From NCBI RefSeq assembly GCF_030116705.1, contig NZ_JAOTIK010000001.1, positions 6,972,501 through 7,036,500 on the forward strand: DNA of 64,000 bases. The letters run 5' to 3'. Source of the stretch: Streptomyces sp. ML-6 (lineage in GTDB: Bacteria > Actinomycetota > Actinomycetes > Streptomycetales > Streptomycetaceae). The notes below the pieces were generated by a model. It did no database searches. It was not told where the DNA came from and was given only the letters and a program-made list of their open reading frames with translations. Within the stretch, counting starts at the first letter, position 1; the number at the start of each line of letters is the position of its first letter. The translations under genes were made by a program, and so were the position numbers. Positions 1 to 64,000 of this stretch are shown one piece after another.

Positions 1-287
1 GCCCCGTGCACCAGACCCACGGTGGTGAGACCGGCCTGCTCGATCGCGCCGATCCGCAGCCTGCCCTCGGTGACGTCCCTGAGCCGGGAGACGGGGATGA
101 CGGCGAGCTCCTGGCCGACCAGGGAGTCGACCAGTGGATTCAGCGCGGTCCGCACGGCCTCCACGGCGCGGGTGTGGTCGGCGCGCACGGCGCGCGCGGT
201 CTCCAGCAGCCGCTCGGCCCGCACCAGCAGCTCCCGGGCGACCCTCCCCGTGGGCGCGTCCGCCCCGGTCGGTACGGCCTCTGTCAT
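1..287 (-). CDS. N-terminal part of an unidentified protein, possibly helix-hairpin-helix/helicase-like (cut by window edge)
   Basis: Only the first 95 or so codons lie in the window; the rest runs off the left edge. The ATG start is followed by a helical, Arg/Glu/Ala-rich segment rich in LLVRAERLLETARAV-type heptads. Next comes LRDVTEGRLRIGAIEQAGL and TTVGLVHGA, which resembles the lead-in to helix-hairpin-helix repeats in streptomycete DNA helicase-like proteins. Third codon positions are almost all G or C, which supports real coding. The gene lies upstream of, and in the same direction as, the IclR regulator's end, about 100 bases away. The family assignment is inference from a fragment; the coding call is firmer than the function. 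Confidence 0.6.
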   Translation of the reverse strand, partial: MTEAVPTGADAPTGRVARELLVRAERLLETARAVRADHTRAVEAVRTALNPLVDSLVGQELAVIPVSRLRDVTEGRLRIGAIEQAGLTTVGLVHG

Positions 288-385
288 GTACGTCCCTCTT
301 GTCCCCGCGGCCCGGCCGCCGTCCTGCCCGGCACCCGCCCCGGCCGGTTCATATCGTGCCACGCGGTACCGACAGGGCCGCCGGC

Positions 386-1168
386 TCAGGGGGCGGGCGG
401 GCGCCGTTCCGCCGGGGAGAGCAGCAGCACCTCCAGGGCGCGGGCGCAGGAACGGGCCTGCGCCAGGAACCAGCCGGTGCGCCCGGCCGTGATCACGGCC
501 GGTGTGGCCCGGACCGCCAGGGCGAAGCGGGCGTACCCCGCACCGTCCAGCACCGGAACCGCCAGGGTACGTACCCCGTGGGCCGACTCGCCGTCGTTGA
601 GGGCGTGGGCATCGGCCCGTACCTTCGCCAACTCCGCCTCCAGCAGTGCGGGTTCGACGATCGTGCGGTCCGTGAAGGCGGGCAGCGGAGGAAGCGAGAA
701 GGGGCCGCCCTCGCCCGGCCGGGCCCAGGCCAGCAGGACCTTGCCGAGCGCCGTGGAGTGCAGTGGCCTGCGCAGCCCCACCTTCGGGGTGACCGAACCC
801 CCCGCGACGATCACCGCGTGGGGACCGCTGCGCAGCGCCAGGTCCACCGTGGCGCCGGTGCGCTCGGCGAGATCGCTCAGCTCGGGGGCGGCCAGATGCA
901 GACCGCGCTGGTGGTACGAGAGCCGGCCCAGCTCGGTCACGGCGGGGCCCAGCCGGTAGCGGGACGTACGGAGGTCCTGCTCCAGGAAGCCCGCGCCGAG
1001 CAGGGTACGGGCCAGCCGGTGTGCGGTGGAGGTGGAGAGGCCGAGACGACGGGCGAGGTCGGAGGCGCTGAGGTCGGGGCCGTTGTCGTGGAAACAGTGC
1101 AGGACGTCCAGGGCGCGCCGGACCGCCTGCGCTCCACCGGGCGCGCGCACTGCCGCGGCCTCGGTCAT
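386..1168 (-). CDS. IclR-family transcriptional regulator
   Basis: A 260-residue IclR-type repressor or activator. The N-terminal winged helix-turn-helix (about residues 12-75) contains AVRRALDVLHCF, DLSASDLARRLGLSTSTAH and RLARTLLGAGFLEQD. The C-terminal part (about 85-255) is the usual ligand-binding domain, with STALGKVLLAW and GVRTLAVPVLDGAG. Length is normal for the family. The gene diverges from the leader peptide and organosulfur operon, so it is the obvious candidate regulator of that operon and of itself; two small inverted repeats lie in the divergent gap. The inducer is unknown. The family is secure; the target is inferred from position only. Confidence 0.9.
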   Translation of the reverse strand: MTEAAAVRAPGGAQAVRRALDVLHCFHDNGPDLSASDLARRLGLSTSTAHRLARTLLGAGFLEQDLRTSRYRLGPAVTELGRLSYHQRGLHLAAPELSDLAERTGATVDLALRSGPHAVIVAGGSVTPKVGLRRPLHSTALGKVLLAWARPGEGGPFSLPPLPAFTDRTIVEPALLEAELAKVRADAHALNDGESAHGVRTLAVPVLDGAGYARFALAVRATPAVITAGRTGWFLAQARSCARALEVLLLSPAERRPPAP

Positions 1169-1253
1169 ATCGGTTCACTCTCCGCTCATGAGGGGGTGGC
1201 AGGGGGTGTCGAGTTGCCACACTACGGGAGCCGGAGCGCCGGGAAACCGGCTG

Positions 1254-1292
1254 GTGAAACACTGCGTTCACACCGAATCCCACATCATGGGA
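1254..1292. promoter_or_regulatory. Candidate IclR operator region in the divergent gap
   Basis: Two short inverted repeats lie close together: GTGAA-8 nt-TTCAC (1254-1271) and TCCCA-5 nt-TGGGA (1278-1292). They sit in the 199-base gap between the divergent IclR gene and the leader peptide, where a local regulator should bind. Repeats this short can arise by chance, and no promoter elements were clear enough to fix the arrangement. Confidence 0.3.
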
Positions 1293-1367
1293 AGCGAGTT
1301 GTGCGGCGGTCGCGGGGCGTGGCAGTGTGCAGCACGTCAGCACCGACGAGCAGAAGGGAGCAGTGCC

Positions 1368-1478
1368 ATGGCCGGCCGCCGAACCGCGACCCCCGCCCAC
1401 GCCGCTCCGTCCCTGCTCACCCTGACGCTGCGCCGCCACATCGATCTGGCACGGGTCTCCAGCGCCACCTGTCGCTGA
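1368..1478 (+). CDS. Sulfur-operon leader peptide (36 aa)
   Basis: This small gene has a good ribosome-binding site (GAAGGGAG, 1353-1360) and encodes 36 residues ending TLRRHIDLARVSSATCR. Short streptomycete peptides ending in a form of RRHIDLxRVSSAxCR are generally labelled 'putative leader peptide' and sit in front of sulfur assimilation, cysteine or sulfonate transport genes. The penultimate codon is TGT for cysteine. Cysteine supply could therefore be read by ribosome stalling at the end of the peptide, and a pyrimidine-rich tract with six Ts follows soon after. The gap to the desulfinase-like gene is about 150 bases. The leader role is inference from family and position; the ORF is plain in the sequence. 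Confidence 0.8.
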   Translation: MAGRRTATPAHAAPSLLTLTLRRHIDLARVSSATCR

Positions 1479-1629
1479 CCCCCTCGCGTTCCCCTTTTTT
1501 CCTTCGCGTTCTCCCCTTCCCCTCCGTCGCGCCACCGCGCGGCCGGGGCCCTCGGCCGTACCCAGTGCCCACATCCCGGCGTACGGGCCACCACTCATCC
1601 GCTTCGCCGACTTCCGGGAAGACACCCCC

Positions 1630-2655
1630 ATGACGCATGCCGTCCTGCCCAGGACGCTCTGGTTCACCCGCTGCCCCGTCCCCACCGCCACCGGCATCGC
1701 CGCCGACCGGAACTGGCTCGCCGAGGAGTTCGCCCGCGACGGCATCGCGGTGCGCTCCCTCCAGGACGCCGCACCCGGCGCCGACCGGGCCGCCCACTTC
1801 ACCCACGCCCTGCCGGGCCTCTTCCGCGAAGGCGGCAACGTCCCCGCCCTGTGGGCCCGTTCCCGCGGGGAACGGACCCGGCTGATCGGCCTCACCTGGA
1901 TCGAGGAACGGCAGGCCGTGCTCGTCGCGCCCGGCTCCGGCATCCGGGGCACCGAGGCCCTGCGCGGGCTCCGGCTCGCCGTCCCGGCGCACGACATCGC
2001 GATCGACTTCTGGCGGGCCATGGCGCTGCGCGGCTTCGAGGGCGCGCTCGCCGCCGCCGGACTCGGGCCGGACGACGCCGAGTTCGTCGACGTCCCCGCC
2101 GCCGGGCACGAGGGCCAGTGGGCCGCCGAACTGGCGGCGCTGCGCCGCGGCGACGTCGACGCCGTGTACGTGAAGGGAGCACTGGCCGTCGAGGCCGCGC
2201 GGCGGGCGGGCGCGGAGGTGGCCGTCGAACTCGACGAACTGGCCGACCCCCGGTTCCGGATCAACAACGGAACCCCACGCCCCATCACCGTCCACCAGGA
2301 ACTCCTCGACCACCGCCCCGACCTCGTCGACCGCTTCCTCGCCGTCCTGCTCAGGGCCGCCGACTGGGCCGCCGGACAGCCCGGTGAGGTCGCCCGCATC
2401 CTCGGCGCCGAGACCGGGGCGGGGGCCGACGGGGTCGCCGGCGCCTACCGGCCGGGCACCCACCGCACCCTCCACCCCGACCTCTCCCCGGCCCGCCTCG
2501 CCCTCCTCGCCGAACAGGAGGCCGGGCTGCGCGCCCACGGCTTCCTGCCCGAACCCGTCGACGTCACCGCCTGGGCCGACCCCGAACCGCTGCGCCGCGC
2601 CGCCGCCCTGCCCGCCACCCCGCCCGCACCCCGCCCGTCCGACCCCGAGCTGTGA
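1630..2655 (+). CDS. DszB-like sulfinate desulfinase / periplasmic-binding-fold protein
   Basis: This 341-residue protein has the ABC binding-protein fold but no signal peptide. It resembles DszB, the 2'-hydroxybiphenyl-2-sulfinate desulfinase of rhodococcal dibenzothiophene desulfurisation. DszB uses Cys27, His60 and Arg70. Here the same spacing and context occur: FTRCPVP (Cys15), AAHFTHALP (His56) and LFREGG (Arg66). HFT and P-x3-R-x-GG are shared, as is the following GERTRLIGLT block. With no export signal and the triad intact, a cytoplasmic C-S cleaving enzyme that releases sulfite is more likely than a transporter subunit. It is the first structural gene after the leader peptide. The substrate is unknown, probably an aryl or alkyl sulfinate. 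An orphan binding protein is the alternative. Confidence 0.7.
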   Translation: MTHAVLPRTLWFTRCPVPTATGIAADRNWLAEEFARDGIAVRSLQDAAPGADRAAHFTHALPGLFREGGNVPALWARSRGERTRLIGLTWIEERQAVLVAPGSGIRGTEALRGLRLAVPAHDIAIDFWRAMALRGFEGALAAAGLGPDDAEFVDVPAAGHEGQWAAELAALRRGDVDAVYVKGALAVEAARRAGAEVAVELDELADPRFRINNGTPRPITVHQELLDHRPDLVDRFLAVLLRAADWAAGQPGEVARILGAETGAGADGVAGAYRPGTHRTLHPDLSPARLALLAEQEAGLRAHGFLPEPVDVTAWADPEPLRRAAALPATPPAPRPSDPEL

Positions 2656-2668
2656 GGACCCCCGCCCC

Positions 2669-3682
2669 ATGAACATCCCCCGATCACCACGCAGGACCAT
2701 CGCCCCCGCGCTCCTCACCGCCACCGCACTGCTCGCCCTCACCGCCTGCGGCACCTCCGAGGCCGACAGCGGCTCCGGCGCCGGGAAAACGGTCGAGATC
2801 CGCATCCCCGACCCCGGCAACTCCGGGGTGCTCGCCCTCGGCAAGAAGGACGGCAGCCTCGACGAGGCGCTCGCGAAGGTCGGCGCCGAGGTGCGCTGGA
2901 CCGGCAGCGCCGGCCCCTTCGCCCCGGCCGCCCAGGCGATGAACGCCGGCCGGCTCGACATCGCCACCGGCTCCATCACCTCCGGCATCACCTCGCTCGC
3001 CCAGCGCCCCGGCTTCAAGTTCTTCACCGCGACCGACCCGGACGCGGCGGGCGAGGGCATCCTCGTCAAGAACGACTCCGGCATCACCTCGATCAAGGAC
3101 CTGGTCGGCAAGAGGGTCGCCGTCAACCAGGGCGGCACCGGCGAGTACCTGCTGCTGAAGGCACTCGCGAAAGCCGGCATCCCCGCCGACCGGGTCGAGC
3201 GGGTCCATCTGCGGCCCGACCAGACGGCCGCCGTCTTCAACGCCGGCCAGGTCGACGCCTGGGCGGTGTGGGCGACGTACGCCGTGGCCGAGATCGGCAG
3301 CGGCAAGGCCCACTTCGTCGCCGACGGCGCCGCGATCGGCTCCGACAACTACAGCCTCAACGCGGTGCGCACCGAATTCGCCGAACAGCACCCCGAGATC
3401 GTCAAGGCGCTCTACCGCTACCTCCACGAGGCCGGCGCCGAGGAGAAGCGGGACCCGGCCGCGTACCTCAACGTCTTCACGGACGTCGGCCCGACCGCCG
3501 TCACCGGCAGGGCGAAGGAGGTCCAGACCCGCTTCACCCGCCAGGGCGGCACGGTCGGCCCCATCGGCCCCGAGGACATCGAACGCTTCGAGGCCGTCGC
3601 CGACTTCTACGCCGAGCAGAAGGTCACCGCGGAAAAGGTCGACGTCGCCGCCCACCTCCTCGACATCGAGAAGCTGAAATGA
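2669..3682 (+). CDS. Aliphatic sulfonate-type ABC transporter substrate-binding lipoprotein
   Basis: A 337-residue lipoprotein of the SsuA/NMT1-like family. The first 27 residues form a lipoprotein signal peptide (basic MNIPRSPRR, hydrophobic TATALLAL, lipobox LTAC with Cys27). The mature part follows the sulfonate/taurine binding-protein pattern, with IPDPGNSGVLALGKKDG, an AAQAMNAGRLDIATG segment and KDLVGKRVAVNQGG. The ATG lies 13 bases after the desulfinase stop, and the gene overlaps the permease by 4 bases, so it is translated as part of the operon. It should capture an organosulfur anion outside the membrane and hand it to the permease. The exact ligand cannot be read from the sequence. 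Confidence 0.88.
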   Translation: MNIPRSPRRTIAPALLTATALLALTACGTSEADSGSGAGKTVEIRIPDPGNSGVLALGKKDGSLDEALAKVGAEVRWTGSAGPFAPAAQAMNAGRLDIATGSITSGITSLAQRPGFKFFTATDPDAAGEGILVKNDSGITSIKDLVGKRVAVNQGGTGEYLLLKALAKAGIPADRVERVHLRPDQTAAVFNAGQVDAWAVWATYAVAEIGSGKAHFVADGAAIGSDNYSLNAVRTEFAEQHPEIVKALYRYLHEAGAEEKRDPAAYLNVFTDVGPTAVTGRAKEVQTRFTRQGGTVGPIGPEDIERFEAVADFYAEQKVTAEKVDVAAHLLDIEKLK

Positions 3683-4509
3683 GCGAAACCGCCCCGCCCC
3701 CCGGCCTCGTCCGGCCGCAGCCCCGGCGGTACCGGGCCCGCGGCCGGGCCCACTCCGCGACCGTCCGGGCACTCGGCCCGATCGCCCTCCTCACCCTGTG
3801 GTGGGCGGCGTCCGCCACCGGACTGCTCACCCCCGACGTGCTCGCCTCGCCCGCCGAAGTACTGCGCGCGGTGGGCGAGTTGTGGGGCAACGGGCAACTG
3901 CCCGACGCACTCACCACCTCCCTCACCCGCTCCGGACTCGGCCTCCTCATCGGGCTCACGGCCGGACTGACCCTCGGCGTCACCACCGGATTCAGCCGCC
4001 TCGGGGACGAACTGCTCGACTCCTCCATCCAGACGCTGCGCACCATCCCGTTCCTCTCCCTGGTGCCCCTGTTCATGGTCTGGTTCGGCATCAACGAGAC
4101 CGCGAAGATCCTCCTCATCGCCGTCGCCACCACCTTCCCCATGTACGTGTCGACGACCAGCGGGGTGCGCGCCACCGACCCCAAACTCATCGAGGCCATG
4201 CGCAGCTTCGGCATGGGCCGCCTCGCCCTCGTGCGCCAGGTCGTCCTGCCCGGCGCCCTGCCCTCCCTGCTCGCCGGACTGCGGCTCTCCATGACGCTCA
4301 GCGTCATCGCCCTGATCGCCGCCGAGGAGATCAACGCCACCGCGGGCATCGGCTATCTGATGTCCCAGGCGCAGAGCTACGCCCGCACCGACGTCCTCGC
4401 CGTCTGCATCCTCGTCTACGGACTGCTCGGACTCACCGCCGACGTCGTCGTACGGCTCCTGGAGCGCGTACTGATGCCCTGGCGCACCCCGCAGGGAGCC
4501 ACCCGATGA
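3679..4509 (+). CDS. ABC transporter permease, SsuC/TauC type
   Basis: A 276-residue integral membrane protein. The first segment, after a basic N-terminus, is ALGPIALLTLWWAAS; further hydrophobic segments follow at LGLLIGLTAGLTLGV, FLSLVPLFMVWFGI, LLIAVATTFPMYV and VLAVCILVYGLLGLTADVV. The BPD-type coupling loop (EAMRSFGMGRLALVRQVVLP-G) is intact and is where the ATPase docks. Start and stop codons overlap both neighbours (ATGA), so binding protein, permease and ATPase are translationally coupled as one importer. Length and motif order are normal for sulfonate, taurine and nitrate permeases. Substrate is assigned by operon context. Confidence 0.9.
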   Translation: MSETAPPPGLVRPQPRRYRARGRAHSATVRALGPIALLTLWWAASATGLLTPDVLASPAEVLRAVGELWGNGQLPDALTTSLTRSGLGLLIGLTAGLTLGVTTGFSRLGDELLDSSIQTLRTIPFLSLVPLFMVWFGINETAKILLIAVATTFPMYVSTTSGVRATDPKLIEAMRSFGMGRLALVRQVVLPGALPSLLAGLRLSMTLSVIALIAAEEINATAGIGYLMSQAQSYARTDVLAVCILVYGLLGLTADVVVRLLERVLMPWRTPQGATR

Positions 4510-5285
4510 CCACCACCGAACCGACCCCGCGGACCGCGGTACGGGTACGGGGACTGCGCCGCGTCTTCGGCGACCGCGCCGTCCTCGACGACCTCCGACT
4601 CGACATCGCCCGGGGCGAGTTCGTCGCCCTGCTCGGCGCCAGCGGAAGCGGCAAGACGACCCTGCTGCGCATCCTGGGCGCGCTCGACGCGGCCGACGGG
4701 GGCGAGGTGTTCGTCCCCCGGGCCCGCACCGTCGTCTTCCAGGAACCCCGTCTCGTACCGTCGAAAAAGGTCCTCGCCAACGTGACCGTCGCCCTGCCGC
4801 GCGACAGGGCCGGGCACGGGCTGCGGGCCCTGGCCGAGGTCGGCCTGGAACGGCACGCCGACGCCTGGCCCGGCACTCTCTCCGGCGGCGAGGCGCAACG
4901 GGTCGCCCTCGCCCGCGCCCTGGTCCGCGAACCCGAACTGCTGCTCCTGGACGAGCCGTTCGCCGCGCTCGACGCCCTGACCCGGCTGCGGATGCAGGAC
5001 CTGGTGGGGGAGCTGTGCCGCAAGCACCGGCCCGCCGTCCTCCTCGTCACCCACGACGTCGACGAGGCGATACGCCTCGCCGACCGGATCGCCGTCCTGC
5101 GCGAGGGCCGGCTCGTCACCGACGAACCGGTCGCCGTCGACCGGCCGCGCGACCCCGGCGACCCCGCCTTCGCGGCCCTGCGCCGCCGCCTCCTCGAAGA
5201 CCTCGGGGTGGGGCCCGCCACGCCTTCCGGGACGACCCCGAACCCCGTCGAAGCCCCCGAACGTACCGAAGTCGGAGTGATCTGA
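4506..5285 (+). CDS. ABC transporter ATP-binding protein, SsuB type
   Basis: A 259-residue ATPase with Walker A GASGSGKTT (about residues 44-52), a Q-loop VVFQEPRLVP, signature LSGGEAQRVALARAL, Walker B ELLLLDEPF and switch histidine VTHDVDEA. It powers the adjacent permease. The ATG overlaps the permease stop by four bases, and its own stop abuts the next ATG directly. A proline-rich tail of roughly 25 residues after the ATPase core is a little longer than in the closest sulfonate importers and carries no motif I recognise. Family and role are secure; substrate is assigned by context. Confidence 0.92.
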   Translation: MTTTEPTPRTAVRVRGLRRVFGDRAVLDDLRLDIARGEFVALLGASGSGKTTLLRILGALDAADGGEVFVPRARTVVFQEPRLVPSKKVLANVTVALPRDRAGHGLRALAEVGLERHADAWPGTLSGGEAQRVALARALVREPELLLLDEPFAALDALTRLRMQDLVGELCRKHRPAVLLVTHDVDEAIRLADRIAVLREGRLVTDEPVAVDRPRDPGDPAFAALRRRLLEDLGVGPATPSGTTPNPVEAPERTEVGVI

Positions 5286-6191
5286 ATGACCATCACCATA
5301 GGTGTGCACAGCAGCAACCCGTCCCTCTACCACCTGTACCACCTCTCCCGCCTCGGCCTCGCCCGGGAGGAACTGGCCCCGCTCGGCGAGAGCGTCGTCT
5401 TCCACCCGTACACCGACGGCGTCCGCACCGGCGAACTCCTCGGCCGGGGCGTCATCGACTTCGGCGGCACCGGCTCCACCCCGCCCGTCACCGCCCAGGC
5501 GGCCGGACACGACATCGTCTACACCGCCGTCTCCGCCCCGCGCCCCGAACACGGCGCGCTCCTCGTCCCCCAGGACAGCCCCGCACGCACCGTCGCCGAC
5601 CTCAGGGGCGGCACCGTCCACCTCGCGATCGGCTCCTGGCAGACCCACCTGATCGCCAAGGCGCTCGACGACGCCGGACTCTCCTACGCCGACGACATCA
5701 CCGCCGTCCGCGGGGGCGACGACAGCGAGGAACTGCTGCGCACCGGAGCCATCGCCGCCTGGGTGGCCCAGGGCGACCGACTGGCCGCCGCCCGCCGCAC
5801 CGGCGGACTGCGCACCCTGATCCGCACCGGCGACGTCATCACCGACCGCTCCGTCTTCTTCACCCGCCGCGACCTGGCCGAGAACCGCCCCGAGGTCGTC
5901 GAGGCGCTCACCCGGGCCCTGCAGCGCGCCGACGACTGGGCGGCGGCCCACCCCCGGCAGGCCGCCGAGATCGCCGCCGCCGACCTCGGCGGATCCGCCG
6001 ACGACTGGGAGACCGCGCTGCGCGCCCTGCCGTGGAGGATCGAGCCCGTCACCGACGCCTTCATCGCCGAACAGCAGGAAGCGGCCGACATCTTCCACCG
6101 CATCGGCTTCATCGAACGCCCCGTCACCGTCGCCCATGCCCTGGCCGGCGCCGGAGCAGGTGCCGGTGCCGACGCGGACCGGGCGGCGTGA
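5286..6191 (+). CDS. Second binding-protein-like protein without signal peptide
   Basis: A 301-residue protein of the sulfonate/nitrate binding-protein fold. It opens MTITIGVHSSNPSLYHLY and has LLGRGVIDFGGTGSTPPV, TVADLRGGTVHLAIGSWQTH and a C-terminal helical region. There is no signal peptide or lipobox, so as written it stays in the cytoplasm. It lacks the Cys/His/Arg arrangement seen in the first gene of the operon. The start directly follows the ATPase stop. The tail is an Ala-Gly-Asp low-complexity stretch. It may be a cytosolic ligand carrier, a second desulfinase-fold enzyme, or a binding protein exported by another route. The function is not established; the fold is clear. Confidence 0.75.
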   Translation: MTITIGVHSSNPSLYHLYHLSRLGLAREELAPLGESVVFHPYTDGVRTGELLGRGVIDFGGTGSTPPVTAQAAGHDIVYTAVSAPRPEHGALLVPQDSPARTVADLRGGTVHLAIGSWQTHLIAKALDDAGLSYADDITAVRGGDDSEELLRTGAIAAWVAQGDRLAAARRTGGLRTLIRTGDVITDRSVFFTRRDLAENRPEVVEALTRALQRADDWAAAHPRQAAEIAAADLGGSADDWETALRALPWRIEPVTDAFIAEQQEAADIFHRIGFIERPVTVAHALAGAGAGAGADADRAA

Positions 6192-6195
6192 CGAC

Positions 6196-7269
6196 ATGGC
6201 GACCGAAGTCCTCTGGTACGTCATCCCGCGCGAAGGCGCCTATCCCTGGGAACCCGAGGGGCGCCGCCCGGTCGACCTCGGCTACCTCGCCCAGCTCGCC
6301 GGCACGGTCGAACGCCTCGGCTACAGCGGCGCGCTGCTCGCCACCGACCTGTACGACGTCTGGCCGCTCGGCAGCGCGCTGGCCGCCTCCACCAGCACCG
6401 CGTTCAAGCCGTTGCTGGCCGTCCACCCCGGCCTGATCTCGCCCACCCTGCTCGCCAAGATGGCCCTCAGCTTCGACACCCTCTTCGGCGGCCGGCTGCG
6501 GTTCAACGTCGTCAACGGCTCGACGAAGGCCCTCCAGGAGTACGGGCTGCACGTGGAGCACGACGAGCGGTACGAACTGAGCGCCGAGTACTGGTCGATC
6601 GTGAAGCGGCTCACCGCCGGCGAGGTCTTCGACCACAAGGGCCGCTTCTACGACCTGAAGAACGCCGGTGCCTCCTTCGGGGACCTGAAACCGGTCCAGG
6701 AATCACACGTCCCGCTGTGGTTCGGCGGCTCGTCCGCCCCCGGCATCGAGATGGCGGCCGAGCACGTGGACGTCTTCCTGACCTGGGGCGAACCCCCGCA
6801 CCTGCTCAAGGAGAAGCTGGAGCGGGTCAGGGCGCGGGCCGCCGCGTACGGCCGCACGCTCAGGATCGGGCTCCGCCTCCACCTCATCGTCCGGGACACG
6901 GAGGACGAGGCGTGGGCGGCGGCCGACCGGCTCCTCGACGTCACCAGCGACGCCACGTACGCCCGGCAGCTGGGCGGCCGGGCCGGGGAGGACGGCGTGG
7001 GCTGGCAGCGCCAGTTCCGCCAGCACGGCGGCAAGGTCCCGGCCCGGGCGCGGGAACTGGAGGCGCACCCCAACCTGTGGCCGGGCATGAGCCTGTTCCG
7101 GCCGGGCCCCGGCACGGCCGTCGTCGGCTCGACGGCACAGGTCGTCGAACGCCTCAAGGAGTTCGAGGACCTGGGCGTCGACACCTTCATCCTCTCCGGC
7201 AACCCGCTGCTGGAGGAGGCGTACCGGGTGGCGGAAACGGTGCTCCCCGCCCTGGGAGTGACGCGCTGA
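6196..7269 (+). CDS. LLM-class FMNH2-dependent sulfonate monooxygenase (SsuD-like)
   Basis: A 357-residue flavin monooxygenase of the bacterial luciferase-like family, expected to cut a C-S bond with FMNH2 and O2. It shows LRFNVVNGSTK, DHKGRFYDLK, VPLWFGGSSAPGIEMAAEH and a C-terminal GVDTFILSGNP-LLEEAYR block typical of SsuD. The Arg-x-His pair near residues 227-229 (LRLHLIVRDTEDEAW) matches SsuD Arg226/His228. Where SsuD has Cys54 and Tyr331, this protein appears to have a non-Cys residue and Asn, so the substrate may differ from simple alkanesulfonates. The ATG at 6196 follows the preceding stop by 4 bases. A partner flavin reductase is not in the window. Confidence 0.85.
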   Translation: MATEVLWYVIPREGAYPWEPEGRRPVDLGYLAQLAGTVERLGYSGALLATDLYDVWPLGSALAASTSTAFKPLLAVHPGLISPTLLAKMALSFDTLFGGRLRFNVVNGSTKALQEYGLHVEHDERYELSAEYWSIVKRLTAGEVFDHKGRFYDLKNAGASFGDLKPVQESHVPLWFGGSSAPGIEMAAEHVDVFLTWGEPPHLLKEKLERVRARAAAYGRTLRIGLRLHLIVRDTEDEAWAAADRLLDVTSDATYARQLGGRAGEDGVGWQRQFRQHGGKVPARARELEAHPNLWPGMSLFRPGPGTAVVGSTAQVVERLKEFEDLGVDTFILSGNPLLEEAYRVAETVLPALGVTR

Positions 7270-7602
7270 CCGGTCGGGGGCGGGACACCGCAACGTGCCC
7301 CGCCCCCGACAGCCGGGCCAGGACATGCGTACCCCGCTTCCGGCAGCCGGCCCGGGACACACGTGCCCTTTCCGGGACTCCCGGCCGTTTTGCCGCCCCC
7401 GTGCTCGGAGTGGCGGGGTTGCGCGCACGGGGTGGCCCGGTGGCAGACTGACGCCCGGGGCGACGGAGCGGTGGGGAACACGGGCCGGTTCCGTACCGCC
7501 GGGGTGGTACCCGGACCTCGCGGAGTCGGCCGAAACACGTCGGCGCGCCGCATTGATGAAGCGTTGATCGGTTGTTTATCGCGACCGGGCACGGTGGATC
7601 CC
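7270..7602. other. Intergenic region before the WhiB-like gene
   Basis: No gene was found in these 333 bases. The first part is GC-rich with several GGGACAC-type repeats. The last 50 bases before the WhiB-like start are less GC-rich (GATGAAGCGTTGATCGGTTG and TTTATCG), which suggests a promoter, but I could not assign -35 and -10 boxes with confidence. Confidence 0.5.
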
Positions 7603-7857
7603 ATGCTGATCAACACCGCGGCCGACACCGCACTCGCCTGGCAGGAGACAGCGCTGTGCGCCCAGGCGGGGCCCGAGTTCTTCTTCCCCGCCCCCGGCAG
7701 CTCCACCCGCGAGGCCAAGCAGCTCTGCAACGCCTGCGAGGGGCGGCGGGAGTGCCTGGAGTACGCCCTCGCCAACGACGAACGGTTCGGTGTGTGGGGC
7801 GGGCTCTCCGAGAAGGAGCGGGAGCGGCTGCGCAGAACCGGTCGCGGCCGGGCCTGA
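7603..7857 (+). CDS. WhiB-like iron-sulfur regulator (Wbl family)
   Basis: An 84-residue actinobacterial Wbl protein. Four cysteines are placed as the family requires to hold a [4Fe-4S] cluster: one in TALCAQAG, then LCNACEGRREC. The downstream GVWGGLSEKERERLRR is the conserved G[V/I]WGG turn and basic tail. Wbl proteins bind primary sigma factor region 4 and respond to redox or NO in development and stress. The ATG is chosen because the family begins just before the AWQETALC block. It stands alone, downstream of the sulfur operon. Which Wbl subgroup it belongs to was not determined. Confidence 0.9.
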   Translation: MLINTAADTALAWQETALCAQAGPEFFFPAPGSSTREAKQLCNACEGRRECLEYALANDERFGVWGGLSEKERERLRRTGRGRA

Positions 7858-7990
7858 GCCCGGGCCCATCGGCCGCCGCGCCCGTCCCGGGAACCCGGCC
7901 CGTCGGTTCCGGACCCGGACCGTCCACCCCGGGCCCGGACCGTTCCGGCCCCGCCCCGGACGGCCGCCGCCGGCCTGGCACGATGTCCGC

Positions 7991-8491
7991 ATGACGGATC
8001 AGGACAGAAACGCCCTGCTCGCCGCAGCCGTACGGCTGCGCACCGAGGGGCACAAGGAAGAGGCCCGGCAGCAGTTGCTGTCCCTCTCCGCCGCCTTCCC
8101 GGCCGATGCCGAGGTGGCGTACCAGACCGCGTGGGCCCACGACACGCTCGGCCTCGAGGCCGAGGCGGTGCCGTTCTACGAACGCTCCCTGGAGGGCGAC
8201 GGGCTGTCGGAGGAGGACCACCGGGGCGCGCTCCTCGGCCTCGGAAGCACCTACCGCGTGCTCGGCCGGTACGAGGAGTCGGTCGGGCTCCTGCGCGCCG
8301 GTCTCGAACGGTTCCCCGACGACGGGGCGTTGCGGACGTTCCTCGCCATGGCCCTCTTCAACACCGGCGAGCACCACGAAGCCATGCGACTGCTGCTGGA
8401 ACTGCTCGCGACGAGCAGCGACGACCCGTACGTACGGCGGTACCGGGCGGCGATCGAGCACTACGCGCAGGACCTGCACGCCACGACGTGA
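7991..8491 (+). CDS. Tetratricopeptide-repeat protein
   Basis: A 166-residue soluble protein made almost wholly of helical TPR-like repeats. Clear units include EVAYQTAWAHDTLGLEAEAV, ALLGLGSTYRVLGRYEESV and ALRTFLAMALFNTGEHHEAM, with the usual small residue at position 8 and Ala at position 20. There is no signal peptide or membrane segment. TPR proteins of this size are protein-protein adaptors, and nothing here shows the partner. It is transcribed alone and faces the desaturase gene across a hairpin terminator. The fold is secure; the role is unknown. Confidence 0.82.
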   Translation: MTDQDRNALLAAAVRLRTEGHKEEARQQLLSLSAAFPADAEVAYQTAWAHDTLGLEAEAVPFYERSLEGDGLSEEDHRGALLGLGSTYRVLGRYEESVGLLRAGLERFPDDGALRTFLAMALFNTGEHHEAMRLLLELLATSSDDPYVRRYRAAIEHYAQDLHATT

Positions 8492-8497
8492 GCCCGG

Positions 8498-8531
8498 ACG
8501 GGCCCGCTCCCGCCGGGGGAGACGGGCCCGT
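8498..8531. terminator. Bidirectional hairpin terminator between TPR and desaturase genes
   Basis: ACGGGCCCGCTCCC pairs with GGGAGACGGGCCCGT with a single bulge and a short loop. It fills the 57-base gap between convergent genes. No T-tract is present, as is usual in Streptomyces. Confidence 0.65.
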
Positions 8532-8548
8532 GGCCGTTCGGGGAGGGG

Positions 8549-9523
8549 TCAGGCCATGGCGCGCGCGGCCATGCGCGCCTTGCGGGCCGCCAGCTTCTCG
8601 TCGAACTTCGCGGCCTCGGAGTCCAGACCGCCCATGTACAGGCCCAGTTCCTCCTGCGCCTTCAGGCCCTCGGGGCCGAGGCCGTCGATGTGGAGGACCT
8701 TCAGGTAGCGCAGCACGGGCTGGATCACGTCGTCGTGGTGGATGCGCATGTTGTAGATCTCGCCGATCGCCATCTGCGCGGCGGCCCGCTCGAAGCCGGG
8801 CATGCCGTGACCGGGCATCCGGAAGTTGACGACGACGTCGCGCACGGCCTGCATCGTCAGGTCGGGGGCCAGCTCGAAGGCCGCACCGAGCAGGTTGCGG
8901 TAGAAGACCATGTGCAGGTTCTCGTCGGTCGCGATGCGCGCCAGCATGCGGTCGCAGACCGGATCGCCCGACTGGTGGCCGGTGTTGCGGTGCGAGACGC
9001 GGGTGGCGAGCTCCTGGAAGGCGACGTACGCCACGGAGTGCAGCATCGAGTGGCGGTTGTCGGACTCGAACCCCTCCGCCATGTGCGCCATCCGGAACTG
9101 CTCCAGCTTGTCCGGGTCGACGGCGCGAGAGGTGAGCAGGTAGTCGCGCATCACGATGCCGTGCCTGCCCTCCTCGGCGGTCCAGCGGTGCACCCAGGTG
9201 CCCCAGGCGCCGTCACGGCCGAAGAGGGAGGCGATCTCGTGGTGGTAGCTGGGGAGGTTGTCCTCGGTCAGCAGGTTCACCACCAGCGCGATCTTGCCGA
9301 TGTCGGTGACCTTGGACTGATCGGCCCGCCACGCCTCGCCGTCCTCGAAGACGCCCGGGAAGTTCCGCCCGTCGGAGAACGGCACGTACTCGTGGGGCAT
9401 CCAGTCCTTGGCGACCTTGAGATGACGGTTGAGTTCCTTCTCCACCACCTCTTCCAGGGCGTACAGCAGTTGGGCGTCGGTCCACGCCTTCGGACTGCCG
9501 AGGTGGGGAGCGGTGATCGTCAC
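8549..9523 (-). CDS. Acyl-ACP desaturase (soluble di-iron, FAD2/DesA type)
   Basis: A 324-residue soluble stearoyl-ACP desaturase relative that introduces a cis double bond into an acyl chain using a di-iron centre and ferredoxin-type electrons. The iron ligand motifs are WTAEEGRHG (EExxH) and ATDENLHMVFY (DENxH), with an earlier Glu in the ALEEVVEKELNR helix. Length is typical. The start is ATG; the 5' region carries an 18-base palindrome and a repeated half-site that probably bind a fatty-acid-sensing repressor of the TetR type. It stands alone, and no ferredoxin gene is adjacent. It tunes membrane fluidity in this class of bacteria. Confidence 0.93.
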   Translation of the reverse strand: MTITAPHLGSPKAWTDAQLLYALEEVVEKELNRHLKVAKDWMPHEYVPFSDGRNFPGVFEDGEAWRADQSKVTDIGKIALVVNLLTEDNLPSYHHEIASLFGRDGAWGTWVHRWTAEEGRHGIVMRDYLLTSRAVDPDKLEQFRMAHMAEGFESDNRHSMLHSVAYVAFQELATRVSHRNTGHQSGDPVCDRMLARIATDENLHMVFYRNLLGAAFELAPDLTMQAVRDVVVNFRMPGHGMPGFERAAAQMAIGEIYNMRIHHDDVIQPVLRYLKVLHIDGLGPEGLKAQEELGLYMGGLDSEAAKFDEKLAARKARMAARAMA

Positions 9524-9549
9524 GGGGGACTCCTGGGGACGGGAGAATT

Positions 9550-9584
9550 ACCTACGGATACGTAGGTTACGAGACCGTAGGTTA
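9550..9584. promoter_or_regulatory. Operator-like palindrome plus repeated half-site before the desaturase
   Basis: ACCTACG-GATA-CGTAGGT is an 18-base palindrome (9550-9567). Its right half CGTAGGTTA recurs in the same orientation at 9576-9584, 15 bases on, or about one and a half helical turns. This lies 27-61 bases upstream of the desaturase start and is likely bound by a TetR- or FadR-type repressor. The regulator itself is not in the neighbourhood. Confidence 0.6.
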
Positions 9585-9951
9585 AAGCGGAGGTAAGCCC
9601 GGATCCAAGTCGGCCTCCCAGAAAGCCGGTAACGCGCTGTCATGCATGCAGGTCCGTGAGGGGTGGCAGCTTCCTGAAGGCGTGCTCGATGGCCGATCCG
9701 GGGGCGCTCATGTCCTGATTTATCCGTCTGTGAAAACCGGCGGGGGAGGGGCGGAGACGGTGGTGAAGGCGAGATCGGGAACGAGGGCGCGGTCTGGAAC
9801 GAGATCGAGGCCGGGGTTGAGGCCGAGGTCGTGGCCGGGAACAGGATCGAGGGCGACGGGAGAGGCCCCGATGGCCGGGGCGGCCGCCCCGGCCACCGGG
9901 GCCGTCGGAGTCAGGGGCGGGCGGGTGGCGCCGGCCCCGTGGGGCGCGGCG
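9585..9951. other. Gene-free region with a degenerate purine-rich repeat
   Basis: No convincing gene. From about 9765 to 9860 the DNA is a run of imperfect units of the form GGAACGAGATCGAGGCC. On the minus strand these would read as an imperfect Leu/Asp/Pro repeat (PVPGHDLGLNPGLDLVPDRA), but in a frame different from the SsgA-like gene next door and with no start. It may be a decayed C-terminal extension or simple-sequence DNA. Confidence 0.45.
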
Positions 9952-10368
9952 TCAGTGGGGCCCGCCGAGCAGGTCGGCCAGACCCCGGTCGAGATCCAGG
10001 AACCGGTGCTCGTCGCCGACCGGCACCGTCTCCTGCGCCCGGTCGAGGAAACGGCGCAGCTCGGCCGTGCGCACGTGCACCATCGCGATGCCCTCCTCGG
10101 CGTGGAACTCCAGGACCGTGCGCTCGTATCCGAACGGCCGGATGCGTACGTCCCCCACGCCGGCCGCCGCGTCGATGCCCGCGGCCAGCAGCTCGCGGGA
10201 GAACTCCCAGGAGACCTCGGTCCCCTCCAGGGTCGCCGGGGCGGGGAACGCCATGCGCACGGCGAACGGATCGCTCGGGTCGTACTGCAGGGTGGCGGGA
10301 AGGGTCTCCATCCGCGGCGCGGACGCGACCATGCGGGCCTGCACGGACTGCTCGATGACGGTGGACAA
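9952..10368 (-). CDS. SsgA-like sporulation/cell division protein (SALP)
   Basis: A 138-residue SALP, a family confined to morphologically complex actinobacteria that controls septum placement, FtsZ recruitment or spore wall assembly. Family hallmarks are YDPSDPFAVRMAF, a WEFSRELLAAG segment, GVGDVRIRP and a C-terminal HRFLDLDRGLADLL. The start is taken as TTG at 10368 (LSTVIEQSVQARM), because a good AGGGAG ribosome-binding site sits at the right distance and known SALPs begin at this point. A longer ATG reading upstream has no such site. Which SALP it is (SsgB to SsgR type) was not determined. Family assignment is strong. Confidence 0.88.
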   Translation of the reverse strand: MSTVIEQSVQARMVASAPRMETLPATLQYDPSDPFAVRMAFPAPATLEGTEVSWEFSRELLAAGIDAAAGVGDVRIRPFGYERTVLEFHAEEGIAMVHVRTAELRRFLDRAQETVPVGDEHRFLDLDRGLADLLGGPH

Positions 10369-10553
10369 GACCTGCTCCCTTTCTCGGCCGGACGAACGGT
10401 TGCCGGTACTGATGAAGACGACGGAATCCTCCTGTCCGTGCACTGGGAGACGGCGTGAGTTGCATCACCGCGTACCGGCGCACCCGGTCGCCTGCCCACT
10501 TCGCGGCAGCTCACCCTGGACGGGCCGCGACGGGTGGGCTAGCTTCCAGCGCC

Positions 10554-11663
10554 ATGAGTGTCATGGGGAAGAAGAGACGACTGATGTCATGGGGGCTCTG
10601 TGTGGCGGCGCTGGCCGCGACCCTGGCCACACCGGCGACCGCGGCAACGCCGCAGGAGCAGCACCGGCCGGGCGAACGGCCGACCTGGACGCTCACCGAC
10701 ACCGGCACGGACGCCCGGTTCCGCGGTCTCGCCGCCGTCAGCCGTCGCACCGCCTGGGTCGCGGGTTCCAAGGGCACGGTGCTGCGCACCGTGGACGGCG
10801 GCCGGCACTGGCGCGACGTGTCACCCGCGGGTGCGGCCGAGGAGGAGCTGGAGTTCCGCGACATCGAGGCGTTCGACGCCCGGCGCGCGGTGGCCCTGGC
10901 CATCGGCGAGGGGGAGGCGTCCAGGGTGTTCCGCACGGACGACGGGGGCGCGACCTGGACGGAGTCGTTCCGCAACACCGACGCCCGTGCCTTCTACGAC
11001 TGCCTCACCTTCTTCGACAGCCGGAACGGGCTCGCGATGAGCGACCCGGTGGACGGGAAGTACCGCATCCTGTCCACCGCGGACGGCGGCCGGAGCTGGC
11101 GGGTCCTGCCCACCGAGGGCATGCCGGAGGCGCAGCCCGGTGAGGCCGGGTTCGCCGCCAGCGGCCAGTGCCTGGTCTCGTCGGGGCCCCGTGACGTCTG
11201 GCTCGCGACCGGGGGCGCCGCCACCGCGCGGGTGCTGCACTCCGCGGACCGCGGACTGACCTGGACCGCGTCCGTGTCGCCGATCCCGGCCGGTGACCCG
11301 GCGCGCGGCGTCTTCGGGCTGGCCTTCCGCGACCGCCACCACGGCATCGCGGTCGGCGGCGACTACCGGGCGGGCGAGGCGTCGCCGGACGCCGCGGCGG
11401 TGACGGGCGACGCCGGCCGTACCTGGCGCCGGTCCACGACCCCGCCGACCGCCTACCGTTCGGGCGTGGCCTGGCTGCCGCACAGCAGGTCGGCCGCGCT
11501 GGCGGTCGGCCCGACGGGCACCGACCTCACCCGGGACGGCGGCCGTACCTGGCGCACGGTCGACACGGGGTCGTACGACACCGTCGACTGCACCCCGGAC
11601 GGCGGCTGCTGGGCCGCGGGCGAGAAGGGGCGCGTGGCCCACGCGGGGCGCCCCGGTCACTGA
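10554..11663 (+). CDS. Secreted BNR/Asp-box beta-propeller protein
   Basis: A 369-residue exported protein. The N-terminus has basic residues, a hydrophobic core (SWGLCVAALAATLA) and a likely cleavage after ATAATP. The body has six Asp-box-like turns of the form (S/T)xDxGxxW: TVDGGRHW, TDDGGATW, TADGGRSW, SADRGLTW, TGDAGRTW and TRDGGRTW. Regularly spaced Asp boxes indicate a beta-propeller like the photosystem II stability factor Ycf48 or sialidase-type folds. No catalytic residues of sialidases are evident, so a binding or scaffold role is likely. The start could also be one of two ATGs slightly downstream. Gene order gives no further hint. Confidence 0.8.
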   Translation: MSVMGKKRRLMSWGLCVAALAATLATPATAATPQEQHRPGERPTWTLTDTGTDARFRGLAAVSRRTAWVAGSKGTVLRTVDGGRHWRDVSPAGAAEEELEFRDIEAFDARRAVALAIGEGEASRVFRTDDGGATWTESFRNTDARAFYDCLTFFDSRNGLAMSDPVDGKYRILSTADGGRSWRVLPTEGMPEAQPGEAGFAASGQCLVSSGPRDVWLATGGAATARVLHSADRGLTWTASVSPIPAGDPARGVFGLAFRDRHHGIAVGGDYRAGEASPDAAAVTGDAGRTWRRSTTPPTAYRSGVAWLPHSRSAALAVGPTGTDLTRDGGRTWRTVDTGSYDTVDCTPDGGCWAAGEKGRVAHAGRPGH

Positions 11664-11679
11664 TCCGTTGATCCGTGAA

Positions 11680-11707
11680 GGCGGGCGGCCGCTCGGCGCC
11701 GCCCGCC
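11680..11707. terminator. Bidirectional hairpin terminator
   Basis: GGCGGGCGGC (11680-11689) pairs perfectly with GCCGCCCGCC (11698-11707) across an 8-base loop. It lies in the 56-base gap between the convergent propeller and YciI-like genes. Confidence 0.7.
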
Positions 11708-11719
11708 GGGCCGTGGTGC

Positions 11720-12019
11720 TCAGCCGGGCAACTGCTGGCGGTACGGGGCGAGTTCGTCCGAGGTCTTCGTCGCGATGAACTCGGTCACGCGGTACGCGCA
11801 CACACCCTCGGTCACGAACGGGTCCGCCGAGGTGATCTCCTCGATCCGGGCGCGGTCGTCCCCGACGGCCAGGATCACCCCGCCGTCGCGGGGGTTCTTG
11901 CGGCCCGACGCGATGAACACCCCCGCCGCGTAGTGCGCCTCCAGCCAGGCCACATGGTCCTGGAGCAGCGCGTCGACGCGTTCGACGGGGGCGGTGTAGG
12001 TCAGTTCGAGTACAAACAT
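11720..12019 (-). CDS. YciI-like domain protein
   Basis: A 99-residue single-domain protein of the YciI/dimeric alpha-beta barrel family. The typical pattern is MFVLELTYTAPVERVDALLQ, then DHVAWLEAHYAAGVFIASG with the conserved His-Asp pair region, and DPFVTEGVCAYRVTEF. Family members are small dimers, some acting as muconolactone-isomerase-like enzymes and most with no known reaction. It diverges from endonuclease V. Function is unknown beyond the fold. Confidence 0.85.
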   Translation of the reverse strand: MFVLELTYTAPVERVDALLQDHVAWLEAHYAAGVFIASGRKNPRDGGVILAVGDDRARIEEITSADPFVTEGVCAYRVTEFIATKTSDELAPYRQQLPG

Positions 12020-12151
12020 GATCGTCAGGCTCCGGGACGGGGCAGCCCGCCCCGTCCCCGCCGACGGACCGGCCGGCCCGCGAGCGCCTGCACCGGGCCC
12101 CGCTCACCGATCCGGCCCGGCCCGAACGAAAGACCTAAACTCGACCGCATC

Positions 12152-12829
12152 ATGACGACTTTCCCGATGCCCGCCGACGAGGCCGGGGCACGAGCCATCC
12201 AGGAGACCCTGCGCGCCCGGCTGGTGCTCGACGAACCAGGACCGCCGCCCGGCACGGGCCGGGTCACCGGGGTCGACGTGGCCTACGACGACGAACGCGA
12301 CGTCGTCGTCGCGGCGGCGGTCGTTCTCGACGGGGCGACGTTCGACGTGCTCGCCGAGACCACCGCCGTCGGCCGGGTCACCTTCCCGTACGTCCCCGGG
12401 CTCCTCGCCTTCCGGGAGATACCGACCGTGCTCACCGCGCTCGAAGCCCTGCCGGTCGACCCCGGGCTCGTGATCTGCGACGGATACGGCCTGGCGCACC
12501 CGCGCCGCTTCGGCCTCGCCAGCCACCTCGGGGTGCTCACCGGACTCCCGGTCATCGGCGTCGCCAAGAACCCGTTCACCTTCTCGTACGAGCAGCCGGG
12601 GCCCCGCCGCGGCGACTGGTCGCCGTTGCTCGACGGGGAGGAGGAGGTGGGCCGGGCCCTGCGCACCCGGGCCGGTGTCAAACCCGTCTTCGTCTCCGTC
12701 GGGCACCGCACCGGCCTCGACAACGCGTGCGCCCACACCCTGTGGCTGGCCCGGGACTTCCGTCAGCCGGAAACCACCCGCAGGGCCGACGCCCTGTGCC
12801 GGAAGGCCCTGCGGGAAGCGACGGCCTGA
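12152..12829 (+). CDS. nfi: Endonuclease V (deoxyinosine 3' endonuclease)
   Basis: A 225-residue endonuclease V, which nicks DNA one base 3' to deoxyinosine in repair of deaminated adenine, using Mg2+. Catalytic acidic residues are seen in GVDVAYDDE (first Asp) and VICDGYGLAHPRRFGLASHL (second Asp), and GLPVIGVAKNP follows as in all family members. A Tyr wedge region precedes this (FPYVPGLLAFREIP). Length is normal. The ATG follows a short gap after the divergent YciI-like gene. The start carries no strong ribosome-binding site, but the reading frame is clear and the next Met is inside the family domain. Confidence 0.93.
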   Translation: MTTFPMPADEAGARAIQETLRARLVLDEPGPPPGTGRVTGVDVAYDDERDVVVAAAVVLDGATFDVLAETTAVGRVTFPYVPGLLAFREIPTVLTALEALPVDPGLVICDGYGLAHPRRFGLASHLGVLTGLPVIGVAKNPFTFSYEQPGPRRGDWSPLLDGEEEVGRALRTRAGVKPVFVSVGHRTGLDNACAHTLWLARDFRQPETTRRADALCRKALREATA

Positions 12830-12897
12830 GTACCGCGGTACCGGCTGAGTACGGGTACGGATGAGGTCTGTCAGTCCCGACCGGCAGACTGGTACGC

Positions 12898-13041
12898 ATG
12901 AACGAACATCGAACACCCATGGGCCCCGGGACCGTCTACCTCGCTCAACGCCGGGTCGCGGTGGGGATGACGCTCGGCATCGTCGCGGGAGTGGTCTGGG
13001 CCGTCTCGATGGTCTGCACGCTGGTGTCCTGGATGCTCTGA
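12898..13041 (+). CDS. Small single-pass membrane protein (47 aa)
   Basis: An ATG-started ORF of 47 residues with one strong transmembrane segment near its end (VGMTLGIVAGVVWAVSMVC). A short polar N-terminus precedes it (MNEHRTPMGPG, then basic QRR), which predicts an inside N-terminus. Third codon positions are nearly all G or C. It is just downstream of endonuclease V and converges on the HTH/peptidoglycan-binding gene. Such small membrane proteins are common in streptomycetes and lack known function. Too short for homology to be judged by eye. Confidence 0.6.
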   Translation: MNEHRTPMGPGTVYLAQRRVAVGMTLGIVAGVVWAVSMVCTLVSWML

Positions 13042-13075
13042 CCCCCCGGGGCGACCGCTGCCCCCTCCCGCCCGG

Positions 13076-14182
13076 TCACTTGTGCTGGTCCGGGCCCTGG
13101 GCGTTGAGCAGCGCGCGCCAGGTGTCCTCGTCCCCGACTCCCGTCACCGGCAGGTTCCGGGACGCCTGGAACTCCTTCAACGAGCGCATGGTCGACGGGG
13201 TGTAGGCACCGGTGCTGTCGGTCGGCACCCCGGCCTGGTGCAGCAGGTACTGCACCGCCGTGATGGCCTCCGGTTCCTTCGTGCCCGAGTCGATCGCCAC
13301 GATCAGCAATGGCCAGGTGTCCTTCCCGACCTTGCCGTCCGGGGTCAGTCCGTGCGCGGACTGGAACTTCTTCACGGCCTCCGCGGTGGCGGGACCGTAG
13401 TCGGCGTCGACCTTCACGTCGTGACCGTGCGCCCGCAGCAGCAACTGCACCGTACGGGCCTTCCAGAGCACGTTGCCCTTGCGGGCCAGGGGCCAGGCCG
13501 TGCCCTCCGACGGACGGTCCGTCACCTCCGCCGTCGTCTTGGCGTCGTTCCGGCCCGGGGCCGGCGCCGCCCACCACGCCAGCCCGCCGAACACCAGCAG
13601 GAGCAGCGCCGAGACGGCCAGGGTCGGGAATGCCACGGGGAAGCGGTCCCACCGCCGGGCCCCGGGACCGGGGGCGTCGACCGGCCCCACGGCGGCGGGC
13701 GCTCCGGCCCCCGCCCCGGCTCCGGCCGTGTCCGTCCCGGCCGTCGCGGACCCGGGGGCCTCCCCCGTACCGGAACCGGCGGGCGTCACGGCCTCCTTCG
13801 CGCCGACCGCCGCGGACCCGGCGCTCCTCGCCGCACCGCTCTTTGCCGACGGACCGGGCGGTTGCGCGACCGCGGTGCGTCGGCGGCCCGGCGCGGCCCC
13901 GGCCGCCGCCTCCGCCAGGGCGCACGCCCGGGCCAGGTCGTCGGCCGGGGCCCGCAGCACCGTGTGCAGCTGCTCGACGATCCTGCGCGGCGCGTTGGAG
14001 GAGTGAGAAGGATTCAGATAGCGCGACAGGGTGGTCTGGTCGATCCCCAGCCGCTTGGCGAGGGACTGCTGGGTGGGTTTCTCGCGGCCGTCGCGCGCCG
14101 ACGACTCCCACCAGGTCCTCAGTAACTCCGCGAGAGCTCGCCCCGGATGCGGCCCGTGGCCCGCCGCCGTCTTGTCCGTCAT
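13076..14182 (-). CDS. Membrane-tethered HTH protein with two peptidoglycan-binding domains
   Basis: A 368-residue protein with an unusual order of parts. At the N-terminus is a cytoplasmic helix-turn-helix (about residues 30-75: TQQSLAKRLGIDQTTLSRYL). A Pro/Ala/Gly-rich linker follows (about 95-185), then one membrane segment (FPTLAVSALLLLVFGGLAWW) and two PG_binding_1 repeats outside (VDADYGPATAEAVKKFQ...DGKVGKDTW and DSTGAYTPSTMRSLKEF). ATG at 14182 is chosen over an ATG 27 bases upstream because GGGAAGG precedes it at good spacing. The layout suggests a regulator that senses the cell wall and acts on DNA. It diverges from a muramidase and a wall peptidase, plausible targets. Domain calls are firm; the regulatory role is inference. 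Confidence 0.82.
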   Translation of the reverse strand: MTDKTAAGHGPHPGRALAELLRTWWESSARDGREKPTQQSLAKRLGIDQTTLSRYLNPSHSSNAPRRIVEQLHTVLRAPADDLARACALAEAAAGAAPGRRRTAVAQPPGPSAKSGAARSAGSAAVGAKEAVTPAGSGTGEAPGSATAGTDTAGAGAGAGAPAAVGPVDAPGPGARRWDRFPVAFPTLAVSALLLLVFGGLAWWAAPAPGRNDAKTTAEVTDRPSEGTAWPLARKGNVLWKARTVQLLLRAHGHDVKVDADYGPATAEAVKKFQSAHGLTPDGKVGKDTWPLLIVAIDSGTKEPEAITAVQYLLHQAGVPTDSTGAYTPSTMRSLKEFQASRNLPVTGVGDEDTWRALLNAQGPDQHK

Positions 14183-14202
14183 CGTGCCTTCCCGACTCTC
14201 CG

Positions 14203-14367
14203 TGTGCATAGCCGCAGGTCAACGCCGTGCATCGGGAGCGTGCATAGGCGCATCGACCCGCGGGACGCAGATCGTAGTGAAAGCGCCGTCGCGTGCTGCA
14301 CAGTTGAGGAGCGGCCGGCCCGGGAGCCCCGCGAACCCCACCCCGTTCCCACCCCTTCGAAGGGGTG
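14203..14367. promoter_or_regulatory. Divergent control region with GTGCAT repeats and an 18-base palindrome
   Basis: In the gap between the HTH/peptidoglycan-binding gene and the muramidase, GTGCAT occurs three times within about 40 bases (near 14204, 14226 and 14239). A perfect palindrome, CACCCCTTCGAAGGGGTG, lies at 14350-14367, 71 bases before the muramidase start. These are candidate sites for the adjacent HTH protein. The palindrome could instead form a hairpin in the muramidase leader RNA. Confidence 0.4.
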
Positions 14368-14438
14368 CTCCTGCCTGCGCGTTCGCGGCGGACGGGGACG
14401 CCGTGGCCCTTTCGCCCGAGAAACAAGGAGATCTGCAT

Positions 14439-15248
14439 ATGCATCCGACATCACCCGTACGAGTGCGTGTCGCTCTGACCGGCACGGTCGTGGGAGCGGC
14501 CCTGGTCGCGCTGGGCGTGATCGCTCCCGCGGTCGAGGCCGCGCCGCCCTCGTCGTACGGGGTCACCGGCGTGGACACCAGCCACTACAACCACGAGCGG
14601 AAGGGGACGGGGGACACCCCGATCGACTGGGAGCGGGTGGCCGCCTCCAACAGTTTCGCCTTCCTCAAGGCCACCCAAGGGGTCTCCGGCAAGGACGGCT
14701 GGTTCGCCCGGGACTACGCCGCCGCCTCCAGGACCTCGCTGCTGCGCGCCCCGTACCACTTCTTCCACCCCCGGAGCACGACCGACGGCGCGGCCCAGGC
14801 CCGGCACTTCGTCTCGACCGTCCGCGCCGCCGGTTACCGGGGCGGCCGGGCGGGCGAACTGCCGCCGGTGCTCGACGTGGAGAAGCTGCCCGCCAAGGGC
14901 GGTGGGGAGATCTGCCCGAAGGCGCTGCGCGCCGCGCAGGTGCGGGCCTTCCTGAACGAGGTGAAGAAGGAGCTCGGGGTCACCCCGATCGTCTACACCC
15001 GGGCGTCCTTCGTGAAGGAGTGCATGGGCGGCAAGGGCGAGGTGTTCGCCGGGCACCCGCTGTGGCTCGCCCGGTACGGCAGCGGATCGGACGAACCGCA
15101 CCAGGTGCCCGGCGCCGGACGGTCCTGGACCTTCTGGCAGCACACCCAGGACGGAGCCGTGCCGGGCATCGACGGGCCGGTCGACCGCGACGTCTTCCGC
15201 GGCAGCCCGGCGGAGCTGCGGGCGATGGCCGAGGGCGGTACCCCGTGA
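14439..15248 (+). CDS. Secreted GH25 muramidase (Cellosyl/lysozyme-type)
   Basis: A 269-residue exported N-acetylmuramidase that cuts the glycan backbone of peptidoglycan. The signal peptide spans about residues 1-35 (VALTGTVVGAALVALGVIAP). The GH25 domain begins GVTGVDTSHYNH and includes FAFLKATQG, YHFFHPRS, the catalytic-strand LPPVLDVEKLP (Asp and Glu) and WTFWQHTQDG. Start ATG has an AAGGAG site 8 bases upstream. Length is that of a catalytic domain alone, with no binding repeats. It is transcribed toward a wall peptidase and away from the membrane HTH protein. Confidence 0.93.
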   Translation: MHPTSPVRVRVALTGTVVGAALVALGVIAPAVEAAPPSSYGVTGVDTSHYNHERKGTGDTPIDWERVAASNSFAFLKATQGVSGKDGWFARDYAAASRTSLLRAPYHFFHPRSTTDGAAQARHFVSTVRAAGYRGGRAGELPPVLDVEKLPAKGGGEICPKALRAAQVRAFLNEVKKELGVTPIVYTRASFVKECMGGKGEVFAGHPLWLARYGSGSDEPHQVPGAGRSWTFWQHTQDGAVPGIDGPVDRDVFRGSPAELRAMAEGGTP

Positions 15249-15448
15249 CCGGCCCACGACTTCCCAGTCCTGCGCTCCCGCCCATGAGGCCCGCACCCGG
15301 CACCACGCACGCCATGCCCCGGACCGCCCGGACCTCCCGAGCCGCCGCCCGTACCACCCACCTCACCGGGCATGCCGCCCGCACCATCCACCGGCTCGCC
15401 CGCACCACCGACCGGAACACCGTCACCACCCACACCGAGGAGTCACCC

Positions 15449-16489
15449 ATGTCCACCATGTCCACGTTCTCCGCCGCCGCCCTTCCCCGTCGCACCGCCG
15501 CCCGGCTCGTCGCCGGAATCGCCGCCGTCGCCGTGCTGACCGGCCCCGCGGCGTCCCTCGCGACCGCGGGCGAGGCCCCGGCGGCCCGGACCGCCGCCGC
15601 CGGCCTCCGGACCGCCCCCGCGGCGGCCGACTGGCCGACCCTGCGGGCGAGCGCCAAGGGCACCTCCGTCACCGCCCTCCAGCACCTGCTGAACTCGCGG
15701 GGACAGTCGCTGGCGGTCGACGGCTCCTTCGGTCCGGCCACGACGGCCGGGGTGAAGGCGTTCCAGAAGGCGCAGCGCCTCACCGTGGACGGCGTCGTGG
15801 GGGTCGGCACCTGGTCCCGGCTGGTCACCACCCTGCGCGAGGGGGCGAAGGGACCGGCCGTGAAGGCCGCGCAGACCCTGCTGAAGGCGCGCGGCCAGGC
15901 GGTGGCCGTCGACGGGGCGTTCACCGCCGCGGTGACGGCGAAGGTCAAGGCGTTCCAGAAGTCGGCCGGTCTCACCGCCGACGGCGTCGTCGGCGCCCGC
16001 ACCTGGGCGGCGCTGCTGAGCGGCACCCCGTCCGGCGGCGACAGGGCGGCACTGGCCAAGCAGATCCTGGCCCAGAAGCAGATCGTCCTGGCCACCGTCC
16101 ACCCGGGCGGCAAGCACGCCGGCTCGACGGCCCGGCAGAACATCGTCGACACGGCGAACGGCAAGGGAGCGCTCACCAGCCCGTGGGGCGACAAGCCCAA
16201 CCGGCGGGTCGCCCTCGACCCGCGGATGCTGAACGGCCTGCTGAAGCTGCGCACCCAGTACGGCTACCGGATCTCCGTCTCCGAGATCGTCGGCGGCGAC
16301 CACAGCAGCAACTCCAGGCACTACGCCGGAATCGCCTTCGACATCACGCACATCAACGGCCGGCACGTCGGCAGCGGCGCCCCGCACAAGCAGTTCATGG
16401 CGGCCTGCAAGAAGCTCGGCGCGCCGGAGGTCCTCGGGCCGGGCGACGCCGGACACAGCCGCCACGTGCACTGCGGCTGGCCCCGCTGA
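15449..16489 (+). CDS. Secreted peptidoglycan peptidase: two PG-binding repeats plus M15-like domain
   Basis: A 346-residue exported protein. A signal peptide (RLVAGIAAVAVLTGP) is followed by two PG_binding_1 repeats (VDGSFGPATTAGVKAFQ and VDGAFTAAVTAKVKAFQ, each ending DGVVGxxTW). The C-terminal zinc peptidase domain carries HSSNSRHYAGIAFDI (His-x6-Asp type) and HSRHVHCGW (His-x-His type), as in D-Ala-D-Ala carboxypeptidase/VanY-like enzymes. It likely trims or cleaves peptide stems in the wall. The 200-base gap to the muramidase contains an in-frame ATG 165 bases upstream that would add a basic tail; the present start gives a proper signal peptide and has GAGGAG upstream. Confidence 0.85.
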   Translation: MSTMSTFSAAALPRRTAARLVAGIAAVAVLTGPAASLATAGEAPAARTAAAGLRTAPAAADWPTLRASAKGTSVTALQHLLNSRGQSLAVDGSFGPATTAGVKAFQKAQRLTVDGVVGVGTWSRLVTTLREGAKGPAVKAAQTLLKARGQAVAVDGAFTAAVTAKVKAFQKSAGLTADGVVGARTWAALLSGTPSGGDRAALAKQILAQKQIVLATVHPGGKHAGSTARQNIVDTANGKGALTSPWGDKPNRRVALDPRMLNGLLKLRTQYGYRISVSEIVGGDHSSNSRHYAGIAFDITHINGRHVGSGAPHKQFMAACKKLGAPEVLGPGDAGHSRHVHCGWPR

Positions 16490-16511
16490 CCCCTGCCGCA
16501 CGACCGGTGAA

Positions 16512-16549
16512 CGGTGTCCGGCCGCCCCGTCGGGGGTGGCCGGACACCG
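16512..16549 (+). terminator. Strong hairpin terminator after the wall peptidase
   Basis: CGGTGTCCGGCC (16512-16523) pairs perfectly with GGCCGGACACCG (16538-16549), and the loop itself contains GCCCC-GTC-GGGG. It lies 23 bases after the peptidase stop. Confidence 0.75.
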
Positions 16550-16570
16550 GCATGCGTACGGGACGGGCCC

Positions 16571-16614
16571 CGGCCGGGGCGGACGGAGGAGACGGCCGGG
16601 GCGGACGGAGGAGG
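16571..16614. repeat. 22-base tandem duplication
   Basis: The unit CGGCCGGGGCGGACGGAGGA plus two bases occurs twice head to tail (16571-16592 and 16593-16614), with only the last base different. It sits in the otherwise gene-free 366-base stretch between the wall peptidase and the racemase gene. No function is evident. Confidence 0.75.
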
Positions 16615-16785
16615 GCAGTGCGTTCGGGGCGGTGAACGGCGCGGGTCCGCGCGAGGGCCGTGGCGGTGAACGGCGGGGCGGGGATCGTGGGGGAGGATCC
16701 CGGAAGGAGGTCCCAGGGTCTTTCGTCCGGATCGGCCCGGCATGATCCGGACGAGAGGCGCTAAGCGCTTGCTCGGCCCCAGGGG

Positions 16786-16840
16786 TTGTGCGGAGCGCGG
16801 TGCGTTCTTAGCATCATCGATGTTACATCAGTTGTGTCAT
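16786..16840 (+). promoter_or_regulatory. Candidate promoter and operator of the beta-oxidation operon
   Basis: TTGTGC (16786-16791) and TAGCAT (16809-16814) are spaced by 17 bases, as in a primary-sigma promoter. An imperfect palindrome, ATGTTACATCAGTTGTGTCA plus T (16820-16840), lies where transcription would start, ideal for repression. The gene start is 16 bases further on. The regulator is unknown; the MerR-type protein at the far end of the operon is one candidate. Confidence 0.4.
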
Positions 16841-16855
16841 ACCGCTGGGGGCTTG

Positions 16856-18010
16856 ATGGCAACGACAGGGCACGGCTCGCACGGTCCGTTGGCAGGGGTG
16901 CGGGTGGTCGAGCTGGCCGGCATCGGCCCCGGCCCGTTCGCCGCGATGCTCCTGGCCGACCTCGGCGCCGACGTCGTCCGGGTCGACCGGCCCGGGGGAG
17001 CGGGGCTCGGCATCGACCCCGCGTACGACCTCACCAACCGCAACAAGCGCTCCGTGCTCGTCGACCTCAAGGCCGAGGGCGGCGCCGAGCGGGTGCTCGA
17101 CCTGGCCGAACGCGCCGACATCCTGATCGAGGGATACCGGCCGGGCGTCGCCGAACGCCTCGGCGTCGGCCCCGAGGCCGCGCTGGCCCGCAACCCGCGG
17201 CTCGTGTACGGGCGGATGACCGGCTGGGGCCAGGACGGGCCCCTCGCCGAACGGGCCGGGCACGACGTCTCCTACATCGCCCTCTCCGGCACGCTCTCCA
17301 TGATCGGCAGGCCCGGCGAGCCGCCCACCCTCCCGGCCAACCTCGTCGGCGACTATGCGGGCGGCTCGCTCTACCTCGTCGTCGGCGTCCTCGCCGCCCT
17401 CCAGCACGCCCGCACCCCCGGCGGCCGGGGCCAGGTCGTGGACGCGGCGATCGTCGACGGCGCCGCCCACCTCGCGACGATGATCCACGGGATGCTGGCG
17501 GCCGGCGGCTGGCAGGACCGGCGCGGCTCCAACCTCCTGGACGGCGGCTGCCCGTTCTACGGCTCGTACGAGACCGCCGACGGCCAGTACATGGCGGTCG
17601 GCCCGCTGGAGCAGCGGTTCTACGACGAGTTCGTCGAACTCCTCGGGATCGGGGACGAGCTCCCGGACCGGGGGGACATCGCCCGCTGGGAGGAACTGCG
17701 CACGGCCGTCGCCGACCGGTTCAGGACCCGGACGCGCGCGCAGTGGACCGAGGTGTTCGAGGGCACGGACGCCTGCGTCGCCCCCGTGCTCTCGCTCCGC
17801 GAGGCGCCCCACCACCCGCACCTCGCCGCCCGCTCCACCTTCGTCGAGCACGGCGGCCTCACCCAGCCCGCCCCCGCGCCGCGCTTCTCCGCCACCCCCG
17901 TCTCCGTACGCAGCGGGCCCGCGCGCCCCGGCGCGGACACCGAGGCCGTCGCCGCCGACTGGGCCGTGCCCGGCCTCGCGGACGACCGGGCGGACCCCGC
18001 CGGCCGATGA
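16856..18010 (+). CDS. Alpha-methylacyl-CoA racemase / CaiB-BaiF CoA-transferase family
   Basis: A 384-residue family III CoA-transferase-fold protein. The closest pattern is alpha-methylacyl-CoA racemase: GVRVVELAGIGPGPFAAMLL, LTNRNKRSVLVDLK, AGHDVSYIALSG carrying the racemase His, NLVGDYAGGSLYL carrying the catalytic Asp, and FYGSYETADGQYMAVG. Racemases epimerise 2-methylacyl-CoA so that branched chains (as made by streptomycetes) can enter beta-oxidation. It is the first gene of an operon with acyl-CoA dehydrogenase, thiolase and FadB-like genes, which supports that role. A simple CoA-transferase cannot be fully excluded. The ATG is preceded by GGGGG at good spacing. Confidence 0.87.
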   Translation: MATTGHGSHGPLAGVRVVELAGIGPGPFAAMLLADLGADVVRVDRPGGAGLGIDPAYDLTNRNKRSVLVDLKAEGGAERVLDLAERADILIEGYRPGVAERLGVGPEAALARNPRLVYGRMTGWGQDGPLAERAGHDVSYIALSGTLSMIGRPGEPPTLPANLVGDYAGGSLYLVVGVLAALQHARTPGGRGQVVDAAIVDGAAHLATMIHGMLAAGGWQDRRGSNLLDGGCPFYGSYETADGQYMAVGPLEQRFYDEFVELLGIGDELPDRGDIARWEELRTAVADRFRTRTRAQWTEVFEGTDACVAPVLSLREAPHHPHLAARSTFVEHGGLTQPAPAPRFSATPVSVRSGPARPGADTEAVAADWAVPGLADDRADPAGR

Positions 18011-18087
18011 GCTTCTTCCCGCCGCCGGCCTGTACGGCCCCGCGGCACCTCTCTCCACCGCAAGGACCCGGCTCCAGGAGGCCCGCA

Positions 18088-19230
18088 GTGCAGCGGCAGA
18101 TCTTCACCGAAGAGCACGACGCGTTCCGCGAGACCGTGCGCACCTTTCTCGACAAGGAGGTCCTCCCGCACTACGAGCGGTGGGAGAAGGCCGGCATCGT
18201 CTCGCGCGAGGCGTGGCTCGCGGCCGGCCGGCAGGGGCTGCTCGGCCTCGCGATGCCCGAGGAGTACGGGGGCGGCGGCAACCCCGACTTCCGCTACAGC
18301 GCCGTCCTCGCCGAGGAGTTCACCCGGGCCGGCACCCCCGGCCTCGCGCTCGGCCTGCACAACGACATCATCGGCCCCTACCTCACCGGACTCGGCACCG
18401 ACGAGCAGAAGCGGCGCTGGCTGCCCGGATTCTGCAGCGGCGAGACCATCACCGCCATCGCCATGACCGAACCCGGCGCGGGCTCCGACCTCCAGGGCAT
18501 CCGCACCACCGCCGAGGACAAGGGCGACCACTGGCTGCTCAACGGCTCCAAGACCTTCATCTCCAACGGCATCCTCGCCGACCTGGTGATCGTGGTCGCC
18601 AAAACCACCCCCGAGGGCGGCGCCAAGGGACTGTCGCTGATCGTCGTCGAACGCGGCGCGGAGGGCTTCGAACGCGGCCGCAACCTCGACAAGATCGGCC
18701 AGAAGTCCCAGGACACCGCCGAACTGTTCTTCCACGACGTCCGCGTCCCCAAGGAGAACCTGCTCGGCGAACGGGACGGCGCCTTCATCCACCTCATGAC
18801 CAACCTGGCACAGGAACGGATGGGCATAGCGGTCGCCGGGATCGCCGCGGCCGAACACCTGCTGGAGATCACCACGCGGTACGTCAAGGAGCGCGAGGCC
18901 TTCGGCCGGCCGCTCGCCAAACTCCAGCACGTCCGGTTCGAGATCGCCGAGATGGCCACCGAGTGCGCCGTCACCCGCACCTTCCTGGACCGCTGCATCG
19001 TCGACCATTCCGACGGCACCCTCGACGCCGTGCACGCCTCGATGGCCAAGTGGTGGGCCACCGAACTGCAGAAGCGCGTCGCCGACCGCTGCCTCCAACT
19101 GCACGGCGGATACGGGTACATGGCGGAGTACCCGATCGCCAGGGCCTTCACCGACGGCCGCATCCAGACCATCTACGGCGGCACGACCGAGATCATGAAG
19201 GAGATCATCGGCCGTTCGCTGCTCGCCTGA
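18088..19230 (+). CDS. Acyl-CoA dehydrogenase
   Basis: A 380-residue FAD enzyme that makes the trans-2-enoyl-CoA in the first step of beta-oxidation. Motifs are AIAMTEPGAGSDLQGIRTTA (FAD and substrate binding), a middle beta domain with GSKTFISNG, RVPKENLLGE, and the catalytic glutamate in YGGTTEIMKEIIGRSL near the C-terminus. GTG at 18088 is chosen because AGGAG lies 8 bases upstream and the family N-terminus (IFTEEHDAFRETVRTFL) begins there. It is separated from the racemase by 77 bases and followed 39 bases later by the thiolase. Confidence 0.93.
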   Translation: MQRQIFTEEHDAFRETVRTFLDKEVLPHYERWEKAGIVSREAWLAAGRQGLLGLAMPEEYGGGGNPDFRYSAVLAEEFTRAGTPGLALGLHNDIIGPYLTGLGTDEQKRRWLPGFCSGETITAIAMTEPGAGSDLQGIRTTAEDKGDHWLLNGSKTFISNGILADLVIVVAKTTPEGGAKGLSLIVVERGAEGFERGRNLDKIGQKSQDTAELFFHDVRVPKENLLGERDGAFIHLMTNLAQERMGIAVAGIAAAEHLLEITTRYVKEREAFGRPLAKLQHVRFEIAEMATECAVTRTFLDRCIVDHSDGTLDAVHASMAKWWATELQKRVADRCLQLHGGYGYMAEYPIARAFTDGRIQTIYGGTTEIMKEIIGRSLLA

Positions 19231-19269
19231 CCCACCCCCTTCGCACAACACCCCCGAAAGGCTGCTGAC

Positions 19270-20484
<1,215 letters not shown>

Positions 20485-20512
20485 CCGCCCCTGCCTACGG
20501 AGAAGAAGAACA

Positions 20513-22684
20513 ATGACCGAGAGCACGACCATCCGCTGGGAACAGGACGAGACCGGCGTCGTCACCCTCGTACTCGACGACCCCGACCAGTCCGCCAACA
20601 CGATGAACCAGGCCTTCAAGGACTCCATCGCGGCCATCGCCGACCGCGCCGAGGCCGAGAAGGACTCCATCCGCGGCATCATCTACACCTCCGCCAAGAA
20701 GACCTTCTTCGCGGGCGGCGACCTCAAGGACATGATCAAGGTCGGTCCCGAGAACGCCCAGCAGGCCTTCGACACCGGCACCGCCATCAAGAACTCGCTG
20801 CGCCGCATCGAGACCCTCGGCAAGCCCGTCGTCGCCGCGATCAACGGCGCGGCGCTCGGCGGCGGTTACGAGATCGCGCTCGCCGCCCACCACCGCATCG
20901 CCCTCGACGCCCCCGGCTCCCGGATCGGCCTGCCCGAGGTCACGCTCGGCCTGCTGCCCGCGGGCGGCGGCGTCACCCGCACCGTCCGCCTCATGGGCAT
21001 CGCCGACGCGCTGCTGAAGGTCCTCCTCCAGGGCACCCAGTACACCCCGCGGCGCGCCCTGGAGAACGGCCTGGTCCACGAGGTCGCCGACACCCGCGAG
21101 GAGATGCTCGAAAAGGCCCGCGCCTTCATCGACGCCCACCCCGAATCCCAGCAGCCCTGGGACGTCAAGGGCTACCGGATCCCCGGCGGCACCCCGTCCA
21201 ACCCGAAGTTCGCCGCGAACCTGCCCGCCTTCCCGTCCAACCTGAAGAAGCAGATCGCGGGCGCCCCCATGCCCGCGCCCCGCAACATCCTGGCCGCCGC
21301 CGTCGAGGGCTCCCAGGTCGACTTCGAGACCGCGCTGACCATCGAGGCCCGCTACTTCACCGAGCTGGTCACCGGCCAGGTCGCGAAGAACATGATCCAG
21401 GCGTTCTTCTTCGACCTCCAGGCCGTCAACTCCGGTGCCGGCCGCCCCAAGGGCATCGAGGAGCGCCAGGTCACCAAGGTCGCCGTGCTCGGTGCCGGGA
21501 TGATGGGCGCGGGCATCGCCTACTCCTGCGCACGGGCCGGCATCGAGGTCGTCCTCAAGGACGTCTCCGAGGAGGCCGCGGCCAGGGGCAAGGCGTACAG
21601 CGAGAAGCTGCTCGCCAAGGCGCTCTCCCGGGGCCGTACGACCGAGGCGAAGCGCGACGAGCTGCTGGCCCGCATCACCCCGACCGCCGACCCGGCCGAC
21701 CTGGCGGGCTGCGACGCCGTCATCGAGGCCGTCTTCGAGGACACCGCGCTCAAGCACAAGGTGTTCCAGGAGATCCAGGACGTCATCGAGCCGGACGCGC
21801 TGCTCTGCTCCAACACCTCGACCCTGCCCATCACCGTCCTGGCCGAAGGCGTCTCGCGGCCCGCCGACTTCATCGGGCTGCACTTCTTCTCGCCCGTGGA
21901 CAAGATGCCGCTGGTCGAGATCATCAAGGGCGAGCAGACCGGCGACGAGGCCCTGGCCCGCGCCTTCGACCTGGTCCGCCGGATCAAGAAGACCCCGATC
22001 ATCGTCAACGACTCGCGCGGCTTCTTCACCTCCCGCGTCATCGGCCAGTTCATCAACGAGGGCGTCGCCATGGTCGGCGAGGGCGTGGAGCCCGCGTCGG
22101 TCGAGCAGGCCGCGGCCCAGTCCGGCTACCCGGCCAAGGTGCTCTCCCTGATGGACGAGCTGACCCTCACCCTGCCCCGCAGGATCCGCGACGAGACCAG
22201 GCGGGCCGTCGAGGAGGCCGGCGGCACCTGGCCCGGCCACCCGGCGGACGAGGTCATCGACCGGATGGTCGACGAGTTCGGCCGGACCGGACGCAGCGGT
22301 GGCGCGGGCTTCTACGAGTACGACGAGAACGGCGTCCGCACCCGGCTCTGGCCCGGCCTGCGCGAGCACTTCACCCGGCCGGACACGGACATCCCCTTCG
22401 ACGACATGAAGGAACGGATGCTGTTCTCCGAGGCGCTGGACAGCGTCCGCTGCCTGGAGGAGAACGTCCTGACCTCCGTCGCGGACGCCAACATCGGCTC
22501 CATCATGGGCATCGGCTTCCCGCCGTGGACGGGCGGCGTGCTCCAGTACATCAACGGGTACGAGGGCGGCCTGCCCGGCTTCGTGGCCCGCGCCCGGCAG
22601 CTCGCGGAGCGCTACGGCGACCGCTTCCTGCCGCCCGCGCTGCTCGTGGAGAAGGCCGGGAAGGGCGAGACCTTCCACGACTGA
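20513..22684 (+). CDS. FadB/FadJ-like enoyl-CoA hydratase / 3-hydroxyacyl-CoA dehydrogenase
   Basis: A 723-residue bifunctional enzyme. The N-terminal crotonase domain (about residues 10-200) contains [13 protein letters not shown] and [16 protein letters not shown] with the oxyanion-hole glycines, and [15 protein letters not shown] with the catalytic Glu. The NAD-binding 3-hydroxyacyl-CoA dehydrogenase domain starts near residue 322 ([18 protein letters not shown]) and has [11 protein letters not shown] and [17 protein letters not shown] with the catalytic His. The C-terminal dehydrogenase lobe is repeated. It carries out steps two and three of beta-oxidation and pairs with the thiolase just upstream. 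Length matches the family. Confidence 0.95.
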
Positions 22685-22693
22685 CGGCCGGAT

Positions 22694-22736
22694 CCGCGGC
22701 GGCCGGCCCCCCCGCACGGGGCGCCGGCCGCCGCGG
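22694..22736. terminator. Bidirectional hairpin terminator
   Basis: CCGCGGCGGCCGGC (22694-22707) pairs perfectly with GCCGGCCGCCGCGG (22723-22736) across a 15-base loop. It occupies the whole gap between the convergent FadB-like and MerR genes. Confidence 0.8.
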
Positions 22737-22737
22737 C

Positions 22738-23469
22738 TCACTCCGCGGTGAACGCGGCCCGCAACTCCTCCTTCAACGACCGCTGGAACGCGGTCACCAG
22801 CGCCTGGAGCACCATCGGCTGCATGTGGGCCGACAGCGACTTCATCGCCGCCACGTGCTCCGGGTCCGACTCCCGCTCCCGGTACGGCCCCCACACCTCG
22901 TCCCGGAACAGCCGGGTCAGCTCCTGGGCGGCGGACCGGGAGTGCTCCAGCAGGACCGTGCGGGCGGCCAGGATCGTCTCGTGGGCGATCGGCACGCCGA
23001 GCAGCTCGACCCCGAGCCGCAGCAGCCCCGGGTCCACCCGGTAGCTGCCGTCGACCGGCTCCGCCCGCTCCAGCACCCCCATCGCGGCCAGCCGCGCGAT
23101 GTCCTGCCCCCTCAGCGCCCGGCCCGCGCGCCGCTCCAGCTCCGCCCGCGTCACGTCCTCCGCCGTGTCCGGCGCCCAGGACGCGACCAGCGCGCGGTGG
23201 ATCGCCAGGTCGTGCGCGCTCAGGTCCGGGGGCAGCTGCTCCAGGTAGCGCTCGATCGCCGCCAGCGTCATGCCCTGGTGCTGGAGCTCCTCGATGAGCG
23301 CGAGCCGGGACAGGTGTTCGTGCCCGTAGTGCCCGACCCGGCGCGGCCCGATCACCGGGGGCGGCAGCAGCCCCCGGGTGCTGTAGAAGCGCACGGTGCG
23401 TACGGTGACACCGGCACGCGCCGCAAGCTCGTCGACGGTGAGCGTCGGCTCCTCGGTCCCGGTCGCCAT
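22738..23469 (-). CDS. MerR-family transcriptional regulator
   Basis: A 243-residue MerR-type regulator. The winged HTH is at residues 8-75 (LTVDELAARAGVTVRTVRFY, STRGLLPPPVIG and RRVGHYGHEHLSRL). A long all-helical C-terminal region follows with no cysteine-rich metal site, so an organic or acyl ligand is more likely than a metal. ATG at 23469 is preferred over an upstream one because GAGGAGC precedes it. It faces the beta-oxidation operon across a terminator. A palindromic region just upstream of its own gene suggests autoregulation. Control of the fatty-acid operon is only a positional guess. Confidence 0.88.
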   Translation of the reverse strand: MATGTEEPTLTVDELAARAGVTVRTVRFYSTRGLLPPPVIGPRRVGHYGHEHLSRLALIEELQHQGMTLAAIERYLEQLPPDLSAHDLAIHRALVASWAPDTAEDVTRAELERRAGRALRGQDIARLAAMGVLERAEPVDGSYRVDPGLLRLGVELLGVPIAHETILAARTVLLEHSRSAAQELTRLFRDEVWGPYRERESDPEHVAAMKSLSAHMQPMVLQALVTAFQRSLKEELRAAFTAE

Positions 23470-23526
23470 GGCTGCTCCTCGCGTCCCGACCCGGCGGCGG
23501 ACTGCCGCGTCTGCGTCCATCAGGTG

Positions 23527-23554
23527 CAACAGTATTGCTGTCTCACCACTGTTG
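23527..23554. promoter_or_regulatory. Inverted repeat upstream of the MerR gene
   Basis: CAACAGT (23527-23533) pairs with ACTGTTG (23548-23554), and the spacer begins an inner ACAG-TATTG-CTGT repeat. It is less GC-rich than its surroundings and lies 58-85 bases before the MerR start, between divergent genes. MerR regulators bind such dyads in long-spaced promoters, so it may serve both genes. Confidence 0.5.
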
Positions 23555-23645
23555 TGAAAGTGCCTCGTCCGAGGGCCGGCCCCCGGCGGATGCGGTGGCC
23601 GCGACCATGATCCCGGTTGTCGGTGGGGACCCCTACCCTGAAGTC

Positions 23646-24122
23646 ATGCGGGAGATCACATACGTGCAAGGGGACGCCACCGCTCCGCAGGGCAAGGGCG
23701 TCAAGGTCATCGTGCATGTCTGCAACGACCTGGGGGGCTGGGGGAAGGGCTTCGTCCTGGCCCTCTCGCGCCGCTGGCCCGAACCGGAGGCGGCGTACCG
23801 CCGCTGGCACCGGGCGCGCGCGGACAACGACTTCGGCCTCGGCGCGGTGCAGTTCGTCCAGGTGGATCCTTATGTGTGGGTGGCCAATCTGGTGGGCCAG
23901 CGTGGGATACGCACCGGCAGCAAGGGGGTTCCGGTCCGCTACGAGGCGATCGGCACGGGGCTGGGCGCGGTGGCCGACCGGGCGGTCGAGCTGGGCGCCT
24001 CGGTCCACATGCCGCGGATCGGGTGCGGTCTGGCCGGCGGAAAGTGGTCCCGGGTGGAGCCGCTGATCGCCGACCGGCTGCTGAACCGGGACATACCGGT
24101 CACGGTGTACGACTTCGGCTGA
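23646..24122 (+). CDS. Macro-domain protein (ADP-ribose-binding, Poa1-like)
   Basis: A 158-residue single macro domain. It begins REITYVQGDATAP, continues VIVHVCNDLGGWGKGFVLAL with the ligand-binding glycines, then NLVGQRGIRTG and SVHMPRIGCGLAGGKWSRVEP. Such proteins bind ADP-ribose derivatives, and the Poa1-type group dephosphorylates ADP-ribose-1''-phosphate or removes ADP-ribose from targets. It is a stand-alone gene divergent from the MerR regulator. No ADP-ribosyltransferase is adjacent, so a toxin-antitoxin pairing is not supported here. The fold is secure; the reaction is inferred. Confidence 0.9.
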   Translation: MREITYVQGDATAPQGKGVKVIVHVCNDLGGWGKGFVLALSRRWPEPEAAYRRWHRARADNDFGLGAVQFVQVDPYVWVANLVGQRGIRTGSKGVPVRYEAIGTGLGAVADRAVELGASVHMPRIGCGLAGGKWSRVEPLIADRLLNRDIPVTVYDFG

Positions 24123-24130
24123 GCACCGGC

Positions 24131-24166
24131 CCGGCCCCGGCGCGTGCACGGAGCGGCCGGGGCCGG
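24131..24166. terminator. Hairpin terminator between macro-domain and PAP2 genes
   Basis: CCGGCCCCGG (24131-24140) pairs perfectly with CCGGGGCCGG (24157-24166) across 16 bases, in the gap between two convergent genes. Confidence 0.65.
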
Positions 24167-24224
24167 CCGCGGTGTGCGACCGGCCCCGACGGCAGTGCTC
24201 ACGGATGCCCCGGTGTGCCGCGGC

Positions 24225-25592
24225 TCAGACCGGTTCGGGCTGTGGTTCCGGCTGCCGCGCCGGTACGGGCTTCGGGTCCCACTGCCGGGTGGTCCGTACG
24301 TAGCCGTAGATCACCGAGCACATGGCCAGGACGAGGAGCGGCCCGAACAGCCACGGATGCCTGGCCATCTCCACCGGCAGATAGCGGTACGACACCAGCA
24401 TCGCGGCGAAGACCACCACGCCGTAGGTGACCAGCTGGATTCCCGCCCGGTCCCAGCCGCGTGCGAGCGAGCGCAGTGCCGCCTCGATGGTGAGGGTGAA
24501 CACCACGCCGGCGATGAGGTCCGCGCCGTAGTGGTAGCCGAATCCCAGCGTCGCGCCGAGCGTGGCGATCAGCCAGAACGTGCCCGCGGCGCGCAGGAAC
24601 CGGGGGCTCCTGCGGGTGTGGATGAAGATCGCGGTGGCCCACGCCGTGTGCAGGCTGGGCATGCAGTTGCGCGGGGTGATCTCGTCGAACGGCATGTGCT
24701 GCGGGGTGCTGAGCGCCGGCAGCGTGTCCGGCCACAGGTCGGCCGTCGCCCACTGTCCGCCGTCGGCGCCGTAGGCGAAGATCGGCCCGACCACCGGGAA
24801 GATCATGTAGATGCCCGGCCCGAGGAGGCCGATCACCAGGAAGGTGCGCACCAGGTGGTGGCTCGGGAAGCGGCGCTCGGTCGCCACGCGGCGCAGCTGG
24901 TACAGCGAGGCGATGACCGCGGCCACCGCGAGCTGGACGTAGACGTAGTCGAGGAGATGGGTGCCGATCGGGCCGGTGGCCTCGACGAGCCGGCCCACCA
25001 GCCATGAGGGGTTGCCCAGCGCGTGATCGGCGGTCGCCACGTACTGGTCGAGCACCATGGGGCGGGTCTTCGACGTGATGAGCAGCCAGGTGTCGCCGGT
25101 CTTGCGGCCGGTCACCAGCAGCAGCCCCAGTCCCACGCCCTTCAGCAGCAGGGTGCGTTCATTGCCCGTGCGGCGGGTGACGGCGATGACCGCACAGCCC
25201 AGGATCACCCACAGCGCGCCGCTGCCGAAGGGATGGCCCTCGTCGAGGGGCACCAGGGCGTCGCATGCCCACCGCACCAGGAAGATGACGAGGTCGATGC
25301 CGAGCGCGGTGCCGAGGGCGATGAACCGCTGCCGCCAGGTGAGCACCACCATCATCAACGCCATGCTGGCGTACAGCAGAAAGCCGGATTTGGGAGGGAA
25401 TATCACCTCTCGCGCCTGGTTGACGATCGGCCCCGGCAAGTCGTAATGACGCGCGGCGATTTCCAGCGCGATCAGGAATCCGAGGGTCGTCACACCCGCC
25501 GCGGCCCACAGCATCACCCGTGGTCGACGCAGTTCGGCGAACGGAATTATGCGGTTTATTCGCGAAAACGCCCGCGATGCTATAGGTATCAA
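24225..25592 (-). CDS. PAP2-superfamily polytopic membrane protein (inositol phosphorylceramide synthase-like)
   Basis: A polytopic protein of about 455 residues with some twelve hydrophobic segments. The PAP2 active-site motifs are NCMPSLHTAWATAIF (motif C2 with its His) and FGYHYGADLIAGVVFT (motif C3 with its His); KTGDTWLL precedes them. This layout matches AUR1/inositol phosphorylceramide synthase-like and phosphatidylinositol-phosphate-type transferases of actinobacteria. A lipid or polyprenyl phosphate head-group transferase or phosphatase is likely. The TTG start at 25592 is doubtful: its first 20 codons include ATA three times and other AT-rich codons, unlike the rest, and there is no ribosome-binding site. 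A GTG/ATG pair near 25514-25517 is an alternative. Confidence 0.82.
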   Translation of the reverse strand: MIPIASRAFSRINRIIPFAELRRPRVMLWAAAGVTTLGFLIALEIAARHYDLPGPIVNQAREVIFPPKSGFLLYASMALMMVVLTWRQRFIALGTALGIDLVIFLVRWACDALVPLDEGHPFGSGALWVILGCAVIAVTRRTGNERTLLLKGVGLGLLLVTGRKTGDTWLLITSKTRPMVLDQYVATADHALGNPSWLVGRLVEATGPIGTHLLDYVYVQLAVAAVIASLYQLRRVATERRFPSHHLVRTFLVIGLLGPGIYMIFPVVGPIFAYGADGGQWATADLWPDTLPALSTPQHMPFDEITPRNCMPSLHTAWATAIFIHTRRSPRFLRAAGTFWLIATLGATLGFGYHYGADLIAGVVFTLTIEAALRSLARGWDRAGIQLVTYGVVVFAAMLVSYRYLPVEMARHPWLFGPLLVLAMCSVIYGYVRTTRQWDPKPVPARQPEPQPEPV

Positions 25593-26005
25593 TTGTTTGG
25601 CCGATTTGTTAGGTGTGGGTGGACTCGGTCGCTTTTCGTGATGGCTGGCATGGTTTTCCGGCGAAGGGCAGGGGTGGGGCGATCGTCGTGAGTTCGAACA
25701 TGCTAACGGAGGGGGTGCGGGAGGCTTTCGCTGGTCACGGCCGACTGCACCCGCCGGATAATCTGACCGCCGTCAGCAGACGGATGGACGGAAAAGGGGT
25801 GGGCCGGGTGCCGGAGGACAGGGCGGTGTGCGAGAGGTCCGGCCGTCGTGGCCCGGCCGGTGCGTGGGGCGTTCGCAGGGCCGCCACCGGCAACGAGGGT
25901 GCGAGCGACGGCCCGCGGGATGCGTGCGGCGCGTTCCAAACCCGGCGGAACGGAGCCTGAACACTGCACCCCGACCACCGGCCGCAGGACCCGATCGACG
26001 CGTCG
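25593..26005. other. Gene-free divergent region, AT-rich at the left end
   Basis: No gene is supported. The first 40 bases beside the PAP2 gene are strikingly AT-rich for this genome (ATTGTTTGGCCGATTTGTTA) and probably hold its promoter. The remainder is GC-rich without obvious repeats. The downstream regulator may start earlier, at a CTG at 25964 that has GGAGC upstream. Confidence 0.45.
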
Positions 26006-27025
26006 TTGCTGACCCTGCTCGGCCTCGACGCGGAGGAGGACGCGGTCTACCGCCTGCTCGTGGACCGTCCCGGCAGTGAACCGGGCGCGCTCGCGGGCCC
26101 GTTGAGCGGCCCCGCGGTCGCGCGCGCCCTCGACTCGCTCGTCGAGCGCGGACTCGCCTGCGCCGCACGGCCGGATGACAACGGCGTCGTCCGCTACCGG
26201 GCCGCCTCGCCCGTCCTCGCGCTCGGTCCCCTCCTGGAGTCCCGGCGGGCCGCGCTGCACCGGGTCGAGTCGCTCGTCGGTGAACTCACCGAACGGCACC
26301 GCTCCGCGCAGAGCCACGCCTCGGGCGCCCCGGTGGAGGTGCTGTCCGGCCCGGCGGCGATCCGGCGCCGCCTGCTGACGATGCAGCGGCAGGCCAGGGA
26401 CGAGGTGTGCACCATGGTCCCGACCAGACGCGTGCCGCCGGTGCTCTCCTTCGCGGACAACCACGCGGAGGTGGACTCCGAGACGACCCGCCGCGGCGTG
26501 GCCGTGCGCAGCGTCGTCGAACGCGAATGGCTGGAACGCCCGGAGGCCGCGGCCGTGCTGGCCTCCTGCGTCGCCCAGGGCCAGCACGTCTCCGTCACGG
26601 ACCGGCTGCCCATCAAGCTCGTCATCGTGGACCGCCGCATCGCGCTGCTGCCCCTGGACCCGGAGCGCGAGACCGAGCCGGTGGCGCTCGTGGTGCACAG
26701 GACCGGGCTGCTCACCGCCCTCGGTTCGCTCTTCGACCTGCACTTCGAGCGGGGATGGCCGCTGAACGCCTCGGGCGTGGTGGAGCGGGACGAGGCGCCG
26801 GTCGCGGCGATCGACCGGGAGATCGTCGCCCTGCTGCACGTCGGCCTGACGGACGCCGCCATCGCCCGCCAGCTGGGCATGGGCCATCGCACCGTGCAGC
26901 GCCGGCTGCACGCCCTGATGGACGAGGTGGGCGCCGCGACCCGCTTCCAGCTCGGCTGGTACGCGGCCCGCGCGGGATGGCTGGACGGGAAGAACGGCAA
27001 CTCGGTTCCACAGCGGCACCCCTGA
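26006..27025 (+). CDS. TrmB/LuxR-type helix-turn-helix regulator
   Basis: A 339-residue regulator with two DNA-binding-like ends. The N-terminus (GLDAEEDAVYRLLVDRPG...VARALDSLVERGL) is a TrmB-like winged helix. The C-terminus (EIVALLHVGLTDAAIARQLG and MGHRTVQRRLHALMDEVGA) is a LuxR-type HTH. The middle (KLVIVDRRIALLPL) resembles the ligand/phosphate-binding domain of this family. The start is uncertain: TTG at 26006 has no clear ribosome-binding site, while CTG at 25964 does. It is 134 bases upstream of the M4 protease and in the same direction, so it may control that gene. Such regulators sit beside secreted protease genes in streptomycetes. Confidence 0.8.
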   Translation: MLTLLGLDAEEDAVYRLLVDRPGSEPGALAGPLSGPAVARALDSLVERGLACAARPDDNGVVRYRAASPVLALGPLLESRRAALHRVESLVGELTERHRSAQSHASGAPVEVLSGPAAIRRRLLTMQRQARDEVCTMVPTRRVPPVLSFADNHAEVDSETTRRGVAVRSVVEREWLERPEAAAVLASCVAQGQHVSVTDRLPIKLVIVDRRIALLPLDPERETEPVALVVHRTGLLTALGSLFDLHFERGWPLNASGVVERDEAPVAAIDREIVALLHVGLTDAAIARQLGMGHRTVQRRLHALMDEVGAATRFQLGWYAARAGWLDGKNGNSVPQRHP

Positions 27026-27159
27026 GGCGTATTTACGCCACGGCGCGTTCGCGCCAGCGCCATCTCTTGTTGGCGGAACCCCGCGTACCGAAACATCAAC
27101 CCCGTCAACCCAAAGGGACGCTCGCGTTCCACGGACAGCTGTGTGATGGGGAGAGCTCT

Positions 27160-29859
27160 GTGAGGAGAACGAGTATCCGGCGGATGCTGGCGACGAGTGT
27201 GGTCGCCGCCGCCACGGGATCGGCACTGTTGACCGCCCCGGCCTGGGCGGACGACGAACCCGCCCCCGCCACCACCGCGCCGGCGAGCGCGGTGCCGGTG
27301 GCCCCCGCGATGACCCGGGGGCTGGACGACTCGGCCCGCGAAGGCACCCCCGCCCAGGCCGCCCGCGCCCACCTCAAGGCGCACCAGGACACGTACAAGG
27401 TCCCGGTCTCCGACCTGAGCACGGTGCGGACCACCAAGGACGGCAAGCAGACCACGGTGCGCTTCCGGCAGAAGCACGACGGCGTCCCGGTCTTCGGCGC
27501 CGAGTACGCGGTGCAGACCGAGGCGGCCGACGGCGGCCGGCGGATCACCTCCGCGACCGGCACGCTCTACACGGCCCTCACGGTCTCCACCACGCCGAAG
27601 GTGAGCGAGGCCACCGCGAAGCGGCGGATGTTCGCGCTCGACCGCGGCCTGTCCGGCGTACGGGACGCGCGGACCGAGGCGCACGGCCTGGCCGTGCTGC
27701 CCGACGCCCAAGGGGGCAGGCTGGCCTGGCACTTCACCGTCACCGGCGGCAGGGCGAACGGCAGCCCGGTGCGCCAGGAGGTGTACGTCGACGCACGGGT
27801 GGGCGGCATCGCGCTCTCGTACAACAACATCGACGCGGCCGACGCGTCGCCCGCACAGGGGACGGGTGTACGCGTCGACGGCACCGAGGCGGAACTGGAC
27901 GTCAACAAGGAGACGGACGGCTCGTACACGCTGGTCGACTCCACGCGCGCCATGTACCCGGCCACCGGCGGCCAGATCCGCACCTACGACGCCCAGCGCA
28001 AGCAGTACACGCTCGTCGCGGGCGGTCCGGTCACCGACGACATCCCGCTGGGCACCTCGGCGAGCGACCGCTTCGACGGCGCCAACACCGCGTCGGGCGC
28101 GGTCGACGCCCACCTGAACGCGGCGAAGGTCTACGAGTACTACAAAGAGCAGATCGGCCGGGACGGCATCGACGGCAAGGGCGGCACGATCCACTCCGTC
28201 GTCAACGTCGCCTCCAACGGCGAGGACTACGCCAACGCCTTCTGGGACGGCTCCAAGATGGTCTACGGCCACATGGACGGCGTGCCGCTGTCCGTCGGCC
28301 TGGACGTCGTCGGCCACGAGATGACGCACGGTGTCACCGAGCACTCCGCCGGACTCGTCTACCTCAACCAGTCGGGCGCGCTCAACGAGGCGATATCCGA
28401 CTACTTCGGCAACGCCATGGAGACCGCCGACAAGGGCGTCGCGATGAGCGACCCCACGTCCGGCCTCGTCGGGGAGCACCTCTGCAACGGCACCAAGCCG
28501 CTGGAGGAGTGCGCCCTGCGCGACCTGAACGACGGGCGCAACGCGCAGAAGGACTACCAGCCCATCACCCTCGACATCGACAACGGTGGGGTGCACTACA
28601 ACTCCACCATCGTCGGCGGCGCGTTGTGGGACATCCGCAAGAACCTCGACAGCAAGCTCGCCGACCGGATCGTCTACCGGTCCGCGCAGAACTACCTCAC
28701 CCCGCTGTCCGGCTTCACCGACATGCGCAACGCGGTCACCCTCGCCGCCAAGTCCCTGAACGTCTCGGCCGCCGACCTCGCCGTCATCGACAAGGCCTTC
28801 GACGACCACGGCATCGAGACCGGCTGGGAGAAGAAGAGCGGCACGCACGACGGCACCACCATCGGCGCCGACGTCCTGCCCGCGTACGAGGTTTACAGCG
28901 GCATCGACGAGCAGGCCGCGCAGATCAACGGCGACGTCTACGCGATCGGCCACGGCGACGCCGTCGCCTGGGACCGGGGCGGCGCCGCCTTCGGCATCAC
29001 CGTGGGCCGCTTCGGCAAGGAGCCGAAGCACGAACTGGCCCAGAAGGACGCCTACCTGCTCGACCCGTCCCTGGACGACGACCGCATCGTCTTCACCCGG
29101 ATCACCGCCGACGGCATCGGCGTCTACCGGACCGGTTCCAAGGGCCAGGGCGCGATCAAGAAGCTGGTCGACCGCCCCGACGCGGACGAGACCGAGCCGG
29201 TGACCGGGAACGGCGCGCTCGCCTACATCAGCACCACCGCCGACGGCGAGCAGGACGTCATGCTCCGCAGGGCCGACGGCACCACGGTCAACATCACCCC
29301 CGAGGCGGGCTCCCGCGCGAGCCGCCTCGCGATGAAGAACGGCAGGATCGCCTGGGCCGGCGGCGACGGCACGTACGTCCACGTCCACGACATCGCGTCG
29401 GGCACCACCCAGGTCAAGCGGATCACGGGCTTCATCTTCGACTACGTCTCGGACATCCAGCTCACCTCCGACCGCGTCTTCTGGCGCGAGACGGGCGGCT
29501 TCCTGATCCCGAGCTCGAAGCTCATGTCGGCCCCGCTCGACCACCTGTCGAAGGCGGCCAAGCTGCGCTACCCGTCGAGCGTGTACGGCGCCCAGTTCTC
29601 GGTCAACGACGAGTACTTCGCCTACTCCACGTACGACCTCTGGGGCGCCCTCGGCGCCTGGACCGGCCCCGGCAAGGTGAAGGTCTCCAGGACCGCCGAC
29701 GTGCTCGCCGGTCTCGACAACTACACCCGGGTCTCCTGCTCATCCGGCGCCCAGCTGGCCCCGTCGCTCGGTGACGGGCAGCGCATCGCCTGGCTGGACA
29801 CCACCGCCGCGGCCACCGACGTGGTGACCCGCGCGACGTTCGCCGGCACCTGCGAGTAG
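27160..29859 (+). CDS. Secreted M4 (thermolysin-family) metalloprotease with long C-terminal domain
   Basis: An 899-residue exported zinc protease. The signal peptide (about residues 1-30, MLATSVVAAATGSALLTAPA) is followed by an FTP/PepSY-type propeptide (about 60-240). The catalytic domain has VVGHEMTHGVTEH (His386, Glu387, His390), GALNEAISDYFG (Glu410) and NGGVHYNSTIVGGALW (His479). The last 330 residues or so, after a normal M4 domain, form a repeat of beta-strand units (DADETEPVTGNGALAYIST, SLGDGQRIAWLDT) like a beta-propeller, roughly doubling the usual length. GTG at 27160 follows GGGGAGAG. It probably degrades extracellular protein. The C-terminal role, binding or substrate capture, is unknown. 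Confidence 0.92.
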   Translation: MRRTSIRRMLATSVVAAATGSALLTAPAWADDEPAPATTAPASAVPVAPAMTRGLDDSAREGTPAQAARAHLKAHQDTYKVPVSDLSTVRTTKDGKQTTVRFRQKHDGVPVFGAEYAVQTEAADGGRRITSATGTLYTALTVSTTPKVSEATAKRRMFALDRGLSGVRDARTEAHGLAVLPDAQGGRLAWHFTVTGGRANGSPVRQEVYVDARVGGIALSYNNIDAADASPAQGTGVRVDGTEAELDVNKETDGSYTLVDSTRAMYPATGGQIRTYDAQRKQYTLVAGGPVTDDIPLGTSASDRFDGANTASGAVDAHLNAAKVYEYYKEQIGRDGIDGKGGTIHSVVNVASNGEDYANAFWDGSKMVYGHMDGVPLSVGLDVVGHEMTHGVTEHSAGLVYLNQSGALNEAISDYFGNAMETADKGVAMSDPTSGLVGEHLCNGTKPLEECALRDLNDGRNAQKDYQPITLDIDNGGVHYNSTIVGGALWDIRKNLDSKLADRIVYRSAQNYLTPLSGFTDMRNAVTLAAKSLNVSAADLAVIDKAFDDHGIETGWEKKSGTHDGTTIGADVLPAYEVYSGIDEQAAQINGDVYAIGHGDAVAWDRGGAAFGITVGRFGKEPKHELAQKDAYLLDPSLDDDRIVFTRITADGIGVYRTGSKGQGAIKKLVDRPDADETEPVTGNGALAYISTTADGEQDVMLRRADGTTVNITPEAGSRASRLAMKNGRIAWAGGDGTYVHVHDIASGTTQVKRITGFIFDYVSDIQLTSDRVFWRETGGFLIPSSKLMSAPLDHLSKAAKLRYPSSVYGAQFSVNDEYFAYSTYDLWGALGAWTGPGKVKVSRTADVLAGLDNYTRVSCSSGAQLAPSLGDGQRIAWLDTTAAATDVVTRATFAGTCE

Positions 29860-29881
29860 TCCCGCACCGCACCGGCGACGA

Positions 29882-29912
29882 GGGGTGCGCACCGGACTCC
29901 GGTGCGCGCCCC
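29882..29912 (+). terminator. Hairpin terminator after the M4 protease
   Basis: GGGGTGCGCACCGG pairs with CCGGTGCGCGCCCC across a 3-base loop with one G-U-type mismatch, 22 bases after the stop codon. Confidence 0.7.
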
Positions 29913-30029
29913 GCAGCCCGTTCCCGCCGGGGTGCGAGGACCCCCTGCACACCCGTCCCGGACCGATCGCATACTGGATCACAGGGGGCGGGCCGAGAAC
30001 ACCCGCCCCACCGGCCCCGGGAGCACCGC

Positions 30030-30980
30030 ATGAGCAGCGAAGCAGCACAGGGCGAGCGGAACACACGGGACACCCGGGGCGTACGGGGCGGGACCCCCGC
30101 GCCGCCCCCGCCCGGCGGGGTCCTGTGGAGCCTGTCCGGCGACGTCCGGGCCCTGCTGATGCTGCCCGCCGCCCTCACCCTCCAGGTCGCCCACCCGGCG
30201 GTCGGCGCGGGCGTCGACGAGCACTCCGTCTTCCGCACCGACCCCTGGGGACGCGGCGAGCGCTCCCTGCGCTCGCTCCAGCTCTGGGTGTACGGGGGCG
30301 ACGCGGCGGCCGAGGAGGGGCGCAGACTGCGCGCCCTGCACCGCACCATCCAGGGCACCGACGCCCGGGGCCGCCACTACCACGCGCTGTCGCCCGCGAA
30401 CTACGCGTGGGTGCACGCCACGGGCTTCCCCGTCTACCGGCACGGCGCCCGCTACCTGCTCCGCCCGCTCACCGAGGAACAGGAGCGGGCCCTCTACCGG
30501 GAGTGGCTCCAGGTCGGCAGGATCCTCGGCATCCACGACCGGGACATGCCGCAGACGATCGAGGAGTTCTGGCCGTACTACCGCAAGATGCTCGCCGACG
30601 AGATCGGGACGAACGCCGTCGTCGAGGAACTGGTCGCCACCGACCGGCCGGTACCGCCGCCGGACCGCGGCCCGCTGCCGGTCAGGCTGCTGCTGAGGGC
30701 GCTGTGGCCGGTGCTGCTGCCACCGCTGGCCCGGTTCCGCCGCTTCGTCACCATCGGGCTGATGCCGCCGGACGCCCGGGAGGCGATCGGACTGGAGTGG
30801 ACGGACGCACAGGAGCGGAGACTGCGACGGTGGTGCGCGGTGGTGCGGCACGTCGTACCGGTGCTCCCCGAGCGGCTGCGCTATCTGCCGTACGCGCGCC
30901 GGGCGCGGGCGGCACACCGCGAGGCCGTCCGGCGCGGCGCACTCAGGCGGAGCCACGGCGCACCAGCTCGGTCGGCGTGA
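30030..30980 (+). CDS. MpaB/Lcp-type oxygenase family protein (DUF2236)
   Basis: A 316-residue protein of the ER/rubber-oxygenase MpaB/Lcp family, heme b proteins related to latex-clearing protein. Diagnostic segments are MLPAALTLQVAHPAVGAGV, ANYAWVHATGFPVYRHG (the His that ligates heme in Lcp-type proteins is expected here), YYRKMLADEIG and RFVTIGLMPPDAREAIGLEW. It is mostly helical with no signal peptide, and it has a Pro/Ala-rich N-terminal 25 residues. Family members oxidise lipids, terpenoids or rubber, or take part in natural product pathways. The gene is single. Its 3' end overlaps the remains of a LacI-family gene on the opposite strand. Confidence 0.85.
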   Translation: MSSEAAQGERNTRDTRGVRGGTPAPPPPGGVLWSLSGDVRALLMLPAALTLQVAHPAVGAGVDEHSVFRTDPWGRGERSLRSLQLWVYGGDAAAEEGRRLRALHRTIQGTDARGRHYHALSPANYAWVHATGFPVYRHGARYLLRPLTEEQERALYREWLQVGRILGIHDRDMPQTIEEFWPYYRKMLADEIGTNAVVEELVATDRPVPPPDRGPLPVRLLLRALWPVLLPPLARFRRFVTIGLMPPDAREAIGLEWTDAQERRLRRWCAVVRHVVPVLPERLRYLPYARRARAAHREAVRRGALRRSHGAPARSA

Positions 30981-31240
30981 TCACCGGCTCCTGGTCCCCG
31001 GCTCGCCGTTGAACCGCCGCATCAGCATCCGCACCATCAACCGGCCCATTCCCCCCACGCCCTGACGAACCATCATCAACGGCGGATCGGTGCTGGTGGC
31101 GATCGGCAGCATGTCGTCGAAGCCGACCAGGGCCACGTCCCCGGGCACGTCGAGCCCGCGCTCGCGCAGCACCCGCAGGGCGCCCGAGGCCATCAGGTCG
31201 TTGGCGGCGAAGACCGCGTCGCGGGAGGCATCGCGAGGGG
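30943..31240 (-). pseudogene. LacI-family regulator relic
   Basis: Only the last third of a LacI-type repressor remains. VFAANDLMASGALRVLRERG, then PGDVALVGFDDMLPIATST and LMVRMLMRRFNGEPG match the C-terminal sugar-binding domain. There is no DNA-binding domain upstream. After NGEPG the frame ends early (TRSR stop). One base away the expected family tail reads on as EPVITPTELVRRGSA with a proper stop at 30943. A single-base change in a C/G run at 30996-30999 explains this. The gene therefore has both an N-terminal deletion and a frameshift. It overlaps the oxygenase 3' end. Confidence 0.75.
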
Positions 31241-31365
31241 AGTCAGGGGACGGGCCGGGCAAGGAACGCTCCTCGTACACGCGGGATCGGGCCGGAAACG
31301 ACCGCGGCCGGCGGGACCGCACCGGCCCCGCCGGCCTATCCGGCGCGTCCGCCCCGCCACCGGGG

Positions 31366-31400
31366 GCCGTCGTCCCGTTCCGGAGACACGGGACGACGGC
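31366..31400 (-). terminator. Hairpin terminator after the M1 aminopeptidase
   Basis: GCCGTCGTCCCG (31366-31377) pairs perfectly with CGGGACGACGGC (31389-31400) across an 11-base loop, 22 bases past the stop codon of the minus-strand aminopeptidase gene. Confidence 0.75.
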
Positions 31401-31421
31401 GCCGGAAACGGGCCCGCGCGG

Positions 31422-32906
31422 TCAGCGGTGGTCGTGGATCGTGTTGGTCGCCGCGATCTTCTTCCACGAGGCGGGCGGCTCCGGGGCGTTCAGCGCATGC
31501 GCGCCGGCCGCGGCCGGCGCCTGCGGGCGCGTCGGCTGGAACAGCCAGGTGTCGAAGAGGCCGGCGAGCGGCTTGCCCGAGACCCGCTCCGCATACGTCA
31601 CGAAGTCGTTCACGCTCGCGTTCCCGTACGCGTGCTCGGCCGGCCAGCCCTTCAGCAGCTCGAAGAAGGTGTCGTCGCCGACCTCGTTGCGCAGGGCCTG
31701 GAGCGCCAGCGCGCCCCGGTCGTAGACGGCCGCGGCGAACTGGTTGTCCGGACCCGGGTCGCCCGGCTTCACGGTCCAGAACGGGTCGTCGGCCGGGTGC
31801 TGGGCGTAGGTGTGGTCCGCGAGCTCCTGCGCGGTGCCCTCGCCCTCCTTCTCCGACCACAGCCACTGGCTGTAGCGGGCGAAGCCCTCGTTGATCCAGA
31901 TGTCCTTCCAGCCCTTGACCGAGACGCTGTCGCCGTACCACTGGTGCGCCAGCTCGTGGACGACGACCGAGACGTTCGATCCGTTCGCGAACTGCTTCGG
32001 GCTGTAGAACGGCCGGGTCTGGGTCTCCAGCGCGAACCCGCTCCTCACATTCGGCACGTAACCGCCGAGTGCGTCGAAGGGGTACGGCCCGAAGACCTCC
32101 GTCAGCCACTCGGCGACCTCGGCGGTCCGCTCGATGCTGGCGCGGGCCGCCCCGTCGTTGGCGCCGAGGTCCTTGCTGTACGCGTTGACGACCGGCAGCC
32201 CGTCCGCCGTGGTGTCCGTGGTGATGTCGAACTTCCCGACCGCCAGCGTGGTCAGGTACGTGGCCTGCGGCTTGGCGGAGCGCCAGTTGAAGCGGGTCCA
32301 GCCGAGCTTCGAACTCTGCGACTGGAGAGTGCCGTTGCTGATGGCCTGCACGCCGTCGGGAACGGAGACCGAGATGTCGTACGTCGCCTTGTCCAGCGGG
32401 TGGTCGTTGCTCGGGTACCACCACGCGGCCGACTCCGGCTCCTGGGCGGCCACCGCGCCGTCCGGGGTGCGCACCCAGGACGTCCAGCCGTTGATCTTCA
32501 CCTCGGAGGGCTTGCCCGCGTACCGCACGACCACCGAGACGGCCCGGCCCTTCGCCAGCGGGGCCGCCGGGGTGATCTCCAGCTCCTGCTCGCCGTTCTT
32601 CGCATGGCCGGCCTTCCGGCCGTTCACCCGCACCTCGGAGACGTTCAGCCCGAGGTCCAGGTTGAAGCGGGAGAGTTCCTGGGTGGGCGTGGCGAGGATC
32701 GTCGCCGTGCCCTCCAGCAGGTCGGTCGCGGGCTGGTACTTCAGCCGCAGGTCGTAGTGCGACACGTCGTAGCCGCCGTTGCCGCTCGCCGGATAGTAGG
32801 GGTCTCCGATGCCCGGGGCGCCCACGGTGCCCTCGGCGGCCGAGGCCGGGATCGCCAGCAGCAGGGAGACCGCGAGTGCGCTCGGGACGATGAATCTGCG
32901 GTGCAC
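31422..32906 (-). CDS. Secreted M1-family zinc aminopeptidase
   Basis: A 494-residue exported metallopeptidase. The signal peptide is residues 1-24 (IVPSALAVSLLLAIPASA). The N-terminal beta domain has YDVSHYDLRLKYQP and ATILATPTQELSRFNLDL. The gluzincin core has SGFALETQTRPFY (the GAMEN-like substrate anchor, Glu294), VVVHELAHQWYGD (His317, Glu318, His321) and WINEGFARYSQWLW (Glu340). It lacks the long C-terminal helical domain of PepN, so it is the short M1 form common as a secreted enzyme in Streptomyces. It removes N-terminal residues from peptides outside the cell. It may work with the nearby M4 protease, though the genes are not in one operon. Confidence 0.93.
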   Translation of the reverse strand: MHRRFIVPSALAVSLLLAIPASAAEGTVGAPGIGDPYYPASGNGGYDVSHYDLRLKYQPATDLLEGTATILATPTQELSRFNLDLGLNVSEVRVNGRKAGHAKNGEQELEITPAAPLAKGRAVSVVVRYAGKPSEVKINGWTSWVRTPDGAVAAQEPESAAWWYPSNDHPLDKATYDISVSVPDGVQAISNGTLQSQSSKLGWTRFNWRSAKPQATYLTTLAVGKFDITTDTTADGLPVVNAYSKDLGANDGAARASIERTAEVAEWLTEVFGPYPFDALGGYVPNVRSGFALETQTRPFYSPKQFANGSNVSVVVHELAHQWYGDSVSVKGWKDIWINEGFARYSQWLWSEKEGEGTAQELADHTYAQHPADDPFWTVKPGDPGPDNQFAAAVYDRGALALQALRNEVGDDTFFELLKGWPAEHAYGNASVNDFVTYAERVSGKPLAGLFDTWLFQPTRPQAPAAAGAHALNAPEPPASWKKIAATNTIHDHR

Positions 32907-33419
32907 GAATGCTCCAAGTCGTCGGGGCGAATGATCTTTCGAACCGTCAGGCCGACACTATGCAGCGACTGCCGTGCTGGTCGTGTCCACGACGGTCGCT
33001 GTCACACGATTGCCATTCGACCGACACGACGGCAAGAGGCTTTCGCATCATGATCACGCCGAATCCCGCCGCTGGAGGCCCCCTCGGTCCCGTGCCCGAC
33101 GGCGACGCCGCGTCGCCCCTCAAGTCGTCGTGCCCGACGGGCTGTTCGAGTTCGCCGAGGGGTGCCGCGGCAGGAGCGGGGCCGCAATCGCCGCATCCCG
33201 CGCGGCGGATTTCCGGGACCGGGGACCGGTGCACCTCGGTGGTGTCGACGACCGGGCGCCCGAACCGGACCGCGTCCTCCGGCTCCTCCGGGGCCGGCGG
33301 GTGACATATCACCTCACAAACGGTCAAGTCGATACCGCTTGTTGGTCCCATGGGATGAGCGCCGCGTGTGGTACTGCCTACGGAGAGCGAAAAAAGAGCT
33401 TTCGTGAAAGGTGCCATTC
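32907..33419. other. Gene-free region, possible decayed coding on the plus strand
   Basis: No gene can be supported. One plus-strand frame (about 33121-33300) keeps G/C at nearly all third positions and reads like protein (VVVPDGLFEFAEGCRGRSG, then AAIAASRAADFRDRGPVHLG), but has neither a plausible start nor a natural end. It could be the remnant of a gene. The first 100 bases hold the aminopeptidase promoter region; the last 20 hold the BCCT ribosome-binding site (GAAAGG). Confidence 0.4.
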
Positions 33420-35189
33420 GTGTCGCAGGACGAACAGAGAACGGGTGGCCGGGGGGATCTGCCGGTGACGGCGGACCTCCTCGGCCACCCGGCCCAGGAC
33501 CGGCACCCCAGGACGGACCGGGTGGTGTTCGGCGTCACCGCCGTCCTCACCCTCGCCTTCGTGGTGTGGGGGGCCACCGCCACCGACTCGCTGGAAAAAG
33601 TCTCCAGCTCCATGCTCAACGGCCTGATCCACAACGGTGGCTGGGCCTTCATGCTGGCCGCGTCCGGCTTCGTCGTCTTCGCCCTCTGGCTCGCCATCAG
33701 CCGCTACGGAAACATCTCCCTCGGCCAGGAGGGCGAGGAGCCCGAGTTCCGCACCGTGTCCTGGGTCGCCATGATGTTCAGCGCGGGCATGGGCATCGGC
33801 CTGATGTTCTACGGGGTCAGCGAGCCCCTCGCCCACTTCACCGCCCCGCCGCCCGGCACCCACCCCGCCTCCGCCGCCGAGGCGATGCAGACGGCGATGG
33901 CCACCACCCTCTTCCACTGGACCCTCCACCCCTGGGCGATCTACGCCGTCGTCGGCCTGGCCATCGCGTACAGCACCTTCCGGCGCCGCAGGCGGCAGAC
34001 GATCAGCGCCGTCTTCGAGCCGCTCATCGGCGCCCGGCACGCCCACGGGGGGATCGGCCGGCTGATCGACATCCTCGCCATCTTCGCGACGCTCTTCGGC
34101 TCCGCCGCGTCCCTGGGCCTCGGCGCCCTCCAGATCGGCAGCGGCTTCCACGAACTGAACTGGAAGGAGAAGACCGGCACCGGACTCCTGGTCCTGATCA
34201 TCGCGGTCCTGACCGTCGCCTTCGTCGCCTCGGCGGTCTCCGGCGTCGAGAAGGGCATCCAGTGGCTCTCCAACACCAACATGGTGCTGGCCCTGCTCCT
34301 GGCCGTCTTCGTCTTCGTCGCGGGCCCCACCATCATCGTGCTCGACCTGCTGCCCACCTCGATCGCCGCCTACTTCGGCAACCTGGCCCAGCTCGCCGGG
34401 CGCACCGAGGCCACCGGCGCGGGCGACGTGGCCGACTGGCTCGGCAGCTGGACCGTCTTCTACTGGGCCTGGTGGATCTCCTGGACGCCCTTCGTCGGCA
34501 TGTTCATCGCCCGCATCAGCCGCGGCCGGACGATCCGGCAGTTCATCGGCGGGGTCATCCTGGTGCCCAGCGCCGTCAGCCTGGTCTGGTTCGCGATCTT
34601 CGGCGGCACGGCGATCGACTTCCAGGAGGCGGGCGAGCTCGGCGGCGCCACCACCCCGGAGGCCCAGCTCTTCGGAGTGCTCCAGCAGTTCCCGCTCGCC
34701 ATGGTGATGAGCGTGGTGGTGATGATCCTGGTCGGCATCTTCTTCGTCTCGGGCGCGGACGCCGCCTCCCTCGTCATGGGCACCCTCTCCCAGAAGGGCA
34801 TCCTCGAACCGGCCAGGTGGGTCGTCGTCTTCTGGGGAGTGACCACCGGCGCGGTGGCCGCGATCATGCTGCTCATCGGCAACGGCAAGGGCGACGCCCT
34901 CGCCGGACTCCAGAACCTGACGATCCTGGTCGCCGCGCCGTTCACCCTCGTGATGATCGGCATGTGCGTGGCGCTGATGCGGGACCTGCGCCACGACCCG
35001 CTGATCGTACGGCGCGAATTCGGCGTGGAGGCCGTGGAGTCCGCCGTCATCGAGGGGCACGCGAAGTACGCCGGCGACTTCGAGATCCGGATCGGCCCCG
35101 GCGGCAGCCGGATCACCACCGGACTCCACGAACACGGCACGCCCCCGCCGGGCTCCCCCTCCGGCCCTGCCGAGGCCCCGGGCGACTGA
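33420..35189 (+). CDS. BCCT-family betaine/choline/carnitine transporter
   Basis: A 589-residue secondary transporter with twelve predicted membrane segments that takes up trimethylammonium compounds such as glycine betaine, usually with Na+, for osmoprotection or catabolism. Family marks are MMFSAGMGIGLMFYGVSEPL, the tryptophan-rich segment VFYWAWWISWTPFVGMFIAR, and VVVMILVGIFFVSGADAASL. The C-terminal cytoplasmic tail is short. GTG at 33420 is preferred because GAAAGG lies 8 bases upstream; a GTG 9 bases earlier overlaps that site. No betaine enzymes are beside it. Confidence 0.93.
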   Translation: MSQDEQRTGGRGDLPVTADLLGHPAQDRHPRTDRVVFGVTAVLTLAFVVWGATATDSLEKVSSSMLNGLIHNGGWAFMLAASGFVVFALWLAISRYGNISLGQEGEEPEFRTVSWVAMMFSAGMGIGLMFYGVSEPLAHFTAPPPGTHPASAAEAMQTAMATTLFHWTLHPWAIYAVVGLAIAYSTFRRRRRQTISAVFEPLIGARHAHGGIGRLIDILAIFATLFGSAASLGLGALQIGSGFHELNWKEKTGTGLLVLIIAVLTVAFVASAVSGVEKGIQWLSNTNMVLALLLAVFVFVAGPTIIVLDLLPTSIAAYFGNLAQLAGRTEATGAGDVADWLGSWTVFYWAWWISWTPFVGMFIARISRGRTIRQFIGGVILVPSAVSLVWFAIFGGTAIDFQEAGELGGATTPEAQLFGVLQQFPLAMVMSVVVMILVGIFFVSGADAASLVMGTLSQKGILEPARWVVVFWGVTTGAVAAIMLLIGNGKGDALAGLQNLTILVAAPFTLVMIGMCVALMRDLRHDPLIVRREFGVEAVESAVIEGHAKYAGDFEIRIGPGGSRITTGLHEHGTPPPGSPSGPAEAPGD

Positions 35190-35237
35190 CGGCCGCACCT
35201 CCCCGGGCGGAGGGCAGCCCGTAGGATCGGCACCCTG

Positions 35238-36875
35238 ATGACTGCCACTCTCGTCGCCAAGGACCTCGCCGCCGGACACGGCGACCGCACGCTCTTCGCC
35301 GGACTCGACCTCGTCGTCGGGCCCGGGGACGTGATCGGTCTCGTCGGAGTCAACGGAGCCGGCAAATCGTCCCTCCTCCGGCTGCTCGCCGGACTCGACC
35401 GGCCGGAGGAGGGCGAACTGCGGCTCTCCCCGCCCACCGCCACCGTCGGCCACCTCCCGCAGGAGCCGGAGCGGCGGCCGGGCGAGACGGTGCGGGAGTT
35501 CCTGGCCCGCCGCACCGGGGTCGCCGAGGCGCAGGCCGCGATGGACGCCGCGACGCAGGGCCTGGTCGACGGGGCCCCGGGCGCGGACGACGCCTACGCC
35601 GAGACCCTGGAGCGCTGGCTGTCCCTCGGCGGCGCCGACCTGGACGAGCGCGCCGCCGAGGTCGCGGACGACCTCGGACTGACCGTCGGGCTCGACCTGC
35701 CGATGACCGCCCTCTCCGGTGGCCAGGCCGCCCGCGCGGGCCTGGCCTCCCTCCTGCTCTCCCGCTACGACGTCTTCCTGCTGGACGAACCCACCAACGA
35801 CCTCGACCTGGACGGACTGGAACGACTGGAGCGCTACGTCTCCGGGCTGCGCTCGGGCACCGTGGTCATCAGCCACGACCGCGAATTCCTGATGCGCACG
35901 GTCACCAAGGTCCTCGAACTTGACCTGGCCCAGCAGCAGATCAACCTGTACGGCGGCGGATACGCGGCCTACCTGGAGGAACGCGAGCGGGCCCGCCGGC
36001 ACGCCCGCGAGGAGTACGAGGAGTACGCCGACAAGCGCGCCGCCCTCGAAGGGCGCGCCCAGACCCAGCGGGCCTGGATGGAGAAGGGCGTCAAGAACGC
36101 CCGCCGCAAGGCCACCGACTCCGACAAGACCGGCCGCAAGTTCCGCAGCGAGTCGAGCGAGAAGCAGGCCGCCAAGGCACGGCAGACCCAGCGCATGATC
36201 GAACGGCTCGAAGTCGTCGAGGAACCGCGCAAGGAGTGGGAGCTGCGGATGGAGATCGCCGCCGCGCCCCGCTCGGGTTCGGTCGTCGCGACCCTGCGCG
36301 AGGCGCGGGCCGTGCGCGGCGACTTCGTCTTCGGACCGGCCTCACTGCAGATCGACTGGGCGGACCGGGTCGCCATCACCGGAGCCAACGGATCGGGCAA
36401 GTCCACGCTCCTCGCCGCGCTGCTCGGCCGCCTCCCGCTGGACTCCGGTCACGCGACGCTCGGTTCGGGCGTGGTGGTCGGCGAGGTCGACCAGGCGCGC
36501 AAGCTCTTCCACGGCACGGAATCGCTGCTGGAGGCGTTCTGCGCGGCCGTGCCCGACACCGAACCGGCCGAGGTGCGCACGCTGCTCGCCAAGTTCGGCC
36601 TGCGCGCGGACCACGTGACGCGCTCCGCGACGACCCTCTCCCCGGGCGAACGCACCAGGGCCGCCCTCGCGCTGCTCCAGGGCAGGGGCGTCAACCTCCT
36701 CGTGCTCGACGAGCCGACGAACCACCTCGACCTGCCCGCGATCGAACAGCTGGAATCGGCGCTGGAGTCGTACCCGGGAACGCTCCTGCTGGTCACGCAC
36801 GACCGGCGGATGCTGGACGCGGTGCGCACGACGCGGCGCGTGGAGGTGGCGGCGGGGAAGGTGACGGAGGTCTGA
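35238..36875 (+). CDS. ABC-F family ATPase (ribosome-associated)
   Basis: A 545-residue protein with two ABC ATPase domains and no membrane segments. Domain one has GVNGAGKSSLLRLLAG, LSGGQAARAGLASLLLSRYD and FLLDEPTNDLDLD; domain two has GANGSGKSTLLAALLG, LSPGERTRAALALLQG and VLDEPTNHLDLPAIE. The linker between them is long, charged and helical (ERERARRHAREEYEEYADKR), typical of the P-site tRNA interaction motif of ABC-F proteins. These act on ribosomes, either as translation factors (EttA-like) or as antibiotic resistance proteins. No antibiotic pathway is adjacent, so a housekeeping role is as likely. The start is ATG. Confidence 0.93.
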   Translation: MTATLVAKDLAAGHGDRTLFAGLDLVVGPGDVIGLVGVNGAGKSSLLRLLAGLDRPEEGELRLSPPTATVGHLPQEPERRPGETVREFLARRTGVAEAQAAMDAATQGLVDGAPGADDAYAETLERWLSLGGADLDERAAEVADDLGLTVGLDLPMTALSGGQAARAGLASLLLSRYDVFLLDEPTNDLDLDGLERLERYVSGLRSGTVVISHDREFLMRTVTKVLELDLAQQQINLYGGGYAAYLEERERARRHAREEYEEYADKRAALEGRAQTQRAWMEKGVKNARRKATDSDKTGRKFRSESSEKQAAKARQTQRMIERLEVVEEPRKEWELRMEIAAAPRSGSVVATLREARAVRGDFVFGPASLQIDWADRVAITGANGSGKSTLLAALLGRLPLDSGHATLGSGVVVGEVDQARKLFHGTESLLEAFCAAVPDTEPAEVRTLLAKFGLRADHVTRSATTLSPGERTRAALALLQGRGVNLLVLDEPTNHLDLPAIEQLESALESYPGTLLLVTHDRRMLDAVRTTRRVEVAAGKVTEV

Positions 36876-36883
36876 CACCCGGG

Positions 36884-36927
36884 CCCGGCGCGCCGTCCCG
36901 AGGCCCGAGCCCCGGCGCGCCGTCCCG
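36884..36927. repeat. 17-base direct repeat
   Basis: CCCGGCGCGCCGTCCCG occurs at 36884-36900 and again at 36911-36927, with 10 bases between. It lies just downstream of the ABC-F gene and runs into a hairpin terminator. Each copy contains the GGCGCGCC palindrome. Confidence 0.7.
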
Positions 36928-36942
36928 GCCCGCCGGGCCGGG
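36924..36942 (+). terminator. Hairpin terminator after the ABC-F gene
   Basis: CCCGGCCC pairs with GGGCCGGG across a 3-base loop, about 50 bases beyond the stop codon. Confidence 0.5.
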
Positions 36943-36968
36943 GAACCGGGCGCAGCCCGTGGACCCGG

Positions 36969-37076
36969 TTGGTATGCCAAACAGGGGGCCGCTCCGACCT
37001 GAACCCACTTCGTGCGGAGAGAATCCCCTGGTCGCCTGAGCGCCCCATTTCGGGGTGCCCATTTTTGGTATGCCAA
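36969..37076. promoter_or_regulatory. Pair of identical TTGGTATGCCAA operator-like sites
   Basis: The 12-mer TTGGTATGCCAA (TTGG-4-CCAA dyad) occurs exactly twice in this gap, at 36969-36980 and 37065-37076, 96 bases apart. In sequence this GC-rich an exact repeat of such a mixed 12-mer is unlikely by chance. The form resembles sites of FCD-type GntR regulators (TTGGTNNNCCAA-like). The second copy ends 73 bases before the 96-residue gene. No GntR gene is adjacent, so the regulator is elsewhere. DNA looping between the two sites is possible. Confidence 0.6.
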
Positions 37077-37149
37077 GTGTTAGTGTCGCTTCAGCCGTGG
37101 ACCGCCGTCCGGCCGGAACGGTCCTGACCCCGCATCCGCAGGAGACCCC

Positions 37150-37440
37150 GTGCGAACCCGCCGGCGCGCCGCCCACGCACGGCTGCACCACCTGCGGGGC
37201 GTGACCGGACGGAACCTCGTACGGGAACCGCACGGCACCACCCCGCTGCGCCTGCTGGAGCGCACCGGGCCGCTGGGCACCCGGCTCCTCGTGCCGCCCG
37301 GCATCGTGATCGACCGGCGCCCCGGCGTCCACGGCGAGGACCGCATCGTCCCGGCGAACCTGCGCCCCCGCACCGCGCCGCGCCCCGCTCCGGCCCCACG
37401 GGCCGGCGCCCCGGACCGAAGGAGAGACACCCCATGCTGA
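37150..37440 (+). CDS. Unidentified 96-residue protein coupled to the amidohydrolase gene
   Basis: I do not recognise this family. Coding is supported by a GTG start behind CAGGAGA, almost exclusive G/C third positions, and a stop that overlaps the next gene's ATG by 7 bases (ATGCTGA), a sign of translational coupling. The product is basic and Arg-rich at its N-terminus (RTRRRAAHARLHHLRGV), with a central LLERTGPLGTRLLVPPGIVI and a Pro/Arg-rich tail. There is no signal peptide or membrane segment. It lies directly behind two identical operator-like sites. It may be a partner or regulator of the downstream amidohydrolase, or a remnant of a longer gene. Confidence 0.55.
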   Translation: MRTRRRAAHARLHHLRGVTGRNLVREPHGTTPLRLLERTGPLGTRLLVPPGIVIDRRPGVHGEDRIVPANLRPRTAPRPAPAPRAGAPDRRRDTPC

Positions 37441-38642
37441 TCACGAACGTCCGTCCCTGGGGCGGTGAGCCGTGCGACATCGAGATCGAGAAGGGCACGA
37501 TCACCGCGCTCGCTCCGCACGACCCGGACCGCGCCCCGGCCGACGACACCGTGGCGGGACGGGGACGGCTCGCCCTGCCGTCGTTCTCCGACGTCCACTG
37601 CCACCTGGACTCCACCCGGATCGGTCTGCCCTTCCGCCCCCACACCGGAGGCCCCGGCGTCTGGGCCATGACCATGAACGACCGCGCCCACTGGCGCGAG
37701 GACGAGTGGAGCGTCGCCGAACGGGCCACGCACACCCTGGGCCGCATGATCGAGCGCGGCACCACCCGGGTCCGCAGCTACGCGCAGATCGACGCGGACT
37801 GCGGACTGGAGCGGTTCGAGGGTGTCCTCGCCGCCAAGGAGGCGCACGCCGGCCGGTGCGAGGTCGAGATCATGGCCTTCCCGCAGGCCGGCCTGCTCAG
37901 GGAGAAGGGCGTGCCGGAACTGATGGACCGGGCGCTCTCCGCGGGCGCGGCCGTCGTCGGCGGCATCGACCCCTGCACCCTGGACCGGGACCCGGTGCGC
38001 CACCTGGACATCCTCTTCGGCCTCGCCGAGCGCCACCGGGCACCGATCGACGTCCACCTCCACGAACCCGGCGCACTGGGCGTGTTCAGCGTCGACCTCA
38101 TCCTGGAACGGGTGCGCGCCCTCGACATGGCCGGCCGGGTGACGATCTCGCACGCGTACGACCTGGGCGGCGTGGACGAGGCGACGACCCGACGGCTCGT
38201 CGAGGAGTTCGCGGAACTGGACATCGCGATGGCGACCGTGGCCCCCGCCCAGCACCGGGCCCTGCCACTGGCCGACCTGACGGCCGCCGGTGTGCGCGTC
38301 GGCCTGGGCGAGGACGGCCAGCGCGACTTCTGGTCGCCCTACGGCAACGGGGACATGCTGGACCGGACCTGGCAGCTGGCCTTCACCAACCGCTACCGCG
38401 CCGACGAACTGATCGAGCACTGCGTGGCCGTCGCCGGCCGCGGCGGCGCCTCGATCCTCCACCCGGACCTGCCGCGCCTGGCCTCCGTCGCCGACCGCCC
38501 CGGGGTCGCCGTGGGCGACGCCGCCGATCTGCTGCTGGTCGAGGGCGAGACGGTGACGTCCGCCGTCATGGACCGCAGCGACGACCGCACGGTCCTGCAC
38601 GCGGGCCGGGTCGTCGCCGACGGCCTGCGACTCGTCGGCTGA
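37434..38642 (+). CDS. Cytosine deaminase-like amidohydrolase
   Basis: A 402-residue metal-dependent hydrolase of the cytosine deaminase/related amidohydrolase branch. Metal ligands are seen in DVHCHLDSTRIG (His-x-His), VHLHEPGALG (His), TISHAYDLGG (His) and GLGEDGQRDFWSPYGNGDML (Asp). The family's VRSYAQIDADCGL element is present in the form following TRVRSYAQID. The reaction is hydrolytic deamination or ring opening of a pyrimidine, triazine or similar nitrogen heterocycle. AAGGAGAGA lies 7 bases before ATG, inside the preceding gene. No permease is adjacent. Confidence 0.88.
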   Translation: MLITNVRPWGGEPCDIEIEKGTITALAPHDPDRAPADDTVAGRGRLALPSFSDVHCHLDSTRIGLPFRPHTGGPGVWAMTMNDRAHWREDEWSVAERATHTLGRMIERGTTRVRSYAQIDADCGLERFEGVLAAKEAHAGRCEVEIMAFPQAGLLREKGVPELMDRALSAGAAVVGGIDPCTLDRDPVRHLDILFGLAERHRAPIDVHLHEPGALGVFSVDLILERVRALDMAGRVTISHAYDLGGVDEATTRRLVEEFAELDIAMATVAPAQHRALPLADLTAAGVRVGLGEDGQRDFWSPYGNGDMLDRTWQLAFTNRYRADELIEHCVAVAGRGGASILHPDLPRLASVADRPGVAVGDAADLLLVEGETVTSAVMDRSDDRTVLHAGRVVADGLRLVG

Positions 38643-38653
38643 CGGACCGGGAC

Positions 38654-38680
38654 GGCCGGTCCCCGGGCCGGGGACCGGCC
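38654..38680. terminator. Bidirectional hairpin terminator between amidohydrolase and tex
   Basis: GGCCGGTCCCC (38654-38664) pairs perfectly with GGGGACCGGCC (38670-38680) across a 5-base loop, between convergent genes. Confidence 0.75.
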
Positions 38681-38794
38681 GGGGCCGGGGAGGGCACGCC
38701 GCGGGCGCACCCCTCCCGCCCCGTCACCGCTTCCTGCCGCCCCGCTCCGGATCGGCCAGCCCGGCCCGCCGCAGGGCGTCCGCCATCGCGCTGT

Positions 38795-41110
38795 TCACCG
38801 GCGCCGGGGCCGGACGGGCAGGGGCGCCGCCCCGCGCCGCTCGCGCCCCTGGCCACCGCGTCGCTCGCCGCCGCCCTGCCCCTGGCGCTGGCGCGGCGGA
38901 CGCCCGCCCCGCTCGCCGCCCGGGGCCCCGGCACCCGCCGCCCCGTCGTCCAGCCGCAGCGTCAACGAGATCCGCTTGCGCGGGATGTCGACGTCCATGA
39001 CCTTGACCTTCACGATGTCGCCCGGCTTCACGACGTCCCGCGGGTCCTTCACGAACGTCCGCGACATCGCCGACACGTGCACCAGGCCGTCCTGGTGCAC
39101 ACCGACGTCCACGAACGCGCCGAACGCCGCGACATTGGTGACGACGCCCTCCAGCACCATCCCGGCCGCCAGGTCGCCGATCTTCTCGACGCCCTCCTTG
39201 AAGGTGGCCGTGCGGAACGCCGGACGCGGGTCGCGGCCCGGCTTCTCCAGCTCCTTCAGGATGTCGGTGACCGTCGGCAGACCGAACTTCTCGTCCACGA
39301 AGTCGTCGGCCCGCAGCGACCGCAGCACACCCGTGTTGCCGATCAGCGAGGCGACGTCGCCGCCCGTCCGCTTCACCATCGCCCGCACCACCGGGTACGC
39401 CTCCGGGTGCACGCTGGAGGCGTCCAGCGGGTCCTCGCCCCGGATGCGCAGGAAGCCCGCGCACTGCTCGTACGCCTTCGGGCCCAGCCGCGCCACGTCC
39501 TTGAGCGACTTGCGGGACCGGAAGGGGCCGTTGGCGTCGCGGTGCGCGACGATGTTCTCCGCGAGCCCCGAGCTGATCCCGGACACCCGCGAGAGCAGCG
39601 GCGCGGAAGCCGTGTTGACGTCGACACCGACCCCGTTCACACAGTCCTCGACCACCGCGTCCAGCGAGCGCGACAGCTTCACCTCGGACAGGTCGTGCTG
39701 GTACTGGCCGACCCCGATCGACTTCGGGTCGATCTTCACCAGCTCCGCGAGGGGGTCCTGCAGCCGCCGCGCGATGGAGACGGCGCCGCGCAACGACACG
39801 TCCATGTCGGGGAGTTCCTGTGAGGCGAAGGCCGACGCCGAGTACACCGACGCGCCCGCCTCCGACACCATCACCTTGGTGAGCTTCAACTCCGGGTGCT
39901 TGTCGATGAGCTCACCGGCGAGCTTGTCGGTCTCGCGGGACGCGGTGCCGTTGCCGATCGCGATCAGGTCGACGTCGTGGGCCTTCGCCAGCCGCTCCAG
40001 CGTGGCCAGCGACTGGTCCCACTTGTTCGCGGGCACGTGCGGGTGGATGACGTCCGTCGCGACGACCTTGCCGGTCGCGTCGACCACGGCGACCTTCACC
40101 CCCGTACGGAAACCGGGGTCGAGCCCGAGCGTGGCCCGCGTCCCGGCCGGGGCGGCCAGCAGCAGGTCGCGCAGGTTCGACGCGAAGACGCGCACCGCCT
40201 CGTCCTCCGCCGCCGTGCGCAGCCGCAGCCGCAGGTCGATGCCGAGGTGCACCAGGATGCGGGTCCGCCAGGCCCAGCGCACGGTGTCGCCGAGCCACTT
40301 GTCGCCGGGCCGGCCCCGGTCGCTCACCCCGAAGCGCCGGGCGATCAGGTTCTCGTACGTCGAGGGGCCGGGGGCCTCGGACGGCTCCTCAGGCTCCAGG
40401 ACCAGGTCGAGCACGTCCTCCTTCTCGCCCCGGAGCATCGCGAGCACCCGGTGCGAGGGCAGCTCGGTGAACGGCTCGGCGAAGTCGAAGTAGTCGGCGA
40501 ACTTCGCCCCCGCCTCCTCCTTGCCCTCCCGCACCTTGGCGGCCAGCCGCCCGCGCGTCCACATGCGCTCGCGCAGCTCGCCGATCAGGTCCGCGTCCTC
40601 GGAGAACCGCTCGGTGAGGATGGCACGCGCCCCCTCCAGCGCCGCCGCGCCGTTCGCGACCCCCTTGTCGGCGTCGACGAAGGCGGCGGCAGCGGCGAGC
40701 GGGTCCACCGAAGGGTCGCCGAGCAGGCCGTCGGCGAGCGGTTCGAGCCCCGCCTCCCGGGCGATCTGCGCCTTCGTGCGCCGCTTGGGCTTGAACGGCA
40801 GATAGATGTCCTCGAGCCGCGCCTTGGTCCCGGCGGCCCGGATCTGCGCCTCCAGGGCCTCGTCCAGCTTGCCCTGCTCGCGCACGGAGTCGAGGATCGC
40901 CGCACGGCGGTCCTCCAGCTCCCGCAGGTACCGCAGCCGTTCCTCGAGCGTGCGCAGCTGCGCGTCGTCGAGCATCTCGGTCGCTTCCTTGCGGTAACGC
41001 GCGATGAACGGCACGGTCGAACCGCCGTCGAGCAGCTCGACGGCCGCCTTCACCTGCCGTTCGCGTACGCCGAGCTCCTCGGCGATCCTGCCTTCGATGG
41101 ACGTCGTCAC
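38795..41110 (-). CDS. tex: Tex-family S1-domain transcription accessory protein, C-terminus frameshifted
   Basis: As read, 771 residues. The Tex N-terminal helical region (VPFIARYRKEATEMLDDAQL) comes first. The YqgF/RNase H-like core has LGLDPGFRTGVKVAVVD and GNGTASRETDKL, followed by MVSEAGASVYSAS and GVGQYQHDL. Then come helix-hairpin-helix (DVNTASAPLLSRVSGIS) and S1 domains (GMVLEGVVTNVAAFGAFVDV, KVKVMDVDIPRKRISLTL). Tex binds RNA and affects transcription. GTG at 41110 is where family members begin. The tail ends in RRGAAPLPVRPRRR, but the other frame continues to 38724 with the conserved NSAMADALRRAGLADP ending, so a one-base change near 38830-38870 likely truncated it. Upstream, the frame stays open into a decayed SCO6745-family gene. 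Confidence 0.92.
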   Translation of the reverse strand: MTTSIEGRIAEELGVRERQVKAAVELLDGGSTVPFIARYRKEATEMLDDAQLRTLEERLRYLRELEDRRAAILDSVREQGKLDEALEAQIRAAGTKARLEDIYLPFKPKRRTKAQIAREAGLEPLADGLLGDPSVDPLAAAAAFVDADKGVANGAAALEGARAILTERFSEDADLIGELRERMWTRGRLAAKVREGKEEAGAKFADYFDFAEPFTELPSHRVLAMLRGEKEDVLDLVLEPEEPSEAPGPSTYENLIARRFGVSDRGRPGDKWLGDTVRWAWRTRILVHLGIDLRLRLRTAAEDEAVRVFASNLRDLLLAAPAGTRATLGLDPGFRTGVKVAVVDATGKVVATDVIHPHVPANKWDQSLATLERLAKAHDVDLIAIGNGTASRETDKLAGELIDKHPELKLTKVMVSEAGASVYSASAFASQELPDMDVSLRGAVSIARRLQDPLAELVKIDPKSIGVGQYQHDLSEVKLSRSLDAVVEDCVNGVGVDVNTASAPLLSRVSGISSGLAENIVAHRDANGPFRSRKSLKDVARLGPKAYEQCAGFLRIRGEDPLDASSVHPEAYPVVRAMVKRTGGDVASLIGNTGVLRSLRADDFVDEKFGLPTVTDILKELEKPGRDPRPAFRTATFKEGVEKIGDLAAGMVLEGVVTNVAAFGAFVDVGVHQDGLVHVSAMSRTFVKDPRDVVKPGDIVKVKVMDVDIPRKRISLTLRLDDGAAGAGAPGGERGGRPPRQRQGQGGGERRGGQGRERRGAAPLPVRPRRR

Positions 41111-41299
41111 GGTTCTACCGACTCGCCTTCTCGTACTGGCTCTACTGGCTGTGCTTGCCGGGGCGGGGCCCCTCCGCCTGCATTGTGCCGGGTGGCCGGG
41201 CGCCGTGTCGCCCGGCCGCTCCGGACGACCGCCCACGAGCACACCCATGACGGGCGGCGGCTCCGCGACGCCCGTCGTGGCCGGGCGGGGGCGTCGGCC

Positions 41300-41885
41300 C
41301 TTGCCGATCAGACCGGCCGGGAACGCGCCCGCCGACGTCGCCGTGAGGAGGAAGCCGCGCGCCGGCTCGGTGAGCCGCTCCACGCCCCGCGCGCCCAGGT
41401 GCTCGTACGGTGCCGCGTCCATCCGGTCCGTGGCCTCCTCCAGCTCCGCCCGGAGCGTGATGCCCGCCCCGGTCAACTCGCCCTCGCCGTCCAGGAGTCC
41501 GCGCCCCCGCAGCCGTTCGCCGGCCGCGTCCCGGTCGTCGCGGTGCCGGCCCCGGCCGGCGAGCACCCGGCGCGGGGACATCCCCTTGCCGGTCGCCGTG
41601 TGGCCGACCAGGGCCTCCAGCGGGTCGAGTCCGGCGGACAGGAGCGCGGCGACACGGCCGTCGCCGCGGTGCTCGCGCAACGGCGGGCCGGCGTGCCAGT
41701 AGGCCGGATGGGGTTCCTCGGGCACCGGGAGATCGGTGTGGGCGGTGTGGAGCGGCCGGGCGTGTCGGGTGCACCCCTCGGCCGCGCGCAGCGCCGGGCC
41801 GGCCGCCTCGGCCGGCTCGGGGGAGGCGACGACCTCCTCGCCCAGCAACCGCCGGAGCGTCGAGTCGGCGGCGCGCAGCCGGCCC
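41300..41885 (-). pseudogene. N-terminally truncated SCO6745-family (SalK-like) protein remnant
   Basis: The reading frame carries the C-terminal two thirds of an SCO6745-type protein: RLRAADSTLRRLLGEEVVAS, PEEPHPAYWHAGPPLREHRG, DGRVAALLSAGLDPLEALVG, HTATGK, GRGLLDGEGELTGAGI and TSAGAFPAGLIGKG. The first 100 or so residues expected from the family are absent; the upstream DNA (41886-42000) shows no family sequence. There is no proper start and no stop, and the frame runs straight into tex. It is read as a decayed gene. In relatives, this gene stands beside tex, which fits a local deletion. Confidence 0.7.
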
Positions 41886-42032
41886 TCCCGAACCGCCCGT
41901 CCCCGGCATCCCTGCGTCCCGGCACCCCCGTTCTCACCGCACCCCCCCGTCCCGCCCTGCGGCCGGGAATGGCAGGAAAGGTGGGTTTCTCGTCATTGCG
42001 GCCGTGCCCCGACGCCGCCCAGGATGGCGGAC

Positions 42033-43001
42033 ATGCCGCAGCAATCCGTGCTCGTCGTCCTGTACGACGGCGTCCAGAGCCTCGACGTGACCGGACCGAT
42101 GGAGGTCTTCGCCGGGGCCTCCCACTTCCCCGGGGCCGGGTACGAGCTGCGCACCGCCTCGCTCGACGGCGCCCCGGTCCGTACGAGCAGCGGCCTGCTC
42201 CTGGTCCCGGACGGCGACCTCGCCGGCGCGCGGGTGCCGCACACCTTGCTGGTACCGGGCGGCGAGGGCGCCCGCACCCCCGCCCCGGCACTCGTCGACT
42301 GGCTGCGGGACCATGCCCCGCGGGCCGAACGCCTCGTCTCCGTCTGCACGGGGGCGCTGCTGCTCGCCGAGGCCGGACTGCTGGACGGACACCGGGTGGC
42401 CACGCACTGGACGGTCTGCGACCACCTCGCCCGCACCCACCCGGCCGTCGAGGTCGACCCGGACCCGATCTTCGTACGGGACGGCCGGCTGGCCACCTCC
42501 GCCGGGGTCACCGCGGGCATCGACCTCGCCCTCGCACTCGTCGAGGAGGACCGGGGCCGGGAGATCGCCCTCACCATCGCCCGTCACCTCGTGGTCTTCC
42601 TGCGCAGGCCCGGCAACCAGGCGCAGTTCAGTGCCCAGCTCACCGCCCAGACCGCCCGGCGCGAACCGCTGCGCGAGGTCCAGCGGTGGATCAGCGAGCA
42701 CCCGGACGAGGACCTCTCGATCGGCGCGCTCGCCGCCCGCGCCCGGCTCTCGCCCCGCCACTTCGCCCGCGCCTTCCGGGCCGAGACGGGCCTGACCCCG
42801 GGCCGCTACGTCGAACGCGTACGGCTCGAACAGGCCCGTCGGCTGCTGGAGGACACCACCGACGGGGTCCTCGGCATCTCGCGCGCCTGCGGCTACGGCA
42901 CCCCGGAGGCCATGCGCCGCGCCTTCGTCAAGGCCCTGGGCACCGCCCCCGCCGAATACCGCAGACGCTTCCGCGCCCACCCCGCCGCCGTCGACCGGTG
43001 A
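42033..43001 (+). CDS. GlxA-type regulator: GATase1-like domain fused to AraC HTH
   Basis: A 322-residue regulator. The N-terminal DJ-1/GATase1-like domain (about residues 1-190) has VLYDGVQSLDVTGPMEVF, LLVPGGEGA and the nucleophile elbow VSVCTGALLLAEAGLLDG. The C-terminal AraC domain (about 220-318) has DLSIGALAARARLSPRHF, ARAFRAETGLTPGRYVERVR and GYGTPEAMRRAFVKALG. Proteins of this type control amino-sugar, glutamine or isonitrile-related genes in streptomycetes. It lies 100 bases upstream of a stand-alone DJ-1/PfpI gene in the same direction, a common pairing with regulator and target adjacent. An ATG nine bases upstream is also possible. Confidence 0.92.
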   Translation: MPQQSVLVVLYDGVQSLDVTGPMEVFAGASHFPGAGYELRTASLDGAPVRTSSGLLLVPDGDLAGARVPHTLLVPGGEGARTPAPALVDWLRDHAPRAERLVSVCTGALLLAEAGLLDGHRVATHWTVCDHLARTHPAVEVDPDPIFVRDGRLATSAGVTAGIDLALALVEEDRGREIALTIARHLVVFLRRPGNQAQFSAQLTAQTARREPLREVQRWISEHPDEDLSIGALAARARLSPRHFARAFRAETGLTPGRYVERVRLEQARRLLEDTTDGVLGISRACGYGTPEAMRRAFVKALGTAPAEYRRRFRAHPAAVDR

Positions 43002-43082
43002 CCACCGACCACCGGCCTGCCGGCCCCGATTGACCACCGGCCTCCCGCCGACCCCTGACCACCGGCATCCCGCCGGTGGCCG
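43000..43082. repeat. Three imperfect TGACCACCGGC repeats
   Basis: Units beginning TGACCACCG(A/G)CC start near 43000, 43032 and 43057, the last two sharing CCTCCCGCC/CATCCCGCC. They fill the gap between the GlxA-type and DJ-1 genes. They could be an operator array for the adjacent regulator or simple expansion. Confidence 0.45.
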
Positions 43083-43100
43083 GCCTCCGAAAGGATTCCC

Positions 43101-43736
43101 ATGCAGATCGCGATCGTCCTCTACGACCGCTTCACCGCGCTCGACGCGGTGGGACCCCACGAAACGCTCGCCCGCATCCCCGGCGGCGAGATCGTGTTCG
43201 TCGCCGAACGGCCCGGCCCCGTGCGCAACGACACCGGAAGCCTCACGCTCGTCGTCGACCGGACCTTCGCCGACGTCCCGGCCCCGGACGTGGTGATCGT
43301 GCCCGGCGGCCCCGGCCAGCAGGACCAGATGGAGAACGAGGTGCTGCTCGACTGGCTGCGCGCCGCCGACGCCACCAGCACCTGGACCACCTCGGTCTGC
43401 ACCGGTTCGCTGCTGCTCGCCGCGGCCGGGCTGCTGGCGGGGCGCCGCGCCACCTCGCACTGGCTCCTGCTGGACGCGCTGAAGGCCTTCGGCGCCGAGC
43501 CGACCGGCGAGCGCGTCGTCATCGACGGCAAGTACGCCACGGCGGCCGGGGTCTCCTCCGGCATCGACATGGGGCTCACCCTGCTCGGCCGGATCAAGGG
43601 CGACGAGCACGCCATGGCCGTACAGCTGCTGACCGAGTACGACCCGCAGCCGCCGTACGACGCGGGCTCGCCGGACAAGGCCCCGGCGGCCCTGGTCGAG
43701 GAGTTCCGCGCCCAGCGCCACTACCTGTTCCGGTAG
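43101..43736 (+). CDS. DJ-1/PfpI-family protein (isonitrile hydratase-like)
   Basis: A 211-residue single-domain DJ-1/PfpI protein. It opens IAIVLYDRFTALDAVGPHETL, contains VVIVPGGPGQQDQ and the nucleophilic Cys in TTSVCTGSLLLAAAGLLAGR, followed by ATSHWLLLDAL. This pattern is closest to isonitrile hydratase (InhA) and related ThiJ proteins, which hydrate isocyanides or act as glyoxalases or chaperones. The ATG follows GAAAGGA. It is likely controlled by the GlxA-type regulator just upstream. The substrate is unproven. Confidence 0.88.
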   Translation: MQIAIVLYDRFTALDAVGPHETLARIPGGEIVFVAERPGPVRNDTGSLTLVVDRTFADVPAPDVVIVPGGPGQQDQMENEVLLDWLRAADATSTWTTSVCTGSLLLAAAGLLAGRRATSHWLLLDALKAFGAEPTGERVVIDGKYATAAGVSSGIDMGLTLLGRIKGDEHAMAVQLLTEYDPQPPYDAGSPDKAPAALVEEFRAQRHYLFR

Positions 43737-43746
43737 GGGCGGGCCG

Positions 43747-44505
43747 TCACGCCCCGGTCGTCCAGGTGAAGCGGGGCGCGCGCCGCTCCAGGAAGGCGGC
43801 GACACCCTCCGCGGTGTCGTCGCTGCGGCGCGCCTGCTCCGCCCAGTACGCGTCCCGGTCCTCGCGTCCGGCGGCGAACTCCTTCGCCGCCGCCTGGGTC
43901 AGCTGCGAACGTGCCGCCAGGGTCGCCGTGTACGCCCCGACCCGCTCGTCCAGCCCGTCGGCCGGCAGCACCTCGTCCACCAGCCCGGTCCGCAGCGCCC
44001 GCGCGGTGTCGATCAGCTCGCCGGAGAACAGCAGGTGCTTCGTCGCGGCCGGGCCCATCAGCGCCACCAGCCGCCGGGTCGACGAGGCGGGGTACACGAT
44101 GCCGAGCTTGGCCGGGGTGACCCCGAAGGACGCGCCCTCGGCCGCGAACCGCAGGTCGCAGGCGGCCGCGAGCTGGCTGCCGCCGCCCACGCAGTAGCCC
44201 CGGACCACCGCCAGGGTCGGCCGGGGGAACGCGGCCAGCGCCTCCTCGGCGGCCACGGCGAGCGCCTGCGGATCGCCCGACCCCTCCCGGAGCGAGGAGA
44301 TGTCCGCGCCGGCGCAGAAGGTGTCCCCGGCGCCGGTCAGCACCAGCACCCGGACCGCCGGGTCGGCCGCCAGCCGCTCCAGCAGGACGGGCAGCGCGCT
44401 CCACATCGCGGCCGTCATCGCGTTGCGCTTCGCGGGATGGGTGATGACGACGGTGGCGACGCCGTTCGCGACGGCGTGCTCCAGCCGGGGTTCCGTGCGG
44501 TCCAT
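43747..44505 (-). CDS. Enoyl-CoA hydratase/isomerase family protein
   Basis: A 252-residue crotonase-fold protein. Typical elements are ATVVITHPAKRNAMTAAMW, GAGDTFCAGADISSL (oxyanion hole) and VRGYCVGGGSQLAAACDLRF (second oxyanion Gly), then LGIVYPASSTRRLVALMG. The position usually holding the second catalytic Glu in hydratases is not obvious in the PAKLGIVYP segment, so isomerase or another acyl-CoA reaction is possible. ATG at 44505 is chosen by family N-terminus. It stands alone and converges on the DJ-1 gene across a 10-base gap. Confidence 0.87.
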   Translation of the reverse strand: MDRTEPRLEHAVANGVATVVITHPAKRNAMTAAMWSALPVLLERLAADPAVRVLVLTGAGDTFCAGADISSLREGSGDPQALAVAAEEALAAFPRPTLAVVRGYCVGGGSQLAAACDLRFAAEGASFGVTPAKLGIVYPASSTRRLVALMGPAATKHLLFSGELIDTARALRTGLVDEVLPADGLDERVGAYTATLAARSQLTQAAAKEFAAGREDRDAYWAEQARRSDDTAEGVAAFLERRAPRFTWTTGA

Positions 44506-44585
44506 GCGCCGGATGCTATCCGTACGGTTCGAACCTATGATCAAGAAGGGGTCGCCGACCAGGCACGCACCGTGAGGAGCTTCCC

Positions 44586-45248
44586 ATGGCCGATCCCGCA
44601 ACCGAGGGCCGGAGGCTGCGCCGCAGCTTCGGCCGGCTCGCCGTCCTGGGCGCACTGCTCGTCGTGGCCGGTCTGGTGGGCCTGGTGTACACCGGCCTCG
44701 CGACGCTGACCTCGATGCTCCTGTTCGGCTGGCTGCTGCTGATCGGCGGCTTCGTCGGGCTGCTGCACGCCATCGACTCCCGGGGCACCAACTACTTCTG
44801 GCTCGGCGTCGTGGTGGCCGCGCTGAACATCGCCGCCGGGGTCGTCGTCATCCGCCACCCGCAGGGCACGGCCGAGGCGCTGACCATGTTCGCCGCACTG
44901 CTCTTCCTGACCGGAGGGGTGTTCCGCCTGGTGGGCAGCGTCGTGGTGCGCGGCCCGCAGTTCGGCTGGACGCTCCTGCAAGGGGTCTTCGGACTGCTGC
45001 TGGGGCTGCTGGTGCTCTTCGACTGGCCGCACAGCAGCCTCTACGTCCTGGGGCTCTTCTTCTCGCTGGCGCTGCTCTTCGACGGGCTCGGCCTGCTCGC
45101 GATGGGACTGGGCGGCCGCCGCGTCGTCTCCATGGTCTCGAATTCCATGACCCCGGATTCCGTGACCTCGGAGCGGTCGGAACGGAGGGTGACCGGGGAA
45201 CCGTCGGCCTCACCGTCGGAAGAGCGAGGCAAGTGGTCGAAGGAGTGA
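44586..45248 (+). CDS. HdeD-family membrane protein
   Basis: A 220-residue protein with six membrane segments arranged as three hairpins: RLAVLGALLVVAGLVGLVYT, LTSMLLFGWLLLIGGFVGLL, FWLGVVVAALNIAAGVVVI, LTMFAALLFLTGGVFRLVGS, TLLQGVFGLLLGLLVLFDWP and VLGLFFSLALLFDGLGLLAM. This is the HdeD/DUF308 pattern. E. coli HdeD is linked to acid resistance, but most members have no known role. A soluble Ser/Glu-rich tail of about 45 residues follows. The ATG has GAGGAG upstream. The next gene lies 134 bases downstream. Confidence 0.88.
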   Translation: MADPATEGRRLRRSFGRLAVLGALLVVAGLVGLVYTGLATLTSMLLFGWLLLIGGFVGLLHAIDSRGTNYFWLGVVVAALNIAAGVVVIRHPQGTAEALTMFAALLFLTGGVFRLVGSVVVRGPQFGWTLLQGVFGLLLGLLVLFDWPHSSLYVLGLFFSLALLFDGLGLLAMGLGGRRVVSMVSNSMTPDSVTSERSERRVTGEPSASPSEERGKWSKE

Positions 45249-45382
45249 TCCTTTCGGTCTTGTCCGGTCAAAAGCCTTCAATAGAAGTCGACTTGTGTGC
45301 AGTAGCACGGCTCGGGCCGACTACGCCCCGCACTCTGTACCCGACGTGCAGTCACCATCGAGTGGAGAGCGGGTACCGGACT

Positions 45383-45838
45383 ATGGAGAGCCGCGGGAGT
45401 GTCCCCGCCCGGCCCGTGCCGTACGAGGGAGTCTGGCGGTTCACCGCCCCGGCCGTGGACGTCTCCGTACCGCAGGCCCGGCGCGCGGTGCGCGACCTGC
45501 TGAACCGCCAGGGCGTGCCGGTGGACGACGACATCGCCGAGGGGCTGCTGCTCATCGTCTCCGAACTGGTCACCAACGTGGTGAAGCACGCCGCGTTGCT
45601 CTCGCCGGAGTTCGCCGTCGAGGTGGCCGTCGGCGAGGAGTGGGTCCGGGTCTCCGTCGAGGACAACCACCCCTACCGCCCGACGGCCCTGGAGACGGAC
45701 CACGGGCAGACCGGCGGGCGGGGCCTGCTGCTGGTCCGGGAGATCACCCGGGAGGCGGGCGGAGCCTGCGATGTGGGGCACACCGCAGGCGGCGGGAAGA
45801 TCATCTGGGCGGCCCTGCCGCTGAGCACGCGGCCCTGA
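45383..45838 (+). CDS. RsbW-like anti-sigma/serine kinase-type ATPase
   Basis: A 151-residue GHKL ATPase domain of the RsbW/HATPase_c_2 type, numerous in streptomycetes. The N box is LLIVSELVTNVVKHA, the G1 box VSVEDNHPYRP and the G2 box TGGRGLLLVREIT. Such proteins phosphorylate anti-anti-sigma factors or bind sigma factors and often act in development or stress. No sigma factor or antagonist gene is adjacent, so the partner is unknown. ATG at 45383 gives the usual N-terminus; a GTG 21 bases upstream is in frame. Confidence 0.88.
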   Translation: MESRGSVPARPVPYEGVWRFTAPAVDVSVPQARRAVRDLLNRQGVPVDDDIAEGLLLIVSELVTNVVKHAALLSPEFAVEVAVGEEWVRVSVEDNHPYRPTALETDHGQTGGRGLLLVREITREAGGACDVGHTAGGGKIIWAALPLSTRP

Positions 45839-45865
45839 CCGCCCGTCCCCGGCACGGTCCGCCCG

Positions 45866-46459
45866 TCACCAGCCGGCGGACGGTCCGGTCAGCTCCCTGA
45901 TCGCCGGACGCGCGGCGTCCAGCACCGTCATGAACCAGGCCGAGAACGGCGACCGGGCGTGCCGCTCGACGAGTTCGTCGGCGGTGACGAACGCGGTCTC
46001 GCCGATCTCCTCCGGGTCGGGCCGCGGCAGGTCCTGCACCATTCCCACGAAGAGGTGGTTGAACTCCTGCTCCACCAGACCGGAGGCCGGGTCGGGGTGG
46101 GTGTAGCGGACCGTGCCCGCCTCGGCCAGCAGCGAGGGGGAGACCCCCAGCTCCTCGTACGTGCGCCGGGCGGCGGCGGCGAAGGGTGCCTCACCGGGGT
46201 AGGGGTGGCCGCAGCAGGTGTTCGACCAGACGCCGGGGGAGTGGTACTTGCCGAGCGCGCGGCGCTGCAGCAGCAGCCGGCCCCGCTCGTCGAAGAGGAA
46301 CACGGAGAAGGCGCGGTGCAGTTGGCCGGGCGGCTGATGGGCGGTGAGCTTCTCCTCCGTGCCGATGGTGGTGCCGTTCTCGTCGACCAGTTCGAGCATG
46401 ATCGCTTCTGCGGTGCCGTTCGACGAGCTGTTCGCCGAGGGGGCTGGTGTGGTCGGCAT
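45866..46459 (-). CDS. idi: Isopentenyl-diphosphate delta-isomerase, type I
   Basis: A 197-residue Nudix-fold IPP isomerase that interconverts IPP and DMAPP, needed to prime prenyl chains. It has HRAFSVFLFDERGRLLLQ, GVWSNTCCGHPYPGE with the catalytic Cys, RRTYEELGV with the Nudix-like Glu, and VEQEFNHLFVG with the second catalytic Glu. ATG at 46459 (MPTTPAPSANS) is preferred because GAAGG lies 6 bases upstream; another ATG two codons earlier overlaps that site. It lies near, but not in, the hopanoid operon and would supply its precursors. Confidence 0.93.
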   Translation of the reverse strand: MPTTPAPSANSSSNGTAEAIMLELVDENGTTIGTEEKLTAHQPPGQLHRAFSVFLFDERGRLLLQRRALGKYHSPGVWSNTCCGHPYPGEAPFAAAARRTYEELGVSPSLLAEAGTVRYTHPDPASGLVEQEFNHLFVGMVQDLPRPDPEEIGETAFVTADELVERHARSPFSAWFMTVLDAARPAIRELTGPSAGW

Positions 46460-46560
46460 ACCCATCCTTCGCTGTGGTCCCGGCCCCGTGCGCCGGTCCC
46501 GTCGAGTCCGGTCAAGTCTGCCGTACAAAAGCCGCTTGTCCGCACTTCGGGGTCTGGCAT

Positions 46561-46601
46561 GTCCGGCCCCGCCGCACCGGCGGGGTGCGACGGGGCCGGA
46601 C
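46561..46601 (-). terminator. Hairpin terminator after the methyltransferase-GNAT gene
   Basis: GTCCGGCCCCG (46561-46571) pairs perfectly with CGGGGCCGGAC (46591-46601), with a further GCACC/GGTGC stem inside the loop. It lies 7 bases beyond the minus-strand stop. Confidence 0.75.
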
Positions 46602-46607
46602 GGTGCC

Positions 46608-47876
46608 TCAGACGCCGAAGGCGGCCGGGTAGCGGATCGTGCCCCGCGGTACCGGCACGGACCCGTCGAGGACCAGGGCCATCATCGCCTCGTCGGGCAC
46701 GTCGAAGCCCGGCCGGATCCCGTACCGCGACGCCGGCACGAAGCCGAACGCCGGGTAGTACTCGGGGTGTCCGAGCACCAGGACGAGTGCCTCGCCGCGC
46801 AGCCTGGCCGCGTCCAGCACCGCCCGCACCGCGGCCCGGCCCGCCCCCTGCCGCTGACGGTCCGGGGCCGTCGCCACCGGGGCCAGCGCCAGGGCCGGGG
46901 CGTCACCGACCCGGCACCGGGTCAGCAGCGCGTACGCGACCACGTCCCCGTCCGGGCCGTCCGTCACGACGTGGCCGAGTTCCGGCAGCCAGGCCGCCGG
47001 ATCACCGCGCAGCGCGTCCACGAGCGCGGCCTCGTCCGGGGTGGGGAACGCCGCCGCGTTGACCGCGAACACGGCGGCCCGGTCCGCCGAGGTCTCCGGC
47101 CTGGCCGGCCACCGGGGATCGACGGGACGCAGCACGTGGCCGGCGTAGCCGTACTCCGTGCCGTGGTCGCGCCGCACCGCCAGCTCCTCACGGGTGGCCG
47201 CGAGCGCCCACTCCATGCCTGGGGCCGACGGGTCCGCGGTCTCGACGCGCGCGGCGAGCGGGACGTAGTACTCGTCCCAGTCGCCGTCGGGCTGCACCAG
47301 CGTCCCCAGGACGTGGTAGCCGGCCGCCACCGCCGCCGCGGTGTTGGCCGCCAGGGGACGCAGCGGGGCCTGTCGGTCCCAGAAGGCGCGCGCCCCGGCC
47401 GTCGGGGCGTCGGTCGTCCAGACGCAGTCGGTGACGACGAGGGAGCCGCCCGGGGCGAGCAGCCGCTTCCAGTCCCGCAGCGCGGTGTCGAAGCCGATGT
47501 GGTACGCGGACCCCTCCGCCCAGACGAGGTCGAACGACCCGTCCGGGAAGTCGGGACCGGTCAGCTCGGCCATGTCGGCCCGCACGGTGCGGACCCGGTC
47601 GCCGAGCCCCCGGGTGTCGGCCGCCGCGCGCAGCTCGTCGAGGAACGGCTGGTGGAGGTCGACGGCGGTCACCTCGGCGTCGGCCTCCGCGGCGAGCAGC
47701 AGCGCGGCACGGCCGGGACCGCAGCCCAGGTCGAGCACGCGCGGGCGGCGCGGCAGCGGGCCGGCGAACTCCAGCAGGCGCCGGGTGGTGGCGTCGGAGC
47801 CGGGGCCCTGCCGGGGCAGGCCGTGGTGCAGGGAGAAGAACGCCTCGATACGGACGGCGTGATCGTTGTCGGTCAA
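46608..47876 (-). CDS. Fused SAM methyltransferase and GNAT acetyltransferase
   Basis: A 422-residue two-domain protein. Residues about 1-245 are a class I methyltransferase: LDLGCGPGRAALLLAAEADA (SAM-binding motif I), VTAVDLHQPFLDEL and FDLVWAEGSAYHIGFDTAL. Residues about 275-422 are a GNAT N-acetyltransferase with LALAPVATAPDRQRQGAGRA (acetyl-CoA loop) and GEALVLVLGHPEYYPAFGF. The TTG start at 47876 has AAGGG 8 bases upstream and is the first usable codon. A short upstream ORF may act as leader. The fusion suggests successive N-methylation and N-acetylation of one amine substrate or an unknown paired role. The substrate is unknown. Confidence 0.85.
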   Translation of the reverse strand: MTDNDHAVRIEAFFSLHHGLPRQGPGSDATTRRLLEFAGPLPRRPRVLDLGCGPGRAALLLAAEADAEVTAVDLHQPFLDELRAAADTRGLGDRVRTVRADMAELTGPDFPDGSFDLVWAEGSAYHIGFDTALRDWKRLLAPGGSLVVTDCVWTTDAPTAGARAFWDRQAPLRPLAANTAAAVAAGYHVLGTLVQPDGDWDEYYVPLAARVETADPSAPGMEWALAATREELAVRRDHGTEYGYAGHVLRPVDPRWPARPETSADRAAVFAVNAAAFPTPDEAALVDALRGDPAAWLPELGHVVTDGPDGDVVAYALLTRCRVGDAPALALAPVATAPDRQRQGAGRAAVRAVLDAARLRGEALVLVLGHPEYYPAFGFVPASRYGIRPGFDVPDEAMMALVLDGSVPVPRGTIRYPAAFGV

Positions 47877-47938
47877 CGTGGGAACCCTTGTGTGTGAGGG
47901 CTCCGGCCAACGGTGTCGACCCGGTGCGAGTCGGGGCG

Positions 47939-48007
47939 CTAGCCGAGAACCCGGGAGTTGAGGAAGAACCGGATGCTGCGCCGGGAAGGCGCCGTCGCGA
48001 CGGTCAT
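47939..48007 (-). CDS. Possible leader peptide before the methyltransferase-GNAT gene
   Basis: An ATG-started 22-residue ORF (MTVATAPSRRSIRFFLNSRV plus LG) with GAGGAGC 8-13 bases upstream, ending 62 bases before the TTG start of the fusion gene. A short peptide followed by the gene's own start is the layout of an attenuator. No run of a regulatory amino acid is obvious, and the ORF is short enough to be chance. Confidence 0.35.
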   Translation of the reverse strand: MTVATAPSRRSIRFFLNSRVLG

Positions 48008-48019
48008 CAACCTCAGCTC

Positions 48020-48078
48020 CTCTCTTCGAGAGGCCCTCCACAGGGACTCTCTTCGCGGGCTCTCTTCGTGGGCTCTCG
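48020..48078. repeat. CTCTCTTCG repeats and small hairpin
   Basis: GGGACTCTCTTCGC, GGGCTCTCTTCGT and GGGCTCTCG stand head to tail (48043-48078). Just before them is the small hairpin CTCTC-TTC-GAGAG (48020-48032). They lie upstream of the candidate leader ORF on the minus strand, where they read as purine-rich GAAGAGAG units. They may be protein-binding sites or RNA structure. Confidence 0.5.
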
Positions 48079-48140
48079 TCACCGAGTGCGGGAGGCTCGA
48101 ACGCCTCTGCGAGCACTTTACACCGGCCCCGGGCGGGGGC

Positions 48141-49079
48141 TCAGTGGCAGAACCCGGCCTCGTGCTCGGCGTGGCCGCTCGGCTCCAGCTGGAACGTGCA
48201 GTGCTCCACGTCGAAGTGGCCCCCGAGGCAGCCCTGCAGTTCGTGGAGGAGCTTCTCGTGCCCGACCGAGTCGAGCGCGTCCTGGCTCACCACCACATGG
48301 GCGGAGAGCACCGGCATCCCCGAAGTGATCGTCCACGCGTGCAGGTCGTGGACGTCCAGCACCCCGGGCAGGGCGATGATGTGGGCCCGCACCTCGGCCA
48401 TGTCCACGCCCTTGGGCGCCGACTCCAGCAGGACGTCGAGCGTCTCCCGGAACAGCTTCACGGTACGGGGGACGATCATCAGGCCGATCACCAGCGAGGC
48501 GATCGGGTCGGCGGCCTGCCAGCCGGTGGCCAGGATGATTCCCGCCGAGACCAGCACGGTCAGCGAGCCGAGCGTGTCCGCGAGCACCTCCAGATAGGCG
48601 CCGCGCACGTTGAGGCTCTCCTTCTGCCCGCGCATCAGCAGCGACAGCGAGACGATGTTGGCGAGCATGCCGACGAGGGCGAAGACGATGGCCATCCCGC
48701 TCCTGGTCTCGGCCGGGGTGATGAAGCGCTCGACGGCCTCGAAGAGCAGGAAGCCGCCCACCCCGAGCAGCAGCAGACAGTTGGCCAGGGCGGCCAGGAT
48801 CTCGGCGCGGGCGTAGCCGAAGGTGCGGTTGAGCCCGGCCGGCCGGTTGGCGAAGTGGATCGCCAGCAGTGCCATGCCCAGCCCCAGGGCGTCGGTCGCC
48901 ATGTGGGCCGCGTCGGCGATCAGGGCGAGCGAGCCGGAGAGCACCCCGCCGACGATCTCCACGGCCATCACGGTGAGTGTGATGCAGAGCGCGATCCGCA
49001 ACCGCCCCCGGTGGGCGGCGGCCGCCGTACCGGTCGTCGGCCCGCCGTGCGTGTGTCCGTGGTCGTGCCCTGCCCCCAT
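48141..49079 (-). CDS. zitB: Zinc efflux cation diffusion facilitator
   Basis: A 312-residue CDF exporter. Six membrane segments are evident, including RIALCITLTVMAVEIVGGVL. The site-A metal ligands lie in SLALIADAAHMATDALGLGM (helix 2, His-x3-Asp type) and GAYLEVLADTLGSLTVLVSA (helix 5). A His-rich N-terminus (HDHGHTHGG) and a C-terminal cytoplasmic domain (LPGVLDVHDLHAWTI) complete it. It expels Zn2+ by exchange with protons. Adjacency to idi matches the S. coelicolor zitB locus as I recall it, and a Zur-box-like site lies upstream. ATG at 49079 is chosen by family N-terminus with GGAAGG 11 bases before. Confidence 0.9.
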   Translation of the reverse strand: MGAGHDHGHTHGGPTTGTAAAAHRGRLRIALCITLTVMAVEIVGGVLSGSLALIADAAHMATDALGLGMALLAIHFANRPAGLNRTFGYARAEILAALANCLLLLGVGGFLLFEAVERFITPAETRSGMAIVFALVGMLANIVSLSLLMRGQKESLNVRGAYLEVLADTLGSLTVLVSAGIILATGWQAADPIASLVIGLMIVPRTVKLFRETLDVLLESAPKGVDMAEVRAHIIALPGVLDVHDLHAWTITSGMPVLSAHVVVSQDALDSVGHEKLLHELQGCLGGHFDVEHCTFQLEPSGHAEHEAGFCH

Positions 49080-49141
49080 GGGAAACGCCTTCCGCTCGTC
49101 TCGTCGGTCCGGCCCCCGATCGGGGGCCGGGCACTGCCAGT

Positions 49142-49191
49142 GAACTACGGGTGGGGGGTATGTGGCAACACGGTACTGAACACCGTTGTCA
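49142..49191 (-). promoter_or_regulatory. Zur-box-like site and zitB promoter candidate
   Basis: TGAACACCGTTGTCA (49177-49191) is a 15-base dyad, 7-1-7, symmetric at 14 of the expected outer and inner positions except for two pairs. It resembles the Streptomyces Zur consensus TGAAAATGATTTTCA. On the minus strand it precedes TTGCCA (49163-49168) and TAGTTC (49142-49147), spaced 15 bases, so Zur would bind just upstream of a zitB promoter. That suits activation, as reported for S. coelicolor zitB. Confidence 0.6.
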
Positions 49192-49197
49192 TATGCT

Positions 49198-49225
49198 CTG
49201 ACCTGCGGAAATGCTCGCAGGTCAG
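49198..49225. promoter_or_regulatory. Perfect 10-base inverted repeat
   Basis: CTGACCTGCG (49198-49207) and CGCAGGTCAG (49216-49225) flank an 8-base spacer, GAAATGCT. It lies upstream of the Zur-box-like site and could be an operator for the glycan operon or a hairpin in its 5' RNA. Confidence 0.55.
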
Positions 49226-49542
49226 GGCGGTGGGAAGAGTTCCGACGGGGCGCTGCCGAGGACCGGGTGCCCCGCCCGGGAGCCCCTCCCCGAGGTCGCG
49301 CCGCGCTGCCGGCGGCCCGGGGCGACGAGGCGTTGCGACGAGGCGTTTTTGTCAGGCGGGGCGGGGATCGACGATGATGATCGCGGGCGTGCCGCATGAT
49401 GCCGGTCAGCCCCGAACGGAGCACAAACGGTCGGTGAACTCGCGCTTCCGTTCATCCGATAGCCTCTGCCGACGTGCCGCCGGTCCACATCAGGACCGCA
49501 CTGTCGCGCGCCGACCCCGTCAGCACCAAGGAGTGAGTTCGT
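49226..49542. other. Upstream region of the CDP-alcohol/glycan operon
   Basis: 317 bases without a supported gene. It contains the ribosome-binding site AAGGAG (49528-49533) for the CTG-started gene that follows. An AC-rich section around 49420-49500 (GGTGAACTCGCGCTTCCGTT, CATCCGATAGCCTCTGCC) is less GC-rich and may hold the operon promoter, but I could not fix its boxes. Confidence 0.4.
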
Positions 49543-51369
49543 CTGTCGACCGCCATCCTCACCGGTGCACCGGTACCCGGGTCGTCGCTCGCGGACGATC
49601 TGCGGTCCCTGGGCTTCGACGTCCGGGTCGCCGCCGATGCGGCCGAGGCCGCACGGCTGATCTCGGCCGTCCCCGCCGACCACCGCGTCGCACTGGTCGA
49701 TCCCGGTTTCGTGGGCCACGTCCACGCCCTCCGGCTCGGACTGACCGACCCGCGCTTCCCCGCCGCCGCCGTGCCCGGCGCGCTCACCGCCCAGCCCGAG
49801 GCGCGCCCCGCGCTCGTCCGGGCCCTGGACACCGAAACCGCCGCCGTCGGCGCGGGCGTCCCCGCGGGCGCGCCCGGCGCCCCGGTCACCGACCCCACCG
49901 TGCCGGGCCGCCTCGCCGCCGCCATGGACGCCGGGGGCACCGAGGTGCGGCGCCCCGAGCTGGGCTCGCTGGTCGCCGCCGTACCGAGGGACGACGCCAC
50001 GCGCGCCGAGGCGGAGCGCGCCCTCGTCTCGGTCGACGACGAGGCGGTGCGGCTGCGCAGCGCGGTGAAGGCGCACGACGGCTTCTTCACCACCTTCTTC
50101 ATCAGCCCGTACTCCCGCTACATCGCCCGCTGGTGCGCCCGCCGCGGCCTCACGCCGAACCAGGTCACCACCGCCTCCCTGCTGACCGCGCTGATCGCGG
50201 CCGGCAGCGCGGCGACCGGCACCCGGGGCGGCTACGTCGCCGCCGGGGTGCTGCTGCTCCTGTCCTTCGTCCTGGACTGCACCGACGGGCAGCTCGCCCG
50301 CTACTCGCTGCAGTACTCGACGATGGGCGCCTGGCTCGACGCCACCTTCGACCGGGCCAAGGAGTACGCCTACTACGCGGGTCTCGCCCTCGGTGCCGCC
50401 CGGGGCGGCGACGACGTATGGGCGCTCGCCCTGGGCGCGATGGTGCTCCAGGCCTGCCGGCACGTGATCGACTTCTCGTTCAACGAGGCCAACCACGACG
50501 CGGTGGCCAATTCGAGCCCCACGGCGGCGCTGTCCACCAAGCTCGACAGCGTCGGCTGGACGGTCTGGGTGCGCCGGATGATCGTGCTGCCGATCGGCGA
50601 GCGCTGGGCGATGATCGCGGTCCTCACCGCGGTGACCACCCCCCGGATCGTCTTCTACGCCCTGCTCGTCGGCTGCTCCTTCGCCGCCTGCTACACCACC
50701 GCGGGCCGGCTGCTGCGCTCGCTGACCCGCAGGGCGAAGCGCACCGACCGCGCCGCCCGGGCCCTCGCGGACCTCGCCGACTCCGGACCGCTCGCCGATA
50801 CCGTCGCCGCGATCGGGCCCCGGCTCGGCGGCAGCTGGAGCGCCCCCGTCACGGCGCTGCTCGCCGGGGCGCTCATGATCGCCTCCGCGCTCACCCAGCC
50901 CTTCGGCAGCTGGCACACCATCCTGGCCGCGGTGGTCTACGCGATGCTCTCCGGCATGGCCGTCTCCCGCCCGCTCAAGGGCGCCCTCGACTGGCTCGTG
51001 CCCCCGGCGTTCAGGGCGGCGGAGTACTGCACCGTCCTGGTCCTCGCCGCCCGCAGCGACGTCCCGGGGGCGCTTCCCGCGGCCTTCGGGCTGGTCTCGG
51101 CCGTCGCCTACCATCACTACGACACGGTGTACCGCATCCGCGGCGGCACCGGTGCGCCGCCCCGGTGGCTGGTCCGCACCATCGGCGGGCACGAGGGCCG
51201 CACCCTGGTGGTGACCGTGTTCGCCGCCCTGTTCACCCGGCACTCGACCTTCACCACGGCACTCACCGCGCTCGCCGTGGCCGTGGCCCTGGTGGTGCTC
51301 GTGGAGTCCATCCGCTTCTGGGTGTCCTCAGGCGCACCCGCCGTTCACGACGAAGGAGAACCCGCATGA
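49543..51369 (+). CDS. CDP-alcohol phosphatidyltransferase-family protein with long N-terminal domain
   Basis: A 608-residue membrane enzyme. An N-terminal soluble region (about 1-195, beginning LSTAILTGAPVPGSSLADDL) precedes helix-rich membrane parts. The CDP-alcohol phosphotransferase signature is complete: LDCTDGQLARYSLQYSTMGA, then WLDATFD, so all four Asp are present at about residues 245, 248, 266 and 270. A further 250-residue membrane segment follows. CTG at 49543 is proposed as start because AAGGAG lies 9 bases upstream and an in-frame stop is just before; the first GTG is 168 bases later, inside the N-terminal domain. It transfers a phosphoalcohol from a CDP-activated donor, here to an unknown acceptor. 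Confidence 0.82.
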   Translation: MSTAILTGAPVPGSSLADDLRSLGFDVRVAADAAEAARLISAVPADHRVALVDPGFVGHVHALRLGLTDPRFPAAAVPGALTAQPEARPALVRALDTETAAVGAGVPAGAPGAPVTDPTVPGRLAAAMDAGGTEVRRPELGSLVAAVPRDDATRAEAERALVSVDDEAVRLRSAVKAHDGFFTTFFISPYSRYIARWCARRGLTPNQVTTASLLTALIAAGSAATGTRGGYVAAGVLLLLSFVLDCTDGQLARYSLQYSTMGAWLDATFDRAKEYAYYAGLALGAARGGDDVWALALGAMVLQACRHVIDFSFNEANHDAVANSSPTAALSTKLDSVGWTVWVRRMIVLPIGERWAMIAVLTAVTTPRIVFYALLVGCSFAACYTTAGRLLRSLTRRAKRTDRAARALADLADSGPLADTVAAIGPRLGGSWSAPVTALLAGALMIASALTQPFGSWHTILAAVVYAMLSGMAVSRPLKGALDWLVPPAFRAAEYCTVLVLAARSDVPGALPAAFGLVSAVAYHHYDTVYRIRGGTGAPPRWLVRTIGGHEGRTLVVTVFAALFTRHSTFTTALTALAVAVALVVLVESIRFWVSSGAPAVHDEGEPA

Positions 51370-52103
51370 TCGGCCTCGTACTGGCAGCCGGTGCAGGACG
51401 GCGTCTGCGCCCCTACACCGACACGCTCCCGAAGGCCCTCGTGCCCGTGGACGGCGAGAAGACGGTCCTGGACCTGACGCTGGCCAACTTCGCGGAGATC
51501 GGCCTCACCGAGGTCGCCGTCGTCGTCGGCTACCGCAAGGAGGCGGTGTACGCCCGCAAGGCCGAGTTCGAGGCGAAGTACGGCGTGACCCTCACCCTGA
51601 TCGACAACGACAAGGCCGAGGAGTGGAACAACGCCTACTCCCTGTGGTGCGCCCGTGAGGTCCTGGGACGCGGCGTCATCCTGGCCAACGGCGACACCGT
51701 CCACCCCGCCTCCGTCGAGAAGACCCTGCTCGCCGCCCGCGGCGAGGGCCGGCGGATCATCCTCGCCCTCGACACGCTGAAGCAGCTGGCGGACGAGGAG
51801 ATGAAGGTCGTCACCGAGGACGGCAAGGGGGTGCGGCACATCACCAAGCTGATGGACCCGGCCACCGCGACCGGCGAGTACATCGGCGTCACCCTGATCG
51901 AGCCCGAGGCCGCCGCGGAGCTGGCCGACGCCCTGCGGACGACCTTCGAGCGCGACCCCGACCTCTACTACGAGGACGGCTACCAGGAGCTCGTGAACCG
52001 CGGCTTCACCATCGACGTGGCTCCCATCGGCGAGGTGGCGTGGGTGGAGATCGACAACCACGACGACCTCGCGAAGGGCCGTGAGATCGCGTGCCAGTAC
52101 TGA
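51366..52103 (+). CDS. Nucleotidyltransferase, LicC/phosphocholine cytidylyltransferase-like
   Basis: A 245-residue sugar-nucleotidyltransferase-fold enzyme. The start IGLVLAAGAGRRLRPYTDTL plus PKALVPVDG is the NTP-binding signature. TLIDNDKAEEWNNAYSLWCA, GVILANGDTVHP and a late WVEIDNHDDLAKGREI (metal-binding Asp) match the LicC/phosphocholine cytidylyltransferase branch. It likely makes the CDP-activated alcohol used by the CDP-alcohol phosphatidyltransferases on either side. Start and stop codons overlap the first of these (ATGA), and the next gene begins 13 bases before its stop. CTP as donor is inferred from neighbours. Confidence 0.87.
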   Translation: MIGLVLAAGAGRRLRPYTDTLPKALVPVDGEKTVLDLTLANFAEIGLTEVAVVVGYRKEAVYARKAEFEAKYGVTLTLIDNDKAEEWNNAYSLWCAREVLGRGVILANGDTVHPASVEKTLLAARGEGRRIILALDTLKQLADEEMKVVTEDGKGVRHITKLMDPATATGEYIGVTLIEPEAAAELADALRTTFERDPDLYYEDGYQELVNRGFTIDVAPIGEVAWVEIDNHDDLAKGREIACQY

Positions 52104-53152
52104 CCCGGCTCATCCCGTCCCCGGTCGTCGTCGACATCCGTCGCGGCGCCCTGGACGACCTGGCCGGTCTCCTCGCGGACCAGCGGATCTCCGCCTCCGG
52201 CAAGCTCGCCGTGGCGATCAGCGACGGGTCGGGGCGCGCCCTGCGCGAGCGGCTGGCCCCCGCGCTGCCCGGCGCCCACTGGTACCCGGTCACCGACGGC
52301 ACCCTCGACTCGGCGGTCAAGCTGGCCGACGACATCAAGGGCAACCGGTACGACGCGGTGGTCGGCCTCGGCGGCGGCAAGATCGTCGACGTGGCCAAGT
52401 ACGCCGCGGCGCGGGTCGGCCTGCCCATGGTCGCCGTGGCGACGAACCTCGCCCACGACGGCCTGTGCTCGCCGGTCGCGACCCTGGACAACGACAACGG
52501 CCGGGGCTCCTACGGGGTCCCCACCCCGATCGCCGTCGTCATCGACCTCGACACGGTCCGCCAGGCACCCGCCCGCTTCGTGCGCTCCGGCATCGGCGAC
52601 GCGGTCTCCAACATCTCCTGCGTGGCCGACTGGGAGCTGGCCCACGAGATCACCGGCGAGGAGATCGACGGCCTGGCCGCCGCCATGGCCCGGCAGGCCG
52701 GCGAGGCCGTGCTGCGCCACCCCGGCGGGATCGGCGACGACGCCTTCCTGAAGGTGCTCGCCGAGGGCCTGGTGCTGACCGGCATATCGATGTCCGTCGC
52801 CGGGGACTCCCGGCCGGCCTCGGGCGCCTGCCACGAGATCAACCACGCCTTCGACCTGCTCCACCCCCGGCGCGCGGCCAGCCACGGCGAGCAGGTCGGC
52901 CTCGGCGCCGGCTTCGCGATGTGGCTGCGGGGCGCCCACGAGGAGTCGCTCCTCATGGCGAGGACCCTGCGCCGGCACGGGCTGCCGGTCCTGCCCGAGG
53001 AGATCGGGTTCACCACCGAGGAGTTCGTCCGGGTCGTCGAGTACGCCCCGCAGACCCGCCCCGGGCGCTTCACGATCCTGGAACACCTCAACCTGTCCAC
53101 CGACCAGATCAGGGACGCGTACGCCGACTATGCAAAAGCCATCCATAGCTGA
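52091..53152 (+). CDS. sn-glycerol-1-phosphate dehydrogenase family protein
   Basis: A 353-residue iron/zinc-dependent dehydrogenase of the G1P dehydrogenase (EgsA/AraM) branch. The NAD-binding region has AVVGLGGGKIVDVAKYAA, then VAVATNLAHDGLCSPVATL and VVIDLDTVRQAP. The metal site is in CHEINHAFDLLHPRRAASHG (two His) with an earlier Asp (GIGDAVSNISC). In archaea and in Bacillus AraM these enzymes reduce dihydroxyacetone phosphate to sn-glycerol-1-phosphate, the enantiomer opposite to bacterial phospholipids. GTG starts within the preceding gene and it overlaps the next by 23 bases. It probably makes the polyol phosphate that its neighbours activate and transfer. A different polyol substrate is possible. 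Confidence 0.85.
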   Translation: MPVLTRLIPSPVVVDIRRGALDDLAGLLADQRISASGKLAVAISDGSGRALRERLAPALPGAHWYPVTDGTLDSAVKLADDIKGNRYDAVVGLGGGKIVDVAKYAAARVGLPMVAVATNLAHDGLCSPVATLDNDNGRGSYGVPTPIAVVIDLDTVRQAPARFVRSGIGDAVSNISCVADWELAHEITGEEIDGLAAAMARQAGEAVLRHPGGIGDDAFLKVLAEGLVLTGISMSVAGDSRPASGACHEINHAFDLLHPRRAASHGEQVGLGAGFAMWLRGAHEESLLMARTLRRHGLPVLPEEIGFTTEEFVRVVEYAPQTRPGRFTILEHLNLSTDQIRDAYADYAKAIHS

Positions 53153-53909
53153 ACTCCGTCCGGTCGTGCACCCGCCGGGCGTGAAGGACCGGCGCAGCGG
53201 CGAGCACTGGGCCGGTCGGCTCTACATGCGCGAGATCTCGCTGCGCATCGACCGGCACCTGGTGAACACCCGGGTCACCCCCAACCAGCTGACCTACCTG
53301 ATGACCGTCGCGGGTGTGCTCGCCGCCCCCGCCCTGCTCGTCCCGGGCATCCCCGGCGCGCTGCTCGGGGTCCTCATGGTCCAGCTCTACCTGCTGCTCG
53401 ACTGCGTCGACGGCGAGATCGCCCGCTGGAAGAAGCAGTTCTCGCTGGGCGGGGTCTACCTGGACCGGGTCGGCGCGTACCTCTGCGACGCGGCCGTGCT
53501 GGTCGGCTTCGGCCTGCGCGCCGCCGACCTGTGGGGCTCCGGGCGGATCGACTGGCTGTGGGCCTTCCTGGGCACGCTCGCCGCCCTCGGCGCGATCCTG
53601 ATCAAGGCCGAGACCGACCTCGTCGGGGTCGCCCGCCACCAGGGCGGCCTGCCGCCCGTCAAGGAGTCCGCGTCCGAGCCGCGCTCGTCCGGCATGGCGC
53701 TCGCCCGCCGGGCCGCCGGCGCGCTCAAGTTCCACCGGCTGATCCTCGGGGTCGAGGCGTCGCTGGTGATCCTGGCGGCGGCCGTCCTCGACGCGGTCAG
53801 GGACGACCTGTTCTTCAGCCGTCTGATGGTCGCGGTGCTGGCCGGCATCGCGCTGCTGCAGACCCTCCTGCACCTCGTGTCGATCCTGGCGTCGAGCAGG
53901 CTGAAGTGA
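53130..53909 (+). CDS. Second CDP-alcohol phosphatidyltransferase-like protein, motif lacks final Asp
   Basis: A 259-residue membrane protein. RLYMREISLRIDRHLVNTRV and LTYLMTVAGVLAAPALLV lead to the signature LLDCVDGEIARWKKQFSLGG, then VYLDRVGAYLCD. The first three Asp of D-x2-DG-x2-AR-x8-G-x3-D-x3-D are there, but the fourth position, often the catalytic base, is Ala (DRVGA). Another Asp four residues later might substitute. It may be a structural partner of the first enzyme or have altered chemistry. ATG overlaps the dehydrogenase end; its stop overlaps the glycosyltransferase start. Confidence 0.83.
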   Translation: MQKPSIAELRPVVHPPGVKDRRSGEHWAGRLYMREISLRIDRHLVNTRVTPNQLTYLMTVAGVLAAPALLVPGIPGALLGVLMVQLYLLLDCVDGEIARWKKQFSLGGVYLDRVGAYLCDAAVLVGFGLRAADLWGSGRIDWLWAFLGTLAALGAILIKAETDLVGVARHQGGLPPVKESASEPRSSGMALARRAAGALKFHRLILGVEASLVILAAAVLDAVRDDLFFSRLMVAVLAGIALLQTLLHLVSILASSRLK

Positions 53910-54790
53910 GCACCCCCATGAAGATCGGCGCGGTCGTCATCACGATGGGCAACCGCCCGGACGAGCTCCGCGCCCTCCTCGACTCGGTCGTCCGCCAGGA
54001 GGGCGACCGGATCGAGGTGGTGGTCGTCGGCAACGGCGCCCCCGTCCCGGAGGTCCCCGCCGGGGTGCGCACCGTCGAGCTGCCGGAGAACCTCGGCATC
54101 CCCGGCGGCCGCAACGTCGGGATCGAGGCCTTCGGCCCGTCCGGCAGCGATGTGGACGTCCTGCTCTTCCTCGACGACGACGGACTGCTGCCGCTCACCG
54201 ACACCGCCGAGCTGTGCCGCCGGGCGTTCGAGTCGGACCCCCGGCTGGGCATCGTCAGCTTCCGCATCGCCGACCCGGACACCGGGGTCACCCAGCGCCG
54301 CCACGTGCCGCGGCTGCGCGCCTCCGACCCGCTGCGCTCCTCCCGCGTGACGACCTTCCTGGGCGGCGCCAACGCCGTGCGCACCCGGGTCATCGCCGAG
54401 GTCGGACCGCTGCCCGGCCGGTTCTTCTACGCGCACGAGGAGACCGATCTCGCCTGGCGGGCCCTGGACGCCGGCTGGATGATCGACTACCGCGCGGACA
54501 TGGTCCTCAACCACCCCACGACCGCCCCGTCGCGGCACGCGGTGTACCACCGCATGGTGGCCCGCAACCGGGTCTGGCTGGCCCGTCGCAATCTGCCCGC
54601 CCTCCTGATCCCCGTCTACCTCGGGGTGTGGCTGCTGCTGACCCTGCTGCGCAGGCCCTCCGTCCCGGCGCTGAAGGCCTGGTTCGGCGGCTTCCGGGAG
54701 GGCTGGACCACCCCGTGCGGCACCCGCCGCCCCATGAAGTGGCGCACGGTGTGGCGGCTGACCCGGCTCGGCCGACCTCCCGTGATCTGA
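53906..54790 (+). CDS. Family 2 glycosyltransferase
   Basis: A 294-residue GT2 enzyme. KIGAVVITMGNRPDELRALL, ENLGIPGGRNVGIEAF and VLLFLDDDGLLPLTD (DxD-type metal site) make up the donor-binding domain; FFYAHEETDLAWRALDAGW is the acceptor-side ED motif. A hydrophobic segment near the end (LLIPVYLGVWLLLTLL) probably anchors it to the membrane. The GTG start overlaps the previous stop by four bases. It would add a sugar to, or extend, the product of the CDP-alcohol steps before export. Donor and acceptor cannot be deduced. Confidence 0.9.
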   Translation: MSTPMKIGAVVITMGNRPDELRALLDSVVRQEGDRIEVVVVGNGAPVPEVPAGVRTVELPENLGIPGGRNVGIEAFGPSGSDVDVLLFLDDDGLLPLTDTAELCRRAFESDPRLGIVSFRIADPDTGVTQRRHVPRLRASDPLRSSRVTTFLGGANAVRTRVIAEVGPLPGRFFYAHEETDLAWRALDAGWMIDYRADMVLNHPTTAPSRHAVYHRMVARNRVWLARRNLPALLIPVYLGVWLLLTLLRRPSVPALKAWFGGFREGWTTPCGTRRPMKWRTVWRLTRLGRPPVI

Positions 54791-54902
54791 GAGGCTCTCC
54801 TTCTGAGAGCATGAGTCGTACGTTCGTTTTCCCTACGGGACCTGTCCGCTCCGAGCCGCGCCCGCGACTGGCTGCGCATCTTGAATACGAGAGTTTCATC
54901 TG

Positions 54903-55832
54903 GTGAGTGACACAACCCCTGATGGTGCGGTCGCACTGAGCACCCCGCCATCCGCCGACGACGGTCTGAGTCCGGCAGAGCTGGCCGCCAAGCACGGCCT
55001 CACGGTGAGCGGCGCCCGGCCGGGGCTCTTCGAGTACATCCGGCAGCTCTGGGGCCGGCGCCACTTCATCATGGCGTTCTCCAGGGCGAAGCTGACCGCC
55101 CAGTACAGTCAGGCGAAGCTGGGCCAGCTGTGGCAGGTGGCGACCCCGCTGCTCAACGCCCTGGTCTACTACTTGATCTTCGGACTGATCCTGGGCACCC
55201 GGAAGGGAATGACCCAGGAGGTCTTCATCCCGTTCCTGGTGACCGGGGTCTTCGTCTTCACCTTCACCCAGAGCTCGGTGATGGCGGGCGTGCGGGCGAT
55301 CTCCGGCAACCTGGGCCTGGTCCGGGCGCTGCACTTCCCGCGTGCCTCGCTGCCCGTCTCGTTCTCGCTGCAGCAGCTCCAGCAACTGCTGTTCTCGATG
55401 ATCGTGCTCGGGGTCGTGGCCGTGGTCTTCGGCAGCTACCCGAGCCTGTCCTGGCTGCTGATCATCCCGGCGCTGGCCATGCAGTTCGTCTTCAACACCG
55501 GCCTGGCGCTGATCATGGCCCGGCTCGGCAGCAAGACCCCCGACCTCGCCCAGCTGATGCCGTTCGTCATGCGGACCTGGATGTACGCCTCGGGCGTCAT
55601 GTTCTCCATCCCGGTGATGCTCAAGGACAAGCCGGCCTGGATCGCCGACGTCCTCCAGTACAACCCGGCGGCCGTCTACATGGACCTGATCCGCTTCGCG
55701 CTGATCGACGGGTACGGCTCGGAGAACCTGCCGGCGCACGTCTGGATGGTGGCGCTGGCCTGGGCGCTCGTCGTCGGCGTGGTGGGCTTCGTGTACTTCT
55801 GGAAGGCAGAGGAACGGTACGGCCGTGGCTGA
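54903..55832 (+). CDS. ABC-2 type polysaccharide/teichoic acid export permease (Wzm/TagG-like)
   Basis: A 309-residue membrane protein with a soluble N-terminus of about 60 residues and six membrane segments. RHFIMAFSRAKLTAQYSQAK plus LGQLWQVATPLLNALVYYLI is the amphipathic lead and first segment seen in Wzm/TagG permeases. Later segments include FIPFLVTGVFVFTFTQSSVM and LIIPALAMQFVFNTGLALIM, with WMYASGVMFSI near the end. It would export a lipid-linked glycan or polyol phosphate. The GTG start follows a 112-base gap after the glycosyltransferase, and it overlaps the ATPase gene by 8 bases. Confidence 0.9.
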   Translation: MSDTTPDGAVALSTPPSADDGLSPAELAAKHGLTVSGARPGLFEYIRQLWGRRHFIMAFSRAKLTAQYSQAKLGQLWQVATPLLNALVYYLIFGLILGTRKGMTQEVFIPFLVTGVFVFTFTQSSVMAGVRAISGNLGLVRALHFPRASLPVSFSLQQLQQLLFSMIVLGVVAVVFGSYPSLSWLLIIPALAMQFVFNTGLALIMARLGSKTPDLAQLMPFVMRTWMYASGVMFSIPVMLKDKPAWIADVLQYNPAAVYMDLIRFALIDGYGSENLPAHVWMVALAWALVVGVVGFVYFWKAEERYGRG

Positions 55833-56610
55833 CGACAAGACCCAGGGGCGCGTCCCCACCGTCATCGCCGACGATGTGCACATCGTCTACCGGGTGAACG
55901 GGGCGGGCGGCGGCAGGGGCAGCGCCACCGCGGCGCTGAGCCGGATACTGCGCCGCGGCAAGGGCGAGGCGCGCGGGGTGCGCAAGGTGCACGCCGTGCG
56001 CGGCGTCACCTTCACCGCCTACCGGGGCGAGGCGATCGGCCTCATCGGGACCAACGGCTCCGGCAAGTCCACGCTGCTGCGGGCCATCGCCGGTCTGCTG
56101 CCGACCGAGAAGGGCAAGGTCTACACCGACGGCCAGCCCTCCCTGCTCGGGGTGAACGCGGCGCTGATGAGCGACCTGACCGGGGAGCGCAACGTGGTGC
56201 TCGGCGGCCTCGCGATGGGCATGTCCCGCGAGGAGATCCGGGAGCGCTACCAGGGGATCGTCGACTTCTCCGGCATCAACGAGAAGGGCGACTTCATCAC
56301 CCTGCCGATGCGCACCTACTCCTCCGGCATGTCCGCCCGGCTGCGCTTCTCCATCGCCGCCGCGAAGAACCACGACGTCCTCATGATCGACGAGGCGCTG
56401 GCGACCGGTGACCGCAAGTTCCAGATCCGCTCCGAGAAGCGGATCAGGGAGCTCCGCAAGGAGGCGGGCACCGTCTTCCTGGTCAGCCACAGCAACAAGT
56501 CCATCAGGGACACCTGCGACCGGGTCCTGTGGCTGGAAAAGGGCGAGCTGCTGATGGACGGCCCCACGGACGAGGTGCTCAAGGCGTACGAGCGCGAGAC
56601 CGGGAAGTAG
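55825..56610 (+). CDS. ABC export ATPase (Wzt/TagH-like)
   Basis: A 261-residue ATPase for the adjacent permease. Walker A is GTNGSGKSTLLRAIAG, the signature YSSGMSARLRFSIAAA, Walker B DVLMIDEALATGD and switch FLVSHSNKSIRDTC. The DEAL-x-TGD sequence and late signature are typical of polysaccharide and teichoic-acid exporters. The N-terminus (DVHIVYRVNGAGGGRGSATA) has the usual extension. It lacks the C-terminal carbohydrate-binding domain found in some Wzt proteins, so substrate choice lies elsewhere. It is the last gene of the operon. Confidence 0.92.
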   Translation: MADDKTQGRVPTVIADDVHIVYRVNGAGGGRGSATAALSRILRRGKGEARGVRKVHAVRGVTFTAYRGEAIGLIGTNGSGKSTLLRAIAGLLPTEKGKVYTDGQPSLLGVNAALMSDLTGERNVVLGGLAMGMSREEIRERYQGIVDFSGINEKGDFITLPMRTYSSGMSARLRFSIAAAKNHDVLMIDEALATGDRKFQIRSEKRIRELRKEAGTVFLVSHSNKSIRDTCDRVLWLEKGELLMDGPTDEVLKAYERETGK

Positions 56611-57057
56611 CCGCTCCCACGGGTCCGCGACGGCGCGGCGGCCTCTGCCGGAGGGTTCCGGCGGGGGCCGTCCCGCTGTCCGGATCATGGACGGCCGCCG
56701 TGGTTCTGCGCGCCCGGCGGTATGTCCGGGGCAAGATCTCCTACCGGCGGATGACGTCAATCCCGCTGGACGCGGGGAAGGTTGGCGGGGTGGGGGGTGC
56801 TCGCGCGAGGCGCCCCGCACCCCGCCGTATGGATGAGCCTTGTGCAACGTAAGCTGTACCGGTGCTGATTCGAGGCAAGTGGGGCGATACCGCCTGGCCG
56901 TACGGCTCGTAGGCAGCGCTCCGCACTCGGCAGAGCGGGCGGCGTGTCCGGAATGGGATGTTTTGGGTCAGCAGTGTAGAACGGGAGATGTGACGGCAAT
57001 GACGGAAGATCTCCAGCTCCGAGGTGCTCACGCCGTCCCCGCACCGGGCGGCCGCCG
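56611..57057. other. Gap between the glycan operon and the hopanoid operon
   Basis: No full-length gene. An imperfect hairpin just after the ATPase stop (GGCC-TCT-GCCGG with CCGGCGGGGGCC, about 56640-56673) may end the glycan operon. From about 56840 the DNA becomes less GC-rich (CTTGTGCAACGTAAGCTGTA; GGAATGGGATGTTTTGGGTC) and very likely holds the hopanoid promoter, but I cannot name its boxes. Confidence 0.45.
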
Positions 57058-57061
57058 GTGA
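56999..57061 (+). CDS. Possible 20-residue leader ORF overlapping hpnC
   Basis: ATG behind GGGAG starts a 20-residue ORF (MTEDLQLRGAHAVPAPGGRR) whose TGA overlaps the hpnC GTG by four bases. Translation of it could feed ribosomes to hpnC, which lacks a site of its own. Too short to be judged by homology. Confidence 0.35.
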   Translation: MTEDLQLRGAHAVPAPGGRR

Positions 57062-57978
57062 CCCTCACCCCGCAGGCGCCCCCCGGCACCACGGCGCCCG
57101 GCACCCTCGACAAGGCCGCCGACGAGAACTTCCCCGTGGCCCCCTTCTTCCTGCCCCGGGCCTGGCGGGACGACCTGATGGCCCTGTACGGCTTCGCCCG
57201 CCTCGTCGACGACATCGGCGACGGCGACCTCGCCGAGGGCGGGGCGGACGCCCGCCATCTCGGCCTGGACCCGGCGGCGGCCGACGACCGGCTCGCCGTG
57301 CTCGACGCCTTCGAGGCCGATCTCCACCGGGTCTTCGCCCCCACGGGCGACGGCCCCCGCCACCCCCTGCTGCGCGGGCTGCGCCCCACCGTGCGGCGCC
57401 GCGGACTCACCCCCGAACCCTTCCTCGGCCTCGTCGAGGCGAACCGGCAGGACCAGCGGGTCCGCCGCTACGGGACGTACGACGAGCTCCTCGCCTACTG
57501 CGAGCTGTCCGCCAACCCCGTCGGCCGGCTGGTCCTGCAGGTCACCGGGACCGCCGGCCCCGAACGCATCCGCCGTTCCGACGCCGTCTGCACGGCCCTG
57601 CAGATCATCGAGCACCTCCAGGACGTCACCGAGGACCTCGGCCGCGACCGGATCTACCTGCCCGCCGAGGACATGGCGCGGTTCCGCGTCGACGAGGCCG
57701 ATCTGGCGGCCCCCTCGGGGAACGCGTCGGTGCGTTCCCTGGTCGCGTACGAGGCGGAACGCGCCCGGGAACTGCTGGACGAGGGCATCCCCCTGGTGGG
57801 CAGCGTGCACGGCAGGCTCAAGCTGCTCCTCGCCGGATTCGTGGGCGGAGGGCGCGCGGCCCTCGCCGCGATCACGGCCGCCGGGTTCGACGTACTGCCC
57901 GGCCCGCCCAAGCCCACCAGGCCCGGCCTGCTGCGCGAGGTGGGAGTTGTCCTGCGAAGAGCGCGTAGAGAGGGGTGA
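57058..57978 (+). CDS. hpnC: Squalene synthase HpnC
   Basis: A 306-residue trans-isoprenyl diphosphate synthase-fold enzyme. In the three-enzyme route to squalene, HpnD makes presqualene diphosphate, HpnC converts it to hydroxysqualene and HpnE reduces this. The first Asp-rich motif is ARLVDDIGDGD (Asp51, Asp52, Asp55), and the second QIIEHLQDVTEDL. DENFPVAPFFLPRAWRDDLM is the usual HpnC opening. The start is GTG at 57058, supported by that opening. It overlaps hpnD by four bases and is the first gene of the hopanoid operon. Confidence 0.93.
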   Translation: MTLTPQAPPGTTAPGTLDKAADENFPVAPFFLPRAWRDDLMALYGFARLVDDIGDGDLAEGGADARHLGLDPAAADDRLAVLDAFEADLHRVFAPTGDGPRHPLLRGLRPTVRRRGLTPEPFLGLVEANRQDQRVRRYGTYDELLAYCELSANPVGRLVLQVTGTAGPERIRRSDAVCTALQIIEHLQDVTEDLGRDRIYLPAEDMARFRVDEADLAAPSGNASVRSLVAYEAERARELLDEGIPLVGSVHGRLKLLLAGFVGGGRAALAAITAAGFDVLPGPPKPTRPGLLREVGVVLRRARREG

Positions 57979-58928
57979 GCCGGACCGTGGAGGGCCAGAC
58001 GACGTACATGTCGGCACCGGTACAGGCCGCATACGGTTACTGCGAGGCGGTCACCGGACAGCAGGCGCGCAACTTCGCGTACGGCATCAGACTGCTGCCG
58101 GCCGCGAAGCGACACGCCATGTCGGCGTTGTACGCCTTCTCCCGTCGGGTCGACGACATCGGTGACGGCGAGCTCGATCCGGAGACCAAGCGGACCCGGC
58201 TGGAGGGCACCCGCACCGTGCTGGAGCGGATCCGGGCCGGCGAGGTGGACGAGGACGACACCGATCCGGTGGCCGTCGCGCTCGCCGACGCCGCGCGCAG
58301 GTTCCCGCTCCCGCTCGGCGGGCTCGACGAACTGATCGACGGCGTGCTGATGGACGTGCGCGGAGCGACGTACGAGACCTGGGACGACCTCAAGGTCTAC
58401 TGCCGCTGCGTCGCGGGCGCCATCGGCCGCCTCAGCCTCGGCGTCTTCGGCACGGCACCCGGCGCGCCGGGCACCGACCGGGCCGCGGAGTACGCCGACA
58501 CGCTCGGCCTCGCGCTCCAGCTCACCAACATCCTGCGCGACGTCCGGGAGGACGCCGGCAACGGGCGCACGTACCTGCCCTCCGACGACCTCGCCAAGTT
58601 CGGCTGCTCGGCGGGGTTCCACCGGGCCACCCCGCCGCAGGGCGCCGACTTCGCGGGACTGGTCCACTTCGAGGTGCGCCGGGCCCGCACGCTGTTCGCC
58701 GAGGGCTACCGGCTGCTGCCCATGCTCGACCGGCGCAGCGGCGCGTGCGTCGCGGCCATGGCGGGCATCTACCGCAGACTGCTCGACCGGATCGAGCGCG
58801 ACCCCGAGGCGGTCCTGCGCGGCCGGGTCTCGCTGCCCGGTCACGAGAAGGCGTACGTCGCGGTGCGCGGGCTGTCGGGCCTGGACGCCCGGTACGTCTC
58901 CCGGCGGACGGGCCGGGGGCGTTTCTGA
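57975..58928 (+). CDS. hpnD: Presqualene diphosphate synthase HpnD
   Basis: A 317-residue enzyme that joins two farnesyl diphosphates. Asp-rich motifs are AFSRRVDDIGDGEL (Asp60, Asp61, Asp64) and LTNILRDVREDAGNGRTYLP, exactly as in HpnD and phytoene/squalene synthases. The family opening QAAYGYCEAVTGQQARNFAY follows some 15 residues after the GTG start, and a GTG or ATG slightly downstream (57987, 58008) could also serve. It overlaps hpnC and, at its stop, a small ORF. Confidence 0.94.
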   Translation: MSRTVEGQTTYMSAPVQAAYGYCEAVTGQQARNFAYGIRLLPAAKRHAMSALYAFSRRVDDIGDGELDPETKRTRLEGTRTVLERIRAGEVDEDDTDPVAVALADAARRFPLPLGGLDELIDGVLMDVRGATYETWDDLKVYCRCVAGAIGRLSLGVFGTAPGAPGTDRAAEYADTLGLALQLTNILRDVREDAGNGRTYLPSDDLAKFGCSAGFHRATPPQGADFAGLVHFEVRRARTLFAEGYRLLPMLDRRSGACVAAMAGIYRRLLDRIERDPEAVLRGRVSLPGHEKAYVAVRGLSGLDARYVSRRTGRGRF

Positions 58929-59047
58929 TGCGCCGTACGGAGAACTCGCGCACCATGTGCAGCACGGACACAATCGTTGAGCGGTCAACCCTCGGCGGTT
59001 CCGCCGCGTCCCTGACTGAAGTGACCCCACGAAAGGAGGACGCATGA
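58928..59047 (+). CDS. Small 39-residue protein between hpnD and hpnE
   Basis: ATG overlaps the hpnD stop (TGATG) and its TGA overlaps the hpnE ATG, so the three genes are joined end to end. The product (39 residues, ending STLGGSAASLTEVTPRKEDA) has no membrane segment. A small ORF at this place is also annotated in S. coelicolor as I recall. It resembles a family of short streptomycete proteins with a 'xTLxxxxASLT' stretch, but the match is weak. Its main role may be to couple translation of hpnE, whose ribosome-binding site (AAAGGAGG) lies within it. Confidence 0.5.
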   Translation: MRRTENSRTMCSTDTIVERSTLGGSAASLTEVTPRKEDA

Positions 59048-60432
59048 CGAACGGCCACCCGCGTTCCTCCCGCGCGGTCGTGATCGGGGGCGGACTCGCC
59101 GGCATCACCGCGGCGCTGCGCCTCGCCGACGCCGGGCTGGCGGTGACCCTCCTCGAAGGACGGCCCCGCCTCGGCGGCCTCGTCTTCTCCTTCCGGCGCG
59201 GCGAACTGACGATCGACAACGGCCAGCACGTCTACCTGCGCTGCTGCACCGCCTACCAGTGGTTCCTCGACCGGGTCGGCGGCGCCCGGCTGGCACCCTT
59301 GCAAAACCGTTTGGACGTGCCCGTTCTCGACGTCGCCCGCCCCTCGGGCCCCCGCCTGGGACGACTGCGCCGCAACGCCCTGCCGGTGCCGTTCCACCTC
59401 GCCGCCGGGCTCGCCGGCTACCCGCACCTCTCGCTCGCCGAACGGGCGGGCGTCGGGCGCGCCGCGCTGGCCCTCGGCCGCCTGGACCCGGACGACCCGG
59501 CGCTCGACACCGTGGACTTCGGCAGCTGGCTCGCCCGGCACGGCCAGTCGCCGCGCACCATCGAGGCCCTCTGGGACCTGGTCGGCGTCGCCACGCTCAA
59601 CGCCACCGCGCCCCACTCCTCGCTGGCCCTCGCCGCGAAGGTGTTCAAGACCGGGCTGCTCTCCGACCCCGGCGCCGCCGACATCGGCTGGGCGGGCGTG
59701 CCCCTGGGCGAGATCCACGACAAGCTGGCCCGCGAGGCGCTCGACGCCGTCGGCGTACGTACCGAACTGCGCACCAAGGCCACCGCCATCACCCGTGCGG
59801 AGGACGGCGGTTGGACCGTCCACGTCGACGGCGAACGCATCGGGGCCGACACCGTCGTCCTCGCCGTCCCGCAGCGCGAGGCCCACGGACTGCTGCCCGA
59901 CGGCGCGCTCGACGAACCGGACAAGCTCCTGGAGATCGGCACCTCGCCGATTCTCAACGTGCACGTCGTCTACGACCGCAAGGTGCTGCGCCGCCCCTTC
60001 TTCACCGCGCTCGGCTCCCCGGTCCAGTGGGTCTTCGACCGCACCGACGCCTCGGGCCTCACCGGCCCCGGCCAGTACCTCGCCCTGTCCCAGTCCGCCG
60101 CGCACGAGGAGATCGACCTCCCCGTCGCCGAACTGCGCAGGCGCTACCTGCCCGAGCTGGAGCGGCTCCTGCCGGCCGCCCGCGGGGCCGGCGTCCAGGA
60201 CTTCTTCGTCACCCGGGAGCGCACGGCGACCTTCGCCCCCGCCCCCGGGGTCGGCCGGCTGAGACCCGGCGCCCCCACGCGCGCCCCCGGCCTGTGCCTG
60301 GCCGGAGCATGGACGGCCACCGGCTGGCCCGCGACGATGGAGGGCGCCGTGCGCAGTGGATTCAGCGCCGCGTCCGCCGCGTTGAGGGCGCTCGGCCGCT
60401 CCCATGAACATCCGCTGCAGGAGGCGGCATGA
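59044..60432 (+). CDS. hpnE: Hydroxysqualene dehydroxylase HpnE
   Basis: A 462-residue FAD-dependent amine-oxidase-fold enzyme that finishes squalene synthesis. It has VVIGGGLAGITAALRLADAG (dinucleotide-binding), LEGRPRLGGLVFSFRRG, TIDNGQHVYLRCCTAYQWFL, and a late GLCLAGAWTATGWPATMEGA (FAD-binding C-terminus). The ATG has a strong AAAGGAGG site. Length and motif order match squalene-associated FAD desaturases. The stop overlaps the next gene by four bases. Confidence 0.94.
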   Translation: MTNGHPRSSRAVVIGGGLAGITAALRLADAGLAVTLLEGRPRLGGLVFSFRRGELTIDNGQHVYLRCCTAYQWFLDRVGGARLAPLQNRLDVPVLDVARPSGPRLGRLRRNALPVPFHLAAGLAGYPHLSLAERAGVGRAALALGRLDPDDPALDTVDFGSWLARHGQSPRTIEALWDLVGVATLNATAPHSSLALAAKVFKTGLLSDPGAADIGWAGVPLGEIHDKLAREALDAVGVRTELRTKATAITRAEDGGWTVHVDGERIGADTVVLAVPQREAHGLLPDGALDEPDKLLEIGTSPILNVHVVYDRKVLRRPFFTALGSPVQWVFDRTDASGLTGPGQYLALSQSAAHEEIDLPVAELRRRYLPELERLLPAARGAGVQDFFVTRERTATFAPAPGVGRLRPGAPTRAPGLCLAGAWTATGWPATMEGAVRSGFSAASAALRALGRSHEHPLQEAA

Positions 60433-61532
60433 GCAGTACCACCGGAACAAGAGGAGAGTCAGTGACCCCGGCGAATCCGGCTTTCGACACCGTGGCCGAC
60501 ACCACGGACGTCACCGCGCTTCTGGAGCGCGGACGGGCCCTTTCCACGCCGGTGCTCCGGGCCGCCGTCGACCGGCTCGCACCGCCCATGGACACCGTCG
60601 CCGCCTATCACTTCGGCTGGATCGACGCCCAGGGACGGGCGGCCGAGGGCGACGGCGGCAAGGCCGTCCGCCCGGCGCTCGCCCTGCTGTCCGCGGAGGC
60701 GGCCGGCGCCGAGCCCGAGGCCGGGATCCCCGGCGCCGTGGCCGTCGAACTCGTGCACAACTTCTCGCTGCTGCACGACGACCTGATGGACGGCGACGAG
60801 CAGCGCCGGCACCGCGACACGGTCTGGAAGGTGCACGGCCCCGCCCAGGCGATCCTGGTCGGCGACGCGCTCTTCGCGCTCGCCAACGAGATCCTGCTGG
60901 AGCTCGGCACCGTCGAGGCGGGCCGCGCCACGCGCCGGCTGACCGCCGCCAGCCGCAAACTCATCGACGGACAGGCCCAGGACATCTCCTACGAGCACCG
61001 CGAGCGGGTCACCGTCGAGGAGTGCCTGGAGATGGAGGGCAACAAGACCGGCGCCCTGCTCGCCTGCGCCTGCTCCATCGGCGCGGTGCTCGGCGGCGCC
61101 GACGACCGCACCGCCGACACCCTGGAGGCGTACGGATACCACCTCGGCCTCGCCTTCCAGGCCGTCGACGACCTGCTCGGCATCTGGGGCGACCCCGGAT
61201 CCACCGGCAAGCAGACCTGGAGCGACCTGCGCCAGCGCAAGAAGTCGCTGCCGGTGGTCGCCGCGCTCGCCGCGGACGGCCCGGCCTCGGAACGCCTGGG
61301 CGAACTGCTCGCGGCCGACGCCAAGAGCAGCGATTTCGACAGCTTCTCCGAAGAGGAGTTCGCCGCCCGCGCGGCACTCATCGAGGAGGCGGGCGGCCGC
61401 GAGTGGACCGCCCAGGAGGCCCGTCGACAGCACGCGGTCGCCATCGAGGCGCTGCACCGGGTCGACATGCCGCAGACCGTGCGGGCGCAGCTCACGGCGC
61501 TCGCGGACTTCGTCGTCGTACGAAAGAGATGA
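60429..61532 (+). CDS. Polyprenyl diphosphate synthase (farnesyl-type) of the hopanoid operon
   Basis: A 367-residue trans-prenyltransferase. The first Asp-rich motif is SLLHDDLMDGDEQRRHRDT (Asp117, Asp118, Asp121) and the second AFQAVDDLLGIWGDP (Asp247, Asp248, then Gly where many have Asp). DGGKAVRPALALLSAEA and GNKTGALLACACSIGA are typical. It should supply farnesyl diphosphate to HpnD, although geranylgeranyl diphosphate cannot be excluded. ATG overlaps the hpnE stop. The N-terminal 30 residues are an unconserved extension. Confidence 0.92.
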   Translation: MSSTTGTRGESVTPANPAFDTVADTTDVTALLERGRALSTPVLRAAVDRLAPPMDTVAAYHFGWIDAQGRAAEGDGGKAVRPALALLSAEAAGAEPEAGIPGAVAVELVHNFSLLHDDLMDGDEQRRHRDTVWKVHGPAQAILVGDALFALANEILLELGTVEAGRATRRLTAASRKLIDGQAQDISYEHRERVTVEECLEMEGNKTGALLACACSIGAVLGGADDRTADTLEAYGYHLGLAFQAVDDLLGIWGDPGSTGKQTWSDLRQRKKSLPVVAALAADGPASERLGELLAADAKSSDFDSFSEEEFAARAALIEEAGGREWTAQEARRQHAVAIEALHRVDMPQTVRAQLTALADFVVVRKR

Positions 61533-61637
61533 TCGCCATCTGGTCCATATGAATCGCAGTCGCCGGCCGGTGCCCCGCGGGCACCGGCCGACGGAGACCC
61601 CAGCACAGCAGAGGACCGACTGCACGAAGGGGAAGCC

Positions 61638-63626
61638 ATGACAGCGACGACCGACGGAAGCACGGGGGCCGTGAGCCCCCGCGCGGCCTCGGCCAGTGAA
61701 CCGACCGACACAACCATCGCCGCGGACGACGTGCTCGCCGTCGCGCGGCGGGCCGCGGAACGCTCGGTGGAGCACCTCCTCGGCAGGCAGGACGAGCAGG
61801 GCTGGTGGAAGGGCGACCTCGCCACCAACGTCACCATGGACGCCGAGGACCTGCTCCTGCGTCAATTCCTCGGCATCCAGGACCCAAAGACCGTCCGGGC
61901 GGCCGGCCTCTTCATCCGCGGCGAACAGCGGAGCGACGGCACCTGGGCCACCTTCCACGGCGGGCCCGGCGAACTCTCCACCACCATCGAGGCGTACGTG
62001 GCCCTGCGGCTGGCCGGGGACCGGCCGGACGAACCGCACATGGCCCGCGCCTCGGCCTGGATCAGGGCCCAGGGCGGCATCGCGGCCGCCCGCGTCTTCA
62101 CCCGGATCTGGCTCGCCCTGTTCGGCTGGTGGAAATGGGACGACCTGCCGGAACTCCCGCCCGAGCTGATGTTCTTCCCCAAGTGGGCCCCGCTCAACAT
62201 CTACGACTTCGGCTGCTGGGCCCGCCAGACCATCGTGCCGCTCACCATCGTCTCGGCGAAGCGGCCGGTGCGCCCCGCCCCGTTCGCGCTCGACGAACTG
62301 CACACCGACCCGGCCCACCCGAACCCGCCCAGGCGCCAGGCCCCGGCGGCGAGCTGGGACGGCGTCTTCCAGCGCCTGGACCGGGCGCTGCACGTCTACC
62401 ACCGGTTCGCCCCGCGCAGCCTGCGCCGGATCGCCATGAACGCGGCCTCCCGCTGGATCATCGAACGCCAGGAGAACGACGGCTGCTGGGGCGGCATCCA
62501 GCCCCCCGCCGTGTACTCCGTCATCGCCCTGCACCTGCTCGGCTACGACTTGGAGCACCCGGTGATGCGGGCCGGGCTCGAATCGCTCGACCGGTTCGCG
62601 GTCTGGCGCGAGGACGGCGCCCGCATGATCGAGGCCTGCCAGTCCCCGGTGTGGGACACCTGCCTCGCCACCATCGCGCTCGCCGACGCCGGGGTGAGCC
62701 CCGACCACCCGGCCCTCGTCAGGGCCGCGGACTGGATGCTCGGCGAGGAGATCGTCCGGCCCGGCGACTGGGCCGTGCGCCGGCCCCGGCTCAACCCGGG
62801 TGGCTGGGCGTTCGAGTTCCACAACGACAACTACCCGGACATCGACGACACCGCGGAAGTGGTCCTCGCGCTGCGCCGGGTCCGCCACCCCGACCGGGCC
62901 CGCGTCGAGGCCGCCATCAGACGGGGCGTGCGCTGGAACCTCGGGATGCAGTCCCGCAACGGGGCCTGGGGCGCGTTCGACGCGGACAACACCAGCGCCT
63001 TCCCCAACCGGCTGCCCTTCTGCGACTTCGGCGAGGTCATCGACCCGCCCTCCGCCGATGTCACCGGACACGTGGTGGAGATGCTCGCCGTCGAGGGGAA
63101 GGCCGGGCACCCCGCCACCCGGCGCGGCGTGGAGTGGCTGCTCGCCGAACAGGAGGAGAACGGCGCCTGGTTCGGCCGGTGGGGCGTCAACTACGTGTAC
63201 GGGACGGGGTCGGTCGTGCCCGCCCTGGTCGCCGCCGGACTGCCCGTCACCCACCCGGCGATCCGGCGCGCGGTCCACTGGCTGGAGTCCGTGCAGAACG
63301 ACGACGGCGGCTGGGGCGAGGACCTGCGCTCGTACCACGAGGACGAGTGGATCGGGCACGGCGCCTCGACCGCCTCCCAGACCGCGTGGGCGCTGCTCGC
63401 GCTGCTCGCCGCCGGACGGCGCGACAGCGGGGCCGTGCTGCGGGGGGTGTCCTGGCTGACCGGCACCCAACGGGCCGACGGGTCCTGGGACGAGCCGTAC
63501 TTCACCGGCACCGGTTTCCCCTGGGACTTCTCCATCAACTACCACCTCTACCGGCAGGTCTTCCCGCTCACCGCCCTCGGACGGTACGTGTACGGCGAAC
63601 CGTTCGCCGTCCGCAAGGGGGCCTGA
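61638..63626 (+). CDS. shc: Squalene-hopene cyclase
   Basis: A 662-residue monotopic membrane enzyme that cyclises squalene to hopene or hopanol. The catalytic DxDD is in YPDIDDTAEV (Asp401, Asp403, Asp404). Several QW repeats are evident: GRQDEQGWWKG, QENDGCWGG, QSRNGAWGAFDADN, QEENGAWFGRW, QNDDGGWGED and TQRADGSWDE. FYWG-type segments and WAFEFHNDNY line the cavity. Length is slightly above the usual 630 owing to an N-terminal extension of some 30 residues. The ATG has GAAGGGGAAG upstream. It overlaps hpnG by one base. Confidence 0.97.
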   Translation: MTATTDGSTGAVSPRAASASEPTDTTIAADDVLAVARRAAERSVEHLLGRQDEQGWWKGDLATNVTMDAEDLLLRQFLGIQDPKTVRAAGLFIRGEQRSDGTWATFHGGPGELSTTIEAYVALRLAGDRPDEPHMARASAWIRAQGGIAAARVFTRIWLALFGWWKWDDLPELPPELMFFPKWAPLNIYDFGCWARQTIVPLTIVSAKRPVRPAPFALDELHTDPAHPNPPRRQAPAASWDGVFQRLDRALHVYHRFAPRSLRRIAMNAASRWIIERQENDGCWGGIQPPAVYSVIALHLLGYDLEHPVMRAGLESLDRFAVWREDGARMIEACQSPVWDTCLATIALADAGVSPDHPALVRAADWMLGEEIVRPGDWAVRRPRLNPGGWAFEFHNDNYPDIDDTAEVVLALRRVRHPDRARVEAAIRRGVRWNLGMQSRNGAWGAFDADNTSAFPNRLPFCDFGEVIDPPSADVTGHVVEMLAVEGKAGHPATRRGVEWLLAEQEENGAWFGRWGVNYVYGTGSVVPALVAAGLPVTHPAIRRAVHWLESVQNDDGGWGEDLRSYHEDEWIGHGASTASQTAWALLALLAAGRRDSGAVLRGVSWLTGTQRADGSWDEPYFTGTGFPWDFSINYHLYRQVFPLTALGRYVYGEPFAVRKGA

Positions 63627-64000
63627 TGGGCGACGCCCCGGGGCCGTCAGGGCCCGCGGCACCGCTGCTGATCGCCTGCGCGCTCGGCATCGAGCGGTTC
63701 GCCCTGCACAGCGGCCGGGGCAGGGCCGGCGCGGCCCCCGGCCCCGTCACCGTCCTGCGCACGGGCATGGGCCCCCGGGCCGCCGAGGAGGCCGTGGGCC
63801 GGGCGCTGGCCCGGGGCCGCGCGTCCGGTGCGGCCGTCCTGGCCTCCGGGTTCTGCGCCGGGCTGTTTCCGGGGATGCACCCCGGGGACCTGGTGGTCGC
63901 CGACGAGACCCGGGAGGCCGGGGGCTCGACGGCCTGCACCACCCCCGGCCTGCTCGCCGAGGCCCTGGCCAGGGCGGTGCCCGGCCACACCGTCCACACC
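63626..64000 (+). CDS. hpnG: Hopanoid-associated phosphorylase HpnG, cut by window end
   Basis: The first 125 residues of a nucleoside phosphorylase-like protein. PLLIACALGIERFALHSGRG, VTVLRTGMGPRAAEEAVG, AAVLASGFCAGLFPGMHPGD and LVVADETR match the MTA/SAH nucleosidase fold in the HpnG form. HpnG removes adenine from adenosylhopane to give ribosylhopane, after HpnH has added adenosine. Its presence shows the operon makes extended hopanoids. The ATG overlaps the shc stop. The C-terminal part lies outside the window. Confidence 0.9.
   Translation, partial: MGDAPGPSGPAAPLLIACALGIERFALHSGRGRAGAAPGPVTVLRTGMGPRAAEEAVGRALARGRASGAAVLASGFCAGLFPGMHPGDLVVADETREAGGSTACTTPGLLAEALARAVPGHTVHT

Follow-up and report, generated by a model that had tools for sequence, protein, structure and literature searches.

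A Streptomyces operon as a candidate teichoic-acid-type module running on sn-glycerol-1-phosphate

Glycerol phosphate has a mirror-image form, sn-glycerol-1-phosphate (G1P), that is familiar above all from archaea, and bacterial G1P dehydrogenases (G1PDHs) are usually discussed in connection with the 'lipid divide'. What, then, could a homologue of these enzymes be doing in a Streptomyces operon that also encodes a nucleotidyltransferase, two membrane transferases, a glycosyltransferase and an exporter? The operon lies in a stretch of 64,000 nucleotides from Streptomyces sp. ML-6 (the window), and an earlier reading of these letters, the original prediction, had proposed that it makes and exports a polyol-phosphate glycan or glycolipid. 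We suggest, with a probability of roughly 0.55, that it is an actinobacterial teichoic-acid-type module running on G1P, in which CDP-G1P would be made for a lipoteichoic- or wall-teichoic-type glycerophosphate glycan. At the sequence level this is supported by the protein families, the pairing of two of the genes, the teichoic acid neighbourhoods of the module, its co-occurrence with PF04464 and the lack of a strong TagD in its carriers.

The seven closely packed genes of the original prediction (49543-56610, Table 1) were borne out at their coordinates and all lie on the + strand, and the functions named for them hold at the family level. Five of the six junctions overlap, by 4, 13, 23, 4 and 8 nt in operon order, with the GT2 start at 53906 being the gene caller's choice; GT2 and the permease are separated by a gap of 112 nt. 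The start codon of CDPA is CTG in the window, and across 16 aligned Streptomyces sequences, the window included, the start position behind GGAGTGAG is occupied equally often by CTG (8/16) and TTG (8/16). The genes idi and zitB lie upstream, and hpnC/D/E, a polyprenyl synthetase gene and a squalene-hopene cyclase gene lie downstream. This position between idi/zitB and the hopanoid operon, as first described, is correct for the window; among 101 loci examined hpnC/D/E was near the module only in the window and in L031, and a product shared with the hopanoid operon is unsupported. A tRNA search at the locus found none.

Table 1. Features of the operon and its upstream region in the window
Feature	Position	Strand	Remarks
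Two 11-nt PHO-box-like units (GTTCACC type)	49418..49439	-	Upstream of operon
CDPA	49543..51369	+	CDP-OH_P_transf + DUF5941; cytidylyltransferase-fold N-terminal domain without usual signature, core motif complete
NTP	51366..52103	+	NTP_transferase; LicC/IPCT/PntC-like; proposed CTP:glycerol-1-phosphate cytidylyltransferase
Dehydrogenase	52091..53152	+	Fe-ADH_2; G1PDH-clan; proposed DHAP to sn-glycerol-1-phosphate
CDPB	53130..53909	+	Second CDP-OH_P_transf; Ala for last motif Asp
GT2 glycosyltransferase	53906..54790	+	
ABC-2 permease, TagG/Wzm kind	54903..55832	+	
ABC ATPase, TagH/Wzt kind	55825..56610	+	

In the proposed pathway, the dehydrogenase would reduce dihydroxyacetone phosphate to G1P, which the paired NTP would convert with CTP into CDP-sn-1-glycerol. 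CDPA, together with CDPB, would then pass G1P on; the acceptor would be either a lipid hydroxyl, on diacylglycerol or on a glycolipid, or a glycan linked to a lipid. GT2 would glycosylate the product, and the TagGH-type ABC transporter would export it within a glycerophosphate glycan of the lipoteichoic or wall teichoic type. The gene order agrees with the sequence of making, activation, membrane transfer, glycosylation and export already read from it. The substrates, enantiomer, use of CTP, acceptor and product are our predictions, and G1P might serve as backbone, primer or side group.

The association of these genes is not a chance observation, because the dehydrogenase was found in all 61 Streptomyces genomes searched and, with a threshold of 300 bits, in 47 of the 197 genomes of a class sample, and NTP lay directly upstream of it in 96 of 99 loci (those of the 101 where the script called a dehydrogenase). 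The two occurred together in 46 of the 48 genomes having either. In Streptosporangiales the module adjoins TagF-like genes and is flanked by LCP ligase and TarI/TarIJ-like genes. The 80 named loci of the survey were kept as the best among 588 relatives, and all are near one Microbispora sequence. The seven-gene operon of Streptomyces is a locus apart from the published wall teichoic acid locus (TagF and TarIJ beside rplU), and that locus hosts second copies of the module beside rplU in four Streptomyces genomes. These neighbourhoods connect the module with teichoic acid genes and sharpen the earlier reading, in which the kind of glycan or glycolipid had been left unspecified. A TarIJ-like match was counted by eye at 21 of 42 rplU loci and at none of the four with a second dehydrogenase. 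That the module replaces TarIJ there is suggestive only, because two of the four loci were chosen for having the second dehydrogenase and some regions are incomplete (that of L165 reaches about 0.7 kb beyond obgE, and contig ends truncate several others).

PF04464 (TagF) was present in 45 of 47 carrier genomes versus 45 of 150 others, as genome counts that ignore kinship. None of the 47 carriers had a strong TagD (p 0.04, kinship again ignored), and 35 of the 90 PF04464 genomes had neither NTP nor a strong TagD. Weak TagD-type matches of 59-66 bits occurred in six carriers, including the ML-6 genome; its sole match scores about as well with TagD (64.9 bits) as with heptose-phosphate adenylyltransferase (65.7 bits), far short of the cut-off in either case, and was rejected as a TagD. 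No TagF-type polymerase is among the seven genes of the operon, and the genome has three PF04464 matches elsewhere. These enzymes may use CDP-ribitol, because a TarIJ-type protein is encoded at the rplU locus.

The membrane transferases bear on whether the end product is a polymer or a lipid. In CDPA the motif DxxDGxxARx8GxxxDxxxD is complete and is kept in 59 of 62 homologues, and the protein is split or motif-less in 21 loci. Its predicted model looks like a choline-phosphotransferase-like core behind a degenerate cytidylyltransferase domain: CDPA superposes on CPT1/CEPT1, which use diacylglycerol, and fold comparison of the N-terminal domain leads to cytidylyltransferases, although no LAAGxGxR signature was seen in it by inspection. 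Such a domain joined to a CDP-alcohol core is also found in 4mnd; the missing signature and the split or motif-less copies set CDPA apart from CPT1/CEPT1 and from archaeal IPCT-DIPPS and AF2299. Kinship of this domain with NTP is unsupported (profile-profile alignment probability 0.8%). DUF5941 sits where CPT1 has extra C-terminal helices; it had no match among PDB sequences up to E 1, and comparison with CDPB gave no support for a second CDP-alcohol domain. CDPB itself departs from the phosphotransferase motif, the last Asp being absent in 90 of 90 homologues. The likeness to CPT1/CEPT1 and the polymerase-free operon would suit a lipid end product, in which a Kennedy-type reaction of CDPA would put the G1P of CDP-glycerol onto diacylglycerol, with GT2 then glycosylating the lipid and the ABC transporter flipping it. 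G1P placed on diacylglycerol would directly give the normal stereochemistry of phosphatidylglycerol. We consider this rather unlikely, because the Z values of AF2299 and IPCT-DIPPS are level with that of CPT1, and the TagGH/Wzm-Wzt-type exporter and the LCP, TarIJ-like and TagF-like neighbours in relatives indicate a polymer. The ATPase has TagH as its best NCBIfam hit (173 bits, cut-off 320), and the permease scores 60 bits with the galactan Wzm model and 43 bits with KpsM, each below its own cut-off.

The original prediction hung in part on the dehydrogenase clustering with G1PDHs, and in the superfamily tree it lies on the side of the characterised G1PDHs, split 100/100 from eight GldA-type glycerol dehydrogenase rows. 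Two unclassified actinobacterial rows share this side, within which the inner order is unsettled. The window protein carries the Asp/His/His blocks GIGD, SRPASGACHE and HGE, which we take to hold the metal ligands; one relative (L041) has GVGE in place of GxGD. It resembles archaeal EgsA and Bacillus AraM in its clan and in the metal-site blocks GxGD, SRPxSGxxH and HG, but unlike them it has a nucleotidyltransferase as its partner and teichoic acid genes as its setting. At 226 bits on the NCBIfam archaeal G1PDH model (cut-off 413), we call it a G1PDH-clan enzyme and not a proven G1PDH. A drifted enzyme could instead make another polyol phosphate or G3P, which NTP would activate for a teichoic-acid-type glycan. 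This would fit that score, the closest entry in the PDB (3ce9, which was deposited under the name glycerol dehydrogenase and is of unproven function) and the long branch formed by the actinobacterial rows. However, the blocks DG, SRPxSGxxH and RPxRxT are common to the dehydrogenase and archaeal G1PDH and missing from GldA, and we think such a building block improbable. The low score and the 3ce9 entry, like the polymerase-free operon and the motif loss in CDPB, count against a G1P-based teichoic module. So do the two unclassified rows on the G1PDH side, the possible use of CDP-ribitol in the ML-6 genome, the 35 PF04464 genomes with neither NTP nor a strong TagD, the modest p value for TagD absence and the weak TagD-type matches. 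The standard archaeal ether-lipid route is unsupported, as the ML-6 genome gave no PcrB/GGGPS match at E 0.001.

NTP carries the nucleotidyltransferase signature LAAGAGRRLRPYTDTLPK, and its nearest profiles are LicC, inositol-phosphate cytidylyltransferase (IPCT) and PntC, members of the same family; it scored below every NCBIfam cut-off shown. These features suggest a polyol-phosphate cytidylyltransferase type, with CTP and G1P as predicted substrates, but unlike its relatives NTP comes paired with a G1PDH-type enzyme. Since NTP, CDPA and CDPB resemble IPCT and DIPPS, a soluble phosphodiester comparable to the di-inositol phosphate of IPCT-DIPPS might be made, but this is very improbable because it leaves the polymer-type exporter, GT2 and the teichoic acid neighbours without explanation.

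The region has already been named in print, but our literature search turned up neither a pathway nor a product. G1P had been expected to set the product apart from teichoic acids, which is wrong: PMC7086022 assigns the G1P enantiomer to lipoteichoic acid and the G3P enantiomer to wall teichoic acid. If our teichoic reading is right, the product would share its stereochemistry with the LtaS-made lipoteichoic acid of Firmicutes (PMC7086022); LtaS, however, uses phosphatidylglycerol outside the cell, and we propose a nucleotide donor inside. Actinobacteria have no clear LtaS orthologues according to PMC3196553, which in 2011 posed the question of how they synthesize polyglycerophosphate lipoteichoic acid. 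Tentatively, Streptomyces and many Streptosporangiales might use CDP-sn-1-glycerol for mirror-image glycerophosphate polymers in a nucleotide-dependent, LtaS-independent way, with the CPT-like enzyme priming the lipid anchor. If true, the G1P/CDP route would account for lipoteichoic acid in LtaS-less Actinobacteria and explain the alikeness of lipoteichoic and wall teichoic chains in S. hygroscopicus. Bacterial G1PDHs would also gain a role in the cell wall and DUF5941 a function, and the wall-polymer stereochemistry of Firmicutes could not be transferred elsewhere without a check. The operon provides named candidate genes for a testable answer on actinobacterial glycerophosphate polymers.

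Upstream of CDPA, a repeat search found a single 13-nt pair and nothing more. The PHO-box-like pair of the window has a two-unit score of 10, which 41 of 300 mononucleotide shuffles reach. Scores of at least 12/14 were found in 7 of 16 aligned Streptomyces upstream regions versus 0 of 300 shuffles, and GGTGAAC (GTTCACC on the other strand) is exact in 13 of the 16. From this candidate pair we infer that the operon may be under phosphate control.

The operon is a real and widely conserved module. Its seven genes follow one another on one strand in the layout described by the original prediction, and they overlap at five of the six junctions. The first gene, encoding a CDP-alcohol phosphotransferase with DUF5941 (CDPA), has an unusual CTG start; in 16 aligned Streptomyces sequences (the window and loci L146-L160) this position, behind GGAGTGAG, is CTG in 8 and TTG in 8. 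At loci L044, L111, L129 and 18 more, a CDPA relative without the catalytic motif (cluster c18) adjoins a separate DUF5941 gene. Between idi and zitB, a single 502-aa frame joins methyltransferase and GNAT acetyltransferase domains.

Features of the operon and its surroundings in the window
Feature	Position	Strand
Methyltransferase-GNAT frame	46608-48116	-
Conserved block upstream of CDPA	49454-49481	
Seven-gene operon	49543-56610	+
CDPA (CDP-alcohol phosphotransferase + DUF5941)	49543-51369	+
NTP (nucleotidyltransferase)	51366-52103	+
G1PDH-type dehydrogenase	52091-53152	+
CDPB (second CDP-alcohol phosphotransferase)	53130-53909	+
GT2		+
ABC permease		+
ABC ATPase		+

The firmest result is the pairing of NTP with the dehydrogenase. 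NTP lies directly upstream of the dehydrogenase in 96 of the 99 loci in which our script called the latter (101 loci in total), the exceptions being L033, L041 and L104. In the class sample of 197 genomes, where the dehydrogenase was counted at 300 bits or more, 46 had both genes, one had NTP alone and one the dehydrogenase alone, and in both unpaired genomes the match lay about 120 bases or less from a contig end. The NTP family profile came closest to LicC (71 bits), followed by the inositol-phosphate enzyme of T. maritima (68.5) and by PntC (63.5). By analogy with TarI and TarJ, the close partnership of dehydrogenase and nucleotidyltransferase suggests that they may make a CDP-polyol.

The module is strongly tied to teichoic acid genes. 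The 101 loci comprised 20 from the class sample, the window and 80 named loci, the best 80 of 588 relatives, which are not independent because all are near one Microbispora sequence. Genes were called with a codon-usage script and clustered, and clusters were named from a few scanned members (three for LCP, three for the IspD type, one for GDPD, and six for the TagF family PF04464, all above the cut-off at 26-40 bits). IspD or IspD+SDR (TarI/TarIJ-like) genes occurred at 79 loci, LCP at 74, GDPD at 36, PF04464 at 32, and the permease and the ATPase at 26 each. Among the named loci, 73 of 80 had one or more of LCP, PF04464 and IspD, as did 9 of 20 from the class sample. Some loci carried different polymer genes (for example a bacterial sugar transferase in L128 and GT4 enzymes in L034), and a TarS-linker GT2 was found at L041.

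PF04464 was found in 45 of the 47 genomes with NTP (carriers) versus 45 of the 150 others (Fisher p 9e-17, kinship ignored). TagD matches of at least 100 bits occurred in 13 of the 197 genomes and in no carrier (p 0.04), and the carriers therefore showed no clear alternative source of CDP-glycerol; the TagD cut-off was reached by none of the 197 genomes, and six carriers, including ML-6, had weak matches (59-66 bits). Many PF04464 genomes, however, have neither gene: among 90, NTP was present in 45, TagD at 100 bits or more in 10, both in none and neither in 35. At another site of the ML-6 genome (G000:C1:526300-528300, L201), heptose-phosphate adenylyltransferase and TagD models tied on a nucleotidyltransferase domain, under both cut-offs.

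Judged by sequence relationships, a G1P arm of the operon is likely. A profile built from 15 family members scored 220 bits against 3ce9 (deposited as a glycerol dehydrogenase), 214 against the G1PDH 4rgq, 190 against 5fb3 and 125 against 9h4x, compared to 77 for the best other entry named glycerol dehydrogenase. In a maximum-likelihood tree of 29 rows, eight GldA-type rows split from the other 21 at 100/100, a support that applies to this split only and does not fix the order within the 21. These include the family, 4rgq, 5fb3, 9h4x and 3ce9 as well as two long-branched, unclassified rows from actinobacteria, and the phylogenetic check proposed earlier thus came out on the G1PDH side. The window's dehydrogenase scored 226 bits with the archaeal G1PDH model, below its cut-off of 413, and 84 with the glycerol dehydrogenase model. 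Published G1PDH trees contain actinobacterial sequences, one from Streptomyces among them (PMC5059525, PMC6431249). The ML-6 genome has a single close copy, one weak match elsewhere (38.6 bits) and no match to PcrB/GGGPS.

The original prediction held that G1P would separate the product from ordinary teichoic acids. This has to be withdrawn, because in B. subtilis lipoteichoic acid is itself reported to be a polymer of G1P, with wall teichoic acid being one of G3P (PMC7086022); G1P therefore points towards lipoteichoic stereochemistry. The polyglycerophosphate lipoteichoic acid of S. hygroscopicus is described as closely resembling its wall teichoic acid, and the same authors, noting that Actinobacteria are without clear LtaS orthologues, preferred a shared pathway (PMC3196553). 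If the operon supplies CDP-G1P and combines it with a TagGH-type exporter and a transferase directed to lipids, it would match this LtaS gap. CDP-1-glycerol is enzymatically possible, since two Gram-negative cytidylyltransferases reportedly accepted both enantiomers in vitro (PMC8262930).

Phosphate control was considered from the upstream region. A GGTGAAC block 5' of CDPA is exact in 13 of the 16 Streptomyces sequences, and a two-unit PHO-like score of at least 12/14 was reached by 7 of the 16. When the window's region was shuffled 300 times, no shuffle scored that high, and 41 reached or passed the 10 scored by the window itself. The strongly conserved block ATCCGATAGCCTCTGCCGAC..GCCGCC, which lies downstream of the PHO-like element and ahead of CDPA, is perhaps the promoter. 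In S. coelicolor, SCO6753 is listed among the predicted targets of PhoP; it has a PHO box, and its expression is changed in a phoP mutant (PMC4173021). Because idi is SCO6750 (PMC3897704) and the hopanoid cluster SCO6759-71 (PMC2374992), SCO6753 falls somewhere within the stretch matching zitB and the operon. A review places a teichoic acid cluster of S. coelicolor under phosphate regulation, citing SCO2997 (PMC7866108).

The region is covered by a 2026 synteny study, which lists crtB, tagG, tagH, araM, a CDP-alcohol transferase, a GT2 and a sugar-phosphate nucleotidyltransferase, mentions teichoic acid biosynthesis along with secondary metabolism, and counts 76 of 929 genomes in which the nucleotidyltransferase cluster is duplicated (PMC13118837). 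Among the search results listed, all of them open-licence papers, none described a product, a pathway or G1P chemistry of the region; passages of PMC5898192, PMC11481543, PMC7300013 and PMC13390465 held nothing on the operon.

A second dehydrogenase adjoins rplU in four Streptomyces genomes (2 of 61 searched and 2 of the 16 Streptomyces in the class sample). At L032, L033 and L165 the gene sits in the rne-rplU interval; the L170 region starts within NTP. The copy at the rplU site of L033 is without NTP, and after obgE this locus carries a TarS-linker GT2, GalU, a GT2-PF04464 protein and a PF04464 protein. In the rplU region, anchored by the L21 and L27 genes, a 2025 study named TagF and TarIJ of S. 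griseus (PMC13274773), and the rplU locus of ML-6 encodes a TarIJ-type protein (169.8 versus the NCBIfam ribitol-5-phosphate cytidylyltransferase cut-off of 166). In the rne-rplU interval of L163, an NTP homologue is present as three aligned pieces with 80-83% identity and no adjoining dehydrogenase, which may be a decaying second copy.
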